A stretch of 64,000 nucleotides of DNA from Fischerella muscicola PCC 7414 (lineage in GTDB: Bacteria; Cyanobacteriota; Cyanobacteriia; Cyanobacteriales; Nostocaceae): NCBI RefSeq assembly GCF_000317205.1, contig NZ_AJLK01000161.1:1-64000 (forward strand). Direction: 5' to 3'. Each line of letters opens with the position of its first letter. Position 1 is the first letter of the stretch. Below, piece by piece: positions 1 through 64,000 of the stretch. The translations under genes and the position numbers were made by a program. The notes beneath the pieces were generated by a model. The model had not been told where the DNA came from and searched no databases. It saw nothing but the letters and a program-made list of their open reading frames with translations.

Positions 1-78
1 TTTATTGTTTTTCAAGCTTCCAGAAAAATATTTATTTTACATCCAAAATCCCAAAAATTTTGTTATTGTCAAAAAAAA

Positions 79-1047
79 TCATAACTCAATCAATACAAAT
101 TTACGAATATGACTGTTTTGATAATGAAAACGACGCACTAGTGTAGTATTAAATAAAAGTTGCCAAGCTTTCCAAGAAAAAACAGAAGGAAAGATGATAT
201 TGATTATATTATGAAAGTTTTTTTGCTTAATAGCTACTATTAACCAATGTAATTTCAAATAATCTTTAATATCCTCAAGAGCGGGGATATGAGAATGATG
301 CATTTCATCAACTAAAGCATAAATCTTTTCCTTGATTAAAATATTGGCATTCAAGCGCCGAGATGGAGAAAACTTGTGGTTATAAGCACCAGGCCAGATG
401 GTGCGGTAAGCAAGACATTGATTGAGAAAAATCGCATCTCCAAATTTGGCAATGTGAATCCAAGAATCAATATCATCACAATTAGCATCAAATTTAGAAT
501 TCCAACCTCCTGTTTGCAAAAAAGCATCACGACGGCAAGCTACTTGTACAGGCGTACCAAAAGGCAGAAGTTCCAGCAACATGCCGTAATGAATATCAGC
601 TTGCGGGACATAAAAAGCTAAACCAGGCCCCACTTGAGGAGTGCGATCGCACTCAACTTCATTTTCATGCACTTGAGCAGCAATACAGGAACAAATTACA
701 GCTTGAGGTTGGAGTGCGATCGCCCTTGCCATTTCTTCGAGACAATTGACAGCTAAGTAGTCGTCATCATCCAAAAACTTAATCCATTCACCGCTAGCTT
801 TACCAACACCAGCATTGACAGTTGCCGAATGACCAGAGTTTACCTGATTACGATGGTATACAAGTCGTGAGTCACCACTGAGTGACAGCTTTTTCATTAA
901 GCTATTTACATACTCTTGCGTACCATCAGAAGAACAATCATCAGCTACCACTACTTCAGTGGCAATGGTCTGGTTTAAAGCAGACTCTATTGCTCTTTTG
1001 AGCAAGTTTAAGCGGTTGTAGGTCGTGATGACCACACTAAATTTCAT
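79..1047 (-). CDS. Family 2 glycosyltransferase
   Basis: Predicted cytoplasmic or membrane-associated GT-A glycosyltransferase of about 322 residues that transfers a sugar from a nucleotide-sugar; acceptor unknown. The N-terminus MKFSVVITTYNRLNLLKRAI is the typical GT2 nucleotide-binding start, followed by VVVADDCSSDGT and the metal-binding acidic cluster KFLDDDDYLA. A longer reading frame continues upstream to 1104, but its first 19 residues do not fit the family, so the ATG at 1045-1047 is chosen. The C-terminal third is basic and not recognised. No partner gene lies on the same strand within the window, so polysaccharide or glycoprotein roles cannot be distinguished. Confidence 0.85.
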   Translation of the reverse strand: MKFSVVITTYNRLNLLKRAIESALNQTIATEVVVADDCSSDGTQEYVNSLMKKLSLSGDSRLVYHRNQVNSGHSATVNAGVGKASGEWIKFLDDDDYLAVNCLEEMARAIALQPQAVICSCIAAQVHENEVECDRTPQVGPGLAFYVPQADIHYGMLLELLPFGTPVQVACRRDAFLQTGGWNSKFDANCDDIDSWIHIAKFGDAIFLNQCLAYRTIWPGAYNHKFSPSRRLNANILIKEKIYALVDEMHHSHIPALEDIKDYLKLHWLIVAIKQKNFHNIINIIFPSVFSWKAWQLLFNTTLVRRFHYQNSHIRKFVLIEL

Positions 1048-1104
1048 AACACTCACACCTGTGGCAAGGCCATCTTCAAATACATCTTCTATTTGACGAC
1101 ACAA

Positions 1105-1510
1105 CTCCCGGAAACGTCATCCGTTAACAGAATTTAGATTTTGGATTGTTGCCATAGAAAGGGTGTGATACTATTTCACAAAAGTCTTGATACAAATCGT
1201 CCCCCTTGTCTTCCAAGTCGTCCTCCTTGTCTCCCTGGTCGCCAGATGTATCAGATTTATAGTGAAACGGTATGAGGGTGTGGGGATGTAGGAGGAGTTG
1301 TGGGTATGAGTAAAAATTCAGGGGTATTTAAAAAATTATGAATTTCAGAAAAACTCTTAATTGCCTCTTACACCCTCACACCATTACGATGAATCTACTA
1401 ACACCAACTGTATTCATATACATAACTATTGCCTGCCCAAAGGGCTTGGTGAAAATTTACTAGACTCAAAAGCGATAGTAGATTTATTATGGATGATTGT
1501 GAGTTTTTGA
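1105..1510. repeat. Intergenic spacer with CCTTGTC/CCTCCTTGTCTCC low-complexity repeat
   Basis: A 400-bp gap between divergent genes. Positions about 1200-1250 hold pyrimidine-rich units (CCCCCTTGTC, CCTCCTTGTCTCCC) resembling the repeat at 25565-25625. A palindrome-like ATACTATTTCAC...GTGAAACGGTAT surrounds it (about 1168-1274). No gene is seen. Promoters for rplS presumably lie in the last 150 bp, but no clear -35/-10 pair is evident. Confidence 0.45.
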
Positions 1511-1516
1511 TTGACT

Positions 1517-1879
1517 ATGAACGCTCAAGAGATTATCCGCTCAATCGAAGCGGAACAGCTAAAATCTAATTTGCCTGATATATATGTCGGTGACACCGTT
1601 AAAGTCGGAGTCAAAATTAAAGAAGGAGACAAATACCGCGTACAACCCTACGAAGGAGTTGTCATCGCTAAACGCAACGGCGGCATTAATGAAACCATTA
1701 CAGTCCGGCGTGTATTTCAAGGTGTTGGCGTTGAACGGGTTTTTTTGATTCACTCTCCTCGGATTGATAGCATTAAAGTCATACGTCGCGGTAAGGTGCG
1801 GCGTGCGAAGCTTTACTATCTACGCAATCGTGTTGGCAAGGCTACTCGAATTAAGCAACGCTTTGACCGCCCTTTGTGA
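1517..1879 (+). CDS. rplS: 50S ribosomal protein L19
   Basis: L19, 120 residues, sits at the 30S-50S interface of the ribosome. The family signatures are clear: [46 protein letters not shown], and the basic tail [24 protein letters not shown] two codons earlier (1511) is in frame, but the ATG at 1517 gives the usual start MNAQEII. It precedes tRNA-Trp and secE, the arrangement typical of cyanobacteria. Confidence 0.97.
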
Positions 1880-2026
1880 TAGATCAGTAAGATATGGGAG
1901 AAAACTCAATCATCAAGCGGCATCAGCCGCTGATTTGTCCCCCGACTAAAAAAGTTAACCAAAAATGCCAAATTGCGTTAAACTAGATCAAAGTAAAACG
2001 CGATAGCTGAATCAAAGACAGCACAT

Positions 2027-2099
2027 GCGCTCTTAGTTCAGTTGGTAGAACGCAGGTCTCCAAAACCTGATGTCGGGGGTTCAAGTCCTCCAGGGCGCG
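2027..2099 (+). tRNA. trnW: tRNA-Trp (CCA anticodon)
   Basis: The 73-nt cloverleaf can be folded by eye: acceptor GCGCTCT pairs with AGGGCGC (one G-U), the anticodon stem CAGGT/ACCTG encloses loop CTCCAAA with anticodon CCA, and the T arm contains GGTTCAAGTCC. The discriminator base is G and CCA is not encoded. It lies between rplS and secE, as is usual in cyanobacteria. Confidence 0.97.
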
Positions 2100-2151
2100 C
2101 TGTAACTGAGAACAAATAAACCCAAGACAAATGCGATCGCTATGATGATAG

Positions 2152-2180
2152 CGGTGTTAGTATTTGATTTTGGGTATAAT
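2152..2180 (+). promoter_or_regulatory. Candidate promoter for the secE-nusG-rpl operon
   Basis: A perfect -10 hexamer TATAAT at 2175-2180, preceded by TGGG, lies about 96 bp before secE and downstream of tRNA-Trp. The possible -35 (TTAGTA region) is poor. This is pattern matching only; no transcript start is known. Confidence 0.3.
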
Positions 2181-2276
2181 TGAATCTATACTTGTAGCCT
2201 CTAGCTTCAAGCAAATTTAGTTTGAGCCAGGGCTACAGTTATAAATAGAAAATTACCAGTTAATAGCTATCAGGCA

Positions 2277-2519
2277 ATGGGGGAGCAAGCGACCGTGGCC
2301 AAGAAAAATGAAGCAGAAATGGAAGAAACCAGCAATGGTTTTAGCTTGGGGAACTTCTTTCAAGGAATTAAAGAAGAATTTGAAAAAGTAGTTTGGCCCA
2401 GTCGAAAGCAGCTGGTGAGTGAATCAGCAGCTGTGTTATTAATGGTGTCACTCTCCGCATCTTTAATTTTTTTGGTCGATAAATTCTTTACTTGGGCAGC
2501 ACAACAGGTGTTCGGATGA
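2277..2519 (+). CDS. secE: Preprotein translocase subunit SecE
   Basis: Small single-span subunit of the SecYEG translocon that clamps SecY. The 80-residue product has the diagnostic FFQGIKEEFEKVVWPSRKQL amphipathic segment followed by one membrane helix (SAAVLLMVSLSASLIFLVDK). ATG 2277 opens the frame, but GTG at 2295 (giving VAKKNEAEMEE) is an equally plausible start with GGGGGAG about 10 nt upstream. The TGA overlaps the nusG start as ATGA, implying translational coupling. Confidence 0.93.
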   Translation: MGEQATVAKKNEAEMEETSNGFSLGNFFQGIKEEFEKVVWPSRKQLVSESAAVLLMVSLSASLIFLVDKFFTWAAQQVFG

Positions 2520-3154
2520 CTTCTGCAACAGACGAAGGTCACAATTTGGCTTTGCAGTCAGATGAGAGCTCAGAACCTGCGGTAAGAGAGCAAGAAGCCC
2601 GCTGGTATGCAGTACAAGTAGCCTCTGGCTGTGAAAAGCGTGTTAAGACAAACCTAGAACAGCGCATCCAAACCTTTGATGTAGCTGACAAAATTCTCCG
2701 GGTGGAGATTCCGCACACGCCAGCAGTGAAAATCCGTAAGGATGGCAGCCGTCAGCACACTGAGGAAAAAGTATTTCCTGGCTATGTGCTGGTAAGAATG
2801 GTCATGGATGATGACACTTGGCAAGTGGTGCGAAATACCTCCCATGTAATTAATTTTGTGGGAGCAGAGCAAAGACGTGGTAGTGGCAAAGGTCGCGGTC
2901 ACGTTAAACCAATGCCGCTGAGTCATACAGAAGTAGAAAGAATCTTCAAACAGACCACAGAACAAGAGCCAATTGTCAAAATTGACATGGCTACTGGTGA
3001 TAAGATAGTCGTGCTTACTGGCCCGTTTAAAGATTTTGAAGGTGAGGTCATAGAGGTTAGCCCAGAACGGAGTAAACTCAAAGCCTTGCTGTCGATATTT
3101 GGACGAGATACACCAGTAGAATTGGAATTTAATCAGGTTCAAAAACAGAGCTAA
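2516..3154 (+). CDS. nusG: Transcription termination/antitermination factor NusG
   Basis: NusG binds RNA polymerase and affects elongation, pausing and Rho action. The 212-residue protein has an acidic cyanobacterial N-terminal extension (residues 1-30), an NGN domain beginning RWYAVQVASGCEKRVKTNLE with the EEKVFPGYVLVRM core, and a C-terminal KOW domain (GDKIVVLTGPFKDFEGEV). The ATG at 2516 overlaps the secE stop codon; the frame stays open upstream to 2492, but those residues are simply secE sequence in another frame. rplK follows after 6 bp. Confidence 0.96.
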   Translation: MTSATDEGHNLALQSDESSEPAVREQEARWYAVQVASGCEKRVKTNLEQRIQTFDVADKILRVEIPHTPAVKIRKDGSRQHTEEKVFPGYVLVRMVMDDDTWQVVRNTSHVINFVGAEQRRGSGKGRGHVKPMPLSHTEVERIFKQTTEQEPIVKIDMATGDKIVVLTGPFKDFEGEVIEVSPERSKLKALLSIFGRDTPVELEFNQVQKQS

Positions 3155-3160
3155 TCACAA

Positions 3161-3586
3161 ATGGCGAAAAAAGTAGTAGCGGTCATTAAATTGGCCCTGA
3201 ATGCTGGGAAAGCCAACCCAGCACCGCCAGTTGGGCCCGCCTTGGGTCAGCATGGCGTTAATATTATGATGTTCTGCAAAGAGTACAACGCCAAAACAGC
3301 AGACCAAGCTGGGATGGTGATACCAGTAGAAATTTCGGTATATGAAGACCGGAGTTTCACTTTTGTACTTAAGACTCCACCCGCATCGGTATTGATTACC
3401 AAAGCAGCAAAAATAGACAAAGGCTCTAGCGAACCCAACAAAAAGAAAGTAGGTTCAATTACACAAGAGCAGCTGCGGCAGATCGCCCAAACAAAAATGC
3501 CTGACCTCAACGCCAATGATATTGAAGCAGCAATGAAGATTATTGCAGGCACCGCCAAAAATATGGGCGTGACAGTCACTGATTAG
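3161..3586 (+). CDS. rplK: 50S ribosomal protein L11
   Basis: L11, 141 residues, binds the GTPase-associated centre of 23S rRNA. It shows the signature [20 protein letters not shown] and the C-terminal RNA-binding domain ([30 protein letters not shown]). It begins 6 bp after nusG, so it is almost certainly cotranscribed. Downstream is a CAA/TTG repeat rather than a terminator with a T-run. Confidence 0.97.
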
Positions 3587-3719
3587 TTATTTGTTCGTTG
3601 TTGATAGTTGGTAGTTGTTAGGAAAAAACAACAAACAACAAACAACCAACAACAAACAACCAACAAGCAACCTTATCGGGGGAGAGAACTTACCTCGCTA
3701 ACGACCCCAGGAGAGAAAA
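3587..3719. repeat. CAA/TTG inverted-repeat spacer between rplK and rplA
   Basis: From 3590 to about 3665 the strand reads TTG/GTT-rich (GTTGTTGATAGTTGGTAGTTG) then, after GGAAAAAA, CAA-rich (AACAACAAACAACCAAC), so the RNA could fold into a long imperfect hairpin. The remaining 50 bp (GGGGGAGAG...GACCCC) can pair GGGG with CCCC just ahead of the AGGAGAG ribosome-binding site of rplA. The repeat type recurs at 4455, 4685, 5311, 16118, 34577, 36690, 48690 and 51575. Confidence 0.7.
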
Positions 3720-4433
3720 ATGGCAAAAAGAGTATCGCGTCGTTTACAGGCGCTGTTAGAAAAAGTAGAAGATAGGGAGTATGCTCCCTTAGATGCTTTA
3801 AGTCTTTTAAAACAGACAGCAACAGCAAAATTTCCCGAAGCAGCAGAAGCACACATTCGCTTAGGAATTGATCCGAAGTATACAGATCAACAATTGCGGA
3901 CAACGGTAGTACTGCCTAAAGGTACAGGACAAGAAGTACGAGTGGCAGTCATTGCTAGAGGTGAAAAAGTCACAGAAGCAACCAACGCAGGCGCTGATAT
4001 CGTCGGTTCAGAAGAACTGATAGACGAAATTCAAAAAGGAATGATGGACTTTGACAAGCTGATCGCCACACCTGATGTGATGCCACAGGTAGCGAAGCTT
4101 GGTAAATTACTCGGCCCACGTGGTTTGATGCCCTCACCCAAAGGTGGTACAGTAACCTTTGACTTAGCAAGTGCGATCGCAGAATTCAAAGCTGGTAAAT
4201 TAGAGTTCCGTGCTGATCGTACAGGTATTGTCCATGTTATGTTTGGTAAGGCGTCATTCTCACCAGAAGATTTACTGGTTAACTTGAAAGCCTTACAAGA
4301 AACAATTGACCGTAACCGCCCTTCCGGAGCAAAAGGTCGTTATTGGCGCACAATGTACGTGTCTGCCACTATGGGGCCATCGATTAAAGTCGATATCAAC
4401 GCTTTACGCGACCTGAAAACAGAAGCAGCATAA
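3720..4433 (+). CDS. rplA: 50S ribosomal protein L1
   Basis: L1, 237 residues, forms the L1 stalk of the large subunit and in many bacteria represses its own mRNA. Family motifs: the first domain ([25 protein letters not shown]), the nucleotide-fold insert ([20 protein letters not shown]), [20 protein letters not shown], and the C-terminal [11 protein letters not shown]. Ribosome-binding site AGGAGAG at 3709-3715 supports the ATG at 3720. Part of the nusG-rplK-rplA block. Confidence 0.97.
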
Positions 4434-4504
4434 AGTTAGTCATTGGTTATTTGTCCTTTGTCATTTGCTAATGACTAATGACCAATGACTAACAACAAAA
4501 TTAA

Positions 4505-4646
4505 ATAGCAAAGCCGGAGACAGCAGGTGCCGTTGGCTTAATATCCTGCCGAGGTTTACATCCAAATTGCTTGAATTTCTACCCTTCTTTGGTGTGGTAG
4601 TTCTGGCATCAGGAGAAGGGTAGTAGCAAATCTACCTTTCAACCAC
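4505..4646 (+). ncRNA. Ribosomal protein L10 leader RNA
   Basis: The long rplA-rplJ spacer contains the recognisable L10-leader core: GCCGGAGACAGCAGGTGCC, then GGCTTAATATCCTGCCGAGG, i.e. the arms flanking the kink-turn-like site to which L10(L12)4 binds. A second long stem pairs CTACCCTTCT (4579-4588) with AGAAGGGTAG (4614-4623). It precedes an attenuator hairpin and rplJ, the expected place for autogenous control of L10 and L7/L12. The family is known in many bacteria; action here is inferred. Confidence 0.85.
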
Positions 4647-4679
4647 AACCCCGGCTATGACGCTGGGGTTTATTGTTTT
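4647..4679 (+). terminator. Attenuator hairpin of the L10 leader
   Basis: Stem AACCCCGGC / GCTGGGGTT (4647-4655 with 4662-4670, one G-T pair) with a 6-nt loop, followed by the T-rich tract TATTGTTTT. It lies after the L10 leader and 90 bp before rplJ, so partial termination could set the L10/L12 level relative to L1/L11. Confidence 0.75.
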
Positions 4680-4768
4680 CGGTGAGTGTTGGTAGTTGTT
4701 TGTTGTTTGGAACAACCAACAACCAACAAACAACCAACAACAAAACCTTTAAAGGAGGTGAAACAAGT
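4680..4768. repeat. CAA/TTG hairpin repeat between attenuator and rplJ, with strong RBS
   Basis: Positions about 4685-4745 carry GTTGTTTGTTGTTTGG followed by AACAACCAACAACC, an imperfect inverted repeat of the same type as at 3590. Directly after it is an unusually complete Shine-Dalgarno, AAAGGAGGTG (4751-4760), that fixes the rplJ start at 4769. Confidence 0.7.
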
Positions 4769-5311
4769 ATGGGTAGAACCATAGAAGACAAACAAGAGAT
4801 TGTTGCTGAACTCAAAGATTCTTTGAGTAAGTCGCAATTAGCACTGGTGATTGATTATCAAGGGCTAACAGTTGCCGAAATTACAGACCTGCGGCGACGG
4901 CTGCGTCCAGCAGGAGCAACATGCAAGGTAACAAAAAATACCCTGATGGGCATTGCCATTCAAGATGATGAAAAATGGCAACCCTTGTCGGAATTGCTCA
5001 AAGGTTCTTCGGCCTTTTTGTTGGTTCAAGAGGATTTCTCAGCTGCAATTAAGGCTTACCAAGAATTCCAAAAAGCCACCAAAAAGACAGAACTACGTGG
5101 CGGCGTTATGGAAGGTCGCCTGCTGAAAGAGCCTGATGTTAAGGCGCTAGGCGATTTGCCATCCAAAGAGCAACTCATGGCACAAATTGCCGGAGCAATC
5201 AACGCCTTGGCTACCAAGGTTGCTGTTGGTATCAACGAGGTTCCCAGTTCGCTGGCTCGTGCTTTGCAGGCCTATGCCGATAAAGAAAAAGGCGAAGAAG
5301 TTAATGGTTAG
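4769..5311 (+). CDS. rplJ: 50S ribosomal protein L10
   Basis: L10, 180 residues, anchors the L7/L12 dimers to the ribosomal stalk and represses its own leader. Motifs: [68 protein letters not shown], and a C-terminal helix ([16 protein letters not shown]) for L12 binding. The frame is open to 4673, but that part is leader and repeat sequence; the ATG at 4769 follows AAAGGAGGTG. The stop codon TAG lies in the start of the next TTAGTTG repeat. Confidence 0.96.
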
Positions 5312-5458
5312 TTGTTAGTTGTTAGTTGTTTGTTATTAGTTGTTTGAAAAAACCAATAACTAATACCCAACAACCACCAACTACAAACAAAAAATCAATT
5401 TTGTTGTTTGTTATTTACTCAAACTAACAACCAACCACCAACCATCAACAAATGTAAA
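5305..5458. repeat. CAA/TTG inverted repeats between rplJ and rplL
   Basis: Two successive imperfect hairpins: GTTAGTTGTTAGTTGTTTG opposite CCAATAACTAATACCCAACAAC, then TTTTGTTGTTTGTTATTT opposite ACTAACAACCAACCACC. The first overlaps the last codon and stop of rplJ. No T-run follows, so these are not classical terminators. Confidence 0.65.
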
Positions 5459-5475
5459 TTACAGGAGTTATATCA

Positions 5476-5874
5476 ATGTCTGCTGCAACTGATGAAATTT
5501 TGGAAAAATTAAAATCCCTGACTCTGCTGGAAGCTGCTGAGTTGGTTAAGCAAATTGAAGATGCTTTCGGTGTTAGTGCTGCTGCACCTGCTGGTGGCAT
5601 GATGATGATGGCTGCTCCCGGTGCTGGTGCTGCTGCGGCTGCTGAACCCGTAGAAGAGAAGACCGAATTTGACGTGATTCTCGAAGATGTTCCAGCTGAT
5701 AAGAAGATTGCTATCCTCAAGGTCGTACGCGAATTGACCGGTTTGGGTCTGAAGGAAGCAAAAGACTTGGTAGAATCTGCACCTAAGCCAATCAAAGAAG
5801 CTATTGCTAAGGAAGCTGCTGAAGATGCGAAGAAGCGTATCGAAGAAGCCGGCGGTAAGGCGACTGTGAAGTAG
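5476..5874 (+). CDS. rplL: 50S ribosomal protein L7/L12
   Basis: Stalk protein of 132 residues that recruits translation GTPases. N-terminal dimerisation helices ([20 protein letters not shown]), an Ala/Gly hinge with [14 protein letters not shown], and the C-terminal domain [20 protein letters not shown]...[21 protein letters not shown] at 5463-5467 supports the start. Last gene of the operon; a terminator follows. Confidence 0.98.
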
Positions 5875-5942
5875 TCATTCCAATTCGGAATTGAAAATTT
5901 GGAATTTGGATTATCTACAAGTTAATTGCGAATTCCAAATTT

Positions 5943-5972
5943 AAAAGGAGCCTGATATAGGCTCCTTTTTTA
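5943..5972 (+). terminator. Rho-independent terminator of the ribosomal protein operon
   Basis: AAAAGGAGCC, loop TGATAT, GGCTCCTTTTTT: a perfect stem with a run of T, 70 bp after rplL. Confidence 0.92.
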
Positions 5973-6030
5973 AATCTAATAAAATCATATCAAGTCCGTC
6001 TAATTACTTACAATATGGTTGGTCTTTTTG

Positions 6031-6115
6031 GTAATTGATTTTTCCCATTACCTATTACCCATTAAATACAGTCCTTCACAGATATGATAAGTCCTCAAAC
6101 GAAGATGAGATCACA
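6031..6115. repeat. Dispersed repeat, copy A (ATTACC block + GATATGATAAGTCCTCAA)
   Basis: TTCCCATTACCTATTACCCATTA is followed by CACAGATATGATAAGTCCTC and a short ATGA-rich tail. The same arrangement recurs at 41023-41107 and, more diverged, 56771-56850. Each copy ends within about 10 bp of the stop codon of a minus-strand gene. Confidence 0.8.
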
Positions 6116-6118
6116 GGT

Positions 6119-7891
6119 TTAACACCTTCTAGCATCCGCAGGATTGACAAAATCATGTAAATCAGCATCCCAAATACTGATATAGATGAGACCGCAATTT
6201 TGACGCACAATCTGACCCTTAAGAGAACCTATGCTAAAACGGAAATGATCCAACCGTCGCTGTAGAACTTGCAGTAGCCCCTGCTTAATTTCTTCAGTTA
6301 ATTTACCGTCTAACATTTCTTCTAAGGTTGCCAGTATTAGCTGAAGATCCACCGATTGAGCAAAAGCAATCTCAGTTTGACGAATTCTTCCAGAATTCCG
6401 GTCAAATAAGTAGCCAAGCTGGATTTGATTTGGCACTAATATATAACTGACAGCACGAGTATTACCCCAAACACCTCTTGAATCTTGTGTTGGCCTGCCA
6501 AGGGCTGCTTCTACAATACTTCTTGATGCACCGACAGGGAATCCCGGAACATTACGGATATTGGCAGTGTTAGGTGACTGGCTGCGACGAGGTATGTTGT
6601 TATTTGGTTGAGAAACTACAGGAGCATCTTCAGGTTCTGGTGGCGCAGGTGCAACTGAGGAGGGAGAAGGTGAAGAAACAGGCTGCTTGGGTGATGGCTG
6701 CGAAGCCACTGGTGTATTGCTTTGTTTAACAGTAGAATCTGTGGGTTCTGGTGAGTCTGTGGGATTTGTAGTTTCAGATTTTGAAATTGGTGTAGATGTG
6801 GATATTGGTGAGTTTACGGATTCTGGCTTGTGGGTAATACTAATAATCGCTACTGTACCAATTAAGCCTGCTACAACCAAACTGCCAAGAATCCAAGTCG
6901 GCTTTTGCCATTTTCTAGGAATTGGATAGGTAAGGGTAGCTGGAGTGCTGGAATAAGAAGGCAATGACTGAGTTTGTACAGATGTAGCAGTAGTGATATC
7001 TGGCGGGACTGTGGGTTGAGTGGTAGCTGTTGGTATACAAGAGCTAGCAATCAATTGCTGTGAGGCAGGAGCAGATTGCAAGGCATGTAACATTTGGCTG
7101 GCAGTACTGTAGCGATCGCCTGCTTGGGGTTTGATTGCCCGATTCAGTATCATTGCCAATTGTGGCGATACCCCAGGAGCATAATACTGCCAGAGTATTT
7201 CACCTGTTCGTGGCTCAGTTTGTAGCTGTCGGGGGTGTTTGCCAGTTAGGAGATAAATTGCTGTCAATCCTAAGCTATAAATATCAGTGGCGTAAACTGG
7301 GCGTCCTGTAAATTGCTCGCTGGGCATATACCCTGGCGTACCCATTACCAGTGATTGAGTGCTGTATCCTAGAGAATCTGCCACCGAACGGATTGTTTCC
7401 TTAACTGCACCAAAATCAATCAATACAGGCTTGTGATTAGACGAGCGGAGAATAATGTTATCTGGCTTGATATCACGGTGGATAATGCCTTTGCTGTGGA
7501 TATAATCTAGAACTGACAGCAGACTCAACAAAATTTCTCTGACTGCGGTTTCGCTTAGTGAACCTTGAGCTTTAATAATATTTGACAGAGTTTGACCTTG
7601 AATCCATTCTTGAACTAAGTAAAACTGCCCATTCTCACAAAAGTAAGCATAAAGTTTGGGAATTTGGTCACTACCTTCGCCCAAAAACTCTAAGGTAGTC
7701 GCTTCCCGTTCAAACCGTCGCTGAATTTTGTCATAAATTTTTGGGTCATTTGTTGCGGGTTTAAGTTGTTTAATCACACAACGACGACGAGATGGCAGAT
7801 AGGTATCTTCTGCCAAAAAGGTTTCGCTAAAGCCACCAATACCGAGTACTTCGACCACTTGATAGCGATTGTTTAGCAGCGTCGTTGTCAT
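6119..7891 (-). CDS. Membrane-anchored Ser/Thr protein kinase (Hanks type)
   Basis: 590-residue kinase likely phosphorylating Ser/Thr of cytoplasmic targets. The kinase domain (about 10-270) has the Gly-rich loop GIGGFSETF, Lys41 in CVIKQLKP, the catalytic HRDIKPDN (138-145), DFG at 159-161 and GTPGYMPSEQ. A Pro/Ser/Thr-rich stretch surrounds one membrane helix (about 333-352, WILGSLVVAGLIGTVAII). The C-terminal domain (about 450-590) begins near FPVGASRSIVEAALGRPTQ and is shared with the next gene. The start is set at the ATG giving MTTTLLNNRYQV by comparison with that paralogue, four codons inside the longest frame. Confidence 0.93.
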   Translation of the reverse strand: MTTTLLNNRYQVVEVLGIGGFSETFLAEDTYLPSRRRCVIKQLKPATNDPKIYDKIQRRFEREATTLEFLGEGSDQIPKLYAYFCENGQFYLVQEWIQGQTLSNIIKAQGSLSETAVREILLSLLSVLDYIHSKGIIHRDIKPDNIILRSSNHKPVLIDFGAVKETIRSVADSLGYSTQSLVMGTPGYMPSEQFTGRPVYATDIYSLGLTAIYLLTGKHPRQLQTEPRTGEILWQYYAPGVSPQLAMILNRAIKPQAGDRYSTASQMLHALQSAPASQQLIASSCIPTATTQPTVPPDITTATSVQTQSLPSYSSTPATLTYPIPRKWQKPTWILGSLVVAGLIGTVAIISITHKPESVNSPISTSTPISKSETTNPTDSPEPTDSTVKQSNTPVASQPSPKQPVSSPSPSSVAPAPPEPEDAPVVSQPNNNIPRRSQSPNTANIRNVPGFPVGASRSIVEAALGRPTQDSRGVWGNTRAVSYILVPNQIQLGYLFDRNSGRIRQTEIAFAQSVDLQLILATLEEMLDGKLTEEIKQGLLQVLQRRLDHFRFSIGSLKGQIVRQNCGLIYISIWDADLHDFVNPADARRC

Positions 7892-8156
7892 GCTCCTTTG
7901 CAAGGGTTTGTCAAACTCCTCCGTAGAGGCTCGCCCTCTTTAAATGTAGACTAAATACCTAGAGGTAAAGCTTCCCGACAAAGAAATAAAGTTTATACGA
8001 GATAAAATATGTATTCTGCAAGTTGAAAATTCTACTATTAGCTAGATTAATAAAATAAACTTTTATGTCCTAATAACCTCTTATTTCTCTGCGTTCTCTG
8101 CGTCTGGTGTGGTTAATTTTGTTGTTCTACTTACTGCAATCAAATTATTAATTTAC

Positions 8157-8189
8157 AAAGCCCGCAAAAGCGGGCTTATTTTTTTTAAT
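8157..8189. terminator. Hairpin terminator at the 3' end of the second kinase
   Basis: AAGCCCGC, loop AAAA, GCGGGCTT flanked by TTTTTTTT on the plus side and, read on the minus strand, TTTGT. It overlaps the last codons region and lies immediately 3' of the minus-strand kinase; the stronger T-run faces the plus strand, so it may work in both directions. Confidence 0.65.
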
Positions 8190-10023
8190 GTAAGTCTGCA
8201 TCCCAGACACCAATATAAATTTGATCCTCTTGGTTACGTTGAATTACACCTTCTACTCCGCCAACACTGAATGAGTATTGGTTAATTTGACGCTGATGCA
8301 CTCGTTGCAGGGCTTGATTAATTTCACCAGAGGCATTTCCTCCAAGCATTCCTTGCAAAGTAGATTGCATTACCTGGGGTGGGACAGATTGGGCAAAGGA
8401 TACTTCTGTTTGCCGTAATACTCCAGTTTTACGGTCAAATAAATAACCAAGGTCAACCTGATTTGGGTGTAAGCGATAAAGATAAGCGCGGGTGTTCCAT
8501 AAGCCTCGAGAAACTTTTGTGGGTTTTCCTAGTGTTGATTTCACTGTATCTTCCGAAGTACCTGTGGGATAAGCAGGAACACTAAGACTACTAGTGTTAG
8601 CAGTGGCAACTTTTGGTTGATTTTCCGGTGGTGGGGGTGGTGTAGGTGTAGCAGGAGTAGGATTTTCAGCAGGCTGTTGCTGTTTTGGTGTTGGGACTGC
8701 CGCAGTTTGAGAATCTTCTGGAGGTGGTGCTACTGGAGGTGGTGCAAATGTTGGTGGTTGTTGCTGCGGTGCAGATACAACTGGAGGTGTAGTAAAAGTG
8801 GAAGTTTCTGGTTGCTGTGGAGAGGCAGGTATTAAAGGAGGTTGGGAAGCAACAGGTGCATCGGTAGGTTCAGTGCTGGGAGCTACAGATGATGGGGTAG
8901 AAGGGGGATTTGTAGCGATGGGTGATTCTGTAGTTTCTGGGGGAGTATTTGTATCAATAGTTGCTTCTATTGGTGGTTGGCGAGTGATGTTTGCGATCGC
9001 GATCCCAGCAATCAAACCACCCATAACCAAACTACCAAAAATTACAGCAGGTTTTTGCCAACTGTTAGAAGTGGTAGACGCAGGGATAAAAGCAGACTTT
9101 TGGGCAGAAGCTAAGGGTTGGGTTTGCTGGGTATGTGCCACAGCAGGGGATAGGGCGATTGTCGATTGAGTTGAGGAGTATGATGTCGGAGGAATGGTGC
9201 TTGCAGATTGCAAAGCATGTAACATTTTACTGGCGGTGGAGTAGCGATCGCTGGCTTGAGGCTGAGTTGCTTGTTTGAGGATCATAGCCAATTGTGGAGA
9301 TACCCCGGGAACCAGATCCTGCCAAATGACTTCCCCTGTTTGCGGGTTAGTTGGTAACTCGTGTGGCGGTTTGCCTGTCAATAGATAAATTGCTGTCAAA
9401 CCCAAGCTATAGATATCAGTAGCATACACTGGGCGTCCTACGGCTTGTTCGCTGGGCATATACCCAGGCGTACCAATTACTAAAGATTGAGTCAAGTAAT
9501 TTGGTGTAGCGATAATCGAACGTATCGTTTCTTTAACTGCACCAAAATCAATCAGAACAGGTTGATTATTAACTGTACGAAGAATAATATTATCGGGCTT
9601 GATATCTCGGTGAATAATGCCTTTACTATGGACATAGTCTAAGACTGATAAAAGACTCAATAAAATTTCTCTAACTTTATTTTCACTGATTGACCCTTCA
9701 GTTTCGACAAGATTTGTTAGGGTTTGACCTTGAATCCATTCTTGGACAAGATAAAATTGTCCATGTTCGGAAAAATAAGCGTAGAGTTTGGGAATTTGAT
9801 CACTACCTTCACCTAAAAGTTCTAAGGTGGCTGCTTCCCTTTCAAACCTTTGTTGAATCATTTTGTAGGTTTGCGGGTCGTTTGTCACTGGTTTGAGTTG
9901 CTTGATCACACAGCGACGCCGAGAAGGCATGTGGGTATCTTCTGCCAAAAATGTTTCGCCAAACCCACCTGCACCAAGTACTTGGATAACTTTATAGCGA
10001 TTATTTAACTGTGTTATGGTCAT
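8185..10023 (-). CDS. Membrane-anchored Ser/Thr protein kinase, paralogue of the neighbour
   Basis: 612 residues with the same plan as the downstream kinase: Gly-rich loop GAGGFGETF, Lys41, HRDIKPDN (138-145), DFG (159-161), GTPGYMPSEQ, membrane helix near 326-347 (AVIFGSLVMGGLIAGIAIA), a long Pro/Gln/Thr-rich linker (about 350-478), then the shared C-terminal module (PTGTSEDTVKSTLGKPTKVS ... IYIGVWDADLH). It ends at ADLH, about 12 residues earlier than its neighbour. The kinase halves align without gaps, so the pair is a tandem duplication; the linkers have diverged most. The 290-bp gap between them suggests separate transcripts. Confidence 0.93.
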   Translation of the reverse strand: MTITQLNNRYKVIQVLGAGGFGETFLAEDTHMPSRRRCVIKQLKPVTNDPQTYKMIQQRFEREAATLELLGEGSDQIPKLYAYFSEHGQFYLVQEWIQGQTLTNLVETEGSISENKVREILLSLLSVLDYVHSKGIIHRDIKPDNIILRTVNNQPVLIDFGAVKETIRSIIATPNYLTQSLVIGTPGYMPSEQAVGRPVYATDIYSLGLTAIYLLTGKPPHELPTNPQTGEVIWQDLVPGVSPQLAMILKQATQPQASDRYSTASKMLHALQSASTIPPTSYSSTQSTIALSPAVAHTQQTQPLASAQKSAFIPASTTSNSWQKPAVIFGSLVMGGLIAGIAIANITRQPPIEATIDTNTPPETTESPIATNPPSTPSSVAPSTEPTDAPVASQPPLIPASPQQPETSTFTTPPVVSAPQQQPPTFAPPPVAPPPEDSQTAAVPTPKQQQPAENPTPATPTPPPPPENQPKVATANTSSLSVPAYPTGTSEDTVKSTLGKPTKVSRGLWNTRAYLYRLHPNQVDLGYLFDRKTGVLRQTEVSFAQSVPPQVMQSTLQGMLGGNASGEINQALQRVHQRQINQYSFSVGGVEGVIQRNQEDQIYIGVWDADLH

Positions 10024-10137
10024 GCTCGATTCAAAGTGAGCGTCTTTACAAATTTATATTAGATGTTATGCTGGCATCGCAGGCGGGATGTTATGCCAAC
10101 AAAATTTTTGGCGTGTGGTTCGGGTGTTTTTATATCG

Positions 10138-10436
10138 AACACCGATGCACACGGATGAACACGGATGGTTTATCGGTGTGTATCTGTGTTTATCTGTGTT
10201 CGACATTCATCGACTTTGATTGTGGCTGTAAGTTATCTTGATGGTTCAATGTTTTTGGCAAGGCGAACACCGATACACACGGATGAACACGGATGGTTTA
10301 TCGGTGTGTATCTGTGTTTATCTGTGTTCGACATTTATCGACTTTGATTGTGGCTGTAAGTTATCTTGATGGTTCAATGTTTTTTGGCAAGGCGAACACC
10401 GATACACACGGATGAACACGGATGGTTTTGGCGTGT
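10138..10436. repeat. Tandem 128-bp repeat (2.3 copies) of the CACGGATGAACACGGAT family
   Basis: Units start at 10138, 10266 and 10395 (periods 128 and 129). Each begins AACACCGATRCACACGGATG and contains an internal inverted repeat with GGTGTGTATCTGTGTTTATC, then CGACTTTGATTGTGGCTGTA. The third is cut short. Related single copies lie at 15015-15145, 27757-27838 and 29300-29366. Short ORFs here are repeat translations. Confidence 0.9.
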
Positions 10437-10482
10437 GTGGTTTGGGTTGATGATTTTCTTTTTTGGTTTTTAGTTATTATGA

Positions 10483-11667
10483 CTATTTGTTTGATAAAGG
10501 TGTTAATACTAAGCTGCCTGATTCTGTGTAGCCAAGGGGATTACGTTTGCCAAAACGCCAATGTTGTTGATATCTATTGAGAAAGTTTTGACCAATAATA
10601 CCTTGAATTCCTAAGACTTTAAAAATATTATCGCTTTCCAAAATTACTGCATCGATTTGAGTGGCTTGATGTTGCTGTAAATTTAATTGTGATAACTTGA
10701 TTTTTTGAGCTTTTTCTGTTCCACAAAATCCACTTACTTCTGTTTTGGTTAGTTTAGTTTGGTCAATTTTTAGTTTTGTAGCTAATGATTTGGATATAAC
10801 TGTTGTTTCAGCGCCTGTATCTAGTAGGAAGTTAAAAGGCCCTTGGCCGTTGATTTTGGCTTGGGCAATCATATTGCCTAGTTTGCCTTGTAGGGGAATT
10901 GCCCCTGTCACTGGTGTTGAAGGTGGTAAAAGTTGCAGTTGCAATTTTTTAGGATTAATCACAACATCAAAATTGGTGAAAAAATCTAAACCCAAAACTC
11001 CAGATGTATTGACTGGAATTGAATTTTGACTCATGCCTATGCCAAATAAACCTTGAACTTTAGCTGCATTCACGGCTATAGGTGGCAATTTATGGAAACT
11101 AGCTTGTACTTTTGAACAGTCATTTCCTATTACTACATATTTCATGAAGTCGTTAGGAATAGGTGTACCCTGAAGGTTTAATTGGGTAGCAGTTTGACTG
11201 TTAATAATAGAAGCAGAAGCACCTGTATCTAAAAGAAAGGTTTTGCTTAGTCCACCAATTTGAACTGGCAAAGTAAAAACATTGGTGTTAGGAAGTAATT
11301 TGAGTGGGATTTTAGCTTGTCCTTGGCTAACGGGTTGAGGAAGGCTGACTCCGGTAGCTGCAACTAAAGCGGTAATGCGATCGCTTGCATCAGAACGAAT
11401 GCTACCATCTTCTGCTAACATTGTTACCTGCAAGACGCATTGCATGGAAGCTGTTTGCAAAGCTTCTAAATTATTAGATGGGGGAGTGTCGGGTAATTTA
11501 CTCTTGATACATTGACTTGTTTGTTGCAGGAGTTGTTCACCAAGGTTATTGGCTGGAATTTGGGCAATGGTCGATTTCAACCCACCAAGTAACCCAGTTG
11601 TTGTAATAATAACTACACTTTTTTTTAGTAGATGTCGCGTCCAGTTGGCTTTGCATTTGATCTTCAT
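10483..11667 (-). CDS. Exported protein with two retropepsin-like aspartic protease domains
   Basis: 394 residues. A basic N-terminus and hydrophobic stretch (KKSVVIITTTGLLGGL, cleavage possibly after TIAQ) suggest export. Two clan-AA aspartic protease units follow: FLLDTGASASII at 145-156 with GVLGLDFF (223-230), and FLLDTGAETTVI at 280-291 with GIIGQNFL (356-363). Each unit thus has the catalytic D-T-G and the later hydrophobic-hydrophobic-Gly motif, so one chain could form a pseudo-dimeric active site. The spacer 40-120 is not recognised. Function unknown; protease activity is inferred from the motifs. Confidence 0.82.
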   Translation of the reverse strand: MKIKCKANWTRHLLKKSVVIITTTGLLGGLKSTIAQIPANNLGEQLLQQTSQCIKSKLPDTPPSNNLEALQTASMQCVLQVTMLAEDGSIRSDASDRITALVAATGVSLPQPVSQGQAKIPLKLLPNTNVFTLPVQIGGLSKTFLLDTGASASIINSQTATQLNLQGTPIPNDFMKYVVIGNDCSKVQASFHKLPPIAVNAAKVQGLFGIGMSQNSIPVNTSGVLGLDFFTNFDVVINPKKLQLQLLPPSTPVTGAIPLQGKLGNMIAQAKINGQGPFNFLLDTGAETTVISKSLATKLKIDQTKLTKTEVSGFCGTEKAQKIKLSQLNLQQHQATQIDAVILESDNIFKVLGIQGIIGQNFLNRYQQHWRFGKRNPLGYTESGSLVLTPLSNK

Positions 11668-11732
11668 AAGTAAGCGATCGCATTTGTTGTGATTAAACCC
11701 TGACCATACTTTTGCTATTCATAAGTCTCCTA

Positions 11733-12794
11733 TTACGCTGCTTTTCTTGCTTCTAGCTGTTTTAACTCACTAGGGGCAAACACACCATTCTCGGTAATGA
11801 TGGCTGTAATTAATTCTGCTGGGGTGACATCAAAAGCAGGATTGTAGAATTCCACACCCTCCGGTGTCAAAATAGTATCACCAATTTGGTATATTTCTCC
11901 TGGGTGGCGCTCTTCAATGGGGATTTGACTACCATCAGCTAAGTCAAAATCCACAGTAGAAAGGGGTGCGGCAACAAAGAAAGGAATGTTATGTGCTTTG
12001 GATACTAGTGCTAAACTATACGTACCAATTTTATTTGCCGTATCTCCATTGGCGGCAATTCTGTCAGCACCCACAACTACAGCATGAATTAAACCTTGTT
12101 TCATGCAATGGGCAGCCATACTATCAGTAATTACCGTAACTGGGATGCCTTCTTGTACACATTCCCAAGCAGTGAGTTTTGCACCTTGCAATCTAGGTCT
12201 AGTTTCATCAGCAAACAAGCGTGCCAAGCGTCCTTCTCGCCAGGCAGAACGCACTACACCCAAAGCTGTACCGTAACCTGCCGTTGCTAATGCGCCAGCG
12301 TTACAGTGGGTGAGTAGGGTTAGTTGTCCTGGTTGAGTAGGTAAGGCTTTTAAACCATTGTCACCGATAGCTTGGCAGGTTTGTAAATCCTCAGCATTGA
12401 TGGCTTGGGCAGTTTGGAAGAGAGCTTTTTTAATCTCATCTACTGTACCAATCGTTTCATAGGCTACTTTCATCATCCGGGATATTGCCCAAAACAAATT
12501 GACTGCCGTGGGGCGGGTAGAACGCAGCATTTGGGCGACATTCTCCAAGTGATGCAAAAACTCATCCCGGTTGTCTGTATGAGTTTCTCTCGCACCAAGA
12601 TAGATGCCATAGGCAGCAGCAACACCAATCGCGGGCGCACCCCGGACAATCATAGTTTTGATGGCAACTGCCATATCTTCACTGCGACTAATTTCTACAA
12701 ATGCATACTCATTTGGCAAACGCGTTTGGTCAATCAGCGAAACTGAGTCGTTGTGCCAGATGATAGGGTATACTTGGTTAGTTTGAAACATCAT
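11733..12794 (-). CDS. mtnA: S-methyl-5-thioribose-1-phosphate isomerase
   Basis: 353 residues. Converts 5-methylthioribose-1-phosphate to methylthioribulose-1-phosphate in the methionine salvage pathway. Family motifs: [35 protein letters not shown] with the catalytic Cys, [35 protein letters not shown] with the catalytic Asp, and ERHPGE. Two successive ATGs open the frame; the first is used. eIF2B-alpha-like fold. No other mtn gene is in the window. Confidence 0.95.
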
Positions 12795-12809
12795 GTTCTT
12801 TGAAGGTTA

Positions 12810-12935
12810 TGAGGAAACACGGAACAGGGAATAGGAAATAGGGAACAGGGGATTGGGGATCGGACATTGGTTATTCTCCGCATCCGATGCGTATTTTGTG
12901 TTTCCCAGTTCCTCTGTTTTGCATCTCCTTTCCCC
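12810..12935. repeat. STRR-like GGGGATTGGGGATCGG spacer
   Basis: The dxs-mtnA spacer holds purine-rich units (GGAACAGGGAATAGG, GGGGATTGGGGATCGG) resembling the CCCCART-type short tandem repeats described in heterocystous cyanobacteria, plus pyrimidine-rich CCTCTGTTTTGCATCTCC. A 71-codon frame across it is not considered a gene. Confidence 0.5.
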
Positions 12936-12966
12936 TTCCTTGTTTGTGCTTTTGGGGTTAATTTTA

Positions 12967-14874
12967 TTACATAACTGCCGATTTTTGCTGATTAAAGAAA
13001 GCTTGTAAAACCTTTTCAGCAATTTGTGGACTTGTTAAGCCCAATTCAGCTTTGGATTGATTTGGTTCTGCGTGTTCAACTAACACATCTGGTACACCAA
13101 TCCGCTTGATTGGCACGACAATATCAGCATCTAACAGTGCTTCTGCAACTGCGGAACCAAAGCCACCCATCACGCAGCCTTCTTCCAAGGTAACAACACG
13201 TCCAATTTTTTGTGCAAGAGGGAAAATCAATTCTGTATCCAGGGGCTTAGCAAAACGGGCATTGATCACAGTAGTTTCAATCCCGTGTTCACTGAGAATT
13301 TCTGCAACTTGCATGGCTGGATTTACCATTGTGCCGTAGCCCAAGATGAGTAAATCATCTCCATGACGGAGAATTTCGGCTTTACCTATTTCCAAGGGTT
13401 CCCAGCCTTCTTCCATCAGGGGGACACCATAGCCATTACCACGAGGGAAACGCATAGCGATCGGTCCAGTAGTATGATTCACACCTGTAACGACCATGCG
13501 CTGGAGTTCGGCTTCGTCTTTGGGCGCCATCAGTACCATATTGGGAATACAGCGCAGGTAGGCAATATCGTACATCCCTTGGTGGGTAGGGCCATCAGCA
13601 CCAACAATTCCTGCACGATCCATACAGAAGAACACAGGTAAGTTTTGGATGCAAACATCGTGGATGATTTGGTCGTAGGCACGTTGCAGGAATGTGGAAT
13701 AGATAGCAGCAACAGGACGCATACCTTCAGCTGCTAACCCGGCGGCTAGGGTAACGGCATGTTGTTCAGCAATACCTACATCTATATATTGATTAGGTAG
13801 CTTTGCTTGCAGTTTGTCTAAACCTGTTCCCGTTGCCATTGCGGCAGTAATACCGATAATTTTCGGGTTTTGTTCGGCAAGTTTGACTAAGGTGTGGGCA
13901 AATACTTTTGAGTAAGCAGGAGGTTTCGGTTTACTGGAAGGGATAGCTTTACCAGTAGTCAAGTTAAAAGGAGATTGGGCATGATAACCAACTTGATCTT
14001 GTTCAGCAATTTCATAACCTTTGCCCTTTGTTGTTGCCACATGCACTAACACAGGCCCAGTAATTTGATGTGCCTGTTGAAAAGTAGCAATCAATTCTTC
14101 TAAATTATGCCCATCTACTGGCCCCATATAGGTAAAGCCAAGTTCTTCAAAAACAGCACCCACTTTTGGCACAGCTAGCCGCTTCATCCCTTCTTTAATG
14201 CGTCCTAGTTCAGGAGAAAGAGACTCACCCACAAAAGGAATTTGCTTAAATTGTTCCTCAAAACTATCTTTGAAAAATTGCACCGGACCGCTAAGACGCA
14301 TTTTGTTAAGGTAGCGAGGAATTGCGCCAACATTGGGAGATATGGACATTTCGTTGTCATTTAATACAACTAATAGATTAGTTTTAGGAAGATGTCCCGC
14401 GTGATTAATGGCTTCTAAGGCCATACCACCAGTTAATGCCCCATCACCAATAATGGCAACGACTTTAAATTTTTCTCCTTTAGCATCTCGCGCCAAAGCC
14501 ATACCTAAAGCAGCGGAAATACTAGTAGAAGCATGTCCTGCGCCGAAGTGGTCGAACCTGCTTTCACTACGTTTTAAGTAACCAGCAATTCCATCTTTTT
14601 GCCGCAGGGTATGAAAATTACTGTAGCGTCCAGTAATCAGTTTGTGGGGATAGGCTTGGTGTCCAACATCCCAAATGACTTTATCACGGTCTAAATCTAG
14701 TGTTTGATATAGACCTAAAGTCAACTCTACAACACCCAACCCTGGTCCTAAATGCCCCCCAGTCGCTGCTACGGTTTGCAGATGCTTATCTCGAATTTGG
14801 CGGGCAATTTGTTGCAACTGGCGAATTGATAAACCGTGCAACTGGTTGGGATGGGTGATTTCGCTCAAATGCAT
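12967..14874 (-). CDS. dxs: 1-deoxy-D-xylulose-5-phosphate synthase
   Basis: 635 residues. Thiamine-diphosphate enzyme joining pyruvate and glyceraldehyde-3-phosphate, the first step of the MEP isoprenoid pathway that feeds carotenoids, phytol and quinones. Motifs: [31 protein letters not shown], the ThDP motif [15 protein letters not shown]...[23 protein letters not shown], and the transketolase C-terminal [17 protein letters not shown]. The length is normal. Start at [12 protein letters not shown]. Confidence 0.97.
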
Positions 14875-15014
14875 ACTATAGCGTTTTCCTCTCTAGATCT
14901 TATATACTGATTTTCCCATGCTAGGGTGATGACCAACTTTAAGCAAATTTTCTTAAAGCTCTGGAATTTTCAACAAATTTCGCTATCAATGGTGAATTCT
15001 GGCTTGAATGAACA

Positions 15015-15147
15015 GTGAAAAACCAAATCTGTATACATCTGTGTCCATCTGTGTCCATCGGTGTTCGTAATCATTATCTCTACGACTTTGCCACAATCTT
15101 AAAAAAAACTCGACCACAGATGCACACCGATACACACCGATGAAAAT
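15015..15147. repeat. Dispersed hairpin repeat of the ATCTGTGTCCATCGGTG family
   Basis: CATCTGTGTCCATCTGTGTC on one arm and GATGCACACCGATACACACC on the other, separated by TCTACGACTTTGCCACAATC. Same family as the tandem array at 10138. It fills the space between dxs and the SDR gene. Confidence 0.75.
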
Positions 15148-15154
15148 ACAGAAG

Positions 15155-16111
15155 TTACCGGTAACTTTGCACGCCACTAATTCGTAGAACGTCGCTAATA
15201 GTGGCACAGTAATTAGGTAAGCCAAAACTATCAGGATTGACAAATTTTTGATAAGTAAAATGCCGATAGCTCATACAAAATCTATCCCAAGCTGCCATCC
15301 GAATACGAAACAAGACTATTAATAAGTTAGCTAATGAAAAAGACACAGGGATGCGAAAGTAAATTTTTTTGCCCAGATAAGCGCATACTTCTTCTATTGC
15401 TTGGTTGGCGGTTAATGGTGCTTGACCTAAAACTAATTGCCTGCTTTCATTTTCTTGAGGCGGATTGTCTATTAAATAGCGTACGACTGTGGCAATGTCT
15501 CGGGCATGAATAAAGTGAAAACTACCGTCTGCTTGAAAAAAACGAATGAAGTCTATGTATTTTGTGACTTCAAGAATACCAGGTGTTATATGTGAATACG
15601 GTTTATTATTGTCGCCACCCAAAACTAAGGTGGGGAAAACTTCAGTGATTTTAGGCGCGATCGCTAATTTCCCGATTTTCTGTAAACAATCATATTTAGA
15701 GCGAATATAATCTGTACCTATTTCTCCGGCTTCTTTAAGTGGTTGGTTGTTGCTGTCTAAAACACTCGCAGTCGAAAAATAAATTACCTGTTCACAGATA
15801 GCTGGATCTAAATAACTCAATAATTCTAGAGTTTTGACAACATTAATATCAAAAGTTGCCGTCCCACCCCAAGCTGTAGCTGTCAATACTGCGACATCTA
15901 TTGTTTTCAGCAAGTCGGCAAAATGCTGGATTTGTTGCATATCACCTTGCAAAACGGTGACACCCGGACGAACTTGTGTATCAATTTTTAATTTCTCTGG
16001 GTTCCTAACTAGAAGATATAACTCGTGGTCTGTTTCTTTAATTAATGCTTCACTAAGATAGTGACCAATACAGCCACTTGCACCGGTCACAAAAATTCGC
16101 TTTTTGGTCAT
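15155..16111 (-). CDS. NAD(P)-dependent epimerase/dehydratase family protein (extended SDR)
   Basis: 318 residues. The N-terminal Rossmann motif TGASGCIGHYL (TGxxGxxG) and a central ACTIVE-site-like YIRSKYD (YxxxK) mark an extended short-chain dehydrogenase/reductase. VYFSTASVLD-like segment (VIYFSTASVLD) and FIHARDIATVVRYLID fit the nucleoside-sugar epimerase branch. Substrate unknown. It lies downstream of hemE on the same strand, separated by 240 bp of repeats, so cotranscription is uncertain. Confidence 0.85.
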   Translation of the reverse strand: MTKKRIFVTGASGCIGHYLSEALIKETDHELYLLVRNPEKLKIDTQVRPGVTVLQGDMQQIQHFADLLKTIDVAVLTATAWGGTATFDINVVKTLELLSYLDPAICEQVIYFSTASVLDSNNQPLKEAGEIGTDYIRSKYDCLQKIGKLAIAPKITEVFPTLVLGGDNNKPYSHITPGILEVTKYIDFIRFFQADGSFHFIHARDIATVVRYLIDNPPQENESRQLVLGQAPLTANQAIEEVCAYLGKKIYFRIPVSFSLANLLIVLFRIRMAAWDRFCMSYRHFTYQKFVNPDSFGLPNYCATISDVLRISGVQSYR

Positions 16112-16117
16112 AAATTT

Positions 16118-16375
16118 GTTGTCAGTTGTTTGTTGTCTGTTGTTTGGATTTTACTGGAATAGTTGTTTATTGACGGTTATTTGTTTCCGCATAACTAACA
16201 CTCACCAACCAACAACCCTACCCTGACGGGAAGCCACTTCGTGTCTACGGGTTCGCCAGTCCCCCTACCCTTACGGGAAGCCACTTCGTGTCTACGTGAC
16301 GGAGACCGCCTTTTTGGGGGGCTGGTCTCACCAACAACCAACAACTAACAACCAACACCTAACAACTAACAGCAT
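16118..16375. repeat. Composite repeat block: TTG/CAA units and two GGGAAGCCACTTCGTGTCTACG units
   Basis: Left: GTTGTCAGTTGTTTGTTGTC. Middle: two copies of ACGGGAAGCCACTTCGTGTC (16228 and 16272 regions), whose reverse complement (GACACGTAGTGGCTTAAGG) occurs at 56710-56745 and a diverged form at 36625-36655. Right: CAACAACCAACAACTAACAA, which runs into the end of hemE. Confidence 0.7.
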
Positions 16376-17414
16376 TAAGTTGCTTGGCTGTTTCAAAGAA
16401 GAAGGCGACATTTTCTTCTGGGGTTTCGGGGAGAACACCGTGACCAAGGTTAAGAATGTGACCCCAATTACCAGCTTTGCGAACGGTGTCGAGAATGCGA
16501 TCGCGAATAAATTCCTTAGATCCGAACAACACGCCAGGATCAAGATTTCCTTGCACTTTCATGTGTTTGCCTAATCTTGCCCGGGCATCTGCCATGTCTA
16601 CTGTCCAGTCTACAGTAATTACATCGGCACCGGATTTTGCCATTCTTTCCAGCAAACCAGCACTACCACTCACTAATAGAATTAGGGGTGTATCTGGATG
16701 AGTTTCCTTAACTTGCTGGAAAACTCTTTGTTGATAAGGCAAAGCAAAAGTTTCATAATCTTGGGGGCTTAATTGGCCTGCCCAAGAATCAAACATTTGC
16801 ACAACTTGAGCGCCACAGTCAATTTGATAGCGCACGTAGGTAGCGATCGCATCTGCGAGTTTTCCCAGAAACTGATGCAGAATCGTGGGATCAGAAAATG
16901 CCATGTTTTTAATAATGGAATAGGTTTTAGAACCTTTTCCTTCTACAGCGTAAGCTGCGAGAGTCCACGGCGCACCTACAAATCCCAACACCGTGGATTT
17001 ATTGCCCACTTCTTGGCGCAGTGCCTGCAATATAGTTTTGATAAATGGCAAAGATTTTTCTGGTTCTAGGGGAAGCAAGTTGTCAACTTGTGCTTGGGTG
17101 CGGATGGGAGAGTGAATAATTGGCCCCTTCCCTTCGGCAATATCCATATCTATGCCCAAACCAGGCAATGGTGTCACAATATCAGAAAATAAAATTACAC
17201 CGTCTGGTTGAAAAGCCCGCCAAGGTTGTAAGGAAACTTCGATCGCCACTTCTGGTATTTCGGAACGTTCACGAAACGAAGGGTATTTCTCCCTTAAATC
17301 CCGATAAGCTTTCATATATCGTCCCGCTTGCCGCATCATCCATACTGGCGGACGATCTACAACTTCACCACGAGCTGCCCTGAGGAGAAGAGGATCATTA
17401 GAGGAAATACCCAT
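16359..17414 (-). CDS. hemE: Uroporphyrinogen decarboxylase
   Basis: 351 residues. Decarboxylates uroporphyrinogen III to coproporphyrinogen III on the way to heme, chlorophyll and bilins. Motifs: [20 protein letters not shown] (substrate-binding Arg), [15 protein letters not shown] with the essential Asp, [26 protein letters not shown], and [10 protein letters not shown] / [11 protein letters not shown]. An in-frame TTG at 17420 is less likely than the ATG at 17414 ([12 protein letters not shown]). The C-terminus ends LNAVSC with its stop codon inside the TTAGTTG repeat. Confidence 0.97.
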
Positions 17415-17420
17415 TAACAA

Positions 17421-17650
17421 CTCATCCTAAACTCTTTATTTATGTCATTGTTTAGCTTATCATTCCAGCTTTGCCGTTGTTCAGGGAACTTAGGGATTGG
17501 GGATTGGGGATAAAGGAAGGAAGACAAAGAGAACAAACTGACTTTTCACGGTTCGCAACATCTAGCAACCCCCAGTAAGCCGTAAACAAAAAAATACTGA
17601 AAATTTTCCTGATTTAAGAGGATGTCTTAAAAGTTTGTAATAGGTGATTT
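17421..17650. repeat. Spacer with STRR-like GGGATTGGGGATTGGGGA
   Basis: GGGATTGGGGATTGGGGATA at about 17490 is a tandem of the 7-bp unit GGGGATT. The rest is AT-rich; AGAGGATGTCTTAAAAG at 17618-17634 may be the outer end of the decayed insertion sequence. Upstream promoter of hemE presumably lies here; none is evident. Confidence 0.45.
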
Positions 17651-17653
17651 GAA

Positions 17654-17946
17654 TCACGCAAGTTGTTTGAGCATCAAACGAATCATCACAATATAAACAA
17701 AGGTTTCTGTCGTTGCGGGTAAGATTTCATAATCCTTACTTAATCGCCGACACCAGTTAAACCAACCAAAAGTTCGCTCAACTAACCAACGTTTAGGGTG
17801 TACAACAAAACCTTTTTGTTCTTCATTGCGGGTAACAACACTCAAAATCCATCGGTAGAGATCCATTACCCAATGCTGGAAATCTTGACCACGATAGCCG
17901 CAGGTGAGATAAATCAATTGAGGGTAGCCAATCCATTTTGTTACGC
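17654..17946 (-). pseudogene. C-terminal remnant of an IS5-family transposase
   Basis: Only the last ~95 residues of a DDE transposase remain. Recognisable: GYRGQDFQHWVMDLYRWIL, the KGFVVHPKRWLVERTFGWF segment with the catalytic Glu, then CRRLSKDYEILPATTETFVY and the tail MIRLMLKQLA. The usual catalytic Asp before GGYRG is replaced (LTCGYRG), and a stop codon in frame lies just upstream, so it is dead. It abuts the xisH fragment on the same strand. Confidence 0.85.
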
Positions 17947-17984
17947 AACTCCATTAAATTTTTACTTTTGCCTTGTTCGGTCAC

Positions 17985-18083
17985 TTCCTCAAATTCTATT
18001 TCCAGTGGGTCATCGGTTACTATCCAGTCTTCTTTCTGGAGTGCATTTTTGACCGCTTTATGGAATAAATCTCTAGCTGACAT
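17985..18083 (-). pseudogene. xisH: Truncated xisH-like gene
   Basis: MSARDLFHKAVKNALQKEDW followed by IVTDDPLEIEFEEV matches the first ~35 residues of XisH-type (fdxN-element excision controlling factor H) proteins as I know them; full proteins are about 130-140 residues. After EEVTEQ the family sequence is lost and the frame continues into out-of-frame transposase DNA to 17823. No xisI follows. The transposon arrival or a deletion probably removed the rest. Confidence 0.75.
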
Positions 18084-18279
18084 CAGCAAACAAGTTTGTT
18101 TGTATTCATCTCACAAATGCGCGTATATTCTACCAAATACGGGCGTCTCCCACTTTCCGCGTCTTCGCTGTTCCTCTTTCCCCGATCGCCAATGGCCATA
18201 AATATTTACATATTTTATTTTTACCTTATTCTAATTTCAGTATTTAATCTTGATCGTAAATATTTTTACTTGATTTTCT

Positions 18280-19035
18280 ATGAAAATAGAGTCCAACATA
18301 TCCTCGGGAGAGGTTTCTATCTCTAGCACTGGTACAACAGTATTGAGTCTTTTGATACCGCGATCGCAACGACGGAAATTTTTTATCCAATTTACGCTGA
18401 TGACTTTCACCGGATGGGTTGTAGGTGGAATTGCCAGTATCGCTATAGAAAAATATCTCCTGCAAACACTCTCGCCAGGTCTGCTTCAACAACAACCTTC
18501 ATGGGATAGATGGGTAAAATCTATTAGTAGTGTTGTGTTTGCGATGATTTTTGCTGCCGATCAAGCAATCGTCTTGCGCCGCTATCTATCTGCATGGTGG
18601 TTGTGGATCCTGGCTACCAGTGTTGGTTGGTTGGTTGCCAATAATGTCTCTACAGCATGGATTGAGTATATTTCATCTATAGCTAACTCCTTGAATAAAA
18701 CTTTATCTTTTGAGGATGTAATATTTTTTGGAGGTTTATCAACAATCTCCTATGTTTTGTCGGGAATTTGGCTAGGATTTCTCCAGTGGTTAGTATTGCG
18801 ACGGAAGACAGCAGGTGCTTGGTGGTGGAATTTTCTGCCCTCATTTTCGTATTTGTGTATCAGTCTCTTTGTCTGGTTGCTTTCTTTTTTACAAGATCTG
18901 ATTCCAGAAGTCAGTCGCGCTCAGATATTGTATTTAAGTGGACAAGCATTGACGGCAATTATTCTAGGAGTTATTCCAGCCATTGGCTTTTGCAGGTTGA
19001 AAATTTACTCCCGCCGCATCACTGCACGCCAGTAG
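18280..19035 (+). CDS. Multi-pass membrane protein of unknown function
   Basis: 251 residues with about six hydrophobic segments: FTLMTFTGWVVGGIASIAI, SISSVVFAMIFAADQAIVL, WWLWILATSVGWLVANNV, ISYVLSGIWLGFLQWLVL, YLCISLFVWLLSFLQ, ALTAIILGVIPAIGF. The LGFLQWLVLRR and GWVVGG..A motifs recall a class of cyanobacterial integral membrane proteins of unknown role. It ends 25 bp before the oligopeptidase gene and may share its transcript. No catalytic motif is seen. Confidence 0.75.
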   Translation: MKIESNISSGEVSISSTGTTVLSLLIPRSQRRKFFIQFTLMTFTGWVVGGIASIAIEKYLLQTLSPGLLQQQPSWDRWVKSISSVVFAMIFAADQAIVLRRYLSAWWLWILATSVGWLVANNVSTAWIEYISSIANSLNKTLSFEDVIFFGGLSTISYVLSGIWLGFLQWLVLRRKTAGAWWWNFLPSFSYLCISLFVWLLSFLQDLIPEVSRAQILYLSGQALTAIILGVIPAIGFCRLKIYSRRITARQ

Positions 19036-19060
19036 TTGCAGCAAACTCAGGTGAAACAAG

Positions 19061-21133
19061 ATGAAAAAAATCGACTCCTCACAAACAACAGTTACTCCAC
19101 CCATTGCGGAAAAACGACCGCAGGTATTAGAGTTACACGGTGACAGGCGGATTGATAATTACTTTTGGATGCGCAATCACCAAGATCCAAAAACGATCGC
19201 CTACCTGGAAGCAGAAAATGCTTACACCCAAGCTAAGATGCAGCACACGGAGGCTTTGCAACAACAGCTATATGAGGAAATGCTGTCTCGGATTAAAGAA
19301 ACAGACCTTTCCGTGCCTTATCGTAAAGATGAATATTATTATTATTCGCGCACTGAAGAGGGTAAAGCTTATCCAATTTACTGTCGCCAAAAAGGTAGTC
19401 TTGATGCTCCTGAAGAAATACTGCTAGACCAAAATGAACTAGCCCAAGGGCATGATTTTTTTAGTATCGGGGTACTACAAGTTAGCCCTAATCATCAAAT
19501 ATTAGCTTATTCGGTAGATACAACTGGTTCTGAAAGATATACACTGTTTTTCTTAGATTTAAATACTCGTCAACTTTATCCAGAAAGTATCTCTGATACT
19601 TATTTTTCTTTGGCGTGGGCGAATGATAATCAAACAGTATTTTACACGAAATTAGATGATGCTAATCGTCCATTTCAGTTGTTTCGACATACATTAGCAA
19701 CAGATGTCAATGAAGATATTCTTATCTATCACGAACCGGATGATATTTATTATTTAGCAGTGGGCAAAACTCGCAGCCAAGCTTATATCTTGTTGAGCTT
19801 GGGGAGCAAAATCACCTCAGAAGTCCACTATTTAGATGCTAATAATCCTACCGGAAAGTTTCAGTTATTTTATCCCCGAACTACAGGGGTAGAATACGAC
19901 ATTGATCATCACAATGATTATTTTTATATAGTCACAAATGAGCAGGCAATTAACTTTAAGTTAATGAAAACTCCGGTAAATGCACCAAGTAAAGAGAATT
20001 GGCAAACTGTGATTCCCCATCGGGAAGATGTAATGTTATCAGGAATTAGTTTGTTTGCCAATCACTTGGTTATTTACGAACGTAAGGATGGATTACCGAT
20101 TGGTAGGGTACAAAACCTGAAAAGTGGAGAAGAACATAATATTACTTTTCCCGAACCAACCTACTCATTTTTTGAAGGTAGCAATCCGGAATTTGACACT
20201 ACTACTTTGCGGATACACTACACTTCTTTAATCACGCCGCCATCTGTATTTGATTACGATATGGAAACAAATGAGCGGGAATTGAAAAAAGAAACAGAAG
20301 TTTTGGGAGGCTACGACAGAACCCAGTATAACAGTGAAAAATTAATGGCTCCAGCGCCTGATGGTACACAAATTCCCATATCTATTGTTTATAAAAAGGG
20401 AATTAAAAAAGATGGCAAAAATCCTTTGTATCTGACTGGATATGGTGCTTATGGAGCAAATTACCCGGCATCATTTTCCTCAACTAGATTGTCATTGTTA
20501 GATCGGGGAATTGTATTTGCGATCGCTCATATTCGTGGTGGCGGAGAAATGGGGCGCAAATGGTATGAAGATGGCAAATTTTTGCACAAAAAAAATACCT
20601 TCACAGATTTTATTGCCTGTGCAGAATATCTAATATCTGAAGGGTGGACAACAAGTAATGCGCTTGCTATTTCCGGTGGTAGTGCTGGCGGTTTATTGAT
20701 GGGAGCAGTAGTTAATATGCGCCCAGATTTGTTTAAAGTGGTAGTTGCTGATGTGCCTTTTGTAGATGTAGTCACAACTATCCTGGATACTTCCCTACCT
20801 TTATCAGCAATGGAATGGGAAGAATGGGGTAATCCCAACGATAAAGTCTATTACGACTACATGAAATCATACTCACCCTACGATAACGTCGAGGCGAAAA
20901 CTTACCCAGATATGTTAATTACAGCTGGATTAAATGATGCGCGCGTTAAATATTGGGAACCTGCAAAATGGACAGCAAAACTACGAGAACTCAAAACAAA
21001 TGACAACATTCTCCTGTTGAAAATCAACATGGGTGCAGGACACAGTGGCGCATCTGGACGTTACGAAAGTCTCAAGGAACTGGCGTTTGAGTATGCTTTT
21101 GTGTTGGATAGATTGGGAGTAGAAAAGGGATAG
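19061..21133 (+). CDS. ptrB: Oligopeptidase B (S9A prolyl oligopeptidase family)
   Basis: 690-residue serine peptidase that cleaves short peptides, in family members after Arg/Lys. An N-terminal RIDNYFWMRN motif and a beta-propeller (about 80-410) cap the alpha/beta-hydrolase domain. Catalytic triad by motif: Ser541 in SGGSAGG, Asp626 in GLNDARV, His661 in GAGHSGASGR. AHIRGGGEMGRKWYEDGK is the conserved S9A loop. No signal peptide, so cytoplasmic. Length is normal for the family. Confidence 0.94.
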   Translation: MKKIDSSQTTVTPPIAEKRPQVLELHGDRRIDNYFWMRNHQDPKTIAYLEAENAYTQAKMQHTEALQQQLYEEMLSRIKETDLSVPYRKDEYYYYSRTEEGKAYPIYCRQKGSLDAPEEILLDQNELAQGHDFFSIGVLQVSPNHQILAYSVDTTGSERYTLFFLDLNTRQLYPESISDTYFSLAWANDNQTVFYTKLDDANRPFQLFRHTLATDVNEDILIYHEPDDIYYLAVGKTRSQAYILLSLGSKITSEVHYLDANNPTGKFQLFYPRTTGVEYDIDHHNDYFYIVTNEQAINFKLMKTPVNAPSKENWQTVIPHREDVMLSGISLFANHLVIYERKDGLPIGRVQNLKSGEEHNITFPEPTYSFFEGSNPEFDTTTLRIHYTSLITPPSVFDYDMETNERELKKETEVLGGYDRTQYNSEKLMAPAPDGTQIPISIVYKKGIKKDGKNPLYLTGYGAYGANYPASFSSTRLSLLDRGIVFAIAHIRGGGEMGRKWYEDGKFLHKKNTFTDFIACAEYLISEGWTTSNALAISGGSAGGLLMGAVVNMRPDLFKVVVADVPFVDVVTTILDTSLPLSAMEWEEWGNPNDKVYYDYMKSYSPYDNVEAKTYPDMLITAGLNDARVKYWEPAKWTAKLRELKTNDNILLLKINMGAGHSGASGRYESLKELAFEYAFVLDRLGVEKG

Positions 21134-21183
21134 GGAAACGGGATTAATACCAATTCGCCTTCAAATTATGAATAAATAATTTA

Positions 21184-21214
21184 TGGTGCGTTACAGCTTG
21201 GCTATAGCGCACCT
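21184..21214. terminator. Hairpin between convergent ptrB and minE
   Basis: GGTGCGTTAC...TAGCGCACC forms a stem (21185-21190 with 21207-21213, extended by ATGGTGCG/GCGCACCTT) between two convergent genes. GGTGCGTTA...GCACC hairpins are a common dispersed motif in cyanobacteria; a termination role is plausible but there is no long T-run. Confidence 0.45.
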
Positions 21215-21269
21215 TAAATTTAACTAATATCAATTTATGTTATTGACTACTTAATAAAAATGCCAATAA

Positions 21270-21599
21270 CTACATAATTTCGCTACTTTCCAACTCATTA
21301 TTTTCTTTATTTTCATTCTTTTCATTAAGTTCAGCTTCTTTAACCCGACGTATAGGGACATTGGCAATTAAGGCACTGGTTCGCTGATTACTTTCTAAAG
21401 AAAACTCTAAACCCTCCGTTTCGATTTCTACATAACGGCAAACAATTTCTAAGATTTCTTGCCGCATTTTTTCTATCATCTGGGGGCTTAAGTCAGCGCG
21501 ATCGTGAGCAATCACTAATTGCAGGCGACGTTTAACTTGATTGCGACTGTTAACGTCAGAATTACGAGTAAATAATCGTTCTAGAAGTTCAATGATCAT
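21270..21599 (-). CDS. minE: Cell division topological specificity factor MinE
   Basis: 109 residues. MinE stimulates MinD ATPase and drives Min oscillation. Start [13 protein letters not shown] is the conserved membrane-binding/anti-MinCD N-terminus; the middle [19 protein letters not shown]-like region ([17 protein letters not shown]) is diagnostic. The longest frame begins at 21650 inside minD, but the ATG at 21597-21599 fits the family. The C-terminal 15 residues ([18 protein letters not shown]) are a low-complexity acidic tail. Last gene of minCDE. Confidence 0.95.
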
Positions 21600-21631
21600 T
21601 GCTGCTAGGTATGGACAGATGGGGAAAAATA

Positions 21632-22438
21632 TCAAATGATTTTTGTCCACAACAATCTTCTAAGACGAGAGAAGATGCTGTCGCTGGGTGAGTCGAGTTC
21701 AAGAAAATCGACCGTTTCACCTTCCAATCTGCGAGCAATGTTATCAAAGGCTGTAGCCGCTAAAGAGGGAGTTTCTGCTAATACTAAAGGTTCGCCGCGA
21801 TTGGTAGAGACTATAACGCGCTCATCATCCGGAATGACCCCAATTAGAGGAATTGCCAGAAGTTCCTGAACATCCTGCACAGACATCATATCATTTGCCC
21901 GTACCATTGCGGGTTTGATCCGATTAATTATTAAATGAATGCGCTTGACACCTTGTGCTTCTAATAACCCGACGACGCGATCGGCGTCTCGGACGGAAGC
22001 AATTTCTGGTGTGGTAACAATTAATGCTTCTTTAGCTGGGGCGATCGCATTTTTAAACCCCATTTCAATACCTGCGGGGCTATCAATAATCACATATTGA
22101 TACTTTTGTGCCAATGCATTCACCAGCAACTTCATCTGATCAGGGGTGACTGCATCTTTAGTACGGTTCTGTGCTGCTGGTAACAAGACCAAATTTGGTT
22201 GGCGCTTGTCTTTTACCAATGCTTGTTCCAGGCGACACTCCCTAGCTAAAACTTCTACCGCCGTGTAAACGATGCGATTTTCTAGTCCTAGCAACAAATC
22301 TAAATTTCTCAAGCCAAAATCCGCATCAACTAATGCTACTTGACGCCCGATTTTTGCTAAAGCCATGCCTAAATTGGCTGTACAAGTGGTTTTACCCACG
22401 CCTCCTTTACCGGAGCTTATCACAATAATGCGAGTCAT
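21632..22438 (-). CDS. minD: Septum site-determining protein MinD
   Basis: 268-residue deviant-Walker ATPase that recruits MinC to the membrane. [20 protein letters not shown] carries the deviant Walker A (KGGVGKTT); [19 protein letters not shown] and IIDSPAGIE follow. The C-terminal amphipathic membrane-targeting helix is recognisable as [10 protein letters not shown]. Start at 22438 rather than the longer frame at 22480, which adds 14 unrelated residues. 49 bp after minC, 32 bp before minE. Confidence 0.97.
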
Positions 22439-22487
22439 GACACAAACGCGCTTGATGATGTTTCTGTAAATATATAACACTAGAGCT

Positions 22488-23564
22488 TTATAGCTCTGGG
22501 TTCATCCTATTAAATTGGGTCTTAGAAAAATCACTAGCCCTACCGATACGAATTCCTTGGGGTGTGACGTATGCCACCTCAGGATAGAACTGCATTGGTA
22601 ATTTTTCTGGCGCTCTAGCAACAGCATCTGCGATCCGCAACTGGGTTGGTTCCATTTGCAAGGCCATAATCAGACACTCACGATTGCCCCCAGCACCAGC
22701 ATGAGCAACTCCTCGGAGACGACCCCAAACGAGAATATCACCATCTGCAACTACGATACCACCTGGATTTACATCTCCTAAAATAATTACGCTACCAGGA
22801 TGGCGAATTTCTACACCAGAACGCACCGTCATTTCTAGATATAGTGCTTCTTTCGAGGGTTTTTTGCTGATTTTAGATTCAGAAGCCAGGATATTTTCTC
22901 GTTGTATTTGTTCAACAGAGTAGCCAGCAGTAGCTGCTGCGATCGCTGTTTGGCGACGACTGGTAGCAACCGATTTCAGTTGCATTTGCACTTCGCTCAA
23001 AGTTTCAGCAAGTTGTTGCAGTTGTCTAGCATCTAAAAGGCGATCGCCTGCTACCAAATGCACAGGAGTATTAGGTGCAGTGAAGCGATCGCTACCATTG
23101 AGTCTTAACTTTAACTGTTGCCAAATTTCATTCCAATTGCGTTCCGAAGCAGACAGTTGCGATTCTGTGGGTAAAATTAATAAAAATCTTCCCTCCTCTG
23201 TTTTCATTTGAACTTGGCTATTTTTATTGACCCCATTTTCCAGTGGAGGTGATTTAGGGGGTTCTTTATCCACAGGGTCAACAGGCAATTCTGCATCCAC
23301 AACCGTATCAGACTCTACACTAGCAACAGCAGAATTTGATTCTGATTCAGTAAGAACAGAATTGGACTTTAAATACAGTAGAACAGAATTGATCTCCGCT
23401 TCTGGAAGTATAGAACTTGACTCCGCATCAACAGCTACAACAGATTTTGTCTCTGTATCAGCAACAGTAAACTTTACCTCTACATCACAAAGGCTGGAGA
23501 TTGATTCTGTATCATCAACAGCAGAATTTGACTTGAGATTGGGGATAGCAGAATCAGAAGTCAT
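22488..23564 (-). CDS. minC: Septum site-determining protein MinC with nonapeptide-repeat N-terminus
   Basis: 358-residue inhibitor of FtsZ assembly. The conserved parts are the N-terminal FtsZ-inhibiting domain (about 115-235) and the C-terminal beta-helix (about 245-345) with HPGSVIILGDVNPGGIVVAD and GRLRGVAHAGAGGNRE. Residues 4-94 are an extra segment of ten 9-residue units with consensus NSxVxxxES (e.g. NSVLTESES, NSAVASVES, DTVVDAELP), one unit with an added residue. Repeats then give way to a Pro-rich linker (DPVDKEPPKSPPLENG). Translation from MTSDSAIPNL is supported by the repeat starting at residue 4. Confidence 0.93.
   Translation of the reverse strand: MTSDSAIPNLKSNSAVDDTESISSLCDVEVKFTVADTETKSVVAVDAESSSILPEAEINSVLLYLKSNSVLTESESNSAVASVESDTVVDAELPVDPVDKEPPKSPPLENGVNKNSQVQMKTEEGRFLLILPTESQLSASERNWNEIWQQLKLRLNGSDRFTAPNTPVHLVAGDRLLDARQLQQLAETLSEVQMQLKSVATSRRQTAIAAATAGYSVEQIQRENILASESKISKKPSKEALYLEMTVRSGVEIRHPGSVIILGDVNPGGIVVADGDILVWGRLRGVAHAGAGGNRECLIMALQMEPTQLRIADAVARAPEKLPMQFYPEVAYVTPQGIRIGRASDFSKTQFNRMNPEL
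23283..23555 (-). repeat. 27-bp-period coding repeat in minC
   Basis: Ten degenerate 27-bp units encode the NSxVxxxES nonapeptides at the MinC N-terminus. DNA units share GCAGAATTTGA / ACAGAATTGGA-type cores on the plus strand. The register breaks once by a single codon (unit KSVVAVDAES). Confidence 0.8.
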
Positions 23565-24113
23565 GCAGCATTAGCCTAAAGAGAGAAACTGAGCAACTAC
23601 CAATATTAAATTATTTGTCTTTGATACTGCCTTCTCGCAAGTTGCAAATTATGAAACTGACCTGAGGCAGAACGAATTCTTTTCTTGGAAAACTCACGTT
23701 AATAATGCATCTTTACCCTGGCTTGGTATAAGAATTTAGCACAAATTATTCCCAAATGTTGGAAGTTATATTGGCAACAAACCATTTGAACAGAATTGCA
23801 GAGGACTAAATTGTTTAGTATAAATTTTTTCTAAAATCTTCAGCATAGCTGTCTTTCTTCAGTCCGCTTCCAACCAAAGCTAGCGAAGTTACCTCTTTTC
23901 AATCAAAAGTATAAATGTACACGATTAACCCTATATGTTGTGTAAATTTATTTAACAAAAACCTCTTGTTTATCCGCTGAAATACGAATTAAGACAAATT
24001 GTGATGGTAATTTTTATTTTATAGGTTGCACTAGCGGTTCTCTTTTTATCCAAATTCCAATAATATTAAGTTCCTCGTTTAGAAGGATTTTTGTCTAACA
24101 AGGATTATAAGTA
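23565..24113. promoter_or_regulatory. Divergent intergenic region between minC and a subtilase
   Basis: 550 bp of AT-rich DNA between divergent genes; it must carry promoters for both. TTCTTTTCTTGG and TGTACACGATTAACCCTATA are present, but no confident -35/-10 pair or known operator is identified. No ORF is supported. Confidence 0.35.
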
Positions 24114-25529
24114 ATGAAATTAGGTTCAACAATCCATTCATGTTTATTATACTTTTCCTGTTTTTCATATTTATCTATAGCCCTTGTCAGCTTTAAAACG
24201 TTGATAGCTCCTGCTCATGCTCAGATCAGTCCTCCTGGTAATGGCTTTGGACAAACTAAAACTCTAGATTTTGATAACCTAATTTCTAAAGCCAACAAAT
24301 ACGGTACTGTCAGAGTCATCATTGGTTTAAAAGCAAATTTTATACCCGAAGGCAGGCTAGCAACTTCTTTGGCTCAGAGTCAAAGAACAGCGATCGCCCA
24401 AAGACAAAATGTCATCTTGAGCAAGCTTTCAACTTACAAACCCGCTGTAATCACCAAGTTTCAGACGATTCCCTACTTTGCTGCCCAGCTCAATGCTCGG
24501 GCTTTGAAGGTTCTTCAATCTGATCCAAACATTATCAGTATTCAAGAGGACATAGCTGTACCAGCGACGCTGATGGAAAGTATTCCTATAACTAGAGCTA
24601 ATAATGCTTGGAGTAGTGGGTTTACGGGTGCAGGGCAAACAGTTGCCATCTTAGATACAGGTGTAGACTCCAGCCATCCTTTTTTAGCAGGCAAGGTAGT
24701 TTCAGAAGCTTGTTATTCCACTACTGATTCAACCTACCAAAGTACAAGTTTATGCCCGAATGGATCGGCTCAACAGGTGGGTACTGGTTCCGCAGTTAAT
24801 TGCACCAGCACCATTGTTGATTGCGATCATGGCACCCATGTGGCTGGGATCGCTGCGGGTAATGGCTCTAGTTTTTCTGGGGTTGCCAAGGACGCTAAGA
24901 TTATTGCTATTCAAATCTTCTCTCGATTTGATTCTGCTGAACAATGCCAGCCGCTTCCATCACCCTGTATCTTGAGTTACGCCAGTGATCAAATACGAGC
25001 TCTAGAACAGGTTTATAACCTCCGTTCCAGTTTCTCAATTGCAGCAGCTAACATGAGTTTGGGAGGGGGTAGCTATACGACTAACTGTGATGCTAGCTAT
25101 GGAAACCTCAAGGCAATCGTCGATAACCTCCGTTCTGTTGGTATAGCTACTGTCATTGCTGCCGGAAATGATGGTAGCATTGACGGTCTAAGTTTCCCTG
25201 CTTGCATCTCGTCAGCAATTAGTGTCGGTTCTACCAAAGACGGTAGTTCTGGCGGTAATGCTGATGAAGTATCGAATTTTTCTAATAGTGCTTCATTTCT
25301 ATCTCTTCTGGCTCCAGGAGAAGCAATCTACTCCTCGGTTCCGGGTGGTAATTACGCTAATTTCTATGGAACTTCAATGGCAGCTCCCCATGTAACAGGA
25401 GCTTGGGCTATTTTTAAGCAGAAGAACCCATCTGCTAGTGTTGCGGACACTCTTGCAAATTTTCAAAACACAGGCATTCCTGTAACTGATCCGAGAAATG
25501 GTATCCAAAAATCGCGTATCCGTCTTTGA
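24114..25529 (+). CDS. Secreted subtilisin-family (S8) serine protease
   Basis: 471 residues. Signal peptide (hydrophobic SCFSYLSIALVSFKTLIA, cleavage likely after AHAQ at 37). An inhibitor-I9-like propeptide occupies about 60-150 (VRVIIGLKANFIPEG ... NIISIQEDIAVP). Catalytic triad: Asp181 in VAILDTGVDSSHP, His239 in DHGTHVAGIAAGN, Ser421 in GTSMAAPHVTGA, with oxyanion Asn352 in AAGNDG. Four or more Cys pairs in the catalytic domain fit an extracellular enzyme. The end RIRL is close to the domain boundary, so no C-terminal extension. Confidence 0.94.
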   Translation: MKLGSTIHSCLLYFSCFSYLSIALVSFKTLIAPAHAQISPPGNGFGQTKTLDFDNLISKANKYGTVRVIIGLKANFIPEGRLATSLAQSQRTAIAQRQNVILSKLSTYKPAVITKFQTIPYFAAQLNARALKVLQSDPNIISIQEDIAVPATLMESIPITRANNAWSSGFTGAGQTVAILDTGVDSSHPFLAGKVVSEACYSTTDSTYQSTSLCPNGSAQQVGTGSAVNCTSTIVDCDHGTHVAGIAAGNGSSFSGVAKDAKIIAIQIFSRFDSAEQCQPLPSPCILSYASDQIRALEQVYNLRSSFSIAAANMSLGGGSYTTNCDASYGNLKAIVDNLRSVGIATVIAAGNDGSIDGLSFPACISSAISVGSTKDGSSGGNADEVSNFSNSASFLSLLAPGEAIYSSVPGGNYANFYGTSMAAPHVTGAWAIFKQKNPSASVADTLANFQNTGIPVTDPRNGIQKSRIRL

Positions 25530-25535
25530 AAATAG

Positions 25536-25625
25536 GGATCGGGGATCGGAAATTGGGCATTGGTATTGGTGTTTATTCTCCCCCTCCCTTGTCCCCCGTG
25601 TCCCCCAAGTCGTCCCCCTTGTCCC
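25536..25625. repeat. GGGGATCGG / CCCTTGTCCCCC low-complexity spacer
   Basis: AGGGATCGGGGATCGG then CCTCCCTTGTCCCCCGTGTC and CCCCAAGTCGTCCCCCTTGT between convergent genes. The reverse complement (ACAAGGGGGAC, GACACGGGGGAC) matches DNA inside the histidine kinase gene at 34261-34323. Confidence 0.7.
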
Positions 25626-26972
25626 TTACTTAGTTTTTTGACTCAGTCGTTGATATACAGTCGCCAAGCCATTAGCATCACCGACGTTACCTGGAAATAG
25701 TACCACTGGTAAATTAGGAAATTGGGGATGGTCAGCAGGAGTCCGCACCATTGAACAACCTGGTAAAATTTGACCAAGTAACCGGGCAGAAGTCAAGGCT
25801 AAGCCTGTACTCAAGACATCGTTAGAAGTTATACCACCTTTACTGATCAAAAATCCTAAATCTGCTGGCAAACCCCGTACAACATCCATCAATAAACGGG
25901 AAACCTTAGCCCCAAATTGTAAGCGTGTATTCACATCTTTAAAAGTAAGTTCTTGGCGACTGGTGTAAACTACTGGTGTTTTGCCAGCTGCATGGGCAGT
26001 GCGAACACTTTCGAGGACTTCGGTTAACAATCGGGCAGATTGATCCACATCATCTAACAAACGCGCCACATCAACTTCAACCCCGAATGTACCTTCTACT
26101 CGTAGTAGTGCTTCTAGCTGCTGAGTAGTTTTTTTGACATGAGAACCGACAATCACTGCTCCTGGCTTACCATTGCGTACATACTCAGCCATATTTTCTG
26201 GAGCGATCGCTTGCGGGGGTAAAGCAGCCAAAGCTGTTAAGATACTAGCAGCACTGCGAAATAAAAAGCGTTTCCCTTGACTGACTGCCGATAATACATC
26301 TTGGGCAAAACGATCTAAATCCGCTTGAGTTTCTCCATCGACAACACAGCACTGATTACCACTCAGATTCATCAAGGCTTCTAAGCAGCCATTACGGATA
26401 TCTGCAAGTAAAAATCTTTTTACGGAGTCTGCCTTGATCTGCCCTTGTGTTTTTTCCTCCACATATTTAGGTAAGTAACTGTGATGGTAGCCGAACACAG
26501 AATCACGAGCGAATTCTGTTTCATGAACAGGTTTAGGAACACCATCAACAATTAGATAATGTATGCTGTCGCGGGTAATACGTCCACCTTCAAAAAATGC
26601 TGGTACAAGAAAATGAGCATCAAAAGGACCGAGTTCTTGAGCAATAACATCGGTTTCTATCGGGTAATGTCCCCGCAAAGTCGAGTCAGAACGACTGACG
26701 ATGAGAAATCCTTCCCTATCGCCTGCTTGCGGGGGTGGGGGGGTAGTCCCTAAAGCTGCTAGCAAATTCTGACAAACTTGCCTGGTGACAGATGCAGCCG
26801 ACTCAGGTGGTAACGCTCTTGTATTTGTTAGTACAAAGAAAATTGGTGCATCGTCTTGCAATCCCAGGCGTAAAGTGTCCACATCCCAACGCATTAGCAG
26901 CAAACAACTGTGGACTGTTTGCGAACCTGTTGGATCATCATCAAGGACGATTATTTTTGGTTTTATGGTCAT
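25626..26972 (-). CDS. Four-carbon acid sugar kinase family protein (DUF1537)
   Basis: 448 residues. The family phosphorylates C4 sugar acids such as threonate or erythronate; the substrate here is unknown. Landmarks: N-terminal IIVLDDDPTGSQTVHSC, SRSDSTLRGHYPIET, LVPAFFEGGRIT, and C-terminal nucleotide-binding part LGFLISKGGITSNDVLSTGL and PVVLFPGNVGDANGL. No accompanying sugar-acid dehydrogenase or aldolase is present; it follows a membrane protein gene by 7 bp on the same strand. Confidence 0.88.
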   Translation of the reverse strand: MTIKPKIIVLDDDPTGSQTVHSCLLLMRWDVDTLRLGLQDDAPIFFVLTNTRALPPESAASVTRQVCQNLLAALGTTPPPPQAGDREGFLIVSRSDSTLRGHYPIETDVIAQELGPFDAHFLVPAFFEGGRITRDSIHYLIVDGVPKPVHETEFARDSVFGYHHSYLPKYVEEKTQGQIKADSVKRFLLADIRNGCLEALMNLSGNQCCVVDGETQADLDRFAQDVLSAVSQGKRFLFRSAASILTALAALPPQAIAPENMAEYVRNGKPGAVIVGSHVKKTTQQLEALLRVEGTFGVEVDVARLLDDVDQSARLLTEVLESVRTAHAAGKTPVVYTSRQELTFKDVNTRLQFGAKVSRLLMDVVRGLPADLGFLISKGGITSNDVLSTGLALTSARLLGQILPGCSMVRTPADHPQFPNLPVVLFPGNVGDANGLATVYQRLSQKTK

Positions 26973-26979
26973 TTGTATA

Positions 26980-27666
26980 TTAAGGGAGCGACTGTTGTAA
27001 TTTTCTTATCTGGCTTTGTATATCCAAGTCAATCTGCAATGACTGATTGAGAATTTGAGCATATTCTCCAGTGGAACTGCTAATTTGTAAGGCTTGGAGA
27101 TTAGCTAAATTATTGACGAACAGTTCTTGTTGCTCAGGAAGCAGTTTTTTATTATCTCTTAATACTCGCTCGATTTTCAAAGCCCGAACTAAATCTTCTC
27201 TTACCAATTCCAGGGCAGTAATAACAGTTTGTCTGTCATTGATATTATTTTCTGAATTGTCAGAAACTGCTAGCTGATCGAGATTATCTACCGCTTGTAC
27301 AACTGCATGATATTTATCAACTTCATTTAAAAGAATGATCAATGTCTTAGGATAGCGAAAACGTCGCCACAACCAACGTCCAAGTACAACTGCAATTGCG
27401 ACAGCGATGAGTAAAACGATTCCTAAGCCAATGTTGGAACCAATCGTCAGAGTGATTAACGCATAAATCAAACCGCCAATTAATAAAACTAGCAACAGCG
27501 TTTCCCGCATTTCCTTCATCAAAAATGCAAATCGTTGTTTGCGATTTGCCATCATAGAAGGTAGGAGAAAATCTTCTGGTTTGACGCCAGTTAAACGTTT
27601 GAGTTCTCCCTTAGTTATTTCCAAGCCTAGTAAATCCGGCTGCACGACATAGATACTCCCTTCCAA
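26980..27666 (-). CDS. Conserved membrane protein, two helices plus cytoplasmic coil
   Basis: 228 residues, not recognised beyond its layout. After a 50-residue N-terminus (GVKPEDFLLPSMMANRKQR) come two adjacent hydrophobic helices (LLLVLLIGGLIYALITLTI, LGIVLLIAVAIAVVLGRWL), then a charged, helix-prone C-terminal half rich in L, Q, N (VREDLVRALKIERVLRDNKK). Its stop is 7 bp from the DUF1537 gene, so the two are likely cotranscribed. Function unknown. Confidence 0.72.
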   Translation of the reverse strand: MEGSIYVVQPDLLGLEITKGELKRLTGVKPEDFLLPSMMANRKQRFAFLMKEMRETLLLVLLIGGLIYALITLTIGSNIGLGIVLLIAVAIAVVLGRWLWRRFRYPKTLIILLNEVDKYHAVVQAVDNLDQLAVSDNSENNINDRQTVITALELVREDLVRALKIERVLRDNKKLLPEQQELFVNNLANLQALQISSSTGEYAQILNQSLQIDLDIQSQIRKLQQSLP

Positions 27667-27756
27667 TTAAAATACAAATTAAATTTGCTCTTGTGGCTAC
27701 TATAGGAATAAAAAAGTACTTAGGAAAATTTTAAGCGATCGCTCAGTGTTTTTGGC

Positions 27757-27838
27757 AGAGACGAACACAGATGCACACGGATAAACACCGATAATCTATC
27801 TGTGTGTATCTGTGTGCATCGGTGGTCGATATACTTAA
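27757..27838. repeat. Single copy of the CACGGATAAACACCGAT hairpin repeat
   Basis: GACGAACACAGATGCACACG followed by CTATCTGTGTGTATCTGTGT, giving an imperfect hairpin next to the 3' end of gdhA; same family as 10138-10436. Confidence 0.75.
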
Positions 27839-27853
27839 TCTTATCTGCTAAGT

Positions 27854-29143
27854 TCAAGGATACAAACCCCGATCAGTGAGGGCTTGGGCAACCCGACCAA
27901 CTCCCAAAGTATAAGCTGCTAACCTTAGAGAAATTTGCCGTGTCCTTGAGTGCTTAATCACTTGGCGATATGCTTGCACCATTAGGTGTTCCATTTCACG
28001 GTTAACGCGTTCTTCATCCCAAAATACATAAGAAAGACCTTGCACCCACTCTAGATAACTCACCACTACGCCGCCAGCGTTAGCCAAGATGTCTGGTAAT
28101 ACCGTTACACCCCGCGCTTCTAGTGCTTGGCTTGCCATCAGAGTCACTGGCCCGTTAGCCGCCTCTGCAACTATCTTGGCTTGCACCTGATTCACATTTT
28201 CTTCTGTGATTTGGTTTTCCAAAGCTGCGGGAATTAAGACATCACAGGGTAAAGTTAGTAACTCAGCGTTGCTAATCGGTACTGCATCTGGGAAACCAAC
28301 AACACTCCTGTGGTTCCCAGTCGCATAAGCTTTCAAAGCAGGGATATCAAGACCTTCTTTGGAATACACTCCTCCAGACCCAGTCGAAACAGCTATCACC
28401 TTCGCTCCAGCTTCGTGGAATAATAAAGCCGCTGCACTGCCGACGTTGCCAAAACCCTGGATAACTACTCGCACGTCCGCCAAGGATTTGCCTCGATCAA
28501 GTAGAGCCTCTCTGACAATGATCATTACGCCGCGTCCTGTTGCCATTTCTCGTCCCCGTGAACCACCGATAGACAGGGGTTTACCAGTTACAACTCCTGG
28601 CACAGCATGACCAACATTCACAGAGTAAGTATCCATCATCCAAGCCATTTCACGGGCAGAAGTACCCATATCTGGTGCAGGGATGTCTATACTGGGGCCA
28701 ATATCTTTGATCAATTCGCTGGTGTAACGTCGTGTTATTCGTTCTAGTTCACCAACACTATAACGTTTTGGATCTAGAGCAATGCCTCCCTTTGCACCAC
28801 CGTAGGGAATACCAAGTAGCGCACATTTCCAGGTCATCAACATTGCTAAGGCTGATACTTCTCGCAGTGTTACCGCCGGATGGTAACGAGTACCACCCTT
28901 GTAGGGGCCTAAAACATCGCAGTGCTGCACCCGATGTCCTGCCAAAATCTGTATTTCGCCACTATCACGTTTTACGGGAATGGATACTGTAACTACCTTA
29001 CGTGGATGACTAAGTACTTCCAACAGACCTTGATCTAGCTTTAATTCTCGTCCTGCTGCTTCCAGGTAGCTACAAGCTTGGTCTAATGGGCAAATATACG
29101 CTGGAGAAGGAGCTTCCAGTGGTTGTAGAGATGTTGAAATCAT
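27854..29143 (-). CDS. gdhA: Glutamate (Glu/Leu/Phe/Val) dehydrogenase
   Basis: 429 residues. Reversible reductive amination of 2-oxoglutarate to glutamate. Motifs: GPYKGGTRYHP with the substrate-binding Lys, GIPYGGAKGGI with the catalytic Lys, IPAPDMGTSAREMAWMMDTY, and Rossmann GFGNVGSAAALLFHEAGAKV. ILANAGGVVVSYLEWVQ closes the C-terminal part. Cofactor preference is not assigned. The ATG at 29143 (MISTSLQPLE) is preferred to the frame start four codons earlier. No clear NtcA site (GTAN8TAC) was found upstream. Confidence 0.94.
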   Translation of the reverse strand: MISTSLQPLEAPSPAYICPLDQACSYLEAAGRELKLDQGLLEVLSHPRKVVTVSIPVKRDSGEIQILAGHRVQHCDVLGPYKGGTRYHPAVTLREVSALAMLMTWKCALLGIPYGGAKGGIALDPKRYSVGELERITRRYTSELIKDIGPSIDIPAPDMGTSAREMAWMMDTYSVNVGHAVPGVVTGKPLSIGGSRGREMATGRGVMIIVREALLDRGKSLADVRVVIQGFGNVGSAAALLFHEAGAKVIAVSTGSGGVYSKEGLDIPALKAYATGNHRSVVGFPDAVPISNAELLTLPCDVLIPAALENQITEENVNQVQAKIVAEAANGPVTLMASQALEARGVTVLPDILANAGGVVVSYLEWVQGLSYVFWDEERVNREMEHLMVQAYRQVIKHSRTRQISLRLAAYTLGVGRVAQALTDRGLYP

Positions 29144-29159
29144 AGAGTCTCCCAATCAC

Positions 29160-30265
29160 GGTTCTATAAAATCCTTATCGAACCGGATGTATATATCTAG
29201 ACTAGCCTTTTTTTTGGAAAAAAATAGAAATTTTGTAGTTTATGTTACATTTTCTCTGGAAGTAGCTTTTTTGGCTAGTCCAAAGGTAGTAATATAGTGT
29301 GACCAGAGATACACATAGATGAACACAGATAAAAAACATACTTATTATCTGTGTTCATTTCCTATTTGATTTTGTCTTTGAGGTAGAACTATATAAGTAA
29401 TACCAATTCGCTAAAAGAATGCGACAGATAGGCCATCTTGTAGAGACGCGATGAATCGCGTCTTTATCCAAGGATGTGTTGCAATCATTAATTGAATTGG
29501 TATTAGTGGAAAATAGGGAAAAGTTTTTTACCTGGTGAGGTAATTTGAAAAAGGCAGAGGAGTCACTGCGTCCTTGGTGGTTCCACGCTATGTGACGCCA
29601 GTCACTCATGGGAGACTCGGGGGGATTGGGGGAGAAACCACGGCGACGGCGCTTAAAGTTCGGACACTCCTTCCACACCCGCGCCTCCTCTACGTAGCCG
29701 TCGCTGGCTCCTCCGTTGTCGCACGTGACGTGGCAGTAGGCAGCTATGCTGAAGTAAAGAAAGTTTTTTCATCCGTTCTGATTTACGTAGTTCATAAGAT
29801 GATGTTGACATTTGTACTACAAAATACTACAATTGCAATACAAGCTCTTTCCTGACTATAACTAGTGATTAATACTGAAAAATCTTATGATTGTTGGCTA
29901 AAATACTAACAATTCATAAATAAGTAACTACGCAGTATTAATTCACATATTCTTTCTTTCTTGCCTATGGTTAAGAGTGCAGATTACCTGTCTCCACCAA
30001 CGAATTTAATTTTGTCCAACTACTGGTCTGTGTCATTAATTCTGAGAGGTTTGTAGTGAGCGATTTATCGCTAAATTTTAAGGGCTAAAGTCCTGACTAC
30101 GAACTTTCACAACTCATCAAAACTAATGACATAGACTACTCACAACGACATAATTTCTGAGGAGTTGCGAGGGGACAGATCCCTAACTTTTTTAAACAGT
30201 CGGGGATCTGGCAATATCTCCAACAAACAACTATTAACTATTAACCACCAACTATTTTTAAAAAT
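29160..30265. repeat. 1.1-kb gene-free spacer with several dispersed repeats
   Basis: Contains a copy of the ACACAGATAAAAAACATAC hairpin family (29300-29366), a GGGGGATTGGGGGAG unit (29610), a GC-rich run at 29630-29735, the inverted repeat GTTTGTAGTGAG/CTGACTACGAAC (30049-30104), and a partial copy of the GAGGAGTTGCGAGGGG element (30159-30211) that recurs at 60808-60920. A 93-codon frame at 29574 runs through repeats and is not considered a gene. Confidence 0.6.
30049..30104. repeat. Inverted repeat GTTTGTAGTGAG...CTGACTACGAAC
   Basis: Arms 30049-30060 and 30093-30104 match at 10 of 12 positions, flanking GCGATTTATCGC and AAGGGCTAAAGTCC. Similar GTAGT..GGGCTAAAG.CC palindromes are widespread in cyanobacterial spacers. 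Confidence 0.6.
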
Positions 30266-31447
30266 ATGCCTTACGAAAAATTAGAAATTTCTACATTATC
30301 TCCTGTTTTATCTTGGGCAAATCATCCTTTGGGAACAGAAGAAACCAAGATGGCGAAAAACGTGGCATCGCTACCATTTGTATTTAAACATGTAGCATTA
30401 ATGCCAGATGTTCACTTGGGTAAAGGCGCCTTAGTAGGTTCTGTAATTGCCACTAAAGAAGCAATTATTCCTGCGACTGTCGGTGTTGATATTGGTTGCG
30501 GAATGGCTGCAATCAAAACACCATTTAAAAGTGAACAATTAGAAGGTAAGCTCAAAAAAATTCGCTTAGATATCGAAGCTGCAATTCCTACAGGTTTTAA
30601 CGAAAATAAAGAAGTAGAAAAAGCTGTAACTAACTGGCAAAGATGGCGAGATTTTAAAGACTTGCATCCAGGGGTACAAAACTTGCAAGAAAAAGCGATG
30701 CGACAAATGGGTTCTCTAGGCGGAGGTAATCATTTTGTTGAAGTTTGTCTCGATACAGAGAACCAAGTTTGGTTGATGCTGCATTCTGGTTCCCGCCATA
30801 TCGGGAATATGCTAGCACAGTCTCATATTAATACAGCTAAAGAATTAGCAAAAATGGCAGGTAATAATTTGCCTGATCCAGATTTAGCTCATTTTGTGGC
30901 TGGTACACCAGAATTCCAAACATATTGGCATGATTTACAGTGGGCGCAAGCATACGCACGTTTTAACCGCGATGTGATGATGGCACGTTTCAAACACATT
31001 ATCGAAAAGCATTTAGCAGGTGGGAAAGCGACAAAACTTTTACTAGAGGTAAATTGCCATCATAACTATGCTGAAAAAGAAGTACATTTTGGTGAGGAAG
31101 TGTACGTAACTCGTAAAGGTGCGGTGCGTGCCCAAACAGAAGATTATGGCATTATACCTGGTTCGATGGGGGCAAAATCCTTCATTGTCAAAGGTAAAGG
31201 TTGTGCTAATAGCTTTTGTTCTTGTAGTCACGGTGCTGGCCGTTTACTATCAAGAAATAAGGCAAAAAATGTCTATACTCTTGATGATTTAATTGAGCAA
31301 ACAAAAGGGGTAGAATGTCGTAAAGATACAGGCGTTTTGGATGAAATTCCCGGTGCTTATAAACCTATCGATGAAGTGATGGCAAATCAATCTGATTTAG
31401 TGGAAGTTGTAGCTACACTCAAGCAGGTTATTTGTGTGAAAGGTTAA
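30266..31447 (+). CDS. rtcB: RNA-splicing ligase RtcB
   Basis: 393 residues. Joins RNA 2',3'-cyclic phosphate or 3'-phosphate ends to 5'-OH ends using GTP and Mn. Motifs: MPDVHLGKGALVGSVIAT, VGVDIGCGMAAIKT with the metal-binding Asp/Cys, SLGGGNHFVEV with the key His, LMLHSGSRHIGN, FCSCSHGAGRLLSRNKAK with the guanylated His region. No RtcA or archease partner in the window, and no RtcR regulator. Ends just before a strong terminator. Confidence 0.95.
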   Translation: MPYEKLEISTLSPVLSWANHPLGTEETKMAKNVASLPFVFKHVALMPDVHLGKGALVGSVIATKEAIIPATVGVDIGCGMAAIKTPFKSEQLEGKLKKIRLDIEAAIPTGFNENKEVEKAVTNWQRWRDFKDLHPGVQNLQEKAMRQMGSLGGGNHFVEVCLDTENQVWLMLHSGSRHIGNMLAQSHINTAKELAKMAGNNLPDPDLAHFVAGTPEFQTYWHDLQWAQAYARFNRDVMMARFKHIIEKHLAGGKATKLLLEVNCHHNYAEKEVHFGEEVYVTRKGAVRAQTEDYGIIPGSMGAKSFIVKGKGCANSFCSCSHGAGRLLSRNKAKNVYTLDDLIEQTKGVECRKDTGVLDEIPGAYKPIDEVMANQSDLVEVVATLKQVICVKG

Positions 31448-31470
31448 ATTGATTAGTGTGCGTCTATTTA

Positions 31471-31506
31471 GAAACCTGGTTTCTGGAATAAACCAGGTTT
31501 TTTTTA
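31471..31506 (+). terminator. Terminator of rtcB
   Basis: AAACCTGGTTT, short loop, AAACCAGGTTTTTTTT, 25 bp after the stop codon. Confidence 0.92.
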
Positions 31507-31624
31507 ATGGTTTATTATGTCTGATACCATTTCACAAAATTCTTTATACAAATCTTCACGCCAGATACTACAAAGCTTTGCTTTGGGTTTCCACGGTAGT
31601 GGGTAGAACTATCTCTTTCAAGCT

Positions 31625-31730
31625 GACTCATAAAACCTCTTTTTTCCTCTGCTAACTCTGTGCCTCTGTGGTTTAAAAGTAATTTATTTAACCGTGGAGA
31701 TCAGAGAACACAGAGATAAGAGGTTACAGA
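31625..31730. repeat. Inverted repeat with CTCTGTGCCTCTGTGG / GAGAACACAGAG
   Basis: AAAACCTCTTTTTTCCTCTG on the left and CACAGAGATAAGAGGTTACA on the right can pair around a central TTATTTAACC; similar CTCTGCGTTCTCTGCG occurs at 8090-8110. The rest of 31507-32108 has no gene; GGACTTACGCCTTGACAGG at 31791 resembles sequences often seen at cyanobacterial IS ends. Confidence 0.5.
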
Positions 31731-32108
31731 GGAATTGATGGCGCAAGAATTTTTACCCACCTTCAAAGGGCTAATGAGTAGGACTTACGCCTTGACAGGA
31801 TAGATAAAATGTGAATTTGCAGGCTTGAGGAAGGAAACAGACAAACGCTATCAGGCGATCGCTGACCGTGGCGTTGATACCCATGAGGATCGTTAAAAAC
31901 CAAAAGAAAAATGCTCTGGCTTTAGACTTGAACTCATCTCTACTTCCGACCCCAAGCCAAGTGTTTCTTCACAGGTGAAGGGTGAAGGATGAAGTATAAA
32001 CTATGAAGTATTAAATAATTTAGTTTTTATCCCTTTGCTCTTTAGCCTCACCCTACCCTACAGAAAGCCCCTGCTAGATCATCTACAGCTTTCATCCTTC
32101 ATCCTTCT

Positions 32109-32564
32109 ATGATTGGCAATAGCACTCAATTAATACTTGTAATTGAAGACAGCGACGAAGATTTTGAAGCTTTACGGCGAGTGATGTACCGTCAAGAAGT
32201 ATTAAATCCTATTCTTCGTTGTGCTGATGGCGACGAGGCACTAGATTATCTTTACCACACTGGAGCCTACGGCGATCCTAAAACTGCTCCTCGTCCCTCA
32301 CTCATTTTACTTGACCTGAACTTACCAGGAACAGATGGGCGAGAATTATTAGAACAAATTAAGCAGGATCAAAACCTCAAAGATATTCCTGTTATAGTAT
32401 TTACTACCTCTGCCAATCCCAGAGATATCGAAATATGTTATCGCAATAATGTAGCTAGTTATATTCTCAAACCAATTGACATTAATAAATTAAAACAAAC
32501 GCTACAAAACTTCCTTGCTTATTGGTTGGATATTGTGGTTCTTCCCGATAATATCAGCAGGTAG
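32109..32564 (+). CDS. Single-domain response regulator (Rcp1-like)
   Basis: 151-residue REC protein with acidic pocket EDSDED, phospho-acceptor Asp69 in [19 protein letters not shown] (switch Thr/Ser) and Lys in YILKPID. The longer loop between beta1-alpha1 and the [17 protein letters not shown] insertion are those of Rcp1-type regulators that pair with phytochromes. No phytochrome gene is present; the histidine kinase starts 2 bp downstream, so the two form an operon. Confidence 0.92.
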
Positions 32565-32566
32565 TC

Positions 32567-34576
32567 ATGGTGCAACAACAGTTAATCATTTTAATTATTG
32601 ATGATTGTTCGGAAGACCGCGCAGTCTATCGTCGCTATCTGTTGCAAGACCCACAATACAACTACAAAATTCTAGAAGAGGAAACAGGGGAAAGCGCCCT
32701 ACAACTTTGTCAGCAACTCCAGCCTGACAGTATATTATTGGATTTTTTGTTGCCGGATATGGATGGGCTGGAATTTCTCAGAGAATTAAAACAGCAGAGC
32801 AACGGCAGTATGCCAGCTGTAATTATGTTAACAGGACATGGTAATGAAACTGTTGCTGTGCAGGCAATGAAAAGTGGTGTTCAAGACTACTTGGTTAAAG
32901 GAGATATCACAGCAGAGAGTTTACGCTTTACTATCCACTCTGCGATTGAAAATGTCCAGCTACGTCAGCAGTTGCGACGTAGTGAAGAACGTTTTCGTAC
33001 CTCCGTTGAAAATATGCTGGACTGTTTCGGTATTTACTCAGCAATTCGCAATGAAGCAGGGGAAATTCTAGACTTTAGAATAGATTATTTGAACGCAGCA
33101 GCTTGTGAATCTAACCTGATGATCAAGGAAGAACAACTAGGTAAAAGTTTGTGCGAAGTTTTACCTGGGCATAGAAAATATGGCTTGTTTGAGCAGTATT
33201 GTCAGGTTGTAAATACAGGCAAACCGTTTGTGAAAGAATCACTTATTTACACAGATATATTTGGTAAACAACAATTCACTAGAGCCTTTGATATCCGTGT
33301 GGCTAAGTTGGGAGATGGCTTTGTGGCATCTTGGCGGGATGTCACCAAAAAAAAGCAGATAGAACAAGCATTGCGAGAAAGCGAAGAACGCTATCGGTTT
33401 TTATCTGAAGCAATACCACAAATAATATGGATTTGTGATGCGAACGGTGAATGTGAATATCTCAATCAACGATGGTATGAATTTACCGGACAAGCTGTTG
33501 AGCAAGGGATTGGCTCTGGTTGGTTGGAAGTTGTGCATCCAGAGGATACGCAACGAGTCATGCAAGCATTTACACAGTCTTTAAATACAGGAAAACTGTA
33601 CGAAGTAGAATTGCGCTACCGCTGTCATGACCAAACCTATCATTGGTTTTTAGCTAGAGCTTTGCCCAAAAAGGATGAGCAAGGACGGATTGTGAAGTGG
33701 TTTGGCACAAGTACAGATATAAATGAGCGTAAACAATTAGAAGCAGAACGTACCCGTCTTTATCAACTTGAGCAAGCTGCTCGTGCGGAAGCAGAAGCAG
33801 CAAATCGTGCTAAAGATGAGTTTGTGGCTATGGTATCTCATGATCTGCGTTCTCCTCTCAATGCCATTCTGGGTTGGGCGAAACTGCTACAAAGTCGTAG
33901 ACAGGATGAAGCAACTACTATCCGTGCTTTGCAAACTATCGAACGTAATGCTTTATCTCAAGCAAAACTCATAGATGATTTGTTGAATATGTCACGCATA
34001 CTCCGGGGTCAGCTAGAGTTGCAGTTATGTCAAGTCAATCTCGTTACTATTATCCAGACAGCATTAGAAACTGTCTACCCAAGCGCTGACGACAAAAATA
34101 TTTGTCTGGAGTCTAAGCTTGACGATGCAGTTCCACCAATTATTGGTGATCCGAATCGCTTGCAGCAAATTTTAGGAAATGTGCTTTCTAATGCTATTAA
34201 GTTCACTCCCGAAGGAGGGCGAGTGGAAATACGATTAGAGCAAGTAATAAAATATACAAATAGAGGACATGGGGATAAAGTGACAAGGGAGACACGGGGC
34301 AATGCGGATAAGGAGAGTATGAGGAATAGATTCTCTATGTCTAACTTCTATGCTCAAATCACAGTTACTGACACAGGTATCGGTATCAGTCCTGACTTTT
34401 TACCTCATATTTTTGAACGTTATCGTCAGGTAGAATCCCACAAACAAGGTGGTTTAGGATTGGGTTTAGCGATCGCTCGTCATTTAGTAGAATTGCATGG
34501 CGGAACTATCGAAGCAACTAGCGATGGTGAAGGTAAAGGTACAACTTTCACCATCTTGTTGCCATTTAGGGGTTAG
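32567..34576 (+). CDS. Hybrid sensor histidine kinase REC-PAS-PAS-HisKA-HATPase
   Basis: 669 residues, soluble. REC 6-125 (Asp59 in SILLDFLLP, TGHGNETVAVQAMK), PAS-like 145-265, PAS/PAC 275-395 (PQIIWICDANGECEYLNQRW), short coiled linker, HisKA with His425 in AMVSHDLRSPLNAI, and HATPase (NVLSNAIKFTPEGG, TDTGIGISPDF, GGLGLGLAIARHLVELHGG). Between N box and G1 box, about residues 560-594, is an extra hydrophilic stretch (TNRGHGDKVTRETRGNADKE) whose DNA looks like an intergenic repeat. The N-terminal REC probably receives signals from the cotranscribed regulator's partners. Confidence 0.92.
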   Translation: MVQQQLIILIIDDCSEDRAVYRRYLLQDPQYNYKILEEETGESALQLCQQLQPDSILLDFLLPDMDGLEFLRELKQQSNGSMPAVIMLTGHGNETVAVQAMKSGVQDYLVKGDITAESLRFTIHSAIENVQLRQQLRRSEERFRTSVENMLDCFGIYSAIRNEAGEILDFRIDYLNAAACESNLMIKEEQLGKSLCEVLPGHRKYGLFEQYCQVVNTGKPFVKESLIYTDIFGKQQFTRAFDIRVAKLGDGFVASWRDVTKKKQIEQALRESEERYRFLSEAIPQIIWICDANGECEYLNQRWYEFTGQAVEQGIGSGWLEVVHPEDTQRVMQAFTQSLNTGKLYEVELRYRCHDQTYHWFLARALPKKDEQGRIVKWFGTSTDINERKQLEAERTRLYQLEQAARAEAEAANRAKDEFVAMVSHDLRSPLNAILGWAKLLQSRRQDEATTIRALQTIERNALSQAKLIDDLLNMSRILRGQLELQLCQVNLVTIIQTALETVYPSADDKNICLESKLDDAVPPIIGDPNRLQQILGNVLSNAIKFTPEGGRVEIRLEQVIKYTNRGHGDKVTRETRGNADKESMRNRFSMSNFYAQITVTDTGIGISPDFLPHIFERYRQVESHKQGGLGLGLAIARHLVELHGGTIEATSDGEGKGTTFTILLPFRG

Positions 34577-34642
34577 TTGTTGGTTGCTGGTTGTTGGTTG
34601 TTTGTATTTCCAAACAACTACCAACTACCAACAAACAACAAA
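34574..34642. repeat. TTG/CAA inverted repeat between convergent genes
   Basis: TGGTTGTTTG, loop TATTTC, CAAACAACTACCA within a longer GTTGTTGG...CAACAAACAAC context separates the kinase from guaA. It could act as a weak two-way terminator. Confidence 0.65.
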
Positions 34643-34644
34643 AT

Positions 34645-36267
34645 TTACTCCCACTCAATAGTTCCAGGTGGCTTGGAGGTAATATCGTAAACTACCCGGT
34701 TAACTCCTTTAACTTCGTTAACAATCCGGTTGGAAATCACCTCTAGTACGTCGTATGGTACACGCGCCCAGTCTGCTGTCATGCCATCTTCGCTGGTGAC
34801 GATGCGTAAGACAATGGGATAAGCGTAGGTACGTTGATCACCCATTACGCCCACGCTCTTAATTGGCAACAATACGGCAAAAGCTTGCCAGTACTCATGG
34901 TACAAGCCCCTTTGATTAATTTCTTGCCGGACAATTAAATCGGCATCCCGCAAAATCTTTAAGCGTTCGGCAGTGATTTCGCCCAAAATCCGAATCGCTA
35001 AACCTGGGCCAGGAAAGGGGTGACGCTGCACGATTTCTTCTGGCAACCCAATAGAACGACCGACTTTACGGACTTCATCTTTGAATAGTTTCCGCAGTGG
35101 TTCTACCAATTTAAATCGTAGGTCTTTGGGTAAGCCACCGACATTGTGATGGCTCTTAATTTTCACTGCTACTCGTTCCCCTGTCTGTGGGTCAACGTTG
35201 GTGTCAGCAGATTCAATCACGTCTGGATATAGCGTACCTTGCGCCAAGTAATCGAAGGGCCCAAGGCGTCTTGATTCCTCTTCAAATACTCTAATAAATT
35301 CGTGTCCAATAATACGACGTTTTTCTTCTGGTTCAGTAACACCACTGAGAGCTTTTAAGAAGCGATCGCGAGCATTAACGTACTCCACAGGAATATGGAA
35401 CTGCTCTTGAAACAACTTCAACAATCGCTCTGGTTCATACTTCCGCATGAAGCCTTGGTCAATAAAGACACAAGTTAATTGCTCACCGATCGCTTTATGC
35501 AGCAAAAAGGCGAGGGTAGAGGAATCAACACCACCAGACAGGGCCAACAACACCCGCTTGTCACCGACTTTAGCGCGAATTTCACGAATTGATTCTTCGA
35601 CAAAAGCGGCGGTTGTCCAAGTTGGTTCACACTCGCAAATATGGTAAACAAAATTGCGAATTAATGGCAGACCACCAATAGAATGTACTACCTCTGGATG
35701 GAACTGAACACCATAGAGTTTACGGTTGTGATCAGCGATCGCAGCACAAGGAGTATTTTCTGTATGTGCCAACAATTCAAACCCTGATGGCATTGATGTG
35801 ACTGAGTCACCATGACTCATCCACATAGTTGTGCCATCTTCGACGTTGGTCAATAAATCTGTGGGATCATCTATATATAATGATGCTTTACCATACTCAG
35901 CTCGGTCAGCTCTGGCTACTTCCCCACCCAACTGCTGCACCATCAATTGCATACCATAGCAAACACCCAGGATGGGAATTCCTAAATGCCAAATTTCTGG
36001 GTCGCATTTGGGAGCGCCTTGGTCATAAACTGAACTGGGGCCACCAGAGAGTATGATTCCCTTAGGATTCAGCTTTCGCAGCTGTTCAATAGTGGTGCGA
36101 TAGGAAAGAACTTCAGAATAAACTTGAGTTTCTCGAATTCGGCGGGCTATCAGTTCAGAATACTGAGAACCAAAATCGAGAATAACAATCATTTGGCGAT
36201 TGATTTGTCCCAAATCTTCTACAATTTGAGACGCTTGTTCTGTTGGTAGGGTCACCGCTGTACTCAT
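34645..36267 (-). CDS. guaA: GMP synthase (glutamine-hydrolysing)
   Basis: 540 residues. Aminates XMP to GMP with glutamine and ATP. Class I glutaminase domain (about 27-215): [17 protein letters not shown] with nucleophile Cys, [11 protein letters not shown]-PPase domain with P-loop ALSGGVDSS and the dimerisation domain [15 protein letters not shown] ... [20 protein letters not shown] ending GTIEWE. The first 25 residues are a variable extension. Complete. Confidence 0.97.
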
Positions 36268-36753
36268 GATCAGGAGAGGTGTGTAATGTAAATAGAAAAA
36301 TTGTTGCTCTACGGTCTTGCTAACACCATGTGTTCCTCAGCTTTCCCAAGCTTTTAGGGTTAAACTAACCCTATACAAACGCTACTAAACCGCGCTTGTC
36401 TTGCCCACGTATTAGTTAATGGTATTAAGAAGAAAAAGTTACCCTAGAGTGGTTAGTGAAAAATATATTTATTGGGGATTGTTATGATTATTCATAATAA
36501 ATTAACATAATTTTGCGATTCGTGAACAAACTGTTTCGCGTTTTATGAGTATAGGGATTGGGGGTCGGGGAGGTGGGGAGATGGGGTAGTGGGGTGATGG
36601 GGTGATGAGGTGGTGTGAGGGATGTGTAGACGCGCAAGCGGCTTAAGGCAGGGTGGGGTATGAGGAGTGTGAGGAGTATTAAGCCACTAACAACTAACAA
36701 CTAACAACTAACTACCAACAATCAACCACCAACCACCAACAACCAATCAATAC
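36268..36753. repeat. Spacer with GGGG-run, GTAGACGCG and CAAC repeats
   Basis: 36553-36600 is a run of GGGG blocks (GGGGAGGTGGGGAGATGGGG, then TAGTGGGGTGATGG) able to form a G-quadruplex on the plus strand; 36625-36655 carries GTGTAGACGCGCAAGCGGCT; 36680-36745 carries CAACTAACAACTAACAAC. The guaA promoter must lie at about 36270-36480; no clear hexamers. Confidence 0.55.
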
Positions 36754-37053
36754 CTATATCCGAAGTTGGGACAAGAGAGATTCCATATCTTTCCAAGTTA
36801 GTGCTTGTTGAATATAGCGGGGTGCTTCTGGGTTATAAGGACTCGCAACTATGTCTATTCTGAGAATATTTGCTTGCTCTGGCAAAACAGGCACATCGGG
36901 GTCGAAGGCTGTAGGACGCATCAAAGAACTCGAAAAGCCTTTATATATGGCAATTTGGTCTTCCTCTCCAGCAATTTCTACTGTTACCAATAAGACTTCT
37001 TGGGGACGTTGAATAGTGTATTGTTCCAGTCTTTTACCTGTAGCATTTTCCAT
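36754..37053 (-). CDS. Small conserved cyanobacterial protein, unknown function
   Basis: 99 residues, no membrane segment: MENATGKRLEQYTIQRPQEV, then LLVTVEIAGEEDQIAIYKGF, FDPDVPVLPEQANILRIDIV and PRYIQQALTWKDMESLL. A compact mixed alpha/beta protein that I recall as conserved in cyanobacteria but cannot name. The start ATG at 37053 follows a TTCGG..; orientation matches the acyltransferase upstream with a 160-bp gap. Coding is supported by the regular amino acid composition. Confidence 0.75.
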   Translation of the reverse strand: MENATGKRLEQYTIQRPQEVLLVTVEIAGEEDQIAIYKGFSSSLMRPTAFDPDVPVLPEQANILRIDIVASPYNPEAPRYIQQALTWKDMESLLSQLRI

Positions 37054-37214
37054 TATGCCTAATCTGAATTAACCTGATTTCGATAGATGTCATAAGCCCA
37101 GCATCCCGCCCTCAAATAAATTTGGGGCGCGGGGCCAAAACCCACTTTTACAGTCACCAGTTAACTCACCAGTTAACAGTGATCAGTAATCAATAACTGC
37201 TAACTGATAACTGA

Positions 37215-38060
37215 TTACTGCTTAATCAAATTATCCAACTCTTGCTGCATTTGACTACGGACAAGTTCGTAGCAAGCATTTACATAATCGCGATCGCACG
37301 CTGCTTCTCTACCATAGCGTTCAAAAACAATTGGTGGACAGACTCGCGTGTGGATGGGTACTGGTAAAGGAATGTTAGGTAAAGGCCCAAAGGACAATCC
37401 CCAAGGTAAACCTAAATAGATCGGAAAGACAACTGGGTCGATACCAAATAGCCAAGGCATTCCCCATTGATGCAATTGCTGTGCTAAGTCGTAACGCTCA
37501 GCAAGAATAATTAGTGTCTCATGAGCGCCAGTAGAAATGAGTGGTACTATGGGTACTTTTTCTCGTAGTGCTAGTTTGATAAAGCCTTGGCGTTCAGCAA
37601 AGTAGATTTGATTACGCAAAGAATAAGGTCGAAACAAATCTTCTGCACCACCAGGATACACGACTACGCTAGCGCCGGAACGCAAAGCTGCGATCGCCAT
37701 TTTTGGATGGGCGATGATGGCTCCAACTTTAGCAGCTGTTTGTGCTATAATCGGGAACTCTTTCCAAACCGTGGGATGCATCAAACCGTAGATTGGTTTT
37801 TCCACACCAAAGCGTCTAAACCAGTCGTACATCATCATATGTGTGTCAGGAGCAGCAAGTCCGCCATTATGGGAACCTACGAATAAAACTTTTTCGTTGC
37901 CGGGAATATTTTCCCAGCCACTAGTCTGGACTCGAAAATAGTATTTATACAGCCACTCCCAAAAAGGCATCAAAAATTTGATAAATTGTGGATCTCGCTG
38001 ATCCAAAGACCAGCCGATTTCGGTTTGTAGAGATAGTTGTTTTGACTTCTGTGTTGGCAT
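37215..38060 (-). CDS. Lysophospholipid acyltransferase family protein
   Basis: 281 residues. PlsC-like membrane-associated acyltransferase fold: the catalytic block is GSHNGGLAAPDTHMMMYDWF (H...D), block II GLMHPTVWK, block III VVVYPGGAEDLFRPYS (the substrate-binding PGG-E/R), block IV VPIVPLISTGAH. It resembles the bacterial group related to DGAT2/wax-ester-like acyltransferases (HSGG-type) rather than classical NHxxxxD PlsC. Acyl acceptor unknown. No partner gene. Confidence 0.85.
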   Translation of the reverse strand: MPTQKSKQLSLQTEIGWSLDQRDPQFIKFLMPFWEWLYKYYFRVQTSGWENIPGNEKVLFVGSHNGGLAAPDTHMMMYDWFRRFGVEKPIYGLMHPTVWKEFPIIAQTAAKVGAIIAHPKMAIAALRSGASVVVYPGGAEDLFRPYSLRNQIYFAERQGFIKLALREKVPIVPLISTGAHETLIILAERYDLAQQLHQWGMPWLFGIDPVVFPIYLGLPWGLSFGPLPNIPLPVPIHTRVCPPIVFERYGREAACDRDYVNACYELVRSQMQQELDNLIKQ

Positions 38061-39205
38061 TTCGCCTCAATTAATCTCCCTTTTGGTGGTAGTAAATTTG
38101 AGAGTGATGTGTAAGCGGTCGCGAATTCTCATTTTACTCAACAGGTGATAGATAAAATAAATATTTAAAAATGTCAGTATTATGTAATTTATCTAAATAA
38201 CTCTTTTAGAGATTAATGTATTGCTTTATTTGCTTGATCAGTCTATAGTTTTAGAGGAAGAAAAATAATAGTCTTTTCTACCACTCATGCCCAAGCCAAA
38301 GTGTAAGGTTTTGAAAATGCACAATTTATTGAACTAGGTTGTGGGTAGAACGAAGAAAAGTTTCTAAACTTAATTCAGGGGATGCAAAACAGCGGGAGGA
38401 TGTGATGATGCCCACGACTGTTATTAAAAGTGTGCTTGCACGACTAGTGAATGCTAGTTCTGGAACAGAAAAAGATTTGGTGCGCACATACTACTTTTTT
38501 TGCAACTATAATATTGGTTACCTGAACTATTGGTTATTTCTGGCCTAAATAGTGTTTAACCATATTAGCATTTGCTCCCATATATTATCCACAAGACTTT
38601 CATATTCGAGAATAACTTCCTAAGTCTGTAGAAGTTTACGTTGTGGATAGCAAGACTTCATGAAAAGAAGAATTAAAAGCTATTGATTCTGAAAAAGTAA
38701 AGCTTGAATTTTTATACCTGGGAGTCGGCTAACCCAGAAAATATATACCTGTAAACCTTCTCTAAGGTTAAAGCTTGCACCGATTTAAGTATAAAACTGT
38801 ACTAAGCAAGGATATGTGCGATAAAGCCACATTATTTTTATGGGTTTTGATCGCTAAATCAAGGGCTTTTAGATTAATACTGAGTAACCAAATATTACCA
38901 AGAAATTTATTTGAATTATAGGACTTATACGCTTGAGGGGTGAAAATTTATTTCCTGATGGATAATCAATTTGGTGCAAAATCCAAGCTTATGAATTCGC
39001 TTATTTATTTTCACTGCTACGGATTTTAGTTACAATAAAAGCAACAACAAAATGACTATTTATGCAGAGAATCAACAATCTTAAGTCCTTACTTTTAACC
39101 AGCATTCTAGTTTGCAAGCATACTGCTAAAATTTATCCATTTGTGTTGTGAAAGTAATTTCATTCTGAAATCTAAACAAGTGCATCTAAACAAGGAGATC
39201 TAAGA
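38061..39205. other. 1.1-kb AT-rich intergenic region
   Basis: No supported gene. A 69-codon frame at 38339-38548 has no RBS or family features. CCTGGGAGTCGGCTAACCC near 38718 and ATAGGACTTATACGCTTGAG at 38929 are the only structured pieces seen; AAGGAGATCTAAGA just before 39206 contains the RBS of the dioxygenase gene. Confidence 0.4.
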
Positions 39206-40099
39206 ATGGTCACAAATAATATCAACGCAGCCCAGTACAAATTTGATGTAAATTTACACAACGAAGAACTTCTTGATGCTACTAAACTCGATCTTAATCA
39301 GTTGACAATAAAAATTAGCAAAGTTGCAGAAATTTCCAATTCAGATTTACAAAGGTTGTTTGAAATATTTAATAAGTTTAAATTTGTCATTTTGGAATGT
39401 GAACCAATCCCGAATCTGCAAGAAAATTTGTTAGCTTTACAAAAGTATTTTGGCTCCATCAAGAAACATAAGCTTTCTGCTCCTAATGGTATTAGTACAA
39501 TTGAAAACTTACGCGACTCTTCCCTTGCTAAAACTTACGTAGCTACAAGTAATATAACCCATTTCATGCATACAGATGGGTCTTTTGAAATGGAACCTCC
39601 TAAAATTGTTGCTATGCAGTGTGAAGTCCCCTCCAAAACAGGAGGATTATCTCAAATCATTTATGCTGAAACTGTCTATGAATATTTAAGAAACAACTAT
39701 CCTGAAGAATTACAGAATTTGTTCAATTATCCATTGACTATAACCAGAGGTGAGCAAACAGGTAAACGAGCAATATTTACAGAGTACGAAGACAGAATAT
39801 TCATGTGTTTTAGGGCAGATGCAATCATCTCAGTTGCGATTCCACCACAAATAGAAAGGGCTTACAATCTGATTAAAAATTATGTCAACGATACCAAGAA
39901 TCAATTGATTTTTCAACTTCAACCTCATCAAATTATTATACTTGATAATGCAAGTGTTTTACACGGAAGAACATCTTTTCCAGAAAATGAATTTCGCAAA
40001 CTAAATAGATTACACTTTAACGGAATTTCCGAATATTCTCATTATTTTCAGCTTGGTTTTATACCGAAATATAAGCAGTTAAGTAGTGAGAAAAATTAA
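39206..40099 (+). CDS. TauD/TfdA-family Fe(II)/2-oxoglutarate dioxygenase
   Basis: 297 residues. Family enzymes hydroxylate small substrates such as taurine or 2,4-D with Fe(II), O2 and 2-oxoglutarate. Iron ligands by motif: HTDGSF (H-x-D) and the distal His in LDNASVLHGRTSF, with the following Arg-rich segment FRKLNRLHFNG carrying the 2OG-binding Arg. The rest (KKHKLSAPNGISTIENLRD) is not specific. RBS AAGGAGAT at 39190-39197 supports the ATG. Substrate not predictable; next gene is a TSUP permease, with a 122-bp gap. Confidence 0.88.
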   Translation: MVTNNINAAQYKFDVNLHNEELLDATKLDLNQLTIKISKVAEISNSDLQRLFEIFNKFKFVILECEPIPNLQENLLALQKYFGSIKKHKLSAPNGISTIENLRDSSLAKTYVATSNITHFMHTDGSFEMEPPKIVAMQCEVPSKTGGLSQIIYAETVYEYLRNNYPEELQNLFNYPLTITRGEQTGKRAIFTEYEDRIFMCFRADAIISVAIPPQIERAYNLIKNYVNDTKNQLIFQLQPHQIIILDNASVLHGRTSFPENEFRKLNRLHFNGISEYSHYFQLGFIPKYKQLSSEKN

Positions 40100-40221
40100 A
40101 AATTGATTAGTAACAGTGCTTGAATACTCAAGCACTATTATTACCTGTGATTCATGAATTTCCACATATTTTAATCTTCATCAAGCCTATTAAAAATATT
40201 CAAGATAAATCGGGTGCATCA

Positions 40222-41004
40222 ATGTTTAGTGCTAATAATTATTCAATCATCATTATTCTTGGAATTGTTTCCTTTGTTTTAAGCTTTTTTGGCGCTTCTG
40301 TAGGGTTGATGTTAGGTCAGATTCGGCTACCTTTAATTGTATATGCCTTACAATCAACTGCTAATGGAATAGGTATTGCCACAGGTACAAATCTAGCTAC
40401 TGCTGCTATGGGCGCATGTGCTGGTACCTATTATCACATTAAGGAGGGTCGTGTTAATTATCGGGTAGTCTGTGCAATAGGTATTCCCTCAGCAATCGGT
40501 GCAATTATCAGTGTACTTGCCTTTGCTCGGATACAAGCAGATTGGATAAAAGTTGTTATCGGAATTGTACTTATTTACTCAAGCTTTCAGATAGCTAATC
40601 CCAAAAAACCTAATCAAGGTGAAGATAAACTTTCAACTCACCAACGTTTCTTGATTGAAATAGGAATTGGAGTAGGCTTAGGGTTACTAGCAGGTATAGT
40701 GGGTTTAGGATTAGCTAGTATCAGATTACCTGCCATGATTAAAGTTTTAGGTATGGAGCCAAAGGAAGCAGTAGGAACAAACTTAGCTATTAACTTTCTG
40801 ACTCTAGCTACTGGTGGAACAGCTAGTATGTTGACTTTGGGAGTGCATTGGCCACTTCTTTTGTCACTCGTGCCAACAACGTTACTAGGTAGTTATATTG
40901 GAGCAAAAACTCTCAAAAAGATTGAATCTTCCAATCTCCGCAAACTAATTGCTTGGGTATTGGGTGGTACGGGAGCATTCATGATTGCTGAAAGTATGCA
41001 TTAA
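40222..41004 (+). CDS. TSUP-family (TauE/SafE) membrane transporter
   Basis: 260 residues, about eight helices in two homologous halves: SIIIILGIVSFVLSFFGASV...QIRLPLIVYAL and IEIGIGVGLGLLAGIVGLGL...SIRLPAMIKVL, each with the internal-repeat pattern G..(V/I)GLG..(I/S)R.P. TSUP members export or import sulfite, sulfoacetate or similar sulfur anions. The frame is open from TTG 40120, but the ATG at 40222 begins MFSANNYSIIII just before the first helix. Next to a TauD-like gene, suggesting sulfonate metabolism by inference only. Confidence 0.88.
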   Translation: MFSANNYSIIIILGIVSFVLSFFGASVGLMLGQIRLPLIVYALQSTANGIGIATGTNLATAAMGACAGTYYHIKEGRVNYRVVCAIGIPSAIGAIISVLAFARIQADWIKVVIGIVLIYSSFQIANPKKPNQGEDKLSTHQRFLIEIGIGVGLGLLAGIVGLGLASIRLPAMIKVLGMEPKEAVGTNLAINFLTLATGGTASMLTLGVHWPLLLSLVPTTLLGSYIGAKTLKKIESSNLRKLIAWVLGGTGAFMIAESMH

Positions 41005-41022
41005 TTGCTCGGGTAATAGATA

Positions 41023-41107
41023 ATTAGTTTTTCCCATTACCTATTACCCATTACCGATTACCGACATTCACAGATATGATAAGTCCTCAAACTGACATGA
41101 TATCAGA
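41023..41107. repeat. Dispersed repeat, copy B (ATTACC block + GATATGATAAGTCCTCAA)
   Basis: TTTTTCCCATTACCTATTAC, ATTACCGATTACCGACATTC and CACAGATATGATAAGTCCTC. Nearly identical over 40 bp to copy A at 6031-6115; ends 8 bp before the stop codon of the minus-strand porin gene. Confidence 0.85.
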
Positions 41108-41114
41108 AGTAGAT

Positions 41115-42731
41115 TTAAAACTTGAAGGTAGTCCGAATTGTTCCTACAAATATAGTGTCGTTATTGTCATTATGTTCTGGATTAGTAATCACAAATAAAC
41201 CAGGAGTAATGGCAATATTATCTGTAACCTGCAACCGATAAAAACCTTCTATGTGCAAAGAAGTATCTTGATCTTCTACCAGACTACTTTCTATAACTTT
41301 TGGTGGCATTCCTATGACGATCCCGGCTAAATTACCTTTTCCTCCTAAGTCTGGAAATGCCAATGTTACAGCGTAGTTCAAGATATCTGCGCTATCATCG
41401 CTGACTTCTGATCGTGCCAATGAATAAGCTAACCAACCAGAAAGAGTAAATTGAGAACTGATGCGCCAGCTAGTTTCTAAACCAAAGGAATCTGCTGAGG
41501 TAGAAACATTACCAAAAGGTCTGACAGCATTGGTACTACCCGTACTACCTGTGAGGTTGATACCACTATTACTACCTCCGGCATTATAGGAGCGGACATA
41601 AGTCAAGCCTAGATTTAAATTATTGATTGGCTCAAAGATGAATTGTGCTACAGCGCCATAGTTACCGTTGAACAGTCCGTTTTCACCACTAGAATCTTCA
41701 GGATCGCGAACCATATAGGCTAAATCGAGACTGGCGCGATCGCTAAATTGATAATTGACCACTAACCCAGTACTACCAGCCGTTCGGTAGATAGGGTTAA
41801 ATCTTCCAAAACGCGAAATACTACCATTACCAGAACTTTCAAAGGGACTTAGGGTTTCCACAAGATGATTCAATTCTGTATTCGCAGCAGAAATTGCGAC
41901 TCTTACCTTATCCCCTAAGGGAAAGTAATAGTACAAGTCATCTAACTCTACATCGTTATCTTCATTCCCATCAAAACCTAAACGGGTCATTCTAGTACCT
42001 GTGACGTTACCCTGAAATTCGGTGATATTTCTGGCTTGCAAGCGGACTCGCAGACGGTCTTTACCCATAAAGCTGGTATCAAAGTTCAGACGCACACGGT
42101 CTGCGAAGATAATATTATCTTGCAAATCTGGGTTGTTATCAGAATCGTTATCTTGATCGGCTGCATTGTCACCAAAAACACCAGCTACGGCAAATATCGC
42201 TTCACCATTAAGTTTTGTAGTGGTAGAAAATTGATTTGACTCTAGTTCAGCTGTGCGCGCTTCTAACGCATCGATACGACCGCGCAGTGTCGCTAATTCT
42301 GCTGAGAACTCCTCTTGCAGTCTTTGCAGTGTGGCTAAATCCTCTTTCGTCACCAAATCACTCGTAGCGCTAGCAATAAGTTCATTCACTCGGTCTAAAC
42401 AAGCATTCAAACCAGCAGCAAATTCGTATCGCGTCATGGATCGATTGCCCCGGTACGTACCATTTGGGTAGCCAGCAATACAACCATATCGTTCTACCAG
42501 GGATTGTAGTGCTTGGAATGCCCAATCTGTAGGCTGTACATCAGATAACTGAGAAATAGAACTGACTTGTGCTTGATTATTTGGAGAAAGTTCAGCTATA
42601 GTTGTAAATTCTGGCTGAACTTGTTCATTTATAGATACTTCAGCTAAAACTGTTGAGGGTAAAACAGCAAAGCTTGCCACCACAACAGCAGGGCTAAGCA
42701 GCAAAAAATTTGACCAAACTCTAGATATCAC
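41115..42731 (-). CDS. Iron-uptake porin with SLH domain (OprB family)
   Basis: 538 residues. Outer-membrane beta-barrel. Signal peptide (LLLSPAVVVASFAVLPSTVLA). An SLH domain at about 60-125 (QPTDWAFQALQSLVERYGCI, YPNGTYRGNRSMTRYEFAAG) tethers it to the wall; a coiled coil (LATLQRLQEEFSAELATLRG) follows; then a barrel of alternating strands ends with the C-terminal aromatic signature TIRTTFKF. The start codon is GTG (42729-42731). This is the standard cyanobacterial SLH-porin; iron transport is known for some members. Transcribed alone. Confidence 0.93.
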   Translation of the reverse strand: MISRVWSNFLLLSPAVVVASFAVLPSTVLAEVSINEQVQPEFTTIAELSPNNQAQVSSISQLSDVQPTDWAFQALQSLVERYGCIAGYPNGTYRGNRSMTRYEFAAGLNACLDRVNELIASATSDLVTKEDLATLQRLQEEFSAELATLRGRIDALEARTAELESNQFSTTTKLNGEAIFAVAGVFGDNAADQDNDSDNNPDLQDNIIFADRVRLNFDTSFMGKDRLRVRLQARNITEFQGNVTGTRMTRLGFDGNEDNDVELDDLYYYFPLGDKVRVAISAANTELNHLVETLSPFESSGNGSISRFGRFNPIYRTAGSTGLVVNYQFSDRASLDLAYMVRDPEDSSGENGLFNGNYGAVAQFIFEPINNLNLGLTYVRSYNAGGSNSGINLTGSTGSTNAVRPFGNVSTSADSFGLETSWRISSQFTLSGWLAYSLARSEVSDDSADILNYAVTLAFPDLGGKGNLAGIVIGMPPKVIESSLVEDQDTSLHIEGFYRLQVTDNIAITPGLFVITNPEHNDNNDTIFVGTIRTTFKF

Positions 42732-42876
42732 TTAATTTACACCTAAATCTATCTAAATCTATTTATTTCTAGGGAATTTCTTTTGAAGCCAAGCAACACA
42801 CTATGATTATTAAATGGTGGTTTGCGAGTCGTTTGTCTTTGCAAATTTATAGTTAACAAAGTACTCCAAAGGTGTT

Positions 42877-44061
42877 TCAGCGCAAGGGAACTAACCCGGC
42901 CTTTTCAACAATCTGCTGACCTTCTTTGGTTAGTAACATATTGACGTAGGCTTCTCCAGCTAGTTGATCGATCGTGTCATCAAGGCGATACACAATAAAC
43001 ATGCGTCGGGTCATAGGGTAAGAGGCATCGCGCAGTGCGGTAGTATTAACCTGCTTGTTATCATCTATAAAGGGTTGCACATAATCTTTGGTATTAGCTT
43101 GAGCGATAGCGAGAGGGCGGATTGTTTTTTGACCAAGAATTGGCCCACTTCCTCCAAAGGAAATTCCCCCAGGTGTTGCGGCAACCTTACGAATTATCTC
43201 AGTGTAATCACGGGCTAACTGTACCTTAGAACTGAGTTGATCTACTTCTTTTCCGAGAAGCTCATTCAATAAATTAGTAGATTTTGGGTCTCTAGCGAAA
43301 GGTGCGATCGCTAAATCCGGCCCTCCTACTTCCTTCCAGTTACTTATTTTGCCTTTGTATATGTCTTGCAGTTGATCAATTGAAAGCCCAGGAATAGAGA
43401 TATTTTTATGGGTAAAGAAGACAAACATATCTAAAGCCACTGGCACTTGCTTGATCTGAAAGCCTCTTTGTAGAGCTTTGTTATAGTGTTCATCCTCAAG
43501 AGATGCTCCGTATAGAGTAAAGCTCAGTTGGCTATCAAGCACCATAGCCACACCCTTTTTGCCACCAGATTTACCGTCTCTAGGTTCAGTGAAGCGGAGG
43601 CGAAAATTTGGGTGAGATCTAGTGATAGCTTCGTGAAAGCCTTGAGCAGTCAAAGCTGCAAAAGTATTACCACCACCATAGTTAAATGTGCCGGAAGGTA
43701 CATTTGCTACATCTTTGATCGAATCGTAAAGTTTAACATCAGGGGGGATATTCTGATTGCTACCACGGGAATTGACAACTCTAGTATCATCGCGATTATT
43801 CAGACTGCTAAAATTGCCAAAAAACGAGAAGATTAACCAACTAAGCAGCAGAAACAGCAGACCAAAACCAAGCCAAATTGCCCAAGGTGTGAGCAGCAAT
43901 TCTCCCAACAATTTGGAATCTGGTTTAGTAGATTTATTAACTTTTTTTGCTGGAAAAACGTCTAGCGGTTGACCGCATTTTAAACAGTTTGTAGCTGTAA
44001 CAGGATTGGTATCATAGCCACAATGGTTGCATACCATAACCTCTTGATTGTGATTATTCAT
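42877..44061 (-). CDS. Zinc-ribbon, membrane-tethered PstS-like substrate-binding protein
   Basis: 394 residues with an unusual order: an N-terminal zinc ribbon (CNHCGYDTNPVTATNCLKCG, two CxxC pairs), one membrane helix (PWAIWLGFGLLFLLLSWLIF, about 70-92), then a phosphate-binding-protein-like domain (about 120-394: GGGNTFAALTAQGFHEAI, IPGLSIDQLQDIYKGKISNW, DLAIAPFARDPKSTNLLNEL, EAYVNMLLTKEGQQIVEKAG). The binding domain would face the periplasm and the ribbon the cytoplasm, a plausible sensor arrangement. No ABC transporter genes adjoin it. The start ATG giving MNNHNQEV is preferred to the frame start four codons earlier. Confidence 0.86.
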   Translation of the reverse strand: MNNHNQEVMVCNHCGYDTNPVTATNCLKCGQPLDVFPAKKVNKSTKPDSKLLGELLLTPWAIWLGFGLLFLLLSWLIFSFFGNFSSLNNRDDTRVVNSRGSNQNIPPDVKLYDSIKDVANVPSGTFNYGGGNTFAALTAQGFHEAITRSHPNFRLRFTEPRDGKSGGKKGVAMVLDSQLSFTLYGASLEDEHYNKALQRGFQIKQVPVALDMFVFFTHKNISIPGLSIDQLQDIYKGKISNWKEVGGPDLAIAPFARDPKSTNLLNELLGKEVDQLSSKVQLARDYTEIIRKVAATPGGISFGGSGPILGQKTIRPLAIAQANTKDYVQPFIDDNKQVNTTALRDASYPMTRRMFIVYRLDDTIDQLAGEAYVNMLLTKEGQQIVEKAGLVPLR

Positions 44062-44469
44062 TTTTTCTCCCAAGGTAGATGTTCGTACTAACGGTATTGC
44101 ACCCAGGAGATTTCTGTATTATTGTAAAAAACTATCGGTAGATACTTAAGTACATTTATCAGAGCATAGGCTTTTTGGCAACACAACTGTAGAAATTTAG
44201 GTAAAGAGCGATCGCATCACCACAATGAAAGTATGTTGCTTGGTTCAGAACATTGCTTATTAAGATTTCTTAAGACTTATAAATTTTATTTAGAAAATGC
44301 TTTTTGAATCTGCTAATTACTCTTATTGAGTGTTGATTGTGAGGCAAGTGTTGTGGCTTGATCTCAAAAACTAACTGCAAGAAAGTTAAGAGTGAATTAA
44401 AAATCTTAACCAGGGTGTTCACTGTTATTAAAAATCATGTTTGCGTTAAGTATTCGAGGAATAAAAATC
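44062..44469. promoter_or_regulatory. Divergent spacer before the chemosensory cluster
   Basis: 400 bp AT-rich, one HIP1 site (44207). Promoters for the binding-protein gene and the MCP operon must be here. TTGATTGTGAGGCAAG and GTTAAGAGTGAATTAAAAA are visible, but no certain hexamers. RBS GAGGA precedes the ATG at 44470. Confidence 0.35.
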
Positions 44470-45936
44470 ATGCAAAAGCAAGTGCAACGCCCTTTGAAAG
44501 TTAATCAAATTGTACCTATAGGTTTTGGTATTGTCCTCATATTGACAGGTATTGTAACGACAATTTCGGAAATTTCTAAAGCTAAGTTAAAACAAATGCA
44601 CAAAATCGAGGAGTATACATATGAAGTTAAGCTACTGCTAAAGCAGTTGGAGAAAGATATAGTAGATGCTGAGACAGGACAGCGTGGATTTTTGCTCACT
44701 GGCAAAGAAAACTATCTGCAACGCTTTGCAACTTTACAAAACAATTTTCAAGCGCGTAGTCAGGATTTGAAAAAGCTAGTTAATGACGAGTCATCTCAGA
44801 TCGAAAAAACTGACCAAATTATACAATTAGCTCAGACAAAATTTTCCGAATTAGAACAAACTATTGCTCTGAAAAAAGCAGGAAAAGATCAAGAAATTCT
44901 TGCTGTGCTAGCTTCCAACAAAGGAGAGCAAATTATGAATGACATCAAAGCTACACTAGCTGAAATGGAGCAACAAGAACAGAGGCTTTTACAGCAAACA
45001 GAAGCAGCATCAAATCAATTTCAGCAATTGTCAACTATTATTAATTGGGGTGGATGGCTTGTTAGTGTTGGGGCTGGAATTTATATCTCATTTTACGTCA
45101 TCCGCCGTATCATGCAGCCAATTAACGAAGCCGCCTATGCAGTCGCGACCTCTTCCGGGGATATTGCTACTAGTGTATTTGAGCAGGAACGTATCATTTT
45201 GCAACAATCTGCTTCAGTGAATCAAACAACCACTACCATTGATGAGGTAGGGACTTCTGCACTCCAGTCAGCCGAACAAGCCGAAACCTCTGCCAACGGA
45301 GCTAAGCAAGCATTAACTCTCGCGGAAGAAGGAACTACAACAGTTAGTCTCACGATTGCAGGAATCTCGCAGTTAAGAGATCAGGTAATGGCGATCGCTA
45401 ATCAGACCACACACTTAAGTGAACAGACTACTCAAATCTCTACAATTTCTGATTTAGTAGCAGAATTGGCAAACCAAACCAATATGTTGGCTTTGAATGC
45501 TGAAGTCGAAGCAGCGCGTGCAGGTGAGCAGGGTAAAGGCTTTGCAGTGGTAGCTAATGAGATTCGCAAACTCGCTGACCAAAGTCGGAAATCAGCTGAT
45601 CAGATCAGTGTCTTAGTTAATCAAGTACAAGTGGCTATTAACTCTGCGGTAATGGTGACTGATGAGGGTACTAAAAAAGCAACCGAAGGGATCAAACTGG
45701 CTCAAGAAACGGGGGATGCATTCGCAAGTATCGCAGATGCTGTCAATCAGGTATTTCTGAACAATCAACAGATTGTCCTCAATGCTAGACAGCAAGCTAT
45801 TGCTGTACAGCAGGTTGTATCAGCAATGAGTGCAATCAATTTGGGGGCAAAAGAAACCGCTACTGGAATTTCTTTGGTCAAAAATGCCACTATCAACCTC
45901 AACGAAACTGTTCAAAAACTGAAGAATCTAGTGTAG
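44470..45936 (+). CDS. Methyl-accepting chemotaxis protein with CHASE3 sensor
   Basis: 488-residue receptor. TM1 near 14-36 (VPIGFGIVLILTGIVTTIS), a periplasmic CHASE3 helical bundle (VEKDIVDAETGQRGFLLTGK-like: EKDIVDAETGQRGFLLTGKE), TM2 (WLVSVGAGIYISFYVI), then a signalling coiled coil with the hairpin tip ANQTNMLALNAEVEAARAGE QGKGFAVVANEIRKLADQSR. The helix after TM2 (RRIMQPINEAAYAVATSSGD) is not a typical HAMP. The ATG at 44470 with GAGGA 9 nt upstream is chosen over ATG 44437. First gene of the cluster. Confidence 0.92.
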   Translation: MQKQVQRPLKVNQIVPIGFGIVLILTGIVTTISEISKAKLKQMHKIEEYTYEVKLLLKQLEKDIVDAETGQRGFLLTGKENYLQRFATLQNNFQARSQDLKKLVNDESSQIEKTDQIIQLAQTKFSELEQTIALKKAGKDQEILAVLASNKGEQIMNDIKATLAEMEQQEQRLLQQTEAASNQFQQLSTIINWGGWLVSVGAGIYISFYVIRRIMQPINEAAYAVATSSGDIATSVFEQERIILQQSASVNQTTTTIDEVGTSALQSAEQAETSANGAKQALTLAEEGTTTVSLTIAGISQLRDQVMAIANQTTHLSEQTTQISTISDLVAELANQTNMLALNAEVEAARAGEQGKGFAVVANEIRKLADQSRKSADQISVLVNQVQVAINSAVMVTDEGTKKATEGIKLAQETGDAFASIADAVNQVFLNNQQIVLNARQQAIAVQQVVSAMSAINLGAKETATGISLVKNATINLNETVQKLKNLV

Positions 45937-46620
45937 TAATTTTATATTGTTTGTACATGAGCGATCGCATTCCACAAGATTTAGTTGAGGCTGAACAATT
46001 CTCAATTTCGTAGATCATAAGTTTATAGAGCCGGATATTTACAATTAATACTGTTGCACAAATGCTCACTTTTCTTCAGGGTGAGGTATAATCTGCGAAA
46101 TCTACCAAATTGCCACAGGTGTTGAGAGTTACTTCAGCATTTGCCTCTGTGGATTGTCGTCCAAGGCTATTGGAAAAATTGACGCAAGACGCCGATGTTT
46201 TCCTTATAATCTGGCACGGGTGCTAAAAGCATGAAAGTATTTGTCTAAAGTTGTTCGCTTGCTTATGCTGGTTAAACGGAAAATTTAAATGTGTGCTTGC
46301 CTCTAAAACACTAATTTTGCATCAGCAATCATCAAGGTGGCTAAAAAATTTCCAGGGTGTTTGTTGGTTTACCTAGCAACCTAGTAGAACTTTGTGATCC
46401 CAGAGGTTGTACAGCAAATTCTTATCTTGATACAGATAAGGGGTAATTCTGCTGAATTTTGTTCATACATTTACCAGTATGTAAAACTGTGAATTCACTC
46501 TTCATCAGTAATGAGTAATAGGAAATAAAACTACCAAATACCGATTACCAATTACCCATTACCCATTACCAAATCTATCTGTATTCACCAAAACTCTCTA
46601 ATTATTATAACTAACCAGCC
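45937..46620. other. 0.7-kb spacer between the two MCP genes
   Basis: No gene. Two TATAAT hexamers (46087-46092 and about 46205) could be promoter -10 boxes. 46530-46595 carries the ATTACCGATTACCAATTACC block seen in the repeats at 6031 and 41023, without the GATATGATAAG half. This argues the second MCP and cheA have their own promoter. Confidence 0.35.
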
Positions 46621-48531
46621 ATGTTGAAGAAACTTTTCAAAATATTACCCAGTCAATTCAAACTTCAGGATCAATTTATCATTTTACTAATTTTTAGTAC
46701 TATTATTCCTGTCTCCATTGTTGGCTTGTATGGTATTTATTCCTCCTCCAGCAATCTATCAGAAGTTGCAAAGGAAAAAATGGAGGCGGAGTCAACAAAA
46801 GAAGCTAACAAAATTAACGCATTTCTCAATGGTGTGAGTGATGATGTTTTATTGTTGAGCAAAACCCCGCCTATTCAAGGCATTATCAGAGCCAAAGATA
46901 ATGGCGGAGTCGATGGGCAACTTAATTTATCCTACAATGCTTGGGTTGGGCAGTTACAAACCTTATTTACTGCCATGATGGAACGCAAGTCCCAGTATAT
47001 GCAACTTCGATATATAGACGAAAAGGGTAGAGAAATAGTACGAGTTGATTCAGATGGCTCAAATATTAAAGTTATCTCCGAAGCAGAACTACAAAACAAG
47101 GGAGATAGACCATACTTTACAGAAACAATGAAGCTTGCATCTGGTAGCATGTATGTCTCACGGGTGGATCTAAATCAGGAACGTGGTCAAATAGAAAGAC
47201 CTTTTAAACCAGTGATTCGATATGCTACCCCAATAGTTGATTCTAGTGGTCAAAAAAGAGGAATAGTCATCGCCAATGTATTTGCCAAAAAATTTATAGA
47301 CACTTTTAAAGGTGTTAATCAACAGGAAGAAGCAGAAAATATATATAAAGAGCAACAGAAGTTTATTGTCAATCAAAATGGCTACTACATCTCCCATCCT
47401 ATCCCAGAAAAAGAGTGGGGATTTGAATTCAAAAAAGACGACAAATTAGATAAAGATTTTTCCGTAGAAATTTCTCGAGAAATATTAAGTAGAGAAAAAG
47501 GATTTATTGATAATGGGGAGTATCTATTTACATTCCATAGAGTTGACCCCAGCCCAAACCAGCCAGAATTTTTAGTAGTTTTGAATAAAGTTCCCAACAA
47601 AAGTGTATTTGCTGCTGTTAACACATTTAAGATAGTCGCCTTCTTGATTATTATTGTTTCTTTGGCTGTGGTGTTACCGTTGGGATTTATTCGGGCACGC
47701 CAAATTGTAAATCTGATTAAGCAATTGGTTAATATAATATCCGCCTCTATTCAACAAACTTTCTCTGGCTTGGATCAACAAGCACGCATAGCAGGTCAGC
47801 AAGCTGCCTCGGTGCATGAAACCACAACCACAATGGACGAACTGGAGGCTTCCTGTAGACAATCAACTCAACAAGCCAAAGCTGCCACTACCGCCGCGCA
47901 ACAGGCTTTGACACTTGCAGAAGGTGGCAGCCAAGCAGTGAAGGAAACCCTAGAAGGTATGTTCATCTTAGAAAAAAAAGTATCAGCGATCGCAGCACAA
48001 ATTGTGCATCTGAGTGAGCAAGCCAATCAAATTGCTAGCATTTCCCAGATTGTTTCTGACTTGGCAAACCAAACTAATATGTTGGCGCTCAACTCCTCGG
48101 TGGAAGCAGTACGCGCTGGAGAGTATGGAAAAGGCTTTGCTGTAGTTGCCAATGAAATTCGCAGATTATCCGACCAAAGTCAAAAATCTGCTGAAAAAAT
48201 TAATGTCTTAGTTTCCAATATCCAAAAAGCAATTAATTCAACAGTGATGGTAACAGAAGAAGGCACTAAGACAGTAAAAACGGGAGTAGAAAATGCCCAA
48301 AAAACAGATCAAGCCTTTGCTGGAGTGACGGATGCCATTAATTATATGGTTGTGAACAATCAACAAATTTCACTCAATCTCAAGCAGCAATTGGACGCCA
48401 TCCAACAAGTTGTCCAAGCAATGGACATTATCAACAAAGGGGCACAAGAAACTGCTGCTGGTATCAATCAAACCAAGTTGGGTACTGAGCAACTAAGCGA
48501 TGTGGCTTTGACTCTGCAACGGATGGTGTAG
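46621..48531 (+). CDS. Methyl-accepting chemotaxis protein with large Cache-type sensor
   Basis: 636 residues. TM1 (IILLIFSTIIPVSIVGLYGIY, about 20-42), a ~290-residue periplasmic double-Cache-like region (YMQLRYIDEKGREIVRVDSD, GDRPYFTETMKLASGSMYVS, PVIRYATPIVDSSGQKRGIV), TM2 (IVAFLIIIVSLAVVLPLGFI, about 340-360), then directly the signalling domain with tip ANQTNMLALNSSVEAVRAGEYGKG-type sequence. No recognisable HAMP follows TM2. Lies 250 bp before cheA in the same direction. Confidence 0.92.
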   Translation: MLKKLFKILPSQFKLQDQFIILLIFSTIIPVSIVGLYGIYSSSSNLSEVAKEKMEAESTKEANKINAFLNGVSDDVLLLSKTPPIQGIIRAKDNGGVDGQLNLSYNAWVGQLQTLFTAMMERKSQYMQLRYIDEKGREIVRVDSDGSNIKVISEAELQNKGDRPYFTETMKLASGSMYVSRVDLNQERGQIERPFKPVIRYATPIVDSSGQKRGIVIANVFAKKFIDTFKGVNQQEEAENIYKEQQKFIVNQNGYYISHPIPEKEWGFEFKKDDKLDKDFSVEISREILSREKGFIDNGEYLFTFHRVDPSPNQPEFLVVLNKVPNKSVFAAVNTFKIVAFLIIIVSLAVVLPLGFIRARQIVNLIKQLVNIISASIQQTFSGLDQQARIAGQQAASVHETTTTMDELEASCRQSTQQAKAATTAAQQALTLAEGGSQAVKETLEGMFILEKKVSAIAAQIVHLSEQANQIASISQIVSDLANQTNMLALNSSVEAVRAGEYGKGFAVVANEIRRLSDQSQKSAEKINVLVSNIQKAINSTVMVTEEGTKTVKTGVENAQKTDQAFAGVTDAINYMVVNNQQISLNLKQQLDAIQQVVQAMDIINKGAQETAAGINQTKLGTEQLSDVALTLQRMV

Positions 48532-48780
48532 CTAGGAGTGATGGGGAGGTGGGGAGGTGGGGAGGTGGGGAACTCACCGGCCCCCACTCCCTTGGGGGAG
48601 TGGGGATTAGGGGCAGTGTGGAGTATGGGGAGTAGTAAACCACTAACTACTAACCACTAACTACTAACCAATGTAGAGACGTGCCATGGCACGTCTGGTA
48701 CAACAACCAACAAACAACAACCAACAAACAACTACTAACCATTGACAATTGACCATTGACAATTGACCAATGACTAAATC
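48532..48780. repeat. G-rich octamer run, GTAGAGACGTGCCATGGCACGTCT palindrome and CAAC repeats
   Basis: 48543-48570 is GGGGAGGT repeated 3 times plus GGGG (possible G-quadruplex in the transcript). A CACTAACTACTAACC tandem follows. 48671-48697 is a palindrome, GACGTGCCATGGCACGTC, and then ACAACAACCAACAAACAAC, ACCATTGACAATTGACC to the cheA start. Confidence 0.75.
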
Positions 48781-51558
48781 ATGTTTATAGAAGATGAAGA
48801 ACTCCGGAGTCTGTATAAAATCTCCAGCGAGGAAAATTTACAGAAACTGACAAATGGTTTACTGCATCTACAACAGCAGCCAAAGGATGAAGCTGAAGCT
48901 ACTTTAGAAAAGTTGGTGAGGGTAGTCCACAGCCTTAAAGGCGACTCCAGAATTATTGGTGTAGAAGATGTGGTAACTCTGGGCGATCAGGTTGAAAAAA
49001 TTCTCTTGAGCTTGAAGCGCCAAGAAATGATCTTAACCCCAGAGTTGAGCGATCGCCTTTATCTAGGATTGGATGCAATTGGTTTTTTGGTACACGAAGT
49101 TGTGACTGGTGAAGCAACTGGGGTGGATACCGCCGACATCCTCGAACAATTGATGGTAACAGTTGCACAGTCAAAACCACAAAAGCAGGAAATAGTTCCA
49201 GAAGTACAACTAGTTCTTGCCTCACAAGGATCAGTTGAACAGAATAACCGAAATACCACAAGCACTAATGAGTTCCAAGACGCGTCCTGCCACGTCTCTA
49301 CAACAACCACAAGCAACGCTCCTCAATCAAGATTCACCTTAATAGAAGACAATGAACTGCGAGATATTTATCAAACGACTAGCGAAGAACGGTTGCAGAA
49401 ACTGGCAGCTGGTTTACTACAACTGCAAAACCAGCCAGAAGACGAGGCCACGTTACAACAGTTGCTACGGGAAGCCCACAGCTTGAAGGGAGACTCCCGC
49501 AGCTTAGGAGTAGATAATGTAGTTACTCTCACCCATCAACTCGAAGAGATTCTGTTGGGGATCAAACGCCAAGAAATGACCTTAACTCCAGAGTTGAGCG
49601 ATCGCCTTTATCAAGGATTGGATGCGATCGGTTTTTTGGTATACGAAGCCGTGACTGGTGAAGCAACAGGGGTAGATACCGCGGAGATACTTAATAATTT
49701 AGTGGGAGTTGTGACTCCATCCACAGCCCCAGAATCTTTACCAGTTCTGCCTGAACTTTCTCCACTCCCCACCCCAACTTCTATCAAGCCAGTCATCCAA
49801 GATTTACCCCCTCCATCCTTAGGAGTTAGTCAACCCTATCACATCGACACAATTCGCGTTCAAACTCACCATTTAGACACCCTAATTACACAGACTGAGG
49901 AACTAACTCTTACCAAAAATGCTATAGCTCATACCGCCACTGCCATTGAGGAAATAACAACCCTCTGGGAAGAGTGGAAAGCTTTTTATAGCCAAGCCAA
50001 ACTTACTGAGTCGTCATCACTAAACACTGATTCCTACACAGAACGCTTAGAAAAAAGAATCTACTCTTTAAGAAATTCAATTCAAGAACACAGTACTAAA
50101 TTAGACTTTATTGCTGGAGAATTAAGAGACAAAATTCGCACCCTCCGGCTTCTACCTCTGTCCACCGTGTTTGATTTGCTTAAGCGCACAGTGCGAGATT
50201 TAGCCAAACAACAATCCAAACAAGTGGAATTAATCGTATCAGGAGAAGAAATCACCACAGACAAACGTATCCTCGAAGAAATCAAAGATCCCCTAATGCA
50301 CATGGTTCGCAATGCCATAGATCATGGCATTGAGACTCCTGGTGAGCGAGAAAAACTTGGTAAATCTCCCGTCGCCACTATTTCCTTGAGGGGCTACCAA
50401 ACTGCCAACAACATTGTCATAGAAGTAGCAGATGATGGGCGAGGGCTAGACATTGAGAAAATCAAACAAACCGCCTTCAAACGTGGAATGTACAGTTATA
50501 AAGAACTGGAAACCATGGCTCCCAGCCAAATTCATGCCTTGATTTTGGCTCCTGGCTTCTCAACCCAAACTTTTATTACAGAAATTTCTGGTAGAGGAAT
50601 CGGTTTAGATGTAGTACGCACAAGTATCGAACGCCTCAAAGGCAATATTGAAATCGAATCAACCCCAACTCAAGGATGCACCTTCCGCATCCAGCTAAGT
50701 ACAACCTTGGCGATTAACAATGTACTGCTATTTGAAGTTCAAGGTATTGTTCATGCTCTACCTGTTGAGTTTGTACAAAGGACTTTATTTATCTCCCCCA
50801 ATCAAATCTTCACCAACGAAGACTGCAAAACGATTAACTTGGACGGTCGGTCGGTTTCGGTTGCAAATCTGGCTGATTTGCTAGAACTTTCAAACTCTCC
50901 TGCTTATCCCCAAATCGCCAAAATTGAACCAGAAAACCAAACTCAGCAACCTTGTATCTTGATCAAGGTGGGAGAAGAAGTATTTGGATTGTTTGTCGAT
51001 CGCCTCATGCAAACTCAACAAGTTGTAATTAAACCTCAAAGTCAGTTATTAAAGCGGGTACGTAATGTTAGTGGAGCAACAATTCTCGGTTCTGGAGAAG
51101 TTTGTATGATTCTTAACGCCTCCGATTTGCTCAAATCTTTACAGCAACAAACTACACCTGTAGTTTCGGCAAAACCAAGGAAAACAGTCAAAACCAAGCC
51201 GCTCATTCTCTTAGTAGAAGATTCTATCCCCGTTCGCACCCAAGAAAAACGGCTCTTAGAGAAAGCTGGATATGAAGTAGTAGTAGCAGAAGATGGACTA
51301 GATGGCTATAACAAACTCCAAACTCATGCTTTTGATGCGGTCATCTCTGACGTGGAAATGCCCAATCTGGATGGATTATCACTGACTAAGAAAATACGTC
51401 AGCATCCTGAATATCAGACATTGCCAATAATTTTAGTGACAACGCTGGCTTCCGATGCAGATAAAGCCAGGGGAGCTGATGTTGGGGCGAATGCGTATAT
51501 TATCAAAAGTAATTTTAATCAGGATGTTCTCTTAGAAATATTAGGAAGATTGATTTAG
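48781..51558 (+). CDS. cheA: CheA-type hybrid histidine kinase with two Hpt domains and C-terminal REC
   Basis: 925 residues, the cytoplasmic kinase of the chemosensory array. Two homologous Hpt units: phospho-His50 (VVHSLKGDSR) and His233 (EAHSLKGDSR), about 60% alike over 115 residues. Then a dimerisation region, HATPase (MHMVRNAIDHGIETPGERE, VADDGRGLD, ISGRGIGLDVV), CheW-like domain (about 650-785), and REC (VEDSIPVRTQ, AVISDVEMPNLDG, ANAYIIKSNF). The Hpt linker (160-185, Ser/Thr/Asn-rich) is encoded by DNA like the intergenic palindrome just upstream. No separate CheY: REC is the built-in output or sink. Confidence 0.95.
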   Translation: MFIEDEELRSLYKISSEENLQKLTNGLLHLQQQPKDEAEATLEKLVRVVHSLKGDSRIIGVEDVVTLGDQVEKILLSLKRQEMILTPELSDRLYLGLDAIGFLVHEVVTGEATGVDTADILEQLMVTVAQSKPQKQEIVPEVQLVLASQGSVEQNNRNTTSTNEFQDASCHVSTTTTSNAPQSRFTLIEDNELRDIYQTTSEERLQKLAAGLLQLQNQPEDEATLQQLLREAHSLKGDSRSLGVDNVVTLTHQLEEILLGIKRQEMTLTPELSDRLYQGLDAIGFLVYEAVTGEATGVDTAEILNNLVGVVTPSTAPESLPVLPELSPLPTPTSIKPVIQDLPPPSLGVSQPYHIDTIRVQTHHLDTLITQTEELTLTKNAIAHTATAIEEITTLWEEWKAFYSQAKLTESSSLNTDSYTERLEKRIYSLRNSIQEHSTKLDFIAGELRDKIRTLRLLPLSTVFDLLKRTVRDLAKQQSKQVELIVSGEEITTDKRILEEIKDPLMHMVRNAIDHGIETPGEREKLGKSPVATISLRGYQTANNIVIEVADDGRGLDIEKIKQTAFKRGMYSYKELETMAPSQIHALILAPGFSTQTFITEISGRGIGLDVVRTSIERLKGNIEIESTPTQGCTFRIQLSTTLAINNVLLFEVQGIVHALPVEFVQRTLFISPNQIFTNEDCKTINLDGRSVSVANLADLLELSNSPAYPQIAKIEPENQTQQPCILIKVGEEVFGLFVDRLMQTQQVVIKPQSQLLKRVRNVSGATILGSGEVCMILNASDLLKSLQQQTTPVVSAKPRKTVKTKPLILLVEDSIPVRTQEKRLLEKAGYEVVVAEDGLDGYNKLQTHAFDAVISDVEMPNLDGLSLTKKIRQHPEYQTLPIILVTTLASDADKARGADVGANAYIIKSNFNQDVLLEILGRLI

Positions 51559-51569
51559 TTAATATGTGT

Positions 51570-51651
51570 TGATAGTTGTTCGTTGTTTGTTGTTTGGAAG
51601 CAACAAGCCATAACAACCAACTACCAACAAATAACAACCAACAAATAACAA
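51570..51651. repeat. TTG/CAA inverted repeat between cheA and cheB
   Basis: GTTGATAGTTGTTCGTTGTT, GTTGTTTGGAAGCAACAAGC, then CAACCAACTACCAACAAATA: an imperfect hairpin of the family found at the rpl junctions, filling the 93-bp spacer up to the cheB ATG. Confidence 0.75.
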
Positions 51652-52713
51652 ATGAATATTCGAGTTCTGTTAGTTGAAGATTCACAAATTGCTCTTGTAC
51701 TTTTAAAAAGAATTTTGAAATCATCATCGGACATTGAAGTTGTAGGAGAAGCCCATACTGGTTTAGAAGCTTTGAAACTGATTCCTAAACTTGAACCAGA
51801 TGTAATTTGTACAGATCTCCATATGCCCCACATGAATGGTTTAGAGTTGACAAATGAAGTGATGGCACTCTATCCACGACCAATTTTGGTAATTAGTGTT
51901 TCTGTACAAACAGATGATTCCAGAAATATTTTTCAGCTTTTAGATGCAGGAGCAGTAGATATTTTTCCTAAGCCAACTTTAGGACTATTAGCAGATGATG
52001 AGGTATTTAGAAATGAGTTAATTAACAAAATTAAAATTTTATCTGGAGTAAAAGTATTTCGGAAAAAGCGGAAACTGCCTACACAAAATTTACTAGTAGA
52101 AAATCTTGCTACTTTCTCTTCTAAATCTCTTGCTAGACCAAAAGTCGTAGTCATTGGTGCATCTACAGGTGGTCCCCAAGCTCTGAAAGAGTTGCTATCT
52201 AAATTACCATTAGATTTTCCCCTACCAGTGATTTGTATACAACACATTTATGTCGGTTTTTTGCAGGGATTACTTGATTGGTTAGCTGTTGGTTGTCGAT
52301 TGCCAATTCAAATTGCCCAACCAGGGGATATGCCAAAGCCAGGGAGAATTTATTTTCCCCCAGAACAACAGCATTTAGAACTGGATGAAAGGGGTAGATT
52401 TATTTACTCTGACTCACCACCAGTAGCAGGACATCGCCCTTCAGTGACTGTCACATTTACATCTGTTGCTAAATTTTATGGTCAAGCATGTGTAGGAATC
52501 TTGTTAACTGGTATGGGTAGAGATGGAGCAGAGGGAATGCAGGCGATCGCTCAAGCTGGTGGTTTCACCATCGCTCAAGATGAAGCTTCTTCTGTTGTGT
52601 TTGGAATGCCCAAAGCAGCAATAGATTTAGGGGCCGCAAAACAGGTTTTACCAATTCATGCGATCGCGCCAAGGCTGATTTCTTTGTTGCAAAACAGTTT
52701 TCTGGATTTGTGA
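51652..52713 (+). CDS. cheB: Chemotaxis response regulator methylesterase/deamidase CheB
   Basis: 353 residues. Removes methyl groups from receptor glutamates. REC 1-125 (VEDSQIALVLLKRIL, phospho-Asp55 in VICTDLHMPHMNG) is linked to a methylesterase domain with triad Ser171 (IGASTGGPQ), His198 (IQHIYVGF) and Asp291 (LTGMGRDGAEGM). Between cheA and cheR, so cotranscribed. Complete. Confidence 0.96.
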   Translation: MNIRVLLVEDSQIALVLLKRILKSSSDIEVVGEAHTGLEALKLIPKLEPDVICTDLHMPHMNGLELTNEVMALYPRPILVISVSVQTDDSRNIFQLLDAGAVDIFPKPTLGLLADDEVFRNELINKIKILSGVKVFRKKRKLPTQNLLVENLATFSSKSLARPKVVVIGASTGGPQALKELLSKLPLDFPLPVICIQHIYVGFLQGLLDWLAVGCRLPIQIAQPGDMPKPGRIYFPPEQQHLELDERGRFIYSDSPPVAGHRPSVTVTFTSVAKFYGQACVGILLTGMGRDGAEGMQAIAQAGGFTIAQDEASSVVFGMPKAAIDLGAAKQVLPIHAIAPRLISLLQNSFLDL

Positions 52714-52734
52714 AGAAAATAATTAGGAGTCAAA

Positions 52735-53586
52735 GTGTCAGAAGCAGAGACTTTAAGTGTGGAGTTAACAGAGGCTTTTATTCGGTTAATTACCAAACAT
52801 ACCGGATTAAAAATTAGAGAGCGAGAGCGAGAAAGTTTGATCCAAAAAATATTTTTACGGATGAAAGCTCTGAAAATATTGTATCCAGAAATTTATTATA
52901 AAGTGTTAGCTTCTTCTACTATATATAGCTATGTAGAATGGCAAAAATTTATTGCAATCTTAACAAATACTGAGAGTTACTTTTTTAGAGATAAAGAACA
53001 ATTTAATTTATTACGTAATCATATTATTCCAGAAATAATTAAACGCCAATACCATAGTAAAACTATCCGTATTTGTAGTGCAGGGTGTTCAACAGGAGAA
53101 GAACCTTATTCTCTTGCTATTCTTTTGAAAGAACTGATTCCTAAATTAGAGGAATGGAATCTGATGATTTTAGGTTTAGACATCAACAAAGAAGCATTGA
53201 AAAAAGCTAAGCAAGGCATTTACACAGCTTGGTCACTAAGAAGCCTTGATAGAAAAACAATACAACAATATTTTCTCTATTTTAATAATAAATATTATCT
53301 AGATGAACAGATTAAGCAAATGGTCAAATTCCAATATACAAACTTAGTCACAGATTTATTTATTCATCCATACTCCGATTTTCGAGATATTGATTTAATC
53401 CTTTGTCGTAATGTATTTATTTATTTGGAGCCAACAGTAATTGCCAAAATTGTAGAAAAATTTTATTACACTCTCCAACCATTAGGGTATTTAATCACAG
53501 GACATACAGAACTTTGTGGTCAAAAACTAAGTAATTTTCAAACGAAATTATTTCCTGAATCTCTTGTCTATATTAAAAATAAGTGA
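52735..53586 (+). CDS. cheR: Chemotaxis protein methyltransferase CheR
   Basis: 283 residues. Adds methyl groups from SAM to receptor glutamates. N-terminal helical domain followed by NTESYFFRDKEQFNLLRNH, the SAM-binding motif IRICSAGCSTGEEPYSLAIL, LGLDINKEALKKAKQGIY and LILCRNVFIYLEP. Start codon is GTG (52735) with TAGGAG about 8 nt upstream; 21 bp from cheB. No C-terminal receptor-tail-binding extension. Confidence 0.95.
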   Translation: MSEAETLSVELTEAFIRLITKHTGLKIRERERESLIQKIFLRMKALKILYPEIYYKVLASSTIYSYVEWQKFIAILTNTESYFFRDKEQFNLLRNHIIPEIIKRQYHSKTIRICSAGCSTGEEPYSLAILLKELIPKLEEWNLMILGLDINKEALKKAKQGIYTAWSLRSLDRKTIQQYFLYFNNKYYLDEQIKQMVKFQYTNLVTDLFIHPYSDFRDIDLILCRNVFIYLEPTVIAKIVEKFYYTLQPLGYLITGHTELCGQKLSNFQTKLFPESLVYIKNK

Positions 53587-53590
53587 AAAA

Positions 53591-54682
53591 ATGAAAGAAA
53601 ATTTATATCTTACCTTTAGCTTAAACAATTATCTCTACGGTATTAACACAGTTTATGTGGAAGAAATTTTCACTTTGCCAGAATTAACAACAATTCTAGA
53701 AGTTCCTCAGGGAATTATTGGTTTTGTAAATGTTCGAGGAAAAATATTACCGATTATAGATTTGAATCTGAAATTGGGCTATCTATCCCCAGACTATCGC
53801 TTGACAGATAGTGTAGTAGTTTTAAAGTGGGAAGACTTACAACTGGGTATGATTGTTAATCAGATCCATGAAATTAGAGAAATATCTTTAGAGCAAATTA
53901 CTATCGAATTTAATCAGCAACAAGAATTAGTCATAGTTGAACAAACAAATATTATTGCTGGTGTTGTCAAGTTTCCAGATGAGATTTTTATCTTAAGCAA
54001 CCCAAGAAAATGGTTGGCAGATGTCGAGAAACAACAACTTCTGTCTTGGCAAAACAACCTAGAACAGGAGATTTTTGAGAATAATGTAAGCGAAATTCAA
54101 ACGAACAACTCTGAATTATTACTACTACAAAATCCTAAATTTTGCCCTAATGCAACTTTAGAAGAAAGAAAAGTTTTTAAACAACGAGCAGATAATCTAA
54201 GACTTTCAACAAAAACTCAGGATTTCAAGAATTTTAAAACTTTAGCAGTAATTGCTTTAAATGATTACCTTTTTGGTATTGATTTAGAAATGGTGCGGGA
54301 GTTTATTGATATCCATCAAGTGACTCCTATCCCTTGTTGCCCAGCACATATTATCGGTAATATGAATCTTCGAGGTGAGATACTTACTCTTGTTGATCTA
54401 CGGGGAGTGTTGTTGAATTTTCCACCGCAAGGTGTGGTTGTTGGTTCTAAAGCAATGGTTATAGAGGTTGAGGGTATAGTTGCTGGTGTAATAGTTGAAG
54501 AAATTTATGATGTGATGTTTTCCCTCAACTTACAAAAGGTAACAGCAATACCAAAGACTATCCATGGAATTAATGAGCAATATTGCCAAGGTGCAGCTCC
54601 TTATTATGAAAAAATAATGAATATTTTGGATATGCCGAAAATTTTTCTTCAGAGCGAATTAATCGTTGATGAGGCAATTTGA
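53591..54682 (+). CDS. cheW: Double-domain CheW adaptor
   Basis: 363 residues with two CheW domains: about 1-150 (LYLTFSLNNYLYGINTVYVEE, GFVNVRGKILPIIDLNLKLG) and about 215-360 (ALNDYLFGIDLEMVREFIDI, IGNMNLRGEILTLVDLRGVL, MVIEVEGIVAGVIVEEIYDV). A poorly conserved linker joins them. CheW bridges receptors to CheA; a double CheW may cross-link array units. The ATG at 53591 lies 4 bp after the cheR stop; a longer frame from 53564 overlaps cheR. Last gene of the cluster. Confidence 0.93.
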   Translation: MKENLYLTFSLNNYLYGINTVYVEEIFTLPELTTILEVPQGIIGFVNVRGKILPIIDLNLKLGYLSPDYRLTDSVVVLKWEDLQLGMIVNQIHEIREISLEQITIEFNQQQELVIVEQTNIIAGVVKFPDEIFILSNPRKWLADVEKQQLLSWQNNLEQEIFENNVSEIQTNNSELLLLQNPKFCPNATLEERKVFKQRADNLRLSTKTQDFKNFKTLAVIALNDYLFGIDLEMVREFIDIHQVTPIPCCPAHIIGNMNLRGEILTLVDLRGVLLNFPPQGVVVGSKAMVIEVEGIVAGVIVEEIYDVMFSLNLQKVTAIPKTIHGINEQYCQGAAPYYEKIMNILDMPKIFLQSELIVDEAI

Positions 54683-55104
54683 AGTGATTTTGAATATGTA
54701 AATTAATTGGAAATTCTATTAAGATTTGTATTATTTAACAGATACTTAATTTTAAGAGTATTTTTGAAAATCAGTATTCTCTAAGTATGAACCTATACTG
54801 TTTATATAAAAAAAATTAATTGTCTCATACTAACTATCTCTCTTTGAGTAGATAGAGGAAAAATAATTCACGAAAACGTATCTTTTATCAGGGTTTTAAC
54901 ATATTTATCAACTTAAATTCTTGAAGAACCAGAATTTAGACTAAAACCCTTGAACAACAATAAATAAATGCTGCTAGTACAATTTTAAGTCATTAAACTT
55001 TGAAATGAAGAGGTGACATAAATTTTTCATAACAGACAACAAGAAAAATGAGCAGCCTCATAAGGTATGCTCTTATGTATAATTATAGTTTGGAGAAATT
55101 CCAA
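54683..55104. other. AT-rich spacer after the chemosensory operon
   Basis: No gene, no strong terminator. The stretch TTATATAAAAAAAATTAATT near 54800 is AT-rich only. GTTTGGAGAAATTCC at 55088 supplies the RBS for the ATG at 55105. Confidence 0.35.
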
Positions 55105-56508
55105 ATGAGTGAAAGATCTGTGGTGCCTATCATCAATACTAGTTCCTTAATCGGTAAATATAATTTTAGAGTAACCAAGAAACAAATTTTATTCGCTACA
55201 CTCATTCTATTCCTTGGTTTAATAGGTGCAGGAGGTTTCTGGTTCACTTCCAGATATAAGTTTTCTAATCAAATGCCGATCAAAATCAAAGAACTATCTA
55301 CAGCCGAATATCCAGAAAATCCCGCTGCATTAAGTAAAAATTTTCAAAGATATTCAAATAGAAAATTAACAATTATTAAGAAAGATGACACACGTTTTGA
55401 TTTTGTGTTGGAGCCGACAAATCAAAAAACAGCAAAGATTGTTATTAAAAATGTTGAGTTGAATCTGTTAGTACCAAAAGTGCCTGCATGGACTAAAAAA
55501 GATCCAGGTTTAGAAGTAATTGCCCTTACAGATAGAGAATGGAACAGACAACAGGTGAGTTTTCCTGCTAATTCAGCAAATATAGAAATTAGCGGAGGAG
55601 ATGGTTTTGAAAAGCAGAATCTTGTAGAGATTGCATTAGCAAATAATTGTTTAAATGCAGGATATTGGGAAGTTTTACTTTTTACTAAAGAAAGTACCAA
55701 TAAATCTCTTTACTACCAAGGTTGGTTCACTTTCCCAATGGGACATTACAAAAATGTGTTTGAAAAAAATAACAATATTTCCTATTGGAAACATTGGTGG
55801 AGATTAGAACATTGGCAAGATCCAAGTGGTACAGTAGTCAATACTGATTTGCTAAGAAAAGTAGTTAACGAAAAAGAAGCTAATACTAAATTTTCTCCAA
55901 ATGAAAAAGTAATAGCAGCAGGTGAACAAAGTAGAAAAGTTAGAACTACCCTGACCAAAAACCTTGCTACTTGGGGAGATTTTTATGACAATCAAAATGA
56001 TATTAAGTTTGCAAGCTTTATACCACCCGGGTTCTATGATAGTCAGAAACCTTGGGGAAACGAATACTGGAGAGTAGGTAAGTTTGAAAAGGCAATTTTA
56101 AGAAACATTAAACCTGTTGGTAGTCAAAGAGATTTACAGGAAATCGAACTACTCTTTAGCGATACAAAGACAGGTGAAAAAAATAGATTTTTTATTAGTG
56201 GCGTCAACCTCAAAGAGCTTCCTAAATTGCCAGTATCAGAATATCCTAAAGGTTTATATATGCCTATGGGAATTGGGGTTCCTCCTTTTTATCAAAGCTA
56301 TGAAGAACTACAAAAAAATCATCCCGATCAAAGTCCGTACTTTAGTGTTTTACTAGATTCAAATAATAAATGGATAGATCATCATCGCTTAGCGATTGAT
56401 GGGTCTGTGATGCATCTTGATAAAGATAATCCTAATCTCTTGCATCTTTACTTACTATCCTATGAAAGAAATACTTTGGTCACTCATTTGTTAATTAATT
56501 TGGAATGA
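55105..56508 (+). CDS. Membrane-anchored protein of unknown function
   Basis: 467 residues, not recognised. One N-terminal membrane anchor (about 25-48, ILFATLILFLGLIGAGGFWF) and a large, presumably periplasmic, polar domain rich in W, N, K (e.g. WFTFPMGHYKNVFEKN, YWKHWWRLEHWQDPSG, FASFIPPGFYDSQKPW, WIDHHRLAIDGSVMHLDKDN). No Cys-based or catalytic motif seen. The frame is open to ATG 55048, but GGAG before 55105 favours the later start. Low-GC, tight codon use like its neighbours. Its place after the che genes is suggestive only. Confidence 0.75.
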   Translation: MSERSVVPIINTSSLIGKYNFRVTKKQILFATLILFLGLIGAGGFWFTSRYKFSNQMPIKIKELSTAEYPENPAALSKNFQRYSNRKLTIIKKDDTRFDFVLEPTNQKTAKIVIKNVELNLLVPKVPAWTKKDPGLEVIALTDREWNRQQVSFPANSANIEISGGDGFEKQNLVEIALANNCLNAGYWEVLLFTKESTNKSLYYQGWFTFPMGHYKNVFEKNNNISYWKHWWRLEHWQDPSGTVVNTDLLRKVVNEKEANTKFSPNEKVIAAGEQSRKVRTTLTKNLATWGDFYDNQNDIKFASFIPPGFYDSQKPWGNEYWRVGKFEKAILRNIKPVGSQRDLQEIELLFSDTKTGEKNRFFISGVNLKELPKLPVSEYPKGLYMPMGIGVPPFYQSYEELQKNHPDQSPYFSVLLDSNNKWIDHHRLAIDGSVMHLDKDNPNLLHLYLLSYERNTLVTHLLINLE

Positions 56509-56559
56509 GCTAAGTAGGTCGGCGCAATTAAAGATAACTGGCGAGGGTCGTCCTTTGTC

Positions 56560-56770
56560 ATTTGTCAATAGTTAGTGGTTAGTGGTGAGTCAGCGCGCCC
56601 CAAGGGGGGTCCCTCCCCCAACCCCAAAGGGGGCCCCTAGCCCCCAATCCCCACGAGCGACAGGGAGTGGGGGCCGGTGAGTCCCCCATGAGCGACTGAC
56701 GAACCCGTAGACACGTAGTGGCTTAAGGTAAGGGTAGGGTTGGTGGTTGGTTGTTGGTTGGTTGTTGTTA
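56560..56770. repeat. Composite repeat block with GACACGTAGTGGCTTAAGG
   Basis: GTCAATAGTTAGTGGTTAGTGGTGAGT-like units, a GC-rich stretch of CCCCAAGGGGGGTCCCTCCC and CCCCAAAGGGGGCCCC (imperfect palindromes), then GAACCCGTAGACACGTAGTG (reverse complement of the pair at 16225-16295), and GGTTGGTTGTTGGTTGG. Confidence 0.65.
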
Positions 56771-56850
56771 ACCATACCCAATTACCAATTACCCATTACC
56801 CATTACCGACAAGGACGGATAATATAAGTCCTCAAGCGGACATGATATTA
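56771..56850. repeat. Dispersed repeat, copy C (ATTACC block + ATATAAGTCCTCAA)
   Basis: CAATTACCCATTACCCATTA, then CGGATAATATAAGTCCTCAA and GCGGACATGATATTA, overlapping the stop region of the PATAN regulator. More diverged than copies A and B but with the same order and position relative to a minus-strand gene end. Confidence 0.7.
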
Positions 56851-56851
56851 C

Positions 56852-58057
56852 TTATCGCCCAAGATATTTCTGAACAATTTGTAATAACTCTTCTGGTTGT
56901 GGAGGCTTACCTAAAAATTCAGTTGCACCTACTAACATAGCGTGGGCCCGATCAATAGGGGTATTCCGCTCTGTCAGGAAAATAATTGGTGTATTCCTAA
57001 AAGTGGGAGTGTCGCGCAAAAATTTACAGATGCTATAACCATCAGCATTGGGCAAGAGCAAGTCTAACAAGATTAAATCAGGCTTGTGTTCGATAAGTTG
57101 AGAAAAGCCTCGCATTGGCTCCGGAATGCTTAACATTTGATAGCCGGCGGGTATCAATATTTTTCTTAAGGTGTAAGCCAATACTGGACTATCATCAATA
57201 CAAGCAATTAAAGGTTGTTTTTCTACAGATTTATGAACGGATTCTTGAACAGCTTCCTGAACAAATGCAATGGGTTGATTTTCTGATTGGGAGTTAGTTA
57301 CTGCAACTACTTGTTTGATCGTTGGTAATGGTAAATCTGGAATTTTTTGCAGTTCCAGCACACCCTTATCCACCCACGGCATTAAGGAAACAGCCACATC
57401 TGTCACCGATTTTTCTTGCTCGACAGCAATATCCCAGAGGGTGAAATTACTATTGAAGTACTTCTTTTCTGAAACTGGGATGACTTGAGGATTTGCTGTT
57501 GGTGACAAAACTGGTGCTAGACAGGGGCTAAGGTGATCTAACCCAGCGGCTTGCCATTTTTTTTGTGTGTTCGTTGCTTTTGTGAGAACTGAGAGTATTT
57601 CCCAAGAAGATAAGGCTATGAGCTGGGGTAAATGAAATATATCTTTTTGAGTGGGTTTCCAATCATTTTTCAGATCTTTAGAGTTACCTAATTCAAAAAA
57701 ACATTCTTGAACAATAGTACGAATTACTAACTTAGCTTGGATTGCACTTAATTGCCTGCGACTGATGCCTTGAGCGAGGAATTGACATTCCCAAGGTTGA
57801 TTTTCCGATAACTGAGGAGACTCAACATTCCAGTTCCAATTGGGACAATGCTGCCTTAAGGCTCTGTTCCAACGTCTGACAGGGTGCATTCCACCTGTGG
57901 CATAGATCAACTTACCGTCGTTAAAGTGAAGATTCCAAACGACTGTATGGTTGTATAAAATGAGTACTCCATTACTACTATGTTTACTCAGGTTGTCTAA
58001 TTCTTCTGTCAGCCTTGTTAGTATCATTTGTGGCAATTCTGCTCTGCTCGCAATCAT
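56852..58057 (-). CDS. PATAN-domain response regulator (PatA/PixG-like)
   Basis: 401 residues. N-terminal PATAN/DUF4388 region (about 1-110: GVLILYNHTVVWNLHFNDGK, IYATGGMHPVRRWNRALRQH), a middle helical part, and a C-terminal REC (about 280-401: CIDDSPVLAYTLRKIL, phospho-Asp in LILLDLLLPNADG, IFLTERNTPIDRAHAMLVGA, LGKPPQPEE). Relatives are PatA of heterocyst patterning and PixG/TaxP1 of phototaxis. No CheY-like partner is adjacent; it could be an output for the che cluster 2 kb away, by inference only. Confidence 0.93.
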   Translation of the reverse strand: MIASRAELPQMILTRLTEELDNLSKHSSNGVLILYNHTVVWNLHFNDGKLIYATGGMHPVRRWNRALRQHCPNWNWNVESPQLSENQPWECQFLAQGISRRQLSAIQAKLVIRTIVQECFFELGNSKDLKNDWKPTQKDIFHLPQLIALSSWEILSVLTKATNTQKKWQAAGLDHLSPCLAPVLSPTANPQVIPVSEKKYFNSNFTLWDIAVEQEKSVTDVAVSLMPWVDKGVLELQKIPDLPLPTIKQVVAVTNSQSENQPIAFVQEAVQESVHKSVEKQPLIACIDDSPVLAYTLRKILIPAGYQMLSIPEPMRGFSQLIEHKPDLILLDLLLPNADGYSICKFLRDTPTFRNTPIIFLTERNTPIDRAHAMLVGATEFLGKPPQPEELLQIVQKYLGR

Positions 58058-58165
58058 TATGCCGTAGCTTGCACCCTTTTATATCATTATTGATTAATAT
58101 AAAGTTGAAGATTTCATGTCGTGTTCTTTGACACTGCTCCTTTGAAACTGAAGCATGTGTACAAC

Positions 58166-59398
58166 TCAACTAGAATTACCAACAAAATCAAATAGATGAT
58201 GAGCTAGCTGTAATTTAGTACATGGTGGAATCTCTAACTGATGACCTTGTTTGTCTAAAAATACTGCTTGATTGTTGTCGCTGCCAAAACCACTATCAGG
58301 TTTATCTACTGGGTTAGCAACAATCGCGTCTAAGTTTTTTCTGTGCAATTTTTCTAAAGCGGGAGTGATAATATCCCCTGTTTGAGCAGCAAAGCCAATT
58401 AACAATTGATGAGGTTGTTTGCGCTTTGCCAATTCTGCAATTATATCGGGTACAGGTTCTAAGGCTAAAGATTCTGGAAGCGATCGCTTGGGCAATTTTT
58501 CTGGGTTGTAATCTTGTGGTTTCACATCTGCAACTGCGGCTGACATAATTATTACATGTGCATCTGGTAAATACCGTAACATAGCAGAGTGCATTTCTTC
58601 AGCACTCACTACAGGAATTGCTTCTAAACCCAAGGGTATGTCACTGTTCAGTGGACTGTGTACTAAGGTCACGTTTGCACCTCGATGCAATGCTGCTTGT
58701 GCTAAAGCTAACCCCATTTTTCCTGTGGCAGGATTGCCGATAAATCTCACGGGATCAAAATATTCCCGTGTTCCCCCAGCACTGATTAATACTCGCTTTC
58801 CTGCTAAATCTCGCTTACCCGCAGTATGCAGTAAAGATTGAATGTAAGCTACGATTTCTGGCGGTTCTGCCATTCTCCCAGCACCGACGCGATCGCACGC
58901 TAATAAACCTGATCCTGGTTGTAAACTATGAAAACGACTATTTTTTAAGAGATTTTGCCAATTCTGCTGCACCGTCTGCTGTTCCCACATATCGGTATTC
59001 ATAGCTGGCGCTAATACTATAGGACAAGTAGAAGCCAGGACGGTATTTGTGAGTAAATTGTCAGCCATACCGTAGACTAATTTTGCTAATGTATTGGCTG
59101 TTAAAGGTGCTATTAAAAAAACTTCTGCCCACTCGCCCAATTCTATATGTAAAGGACGAGAGTAAATTGGTTGCCAAAAATTTTCATCTGTAAAGGCGCT
59201 ATAGCGGGAGAGAGTAGAGAAACTCAGAGGTGTGATAAATTTTTGTGCGGAATTAGTCAGAATAGTTCGCACCTCCACACCACTTTTAAATAATGTGGAA
59301 ACAACTTCACAAACTTTGTAGGCGGCGATACCGCCGCCTATACCAATCAGAACCCTTTTCAATTTTAGATTTGGGATTGTAGATTGAGGCTTTAGCAT
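58166..59398 (-). CDS. coaBC: Bifunctional phosphopantothenoylcysteine decarboxylase/phosphopantothenate-cysteine ligase
   Basis: 410 residues, two steps of coenzyme A synthesis. CoaC part: [40 protein letters not shown] and APAMNTDMW with FMN-binding, [17 protein letters not shown] with the active-site Cys. CoaB part: [53 protein letters not shown]. Complete. Starts [10 protein letters not shown]; the first 12 residues are variable, so a start at a later codon is possible. Confidence 0.95.
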
Positions 59399-59565
59399 TG
59401 GGGTAATGGCTTAAAGTAGATAATTGACAGTTAACAGTTGAGCAAAGATACACTCGAGAAATCCAGCCAAAAGTTAACAGTCCACAATCCCAAATCCTTC
59501 TTGAAAAGCTTTGATCGCCCCAAGCCCTAGCTCAAACTTTTCGCAAAATCTAAAATCCAAAATTG
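59399..59565. other. Short spacer coaBC-DUF2555
   Basis: Repeats GTAGATAATTGACAGTTAAC and ACAGTCCACAATCCCAAATC; low complexity AAAATCTAAAATCCAAAATTG at 59545. No gene. Confidence 0.4.
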
Positions 59566-59778
59566 TTAAGCTTCGTCGTAGGGTTCTAAATCCAGAAGGT
59601 GGATATATGGTTCGATTAACTCTGGGCGTTGAAATGCGATCGCACGTAGCATGTGCCAATCATCCAAACCTTCAAAAGCATTGCTATAGTTGTCCTGCTC
59701 CAAGCGTGTAGCTAACTTTTCTACATCTTGTGGAGTCATGGTAGCAATTTCTTTTTTGGAAATGCTTAGAGTCTTCAT
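59566..59778 (-). CDS. DUF2555 family protein
   Basis: 70 residues: MKTLSISKKEIATMTPQDVE KLATRLEQDNY-type helix, then SNAFEGLDDWHMLRAIAFQR and PELIEPYIHLLDLEPYDEA. A small soluble helical protein conserved in cyanobacteria; function unknown. The frame extends 11 codons upstream, but the ATG at 59776-59778 with GGGAGGGGCGAGC-rich RBS region is the better start. Confidence 0.85.
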   Translation of the reverse strand: MKTLSISKKEIATMTPQDVEKLATRLEQDNYSNAFEGLDDWHMLRAIAFQRPELIEPYIHLLDLEPYDEA

Positions 59779-59954
59779 AATGCTCGCCCCTCCCGTTAGC
59801 AGCATTTGCATCCAGCTTGGGTTTGTTTGCGCTCGACGCAGCCACCCAATATATATTACTCATTTGAGGACATCAATTACGTGAAAATTTTCCGGATTTA
59901 TACCGGAATTTGTAAAACTTTTGTAACTGGGATGAGACTATATTTCGCAACAAG

Positions 59955-60614
59955 CTACTCTGTGGTTACTTGAGTATTGATCACGAAATTACGTATTAAC
60001 TCTAGCATTGGTAGTTGTATTTCATGACCCATATCAAATTCATAGTACTGTACTGCAATTTCTAGCAACTCTAAAGTTTCTTTTGCCTTGAGCGCGGCTC
60101 GTAGTGGTACTACTTGATCATATCTACCGTGCATGATTAAAACCGGAGGTGAAGTAGTTGTAGTCGAGGTAGCATCCGGAACTGCACCAGGATGTAAATA
60201 ACCACTCATAACAACTAAACCTGCAAAGGGCAACTTTAATCCTACATCTAAAGTCATTGCCCCTCCTTGGGAAAAACCGCTCAATACCGTTCGTGATAGC
60301 GGTACACCAGTGCTACTTTCTAAACTTAGCAACCAATCTATAAGTAATTGCCGACTTTCTGCTAATCCTTCATACATATTCTCCGCGCTCAAGTCATACC
60401 ACGCTCTTCCTATGGGCGAATAAGGATGAGGAAAAGGGGCATTGGGAAACAGAAACTGATAATCAGGCAAATTTAAAAATGGTGCTAAAGATGCTAAATC
60501 CTCAGCATTTGCACCCCAACCATGCAAAGTTACGATTAAACCTTTAGGTATTTTTCCTATTGTTGGAGGAACCTGAATAAATTCTAAAGACAGATATTTA
60601 CTCCCATAATTCAA
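59955..60614 (-). CDS. Alpha/beta-hydrolase of the phospholipase/carboxylesterase family
   Basis: 219 residues, soluble. Hydrolase signatures LHGWGANAEDLASLAPFLNL and PNAPFPHPYSPIGRAWYDLS, nucleophile Ser in LSGFSQGGAMTLDVG, Asp in MHGRYDQVVP, His in DMGHEIQLPM. Similar to YpfH-type esterases. Substrate unknown. The C-terminal Thr-rich stretch (DATSTTTTSPP) is a loop insertion typical of low-complexity drift. Confidence 0.9.
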   Translation of the reverse strand: MNYGSKYLSLEFIQVPPTIGKIPKGLIVTLHGWGANAEDLASLAPFLNLPDYQFLFPNAPFPHPYSPIGRAWYDLSAENMYEGLAESRQLLIDWLLSLESSTGVPLSRTVLSGFSQGGAMTLDVGLKLPFAGLVVMSGYLHPGAVPDATSTTTTSPPVLIMHGRYDQVVPLRAALKAKETLELLEIAVQYYEFDMGHEIQLPMLELIRNFVINTQVTTE

Positions 60615-60807
60615 CTCTCTTAATCGATATTAATCAAATTACGACTGGTAAATCTGCCTCAGAATTAATGATTCTTTGGCGAATTAAATAAGGGTGTTAC
60701 CTGACAAGATGTGGGTAAAAAATTCAGAGCCAAGCTAACTGCACATTGTAGTATTTTGTAGTATGATAAGCACGGTGGTTAGTTAACCTTTAAGCCTATG
60801 AATGCTA
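60615..60807. other. Spacer with TTGTAGTATTTTGTAGTA
   Basis: No gene. TTGTAGTATTTTGTAGTATG at 60745-60765 is the reverse complement of sequence at 29811-29831 (ACTACAAAATACTACAAT), a small shared repeat. Confidence 0.4.
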
Positions 60808-60920
60808 ATACTCGACCACATCAGTTTTGAGGAGTTGCGAGGGGTTAAATCCCCGACTTTTTAAAAAAGTCGGGGATCTGACGCCTCGCAAGCTGTCAAA
60901 ACTTGTGTGGTAGAGTACTA
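60808..60920. repeat. MITE-like inverted-repeat element
   Basis: About 113 bp. Left arm ATACTCGACCACATCAGTTT TGAGGAGTTGCGAGG matches the reverse complement of the right arm (AGTACTCTACCACACAAGTT TTGACAGCTTGCGAGG) with few mismatches; the centre is a second palindrome CCCCGACTTTTT...AAAAAGTCGGGG (60851-60875). A partial copy lies at 30159-30211. No ORF. Confidence 0.75.
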
Positions 60921-61003
60921 GATAACGATTTGGATAATTTAAGCCAGTAGAGAAAACTTAAAATTTAGCTCTACTGATTCTAAACGCATAAGTTGGCGTG
61001 TCT

Positions 61004-63712
61004 TTATGCCATGGCGATCGCTGCTTTATCTTTGTGCATTTCTGGTTCTTGATGTTGTGCTTTATACTCACTACCTTGCTGAATCAGTTTAGCAACTAAG
61101 CCTGTCCATCCTGTTTGATGACTGGCTCCTATTCCGGCTCCATTATCACCATGAAAGTACTCATGGAATAAAATTAAATCCTGCCAATGGGGGTCATTTT
61201 GAAATTTCTGTATTCCACCATAAACAGGTCGTTGACCAGACTCATCTTTTAAAAAGATTCTGGTTAACCTTTGAGATAATTCTAATGCGACTTCCCAAAG
61301 TGTCATCATTTGCCCAGAACCTGTAGGACATTCTACTTTGAAATCATCCCCCAGGTAATAATGAAATTTTTGCAGAGATTCAATTAGTAAGAAATTCACC
61401 GGAAACCAAATAGGGCCGCGCCAATTAGAATTACCACCAAATAAACCGCTACTAGATTCAGCCGGTTCATAATCTACACGAAATTGGCAACCATTGACAT
61501 TAAAAGTGTAGGGATGTTCGGCGTGAAATTTTGACAAGGCGCGAATCCCGTAGGAACTTAAAAACTCGCTTTCATCCAGCATTTTTTGCAAAATACTTCT
61601 TAGCTTATCCCTAGAGACGATCGCCAGCAATCTTCTCGCACCGATGCCTTTTGTTTCCATACAAGCTACATTTTGCCGTAAGTCAGGGCGGTTTTGGATG
61701 AACCATTCCAACCGCTTTTTAAAGCCGGGAAGCATATTTAAGGTTTCTGGTTCAAGTGTTTCAATGGCAAATAGGGGAATTAACCCTACCATTGACCGCA
61801 CTTTTAAAGTAATCTGTTTTTCAGGTAAATGCAGTACATCATAGTAAAAACCATCTGATTCATTCCACAAACTAGCTTCCAATTCGCCAATTTTGTTCAT
61901 CGCATCGGCAATGTAGAGAAAATGCTCAAAGAATTTGGTGGCAATATCTTCGTAAACAGGATTAGTCTTAGCTAATTCTAGAGCGATCGCTAACATATTT
62001 AAACAATACATTCCCATCCAACTTGTACCGTCAGATTGGTCAATATGTCCGCCTGTTGGTAATGCTGAACTGCGGTCAAATACACCAATATTATCTAACC
62101 CTAAAAAGCCCCCTTGAAATACATTATTACCCTCAGCATCCTTACGATTTACCCACCAGGTAAAATTGAGCATGAGCTTTTGAAATACCCGCTCTAAAAA
62201 CTGTCTGTCTGCTCGTCCATAAATCTTCTGCTCAATCTTATAAATACGCCAAGTTGCCCAAGCATGAACAGGCGGGTTAACATCGCTAAATTTCCACTCA
62301 TAGGCAGGAATTTGGCCATTAGGATGCATATACCATTCCCGCGTTAAAACATCCAATTGATACTTGGCAAAATCCGGATCAATCATTGCCAAAGGAATTG
62401 CATGGAATGCTAAATCCCAAGCAGCAAACCAGGGATATTCCCATTTATCAGGCATAGAAAGAATGTCTTCATTGTAGAGATGAAACCACTCCTGATTTCT
62501 ACCATTTTGACGTTCTGGCGGTGGGGGTGGCGTGTTGCGATCGCCTTTGAGCCAATTCTCTACAATATAATGATAAAATTGCTTACTCCAAAGCATCCCC
62601 GCAAAGGCTTGACGCTGCACATTCCGCATATCTTCACTCAAAGGAAATGGAGTAATACGCTGATAAAATTCATCTGCTTCCTGTTGCCGCTTTAAAAAAT
62701 TTATATCAAATTCTTTGCCAAATGGCTCAACTAAATTAGGTAAGTTACTAAGCCGCAATTTAATTGTTTTCGTTTCACCTGCACCAACATTTAATATATA
62801 ATTAGCAGATGCCTTCGTACCAAATTTTTCAGGATTTACTGCTGACTTTTGACCATTTACGATATAGTCATTTATGCCATCTTTGACATAAGTCGATATA
62901 TTGGGAGAACCAAATAATCGCTCTGTATTTGTTTCGTTTTCGGTAAACAGAAGTTCTGTTACTTCCTGGCAATACAACCACCTCTTTCCTAAACTTGGGT
63001 GAAATGCTTCAATGATCTTGCAGCTATGACCTGATTGAATCTCTTTTAAAGTAGGTTTATCTGTATCTCCATTCCAAGCCCAAGTATTACGAAACCAGAT
63101 AGTAGGTAACAGGTGCAGTGTCTTAGCTTCTGTACCCCGATTGATTACTTTAATTTGGATAAGAATATCTTCAGCAGAACACTTGGCGTATTCTACAAAA
63201 ACATCAAAATAACGATTGTGATCAAATACGCCTGTATCTAGCAATTCAAATTCTAGTTCTCGACGACTTCGGCGTTGATTTTCTGCAACTAATTGCGAGT
63301 AAGGAAAGGCTGTTTGAGGATATTTATACAGTGCCTTCATGTAGGAATGGGTGGGCGTATTATCTAAATAAAAGTAATATTCTTTAACATCTTCGCCGTG
63401 ATTACCTTCACTGCCAGTCAGCCCAAAAATCCTTTCTTTGAGAATAGCATCTTCACCATTCCAAAGGGCCATCGCAAAACAAAGGCGCTGATGATTATCG
63501 GAAATACCAAAAATTCCATCTTCACCCCAACGGTATGCACGAGAACGGGCTTGATCGTGAGTAAAATAGTCCCACGCAGTACCATTCGGGCTATAGTCTT
63601 CGCGCACCGTTCCCCACTGGCGATCGCTCAAATATGGCCCCCATCTCCGCCAATGGGCTACGTGATCCAAGGCTTCTTGTAATCTGATTTCTTCTTGGGT
63701 TGGAATAGTCAT
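61004..63712 (-). CDS. GH63-family (MGH1-type) glycoside hydrolase
   Basis: 902 residues. (alpha/alpha)6 glucosidase family that includes eukaryotic processing glucosidase I and bacterial enzymes acting on alpha-glucosides such as glucosylglycerate. Landmarks: N-terminal [38 protein letters not shown], barrel segments [54 protein letters not shown] and [22 protein letters not shown]. No signal peptide, so cytoplasmic. Substrate not predictable. A small flavin-reductase gene lies just upstream on the same strand. Confidence 0.92.
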
Positions 63713-63745
63713 AATTTCACCCTGTGCATATCTGCACTTTAACTC

Positions 63746-64000
63746 TTAGTTACTATCTTGCTTCTCCAGGCTGACTTCTTGTCGCCCATATTTGAGGACA
63801 GTTGACATCCAAACTAACTCGTCCATAAACCTTTCCATGCGACGAATGTATGTTGGTTTGTCAATCAAATTACCCGACTGATCAAATAGTGTTTGAACGT
63901 TGCTAAAGTTAAGATCATAAAAAATAGTTACTAGCCCCAACTCTCGCATCACAGGTAAGAGATTTTGAATTACTCTTGTACCACCAAAAGGCCCTGCGGA
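63746..64000 (-). CDS. NAD(P)H-dependent FMN reductase-like protein, C-terminal part (5' end outside the window)
   Basis: The frame is open to the window edge: ...SAGPFGGTRVIQNLLPVMRE LGLV...FDQSGNLIDKPTYIRRMERF MDELVWMSTVLKYGRQ, 84 residues and a stop. This matches the end of flavodoxin-like NADPH-dependent FMN reductases (GGxRAxxxLRxVLxELGxVV...FDExGxLTD). A GTG at 63952 is only an internal in-frame codon, so the gene begins beyond position 64000. 33 bp from the GH63 gene; possibly an operon. Confidence 0.75.
   Translation of the reverse strand, partial: SAGPFGGTRVIQNLLPVMRELGLVTIFYDLNFSNVQTLFDQSGNLIDKPTYIRRMERFMDELVWMSTVLKYGRQEVSLEKQDSN

Follow-up and report, generated by a model that had tools for sequence, protein, structure and literature searches.

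The MinC protein of Fischerella muscicola PCC 7414, encoded in the 64,000-nucleotide stretch of contig NZ_AJLK01000161.1 analyzed here (the window), carries a long N-terminal tail built largely from nine-residue units, and the best conserved part of this tail is not the repeat but a two-unit segment of 17 residues. We consider it reasonably likely that the tail is a disordered, acidic tether that changes its length partly by whole units and presents a putative protein-docking helix. The relatives surveyed for this purpose belong to the family of F. muscicola PCC 7414 (GTDB Nostocaceae; class Cyanobacteriia; order Cyanobacteriales), which we take, from the named loci and from general knowledge, to be the heterocyst-forming clade.

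The minC reading frame (positions 22488-23564, minus strand; 358 amino acids, ATG start) lies upstream of two further genes on the same strand: minD (21632-22480; TIGR01968, 402.1 bits against a cut-off of 212.9), which comes next, and minE (21270-21650; TIGR01215, 89.4 bits, cut-off 49.3). Judged by its sequence, the body of the protein is that of an ordinary MinC: it passes the curated equivalog cut-offs of NF001778 (347.9 bits versus 315) and TIGR01222 (102.6 bits versus 95.25), and its C-terminal domain (residues 244-336; 22557-22835, minus strand) is matched by Pfam MinC_C (110.4 bits, cut-off 33.2). The N-terminal domain (residues about 117-222; 22899-23216, minus strand) lies inside the NF001778 match; its Pfam scores (MinC_N_1, 19.2 bits; MinC_N, 17.2 bits) are below the cut-offs of 27 and 27.3, and a fold search gave a weak match to the MinC protein of T. 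maritima (1hf2; rank 12, E 0.23, prob 0.97). The protein thus shares both its body and its minD/minE neighborhood with the MinC family, but residues 1-112 are not covered by the family models; the body comprises residues 113-349, the best NCBIfam match starts at residue 113, and the first Pfam match begins at residue 141 or later. Cell division in Anabaena is halted by overexpression of MinC, according to work cited in a review (PMC7766704).

A leader abutting the minC ATG (consensus tgtcTTTTGGCTagTgctgc; 23565-23584, minus strand) is conserved through much of the family. By eye, it contains no ordinary Shine-Dalgarno sequence, and a comparison with Rfam returned no match to an RNA family. Two further observations concern the surroundings of minC: a 9-bp array (TCATTATTT, 3.7 copies, 21295-21333) encodes the C-terminal tail of MinE, and the divergent neighbor at 24114-25529 (plus strand) resembles a secreted subtilisin-type serine protease, with all of its NCBIfam matches below cut-off.

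The family-specific tail comprises residues 1-116 (23217-23564, minus strand), is acidic and rich in Ser and Asn, and is predicted to be disordered. The initial annotation had described ten nine-residue units at residues 4-94 (23283-23555, minus strand); the units are degenerate, and the period is real: lag 9 stands out both by BLOSUM score (z 6.6) and by identity (32%, z 6.8), lag 18 follows with z values of 4.0 and 3.3, respectively, and all lags between 2 and 30 other than multiples of nine have z values of at most 2.5. The one-residue slip in register reported there was recovered as well, with the unit KSVVAVDAES having ten residues, and the period recurs in the close relatives checked (L002-L004; z 7.0, 6.1 and 4.3). 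In the DNA, identity at a lag of 27 bp amounts to 53% (z 7.7 versus codon shuffles); Tandem Repeats Finder, even at a score of 30, did not detect the array in this minC, and the array is therefore old and diverged. Units 6 and 7, overlooked as anything special in the initial annotation, correspond to the conserved segment SILPEAEINSVLLYLKS (residues 51-67; 23364-23414, minus strand), of which residues 55-67 are predicted to be helical.

MinC proteins throughout the family share the long tail; the region is not peculiar to this one protein, as had been supposed. MinC was present in 60 of 60 relatives and in 215 of 217 family genomes. The 138 family loci (L001-L110 and L131-L158; L159 and L160, cut by contig ends, were excluded) yielded 127 distinct MinCs and 11 identical copies; one locus set, limited to the best 80 of 233, is weighted towards close relatives, and a set of deep branches was added as a balance. 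Of the named relatives among these best 80 of 233 loci, Fischerella thermalis PCC 7521 (94%; L031) is the closest, and its MinC is identical to that of L003 from another genome of the same genus. The number of residues preceding the LLILP block has a median of 125 (range 66-379) in the 96 of 127 family rows in which a pattern could place the block, versus a median of 36 (range 22-74) in 20 MinCs from 20 other families, drawn from 24 genomes of other families of the order. For the 31 family rows in which the pattern failed, the tail boundary was set at a fixed 245 residues from the end. The two distributions overlap slightly, the shortest family rows having 66 residues. A start of the form M-[TNS]-S-D is found in both the family and the outgroup, and the MinC starts of the two look homologous. 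In a MinC-core tree of 147 rows, the family forms one side of a branch with a support of 100, and a single lengthening of the tail at the family base is therefore the simplest reading; the tail label on this quickly built tree (support below 80 on 66 of its 143 inner branches) is family membership, so that a single change says no more than that the family makes up one clade there. A second protein with such a tail was not found in the F. muscicola PCC 7414 genome at E 10, and no report of a long MinC tail was found among the matches listed in literature searches. One MinC of another family (L116; genome G043) has an unrelated, proline-rich tail repeat of its own, with about four copies of NPPNPLLEGQ.

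When the conserved segment is masked, lag 9 has the top z value of lags 5-15 in 96 of the 127 family tails, where about 12 would be expected if all lags were equal. Its z value reaches at least 3 in 77 tails and stays below 1.5 in 36, among them all seven rows of g30 and six of the eight rows of g76. The commonest unit in the family is N-S-A-L-[SP]-D-V-E-S, positions 1, 2 and 8 of which were restricted by the search pattern. The segment lies in frame with the repeat, and its first half, DSILPDAEL in relatives, resembles this unit; since the segment is retained in 28 of the 36 low-period tails, it does not depend on the repeat. In 715 overlapping pairs of close relatives, gaps of 9 (154) and 18 residues (78) exceed those of 8 (35), 10 (27) and 17 residues (0), and clear 27-bp arrays exist in the tails of L132 (11.3 copies) and L077 (7.1 copies); hence, whole units are indeed gained and lost in the family, alongside small indels. 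The expanding coding minisatellite envisaged in the initial annotation is found in some relatives and not in the present minC. The tails of L132 and L077 share the head-to-tail units of 27-bp coding minisatellites, whereas in the minC studied here such an array is undetectable and one two-unit segment is conserved.

The segment, with the consensus xSI[LI]P[DE]AE[LV]xSV[LI]xYLKSN, is present in 114 of the 127 distinct family MinCs (113 by pattern, L104 by eye), and the count is again 114 when the pattern leaves residue 61 free; in its usual form, the pattern requires V at residue 61 and limits the choice at further sites, so that column counts taken with it lean to conservation and the invariance of V61 is in part a product of the search. 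In alignments whose rows were not selected by the pattern (30 and 49 rows), P54, E57, S60, V61, Y64 and L65 vary little or not at all. The information content of the segment (3.55 bits) compares with 2.4 and 2.1 bits for the remaining tail and 3.6 bits for the N domain; in alignment A3, the tail's most informative 17-residue window (3.56 bits versus 3.62 bits for the MinC_N domain) has residue 52 as its first position, and residues 1-17 form the next-best separate window (3.17 bits). None of the 20 MinCs of other families contains the segment. Of 60 family genomes, 52 had a match to a segment profile at E 0.01 or better; the open frames concerned are 309-534 amino acids long and were minC wherever their location was shown. 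A weak segment could be recognized by eye in three of the eight misses (G021, L152; G023, L029; G200, L155). In the class as a whole, 14 of 291 genomes matched, all of them from the family; the division of these 291 genomes into 17 of the family and 274 others assumes that the 257 misses hold no family genome. Of the weaker non-MinC matches, those in G020 and G004 were inspected and lack the segment, and the PDB holds no relative of it, a single 8-residue match having an E value of 4.4.

The only non-MinC protein that passed the profile class-wide is an antitoxin ORF of G008. At E 1, the non-MinC matches comprised a tail of weaker ones and five small Phd/YefM-type antitoxin ORFs (L172-L176; E 0.005-0.14), of which all three that were scanned exceed the cut-off of Pfam PF02604. 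These ORFs carry a stretch like SVSVIPTAELNSI; we considered them as segment carriers and read the resemblance, which concerns the segment's first half, as a chance likeness.

Selection on the segment argues that the tail is translated from the first ATG. In 14 hand-chosen pairs, which share species with one another, dN of the segment was 0 throughout, with dS above 0 in nine, and dN/dS was between 0.05 and 2.4 for the tail around the segment (where defined) and between 0.03 and 0.20 for the core. In 33 disjoint close pairs, change per residue amounted to 0.066 within the segment, compared with 0.110 in the tail before it and 0.205 in the tail after it. The tail as a whole changed 3.3 times as fast as the core (0.146 versus 0.044), with no tail excess at fourfold sites (0.139 versus 0.172), and the segment taken whole slightly outpaced the MinC core (0.066 versus 0.044). 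Thirty of the 37 segment changes seen at 561 positions fell on residues 51, 53, 56, 59 and 67, and residues 52, 54, 57, 58, 60 and 65 did not change at all.

Structure prediction portrays the tail as a disordered chain with a single helical island. AlphaFold2 models were calculated for the full-length protein (49 rows: this MinC and 48 of the 80 named loci) and for the tail plus N domain (48 rows: this MinC plus 47 taken from the 69 for which such a cut was feasible). The helix at residues 55-67 is the only secondary structure predicted within residues 1-118; in the full-length model, its blocks have pLDDT values of only about 51 and 46, and it recurs in the model limited to the tail and the N domain, with a pLDDT of about 70 for its first ten residues. 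The pLDDT values below 50 at residues 1-51 and 64-114 favor the disordered tether proposed in the initial annotation; its suggestion of an adhesive function finds no support. A fold search with the second AlphaFold2 model gave no match below E 0.001. On a helical wheel, residues 57, 58, 60, 61, 62, 64 and 65 form a conserved face, opposite to which lie the less conserved sites 56, 59, 63 and 66 (92 distinct strings). The segment has a mean net charge of -1.2 and a moderate hydrophobic moment (0.24), and the acidic tail has a net charge that averages -0.15 per residue, with K+R making up 4%, so that a protein-binding helix fits better than a membrane-binding one.

The segment is missing from 13 of the 127 MinCs, all of which keep the tail; this indicates that it is dispensable in five lineages. 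The distribution takes at least five changes on the MinC-core tree, and losses would be the best reading of these, with the count being rough and the tree by itself unable to tell gain from loss. Motif-less rows have MinC distances of 0.53-0.85 against a median of 0.48 and, except for L023, MinD distances of 0.26-0.34 against 0.19 (MinD was available for 125 of the 127 rows). A MinC-specific acceleration after loss of the segment was rejected, because MinD is also faster in four of the five lineages.

Could the tail be a mostly neutral, expandable coding minisatellite that the protein tolerates as filler? The 27-bp arrays in L132 and L077 and the excess of 9- and 18-residue gaps speak for this, as do several pairs in which tail dN/dS is near 1, but multiples of nine make up only 239 of the 866 gaps, with gaps of one residue being the commonest (227) and gaps of three residues frequent (129), and the constrained segment would be left unexplained; we regard this reading as improbable. 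A still lower probability attaches to an amphipathic helix that targets the membrane and helps MinC onto it. The helix is short and rich in V, L, I and Y, as such a reading would have it, yet the segment is net negative in a tail poor in K and R, its hydrophobic moment is only moderate, and E57 and S60 sit on the very face that is conserved.

The alternative that the helix docks on the protein's own N domain or on MinD, and in this way gates FtsZ inhibition or MinC-MinD assembly without any other partner, deserves more weight, and we nevertheless deem it unlikely. Among MinC columns that are near-constant (at least 95% in 105 motif-bearing cores), five deviate in at least three of the five motif-less representatives, the corresponding mean over 126 control sets drawn from long-branch rows with the motif being 1.7, and these five columns include Q136, N165 and T166 of the N domain; the totals of deviations are likewise high, both for MinC (46 versus a control maximum of 45) and for MinD (46 versus a maximum of 32 in 56 sets). 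Some control sets also reach five columns, however, MinD has just one such column (control mean 0.7), and the MinC/MinD distance ratio of the motif-less rows (2.2-3.3) brackets the median of 2.7. Since these rows, apart from L023, also have the larger MinD distances, a general rate effect is an equally good reading. The two AlphaFold2 models do not give a confident arrangement either, with pTM values of 0.32 and 0.49.

The N-terminal peptide of FtsZ offers a parallel. According to PMC6175996, this peptide is non-globular, well conserved in the same clade, and needed for normal division of Anabaena PCC 7120; cyanobacteria have long possessed it, and the clade stands out by how strongly it is conserved there. 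Both the FtsZ peptide and the MinC tail are thus non-globular, clade-conserved N-terminal regions of core division proteins, but they differ in protein and in sequence, and a long MinC tail was seen here only in the family. The same paper reports two-hybrid signals between MinC and FtsZ that are weak, and stronger with an FtsZ lacking the N-terminal peptide; MinC trees are included in that work, and none of the consulted passages that name MinC mentions an extension. A tie between segment loss and the FtsZ N-terminal peptide was considered, as NPFG replaces NPFN/NPFS in three of the five motif-less lineages. This link is unconvincing because the motif-bearing G015 has NPFG as well, and the FtsZ N-terminal peptides of the 29 genomes compared exhibit no clean correspondence with segment loss. 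At the other end of FtsZ, the eight g76 genomes (L200, L202-L208), which are also without the MinC segment, have EIPPFL as their C-terminal peptide, where DIPDFL is usual.

Returning to the tether with a docking helix, we envision the following sequence of steps. The ancestor of the family would already have possessed a long tail with the helix, and the length of the tail would have shifted since then partly by whole nine-residue units, which would account for the period. The helix (about residues 54-67; consensus [IV][LI]P[DE]AE[LV]xSV[LI]xYL[KQ]S) probably docks onto a partner, with E57, I/L58, S60, V61, L62, Y64 and L65 as the putative binding face. Docking may then hold the FtsZ-inhibiting body of MinC at the site of this partner, most likely the septum or the divisome, or release it there. 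We infer the ancestral gain, the binding of a protein by the helix, the assignment of the partner to the divisome or the Min proteins, and the effect of the binding.

A more specific version of this proposal, which we put forward tentatively and with some doubt, is that MinC acquired a recruitment handle at the origin of the heterocyst-formers, that this handle docks to a partner in the multicellular divisome, and that the leash is tuned by 27-bp units. SepF, ZipN, Cdv3 or FtsZ's own conserved N-terminal peptide are conceivable examples of such a partner, named with the same reserve. According to the review PMC7766704, Synechococcus is the only case in which the functional properties of the Min system had been worked out. 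Experiments on the tail should address the helix and not the repeat: a family-specific, constrained segment of 17 residues provides a readily testable handle on MinC, and the five lineages without it serve as natural controls. If MinC did acquire such a recruitment handle, the placement of Min would have been rewired in filaments of joined cells.
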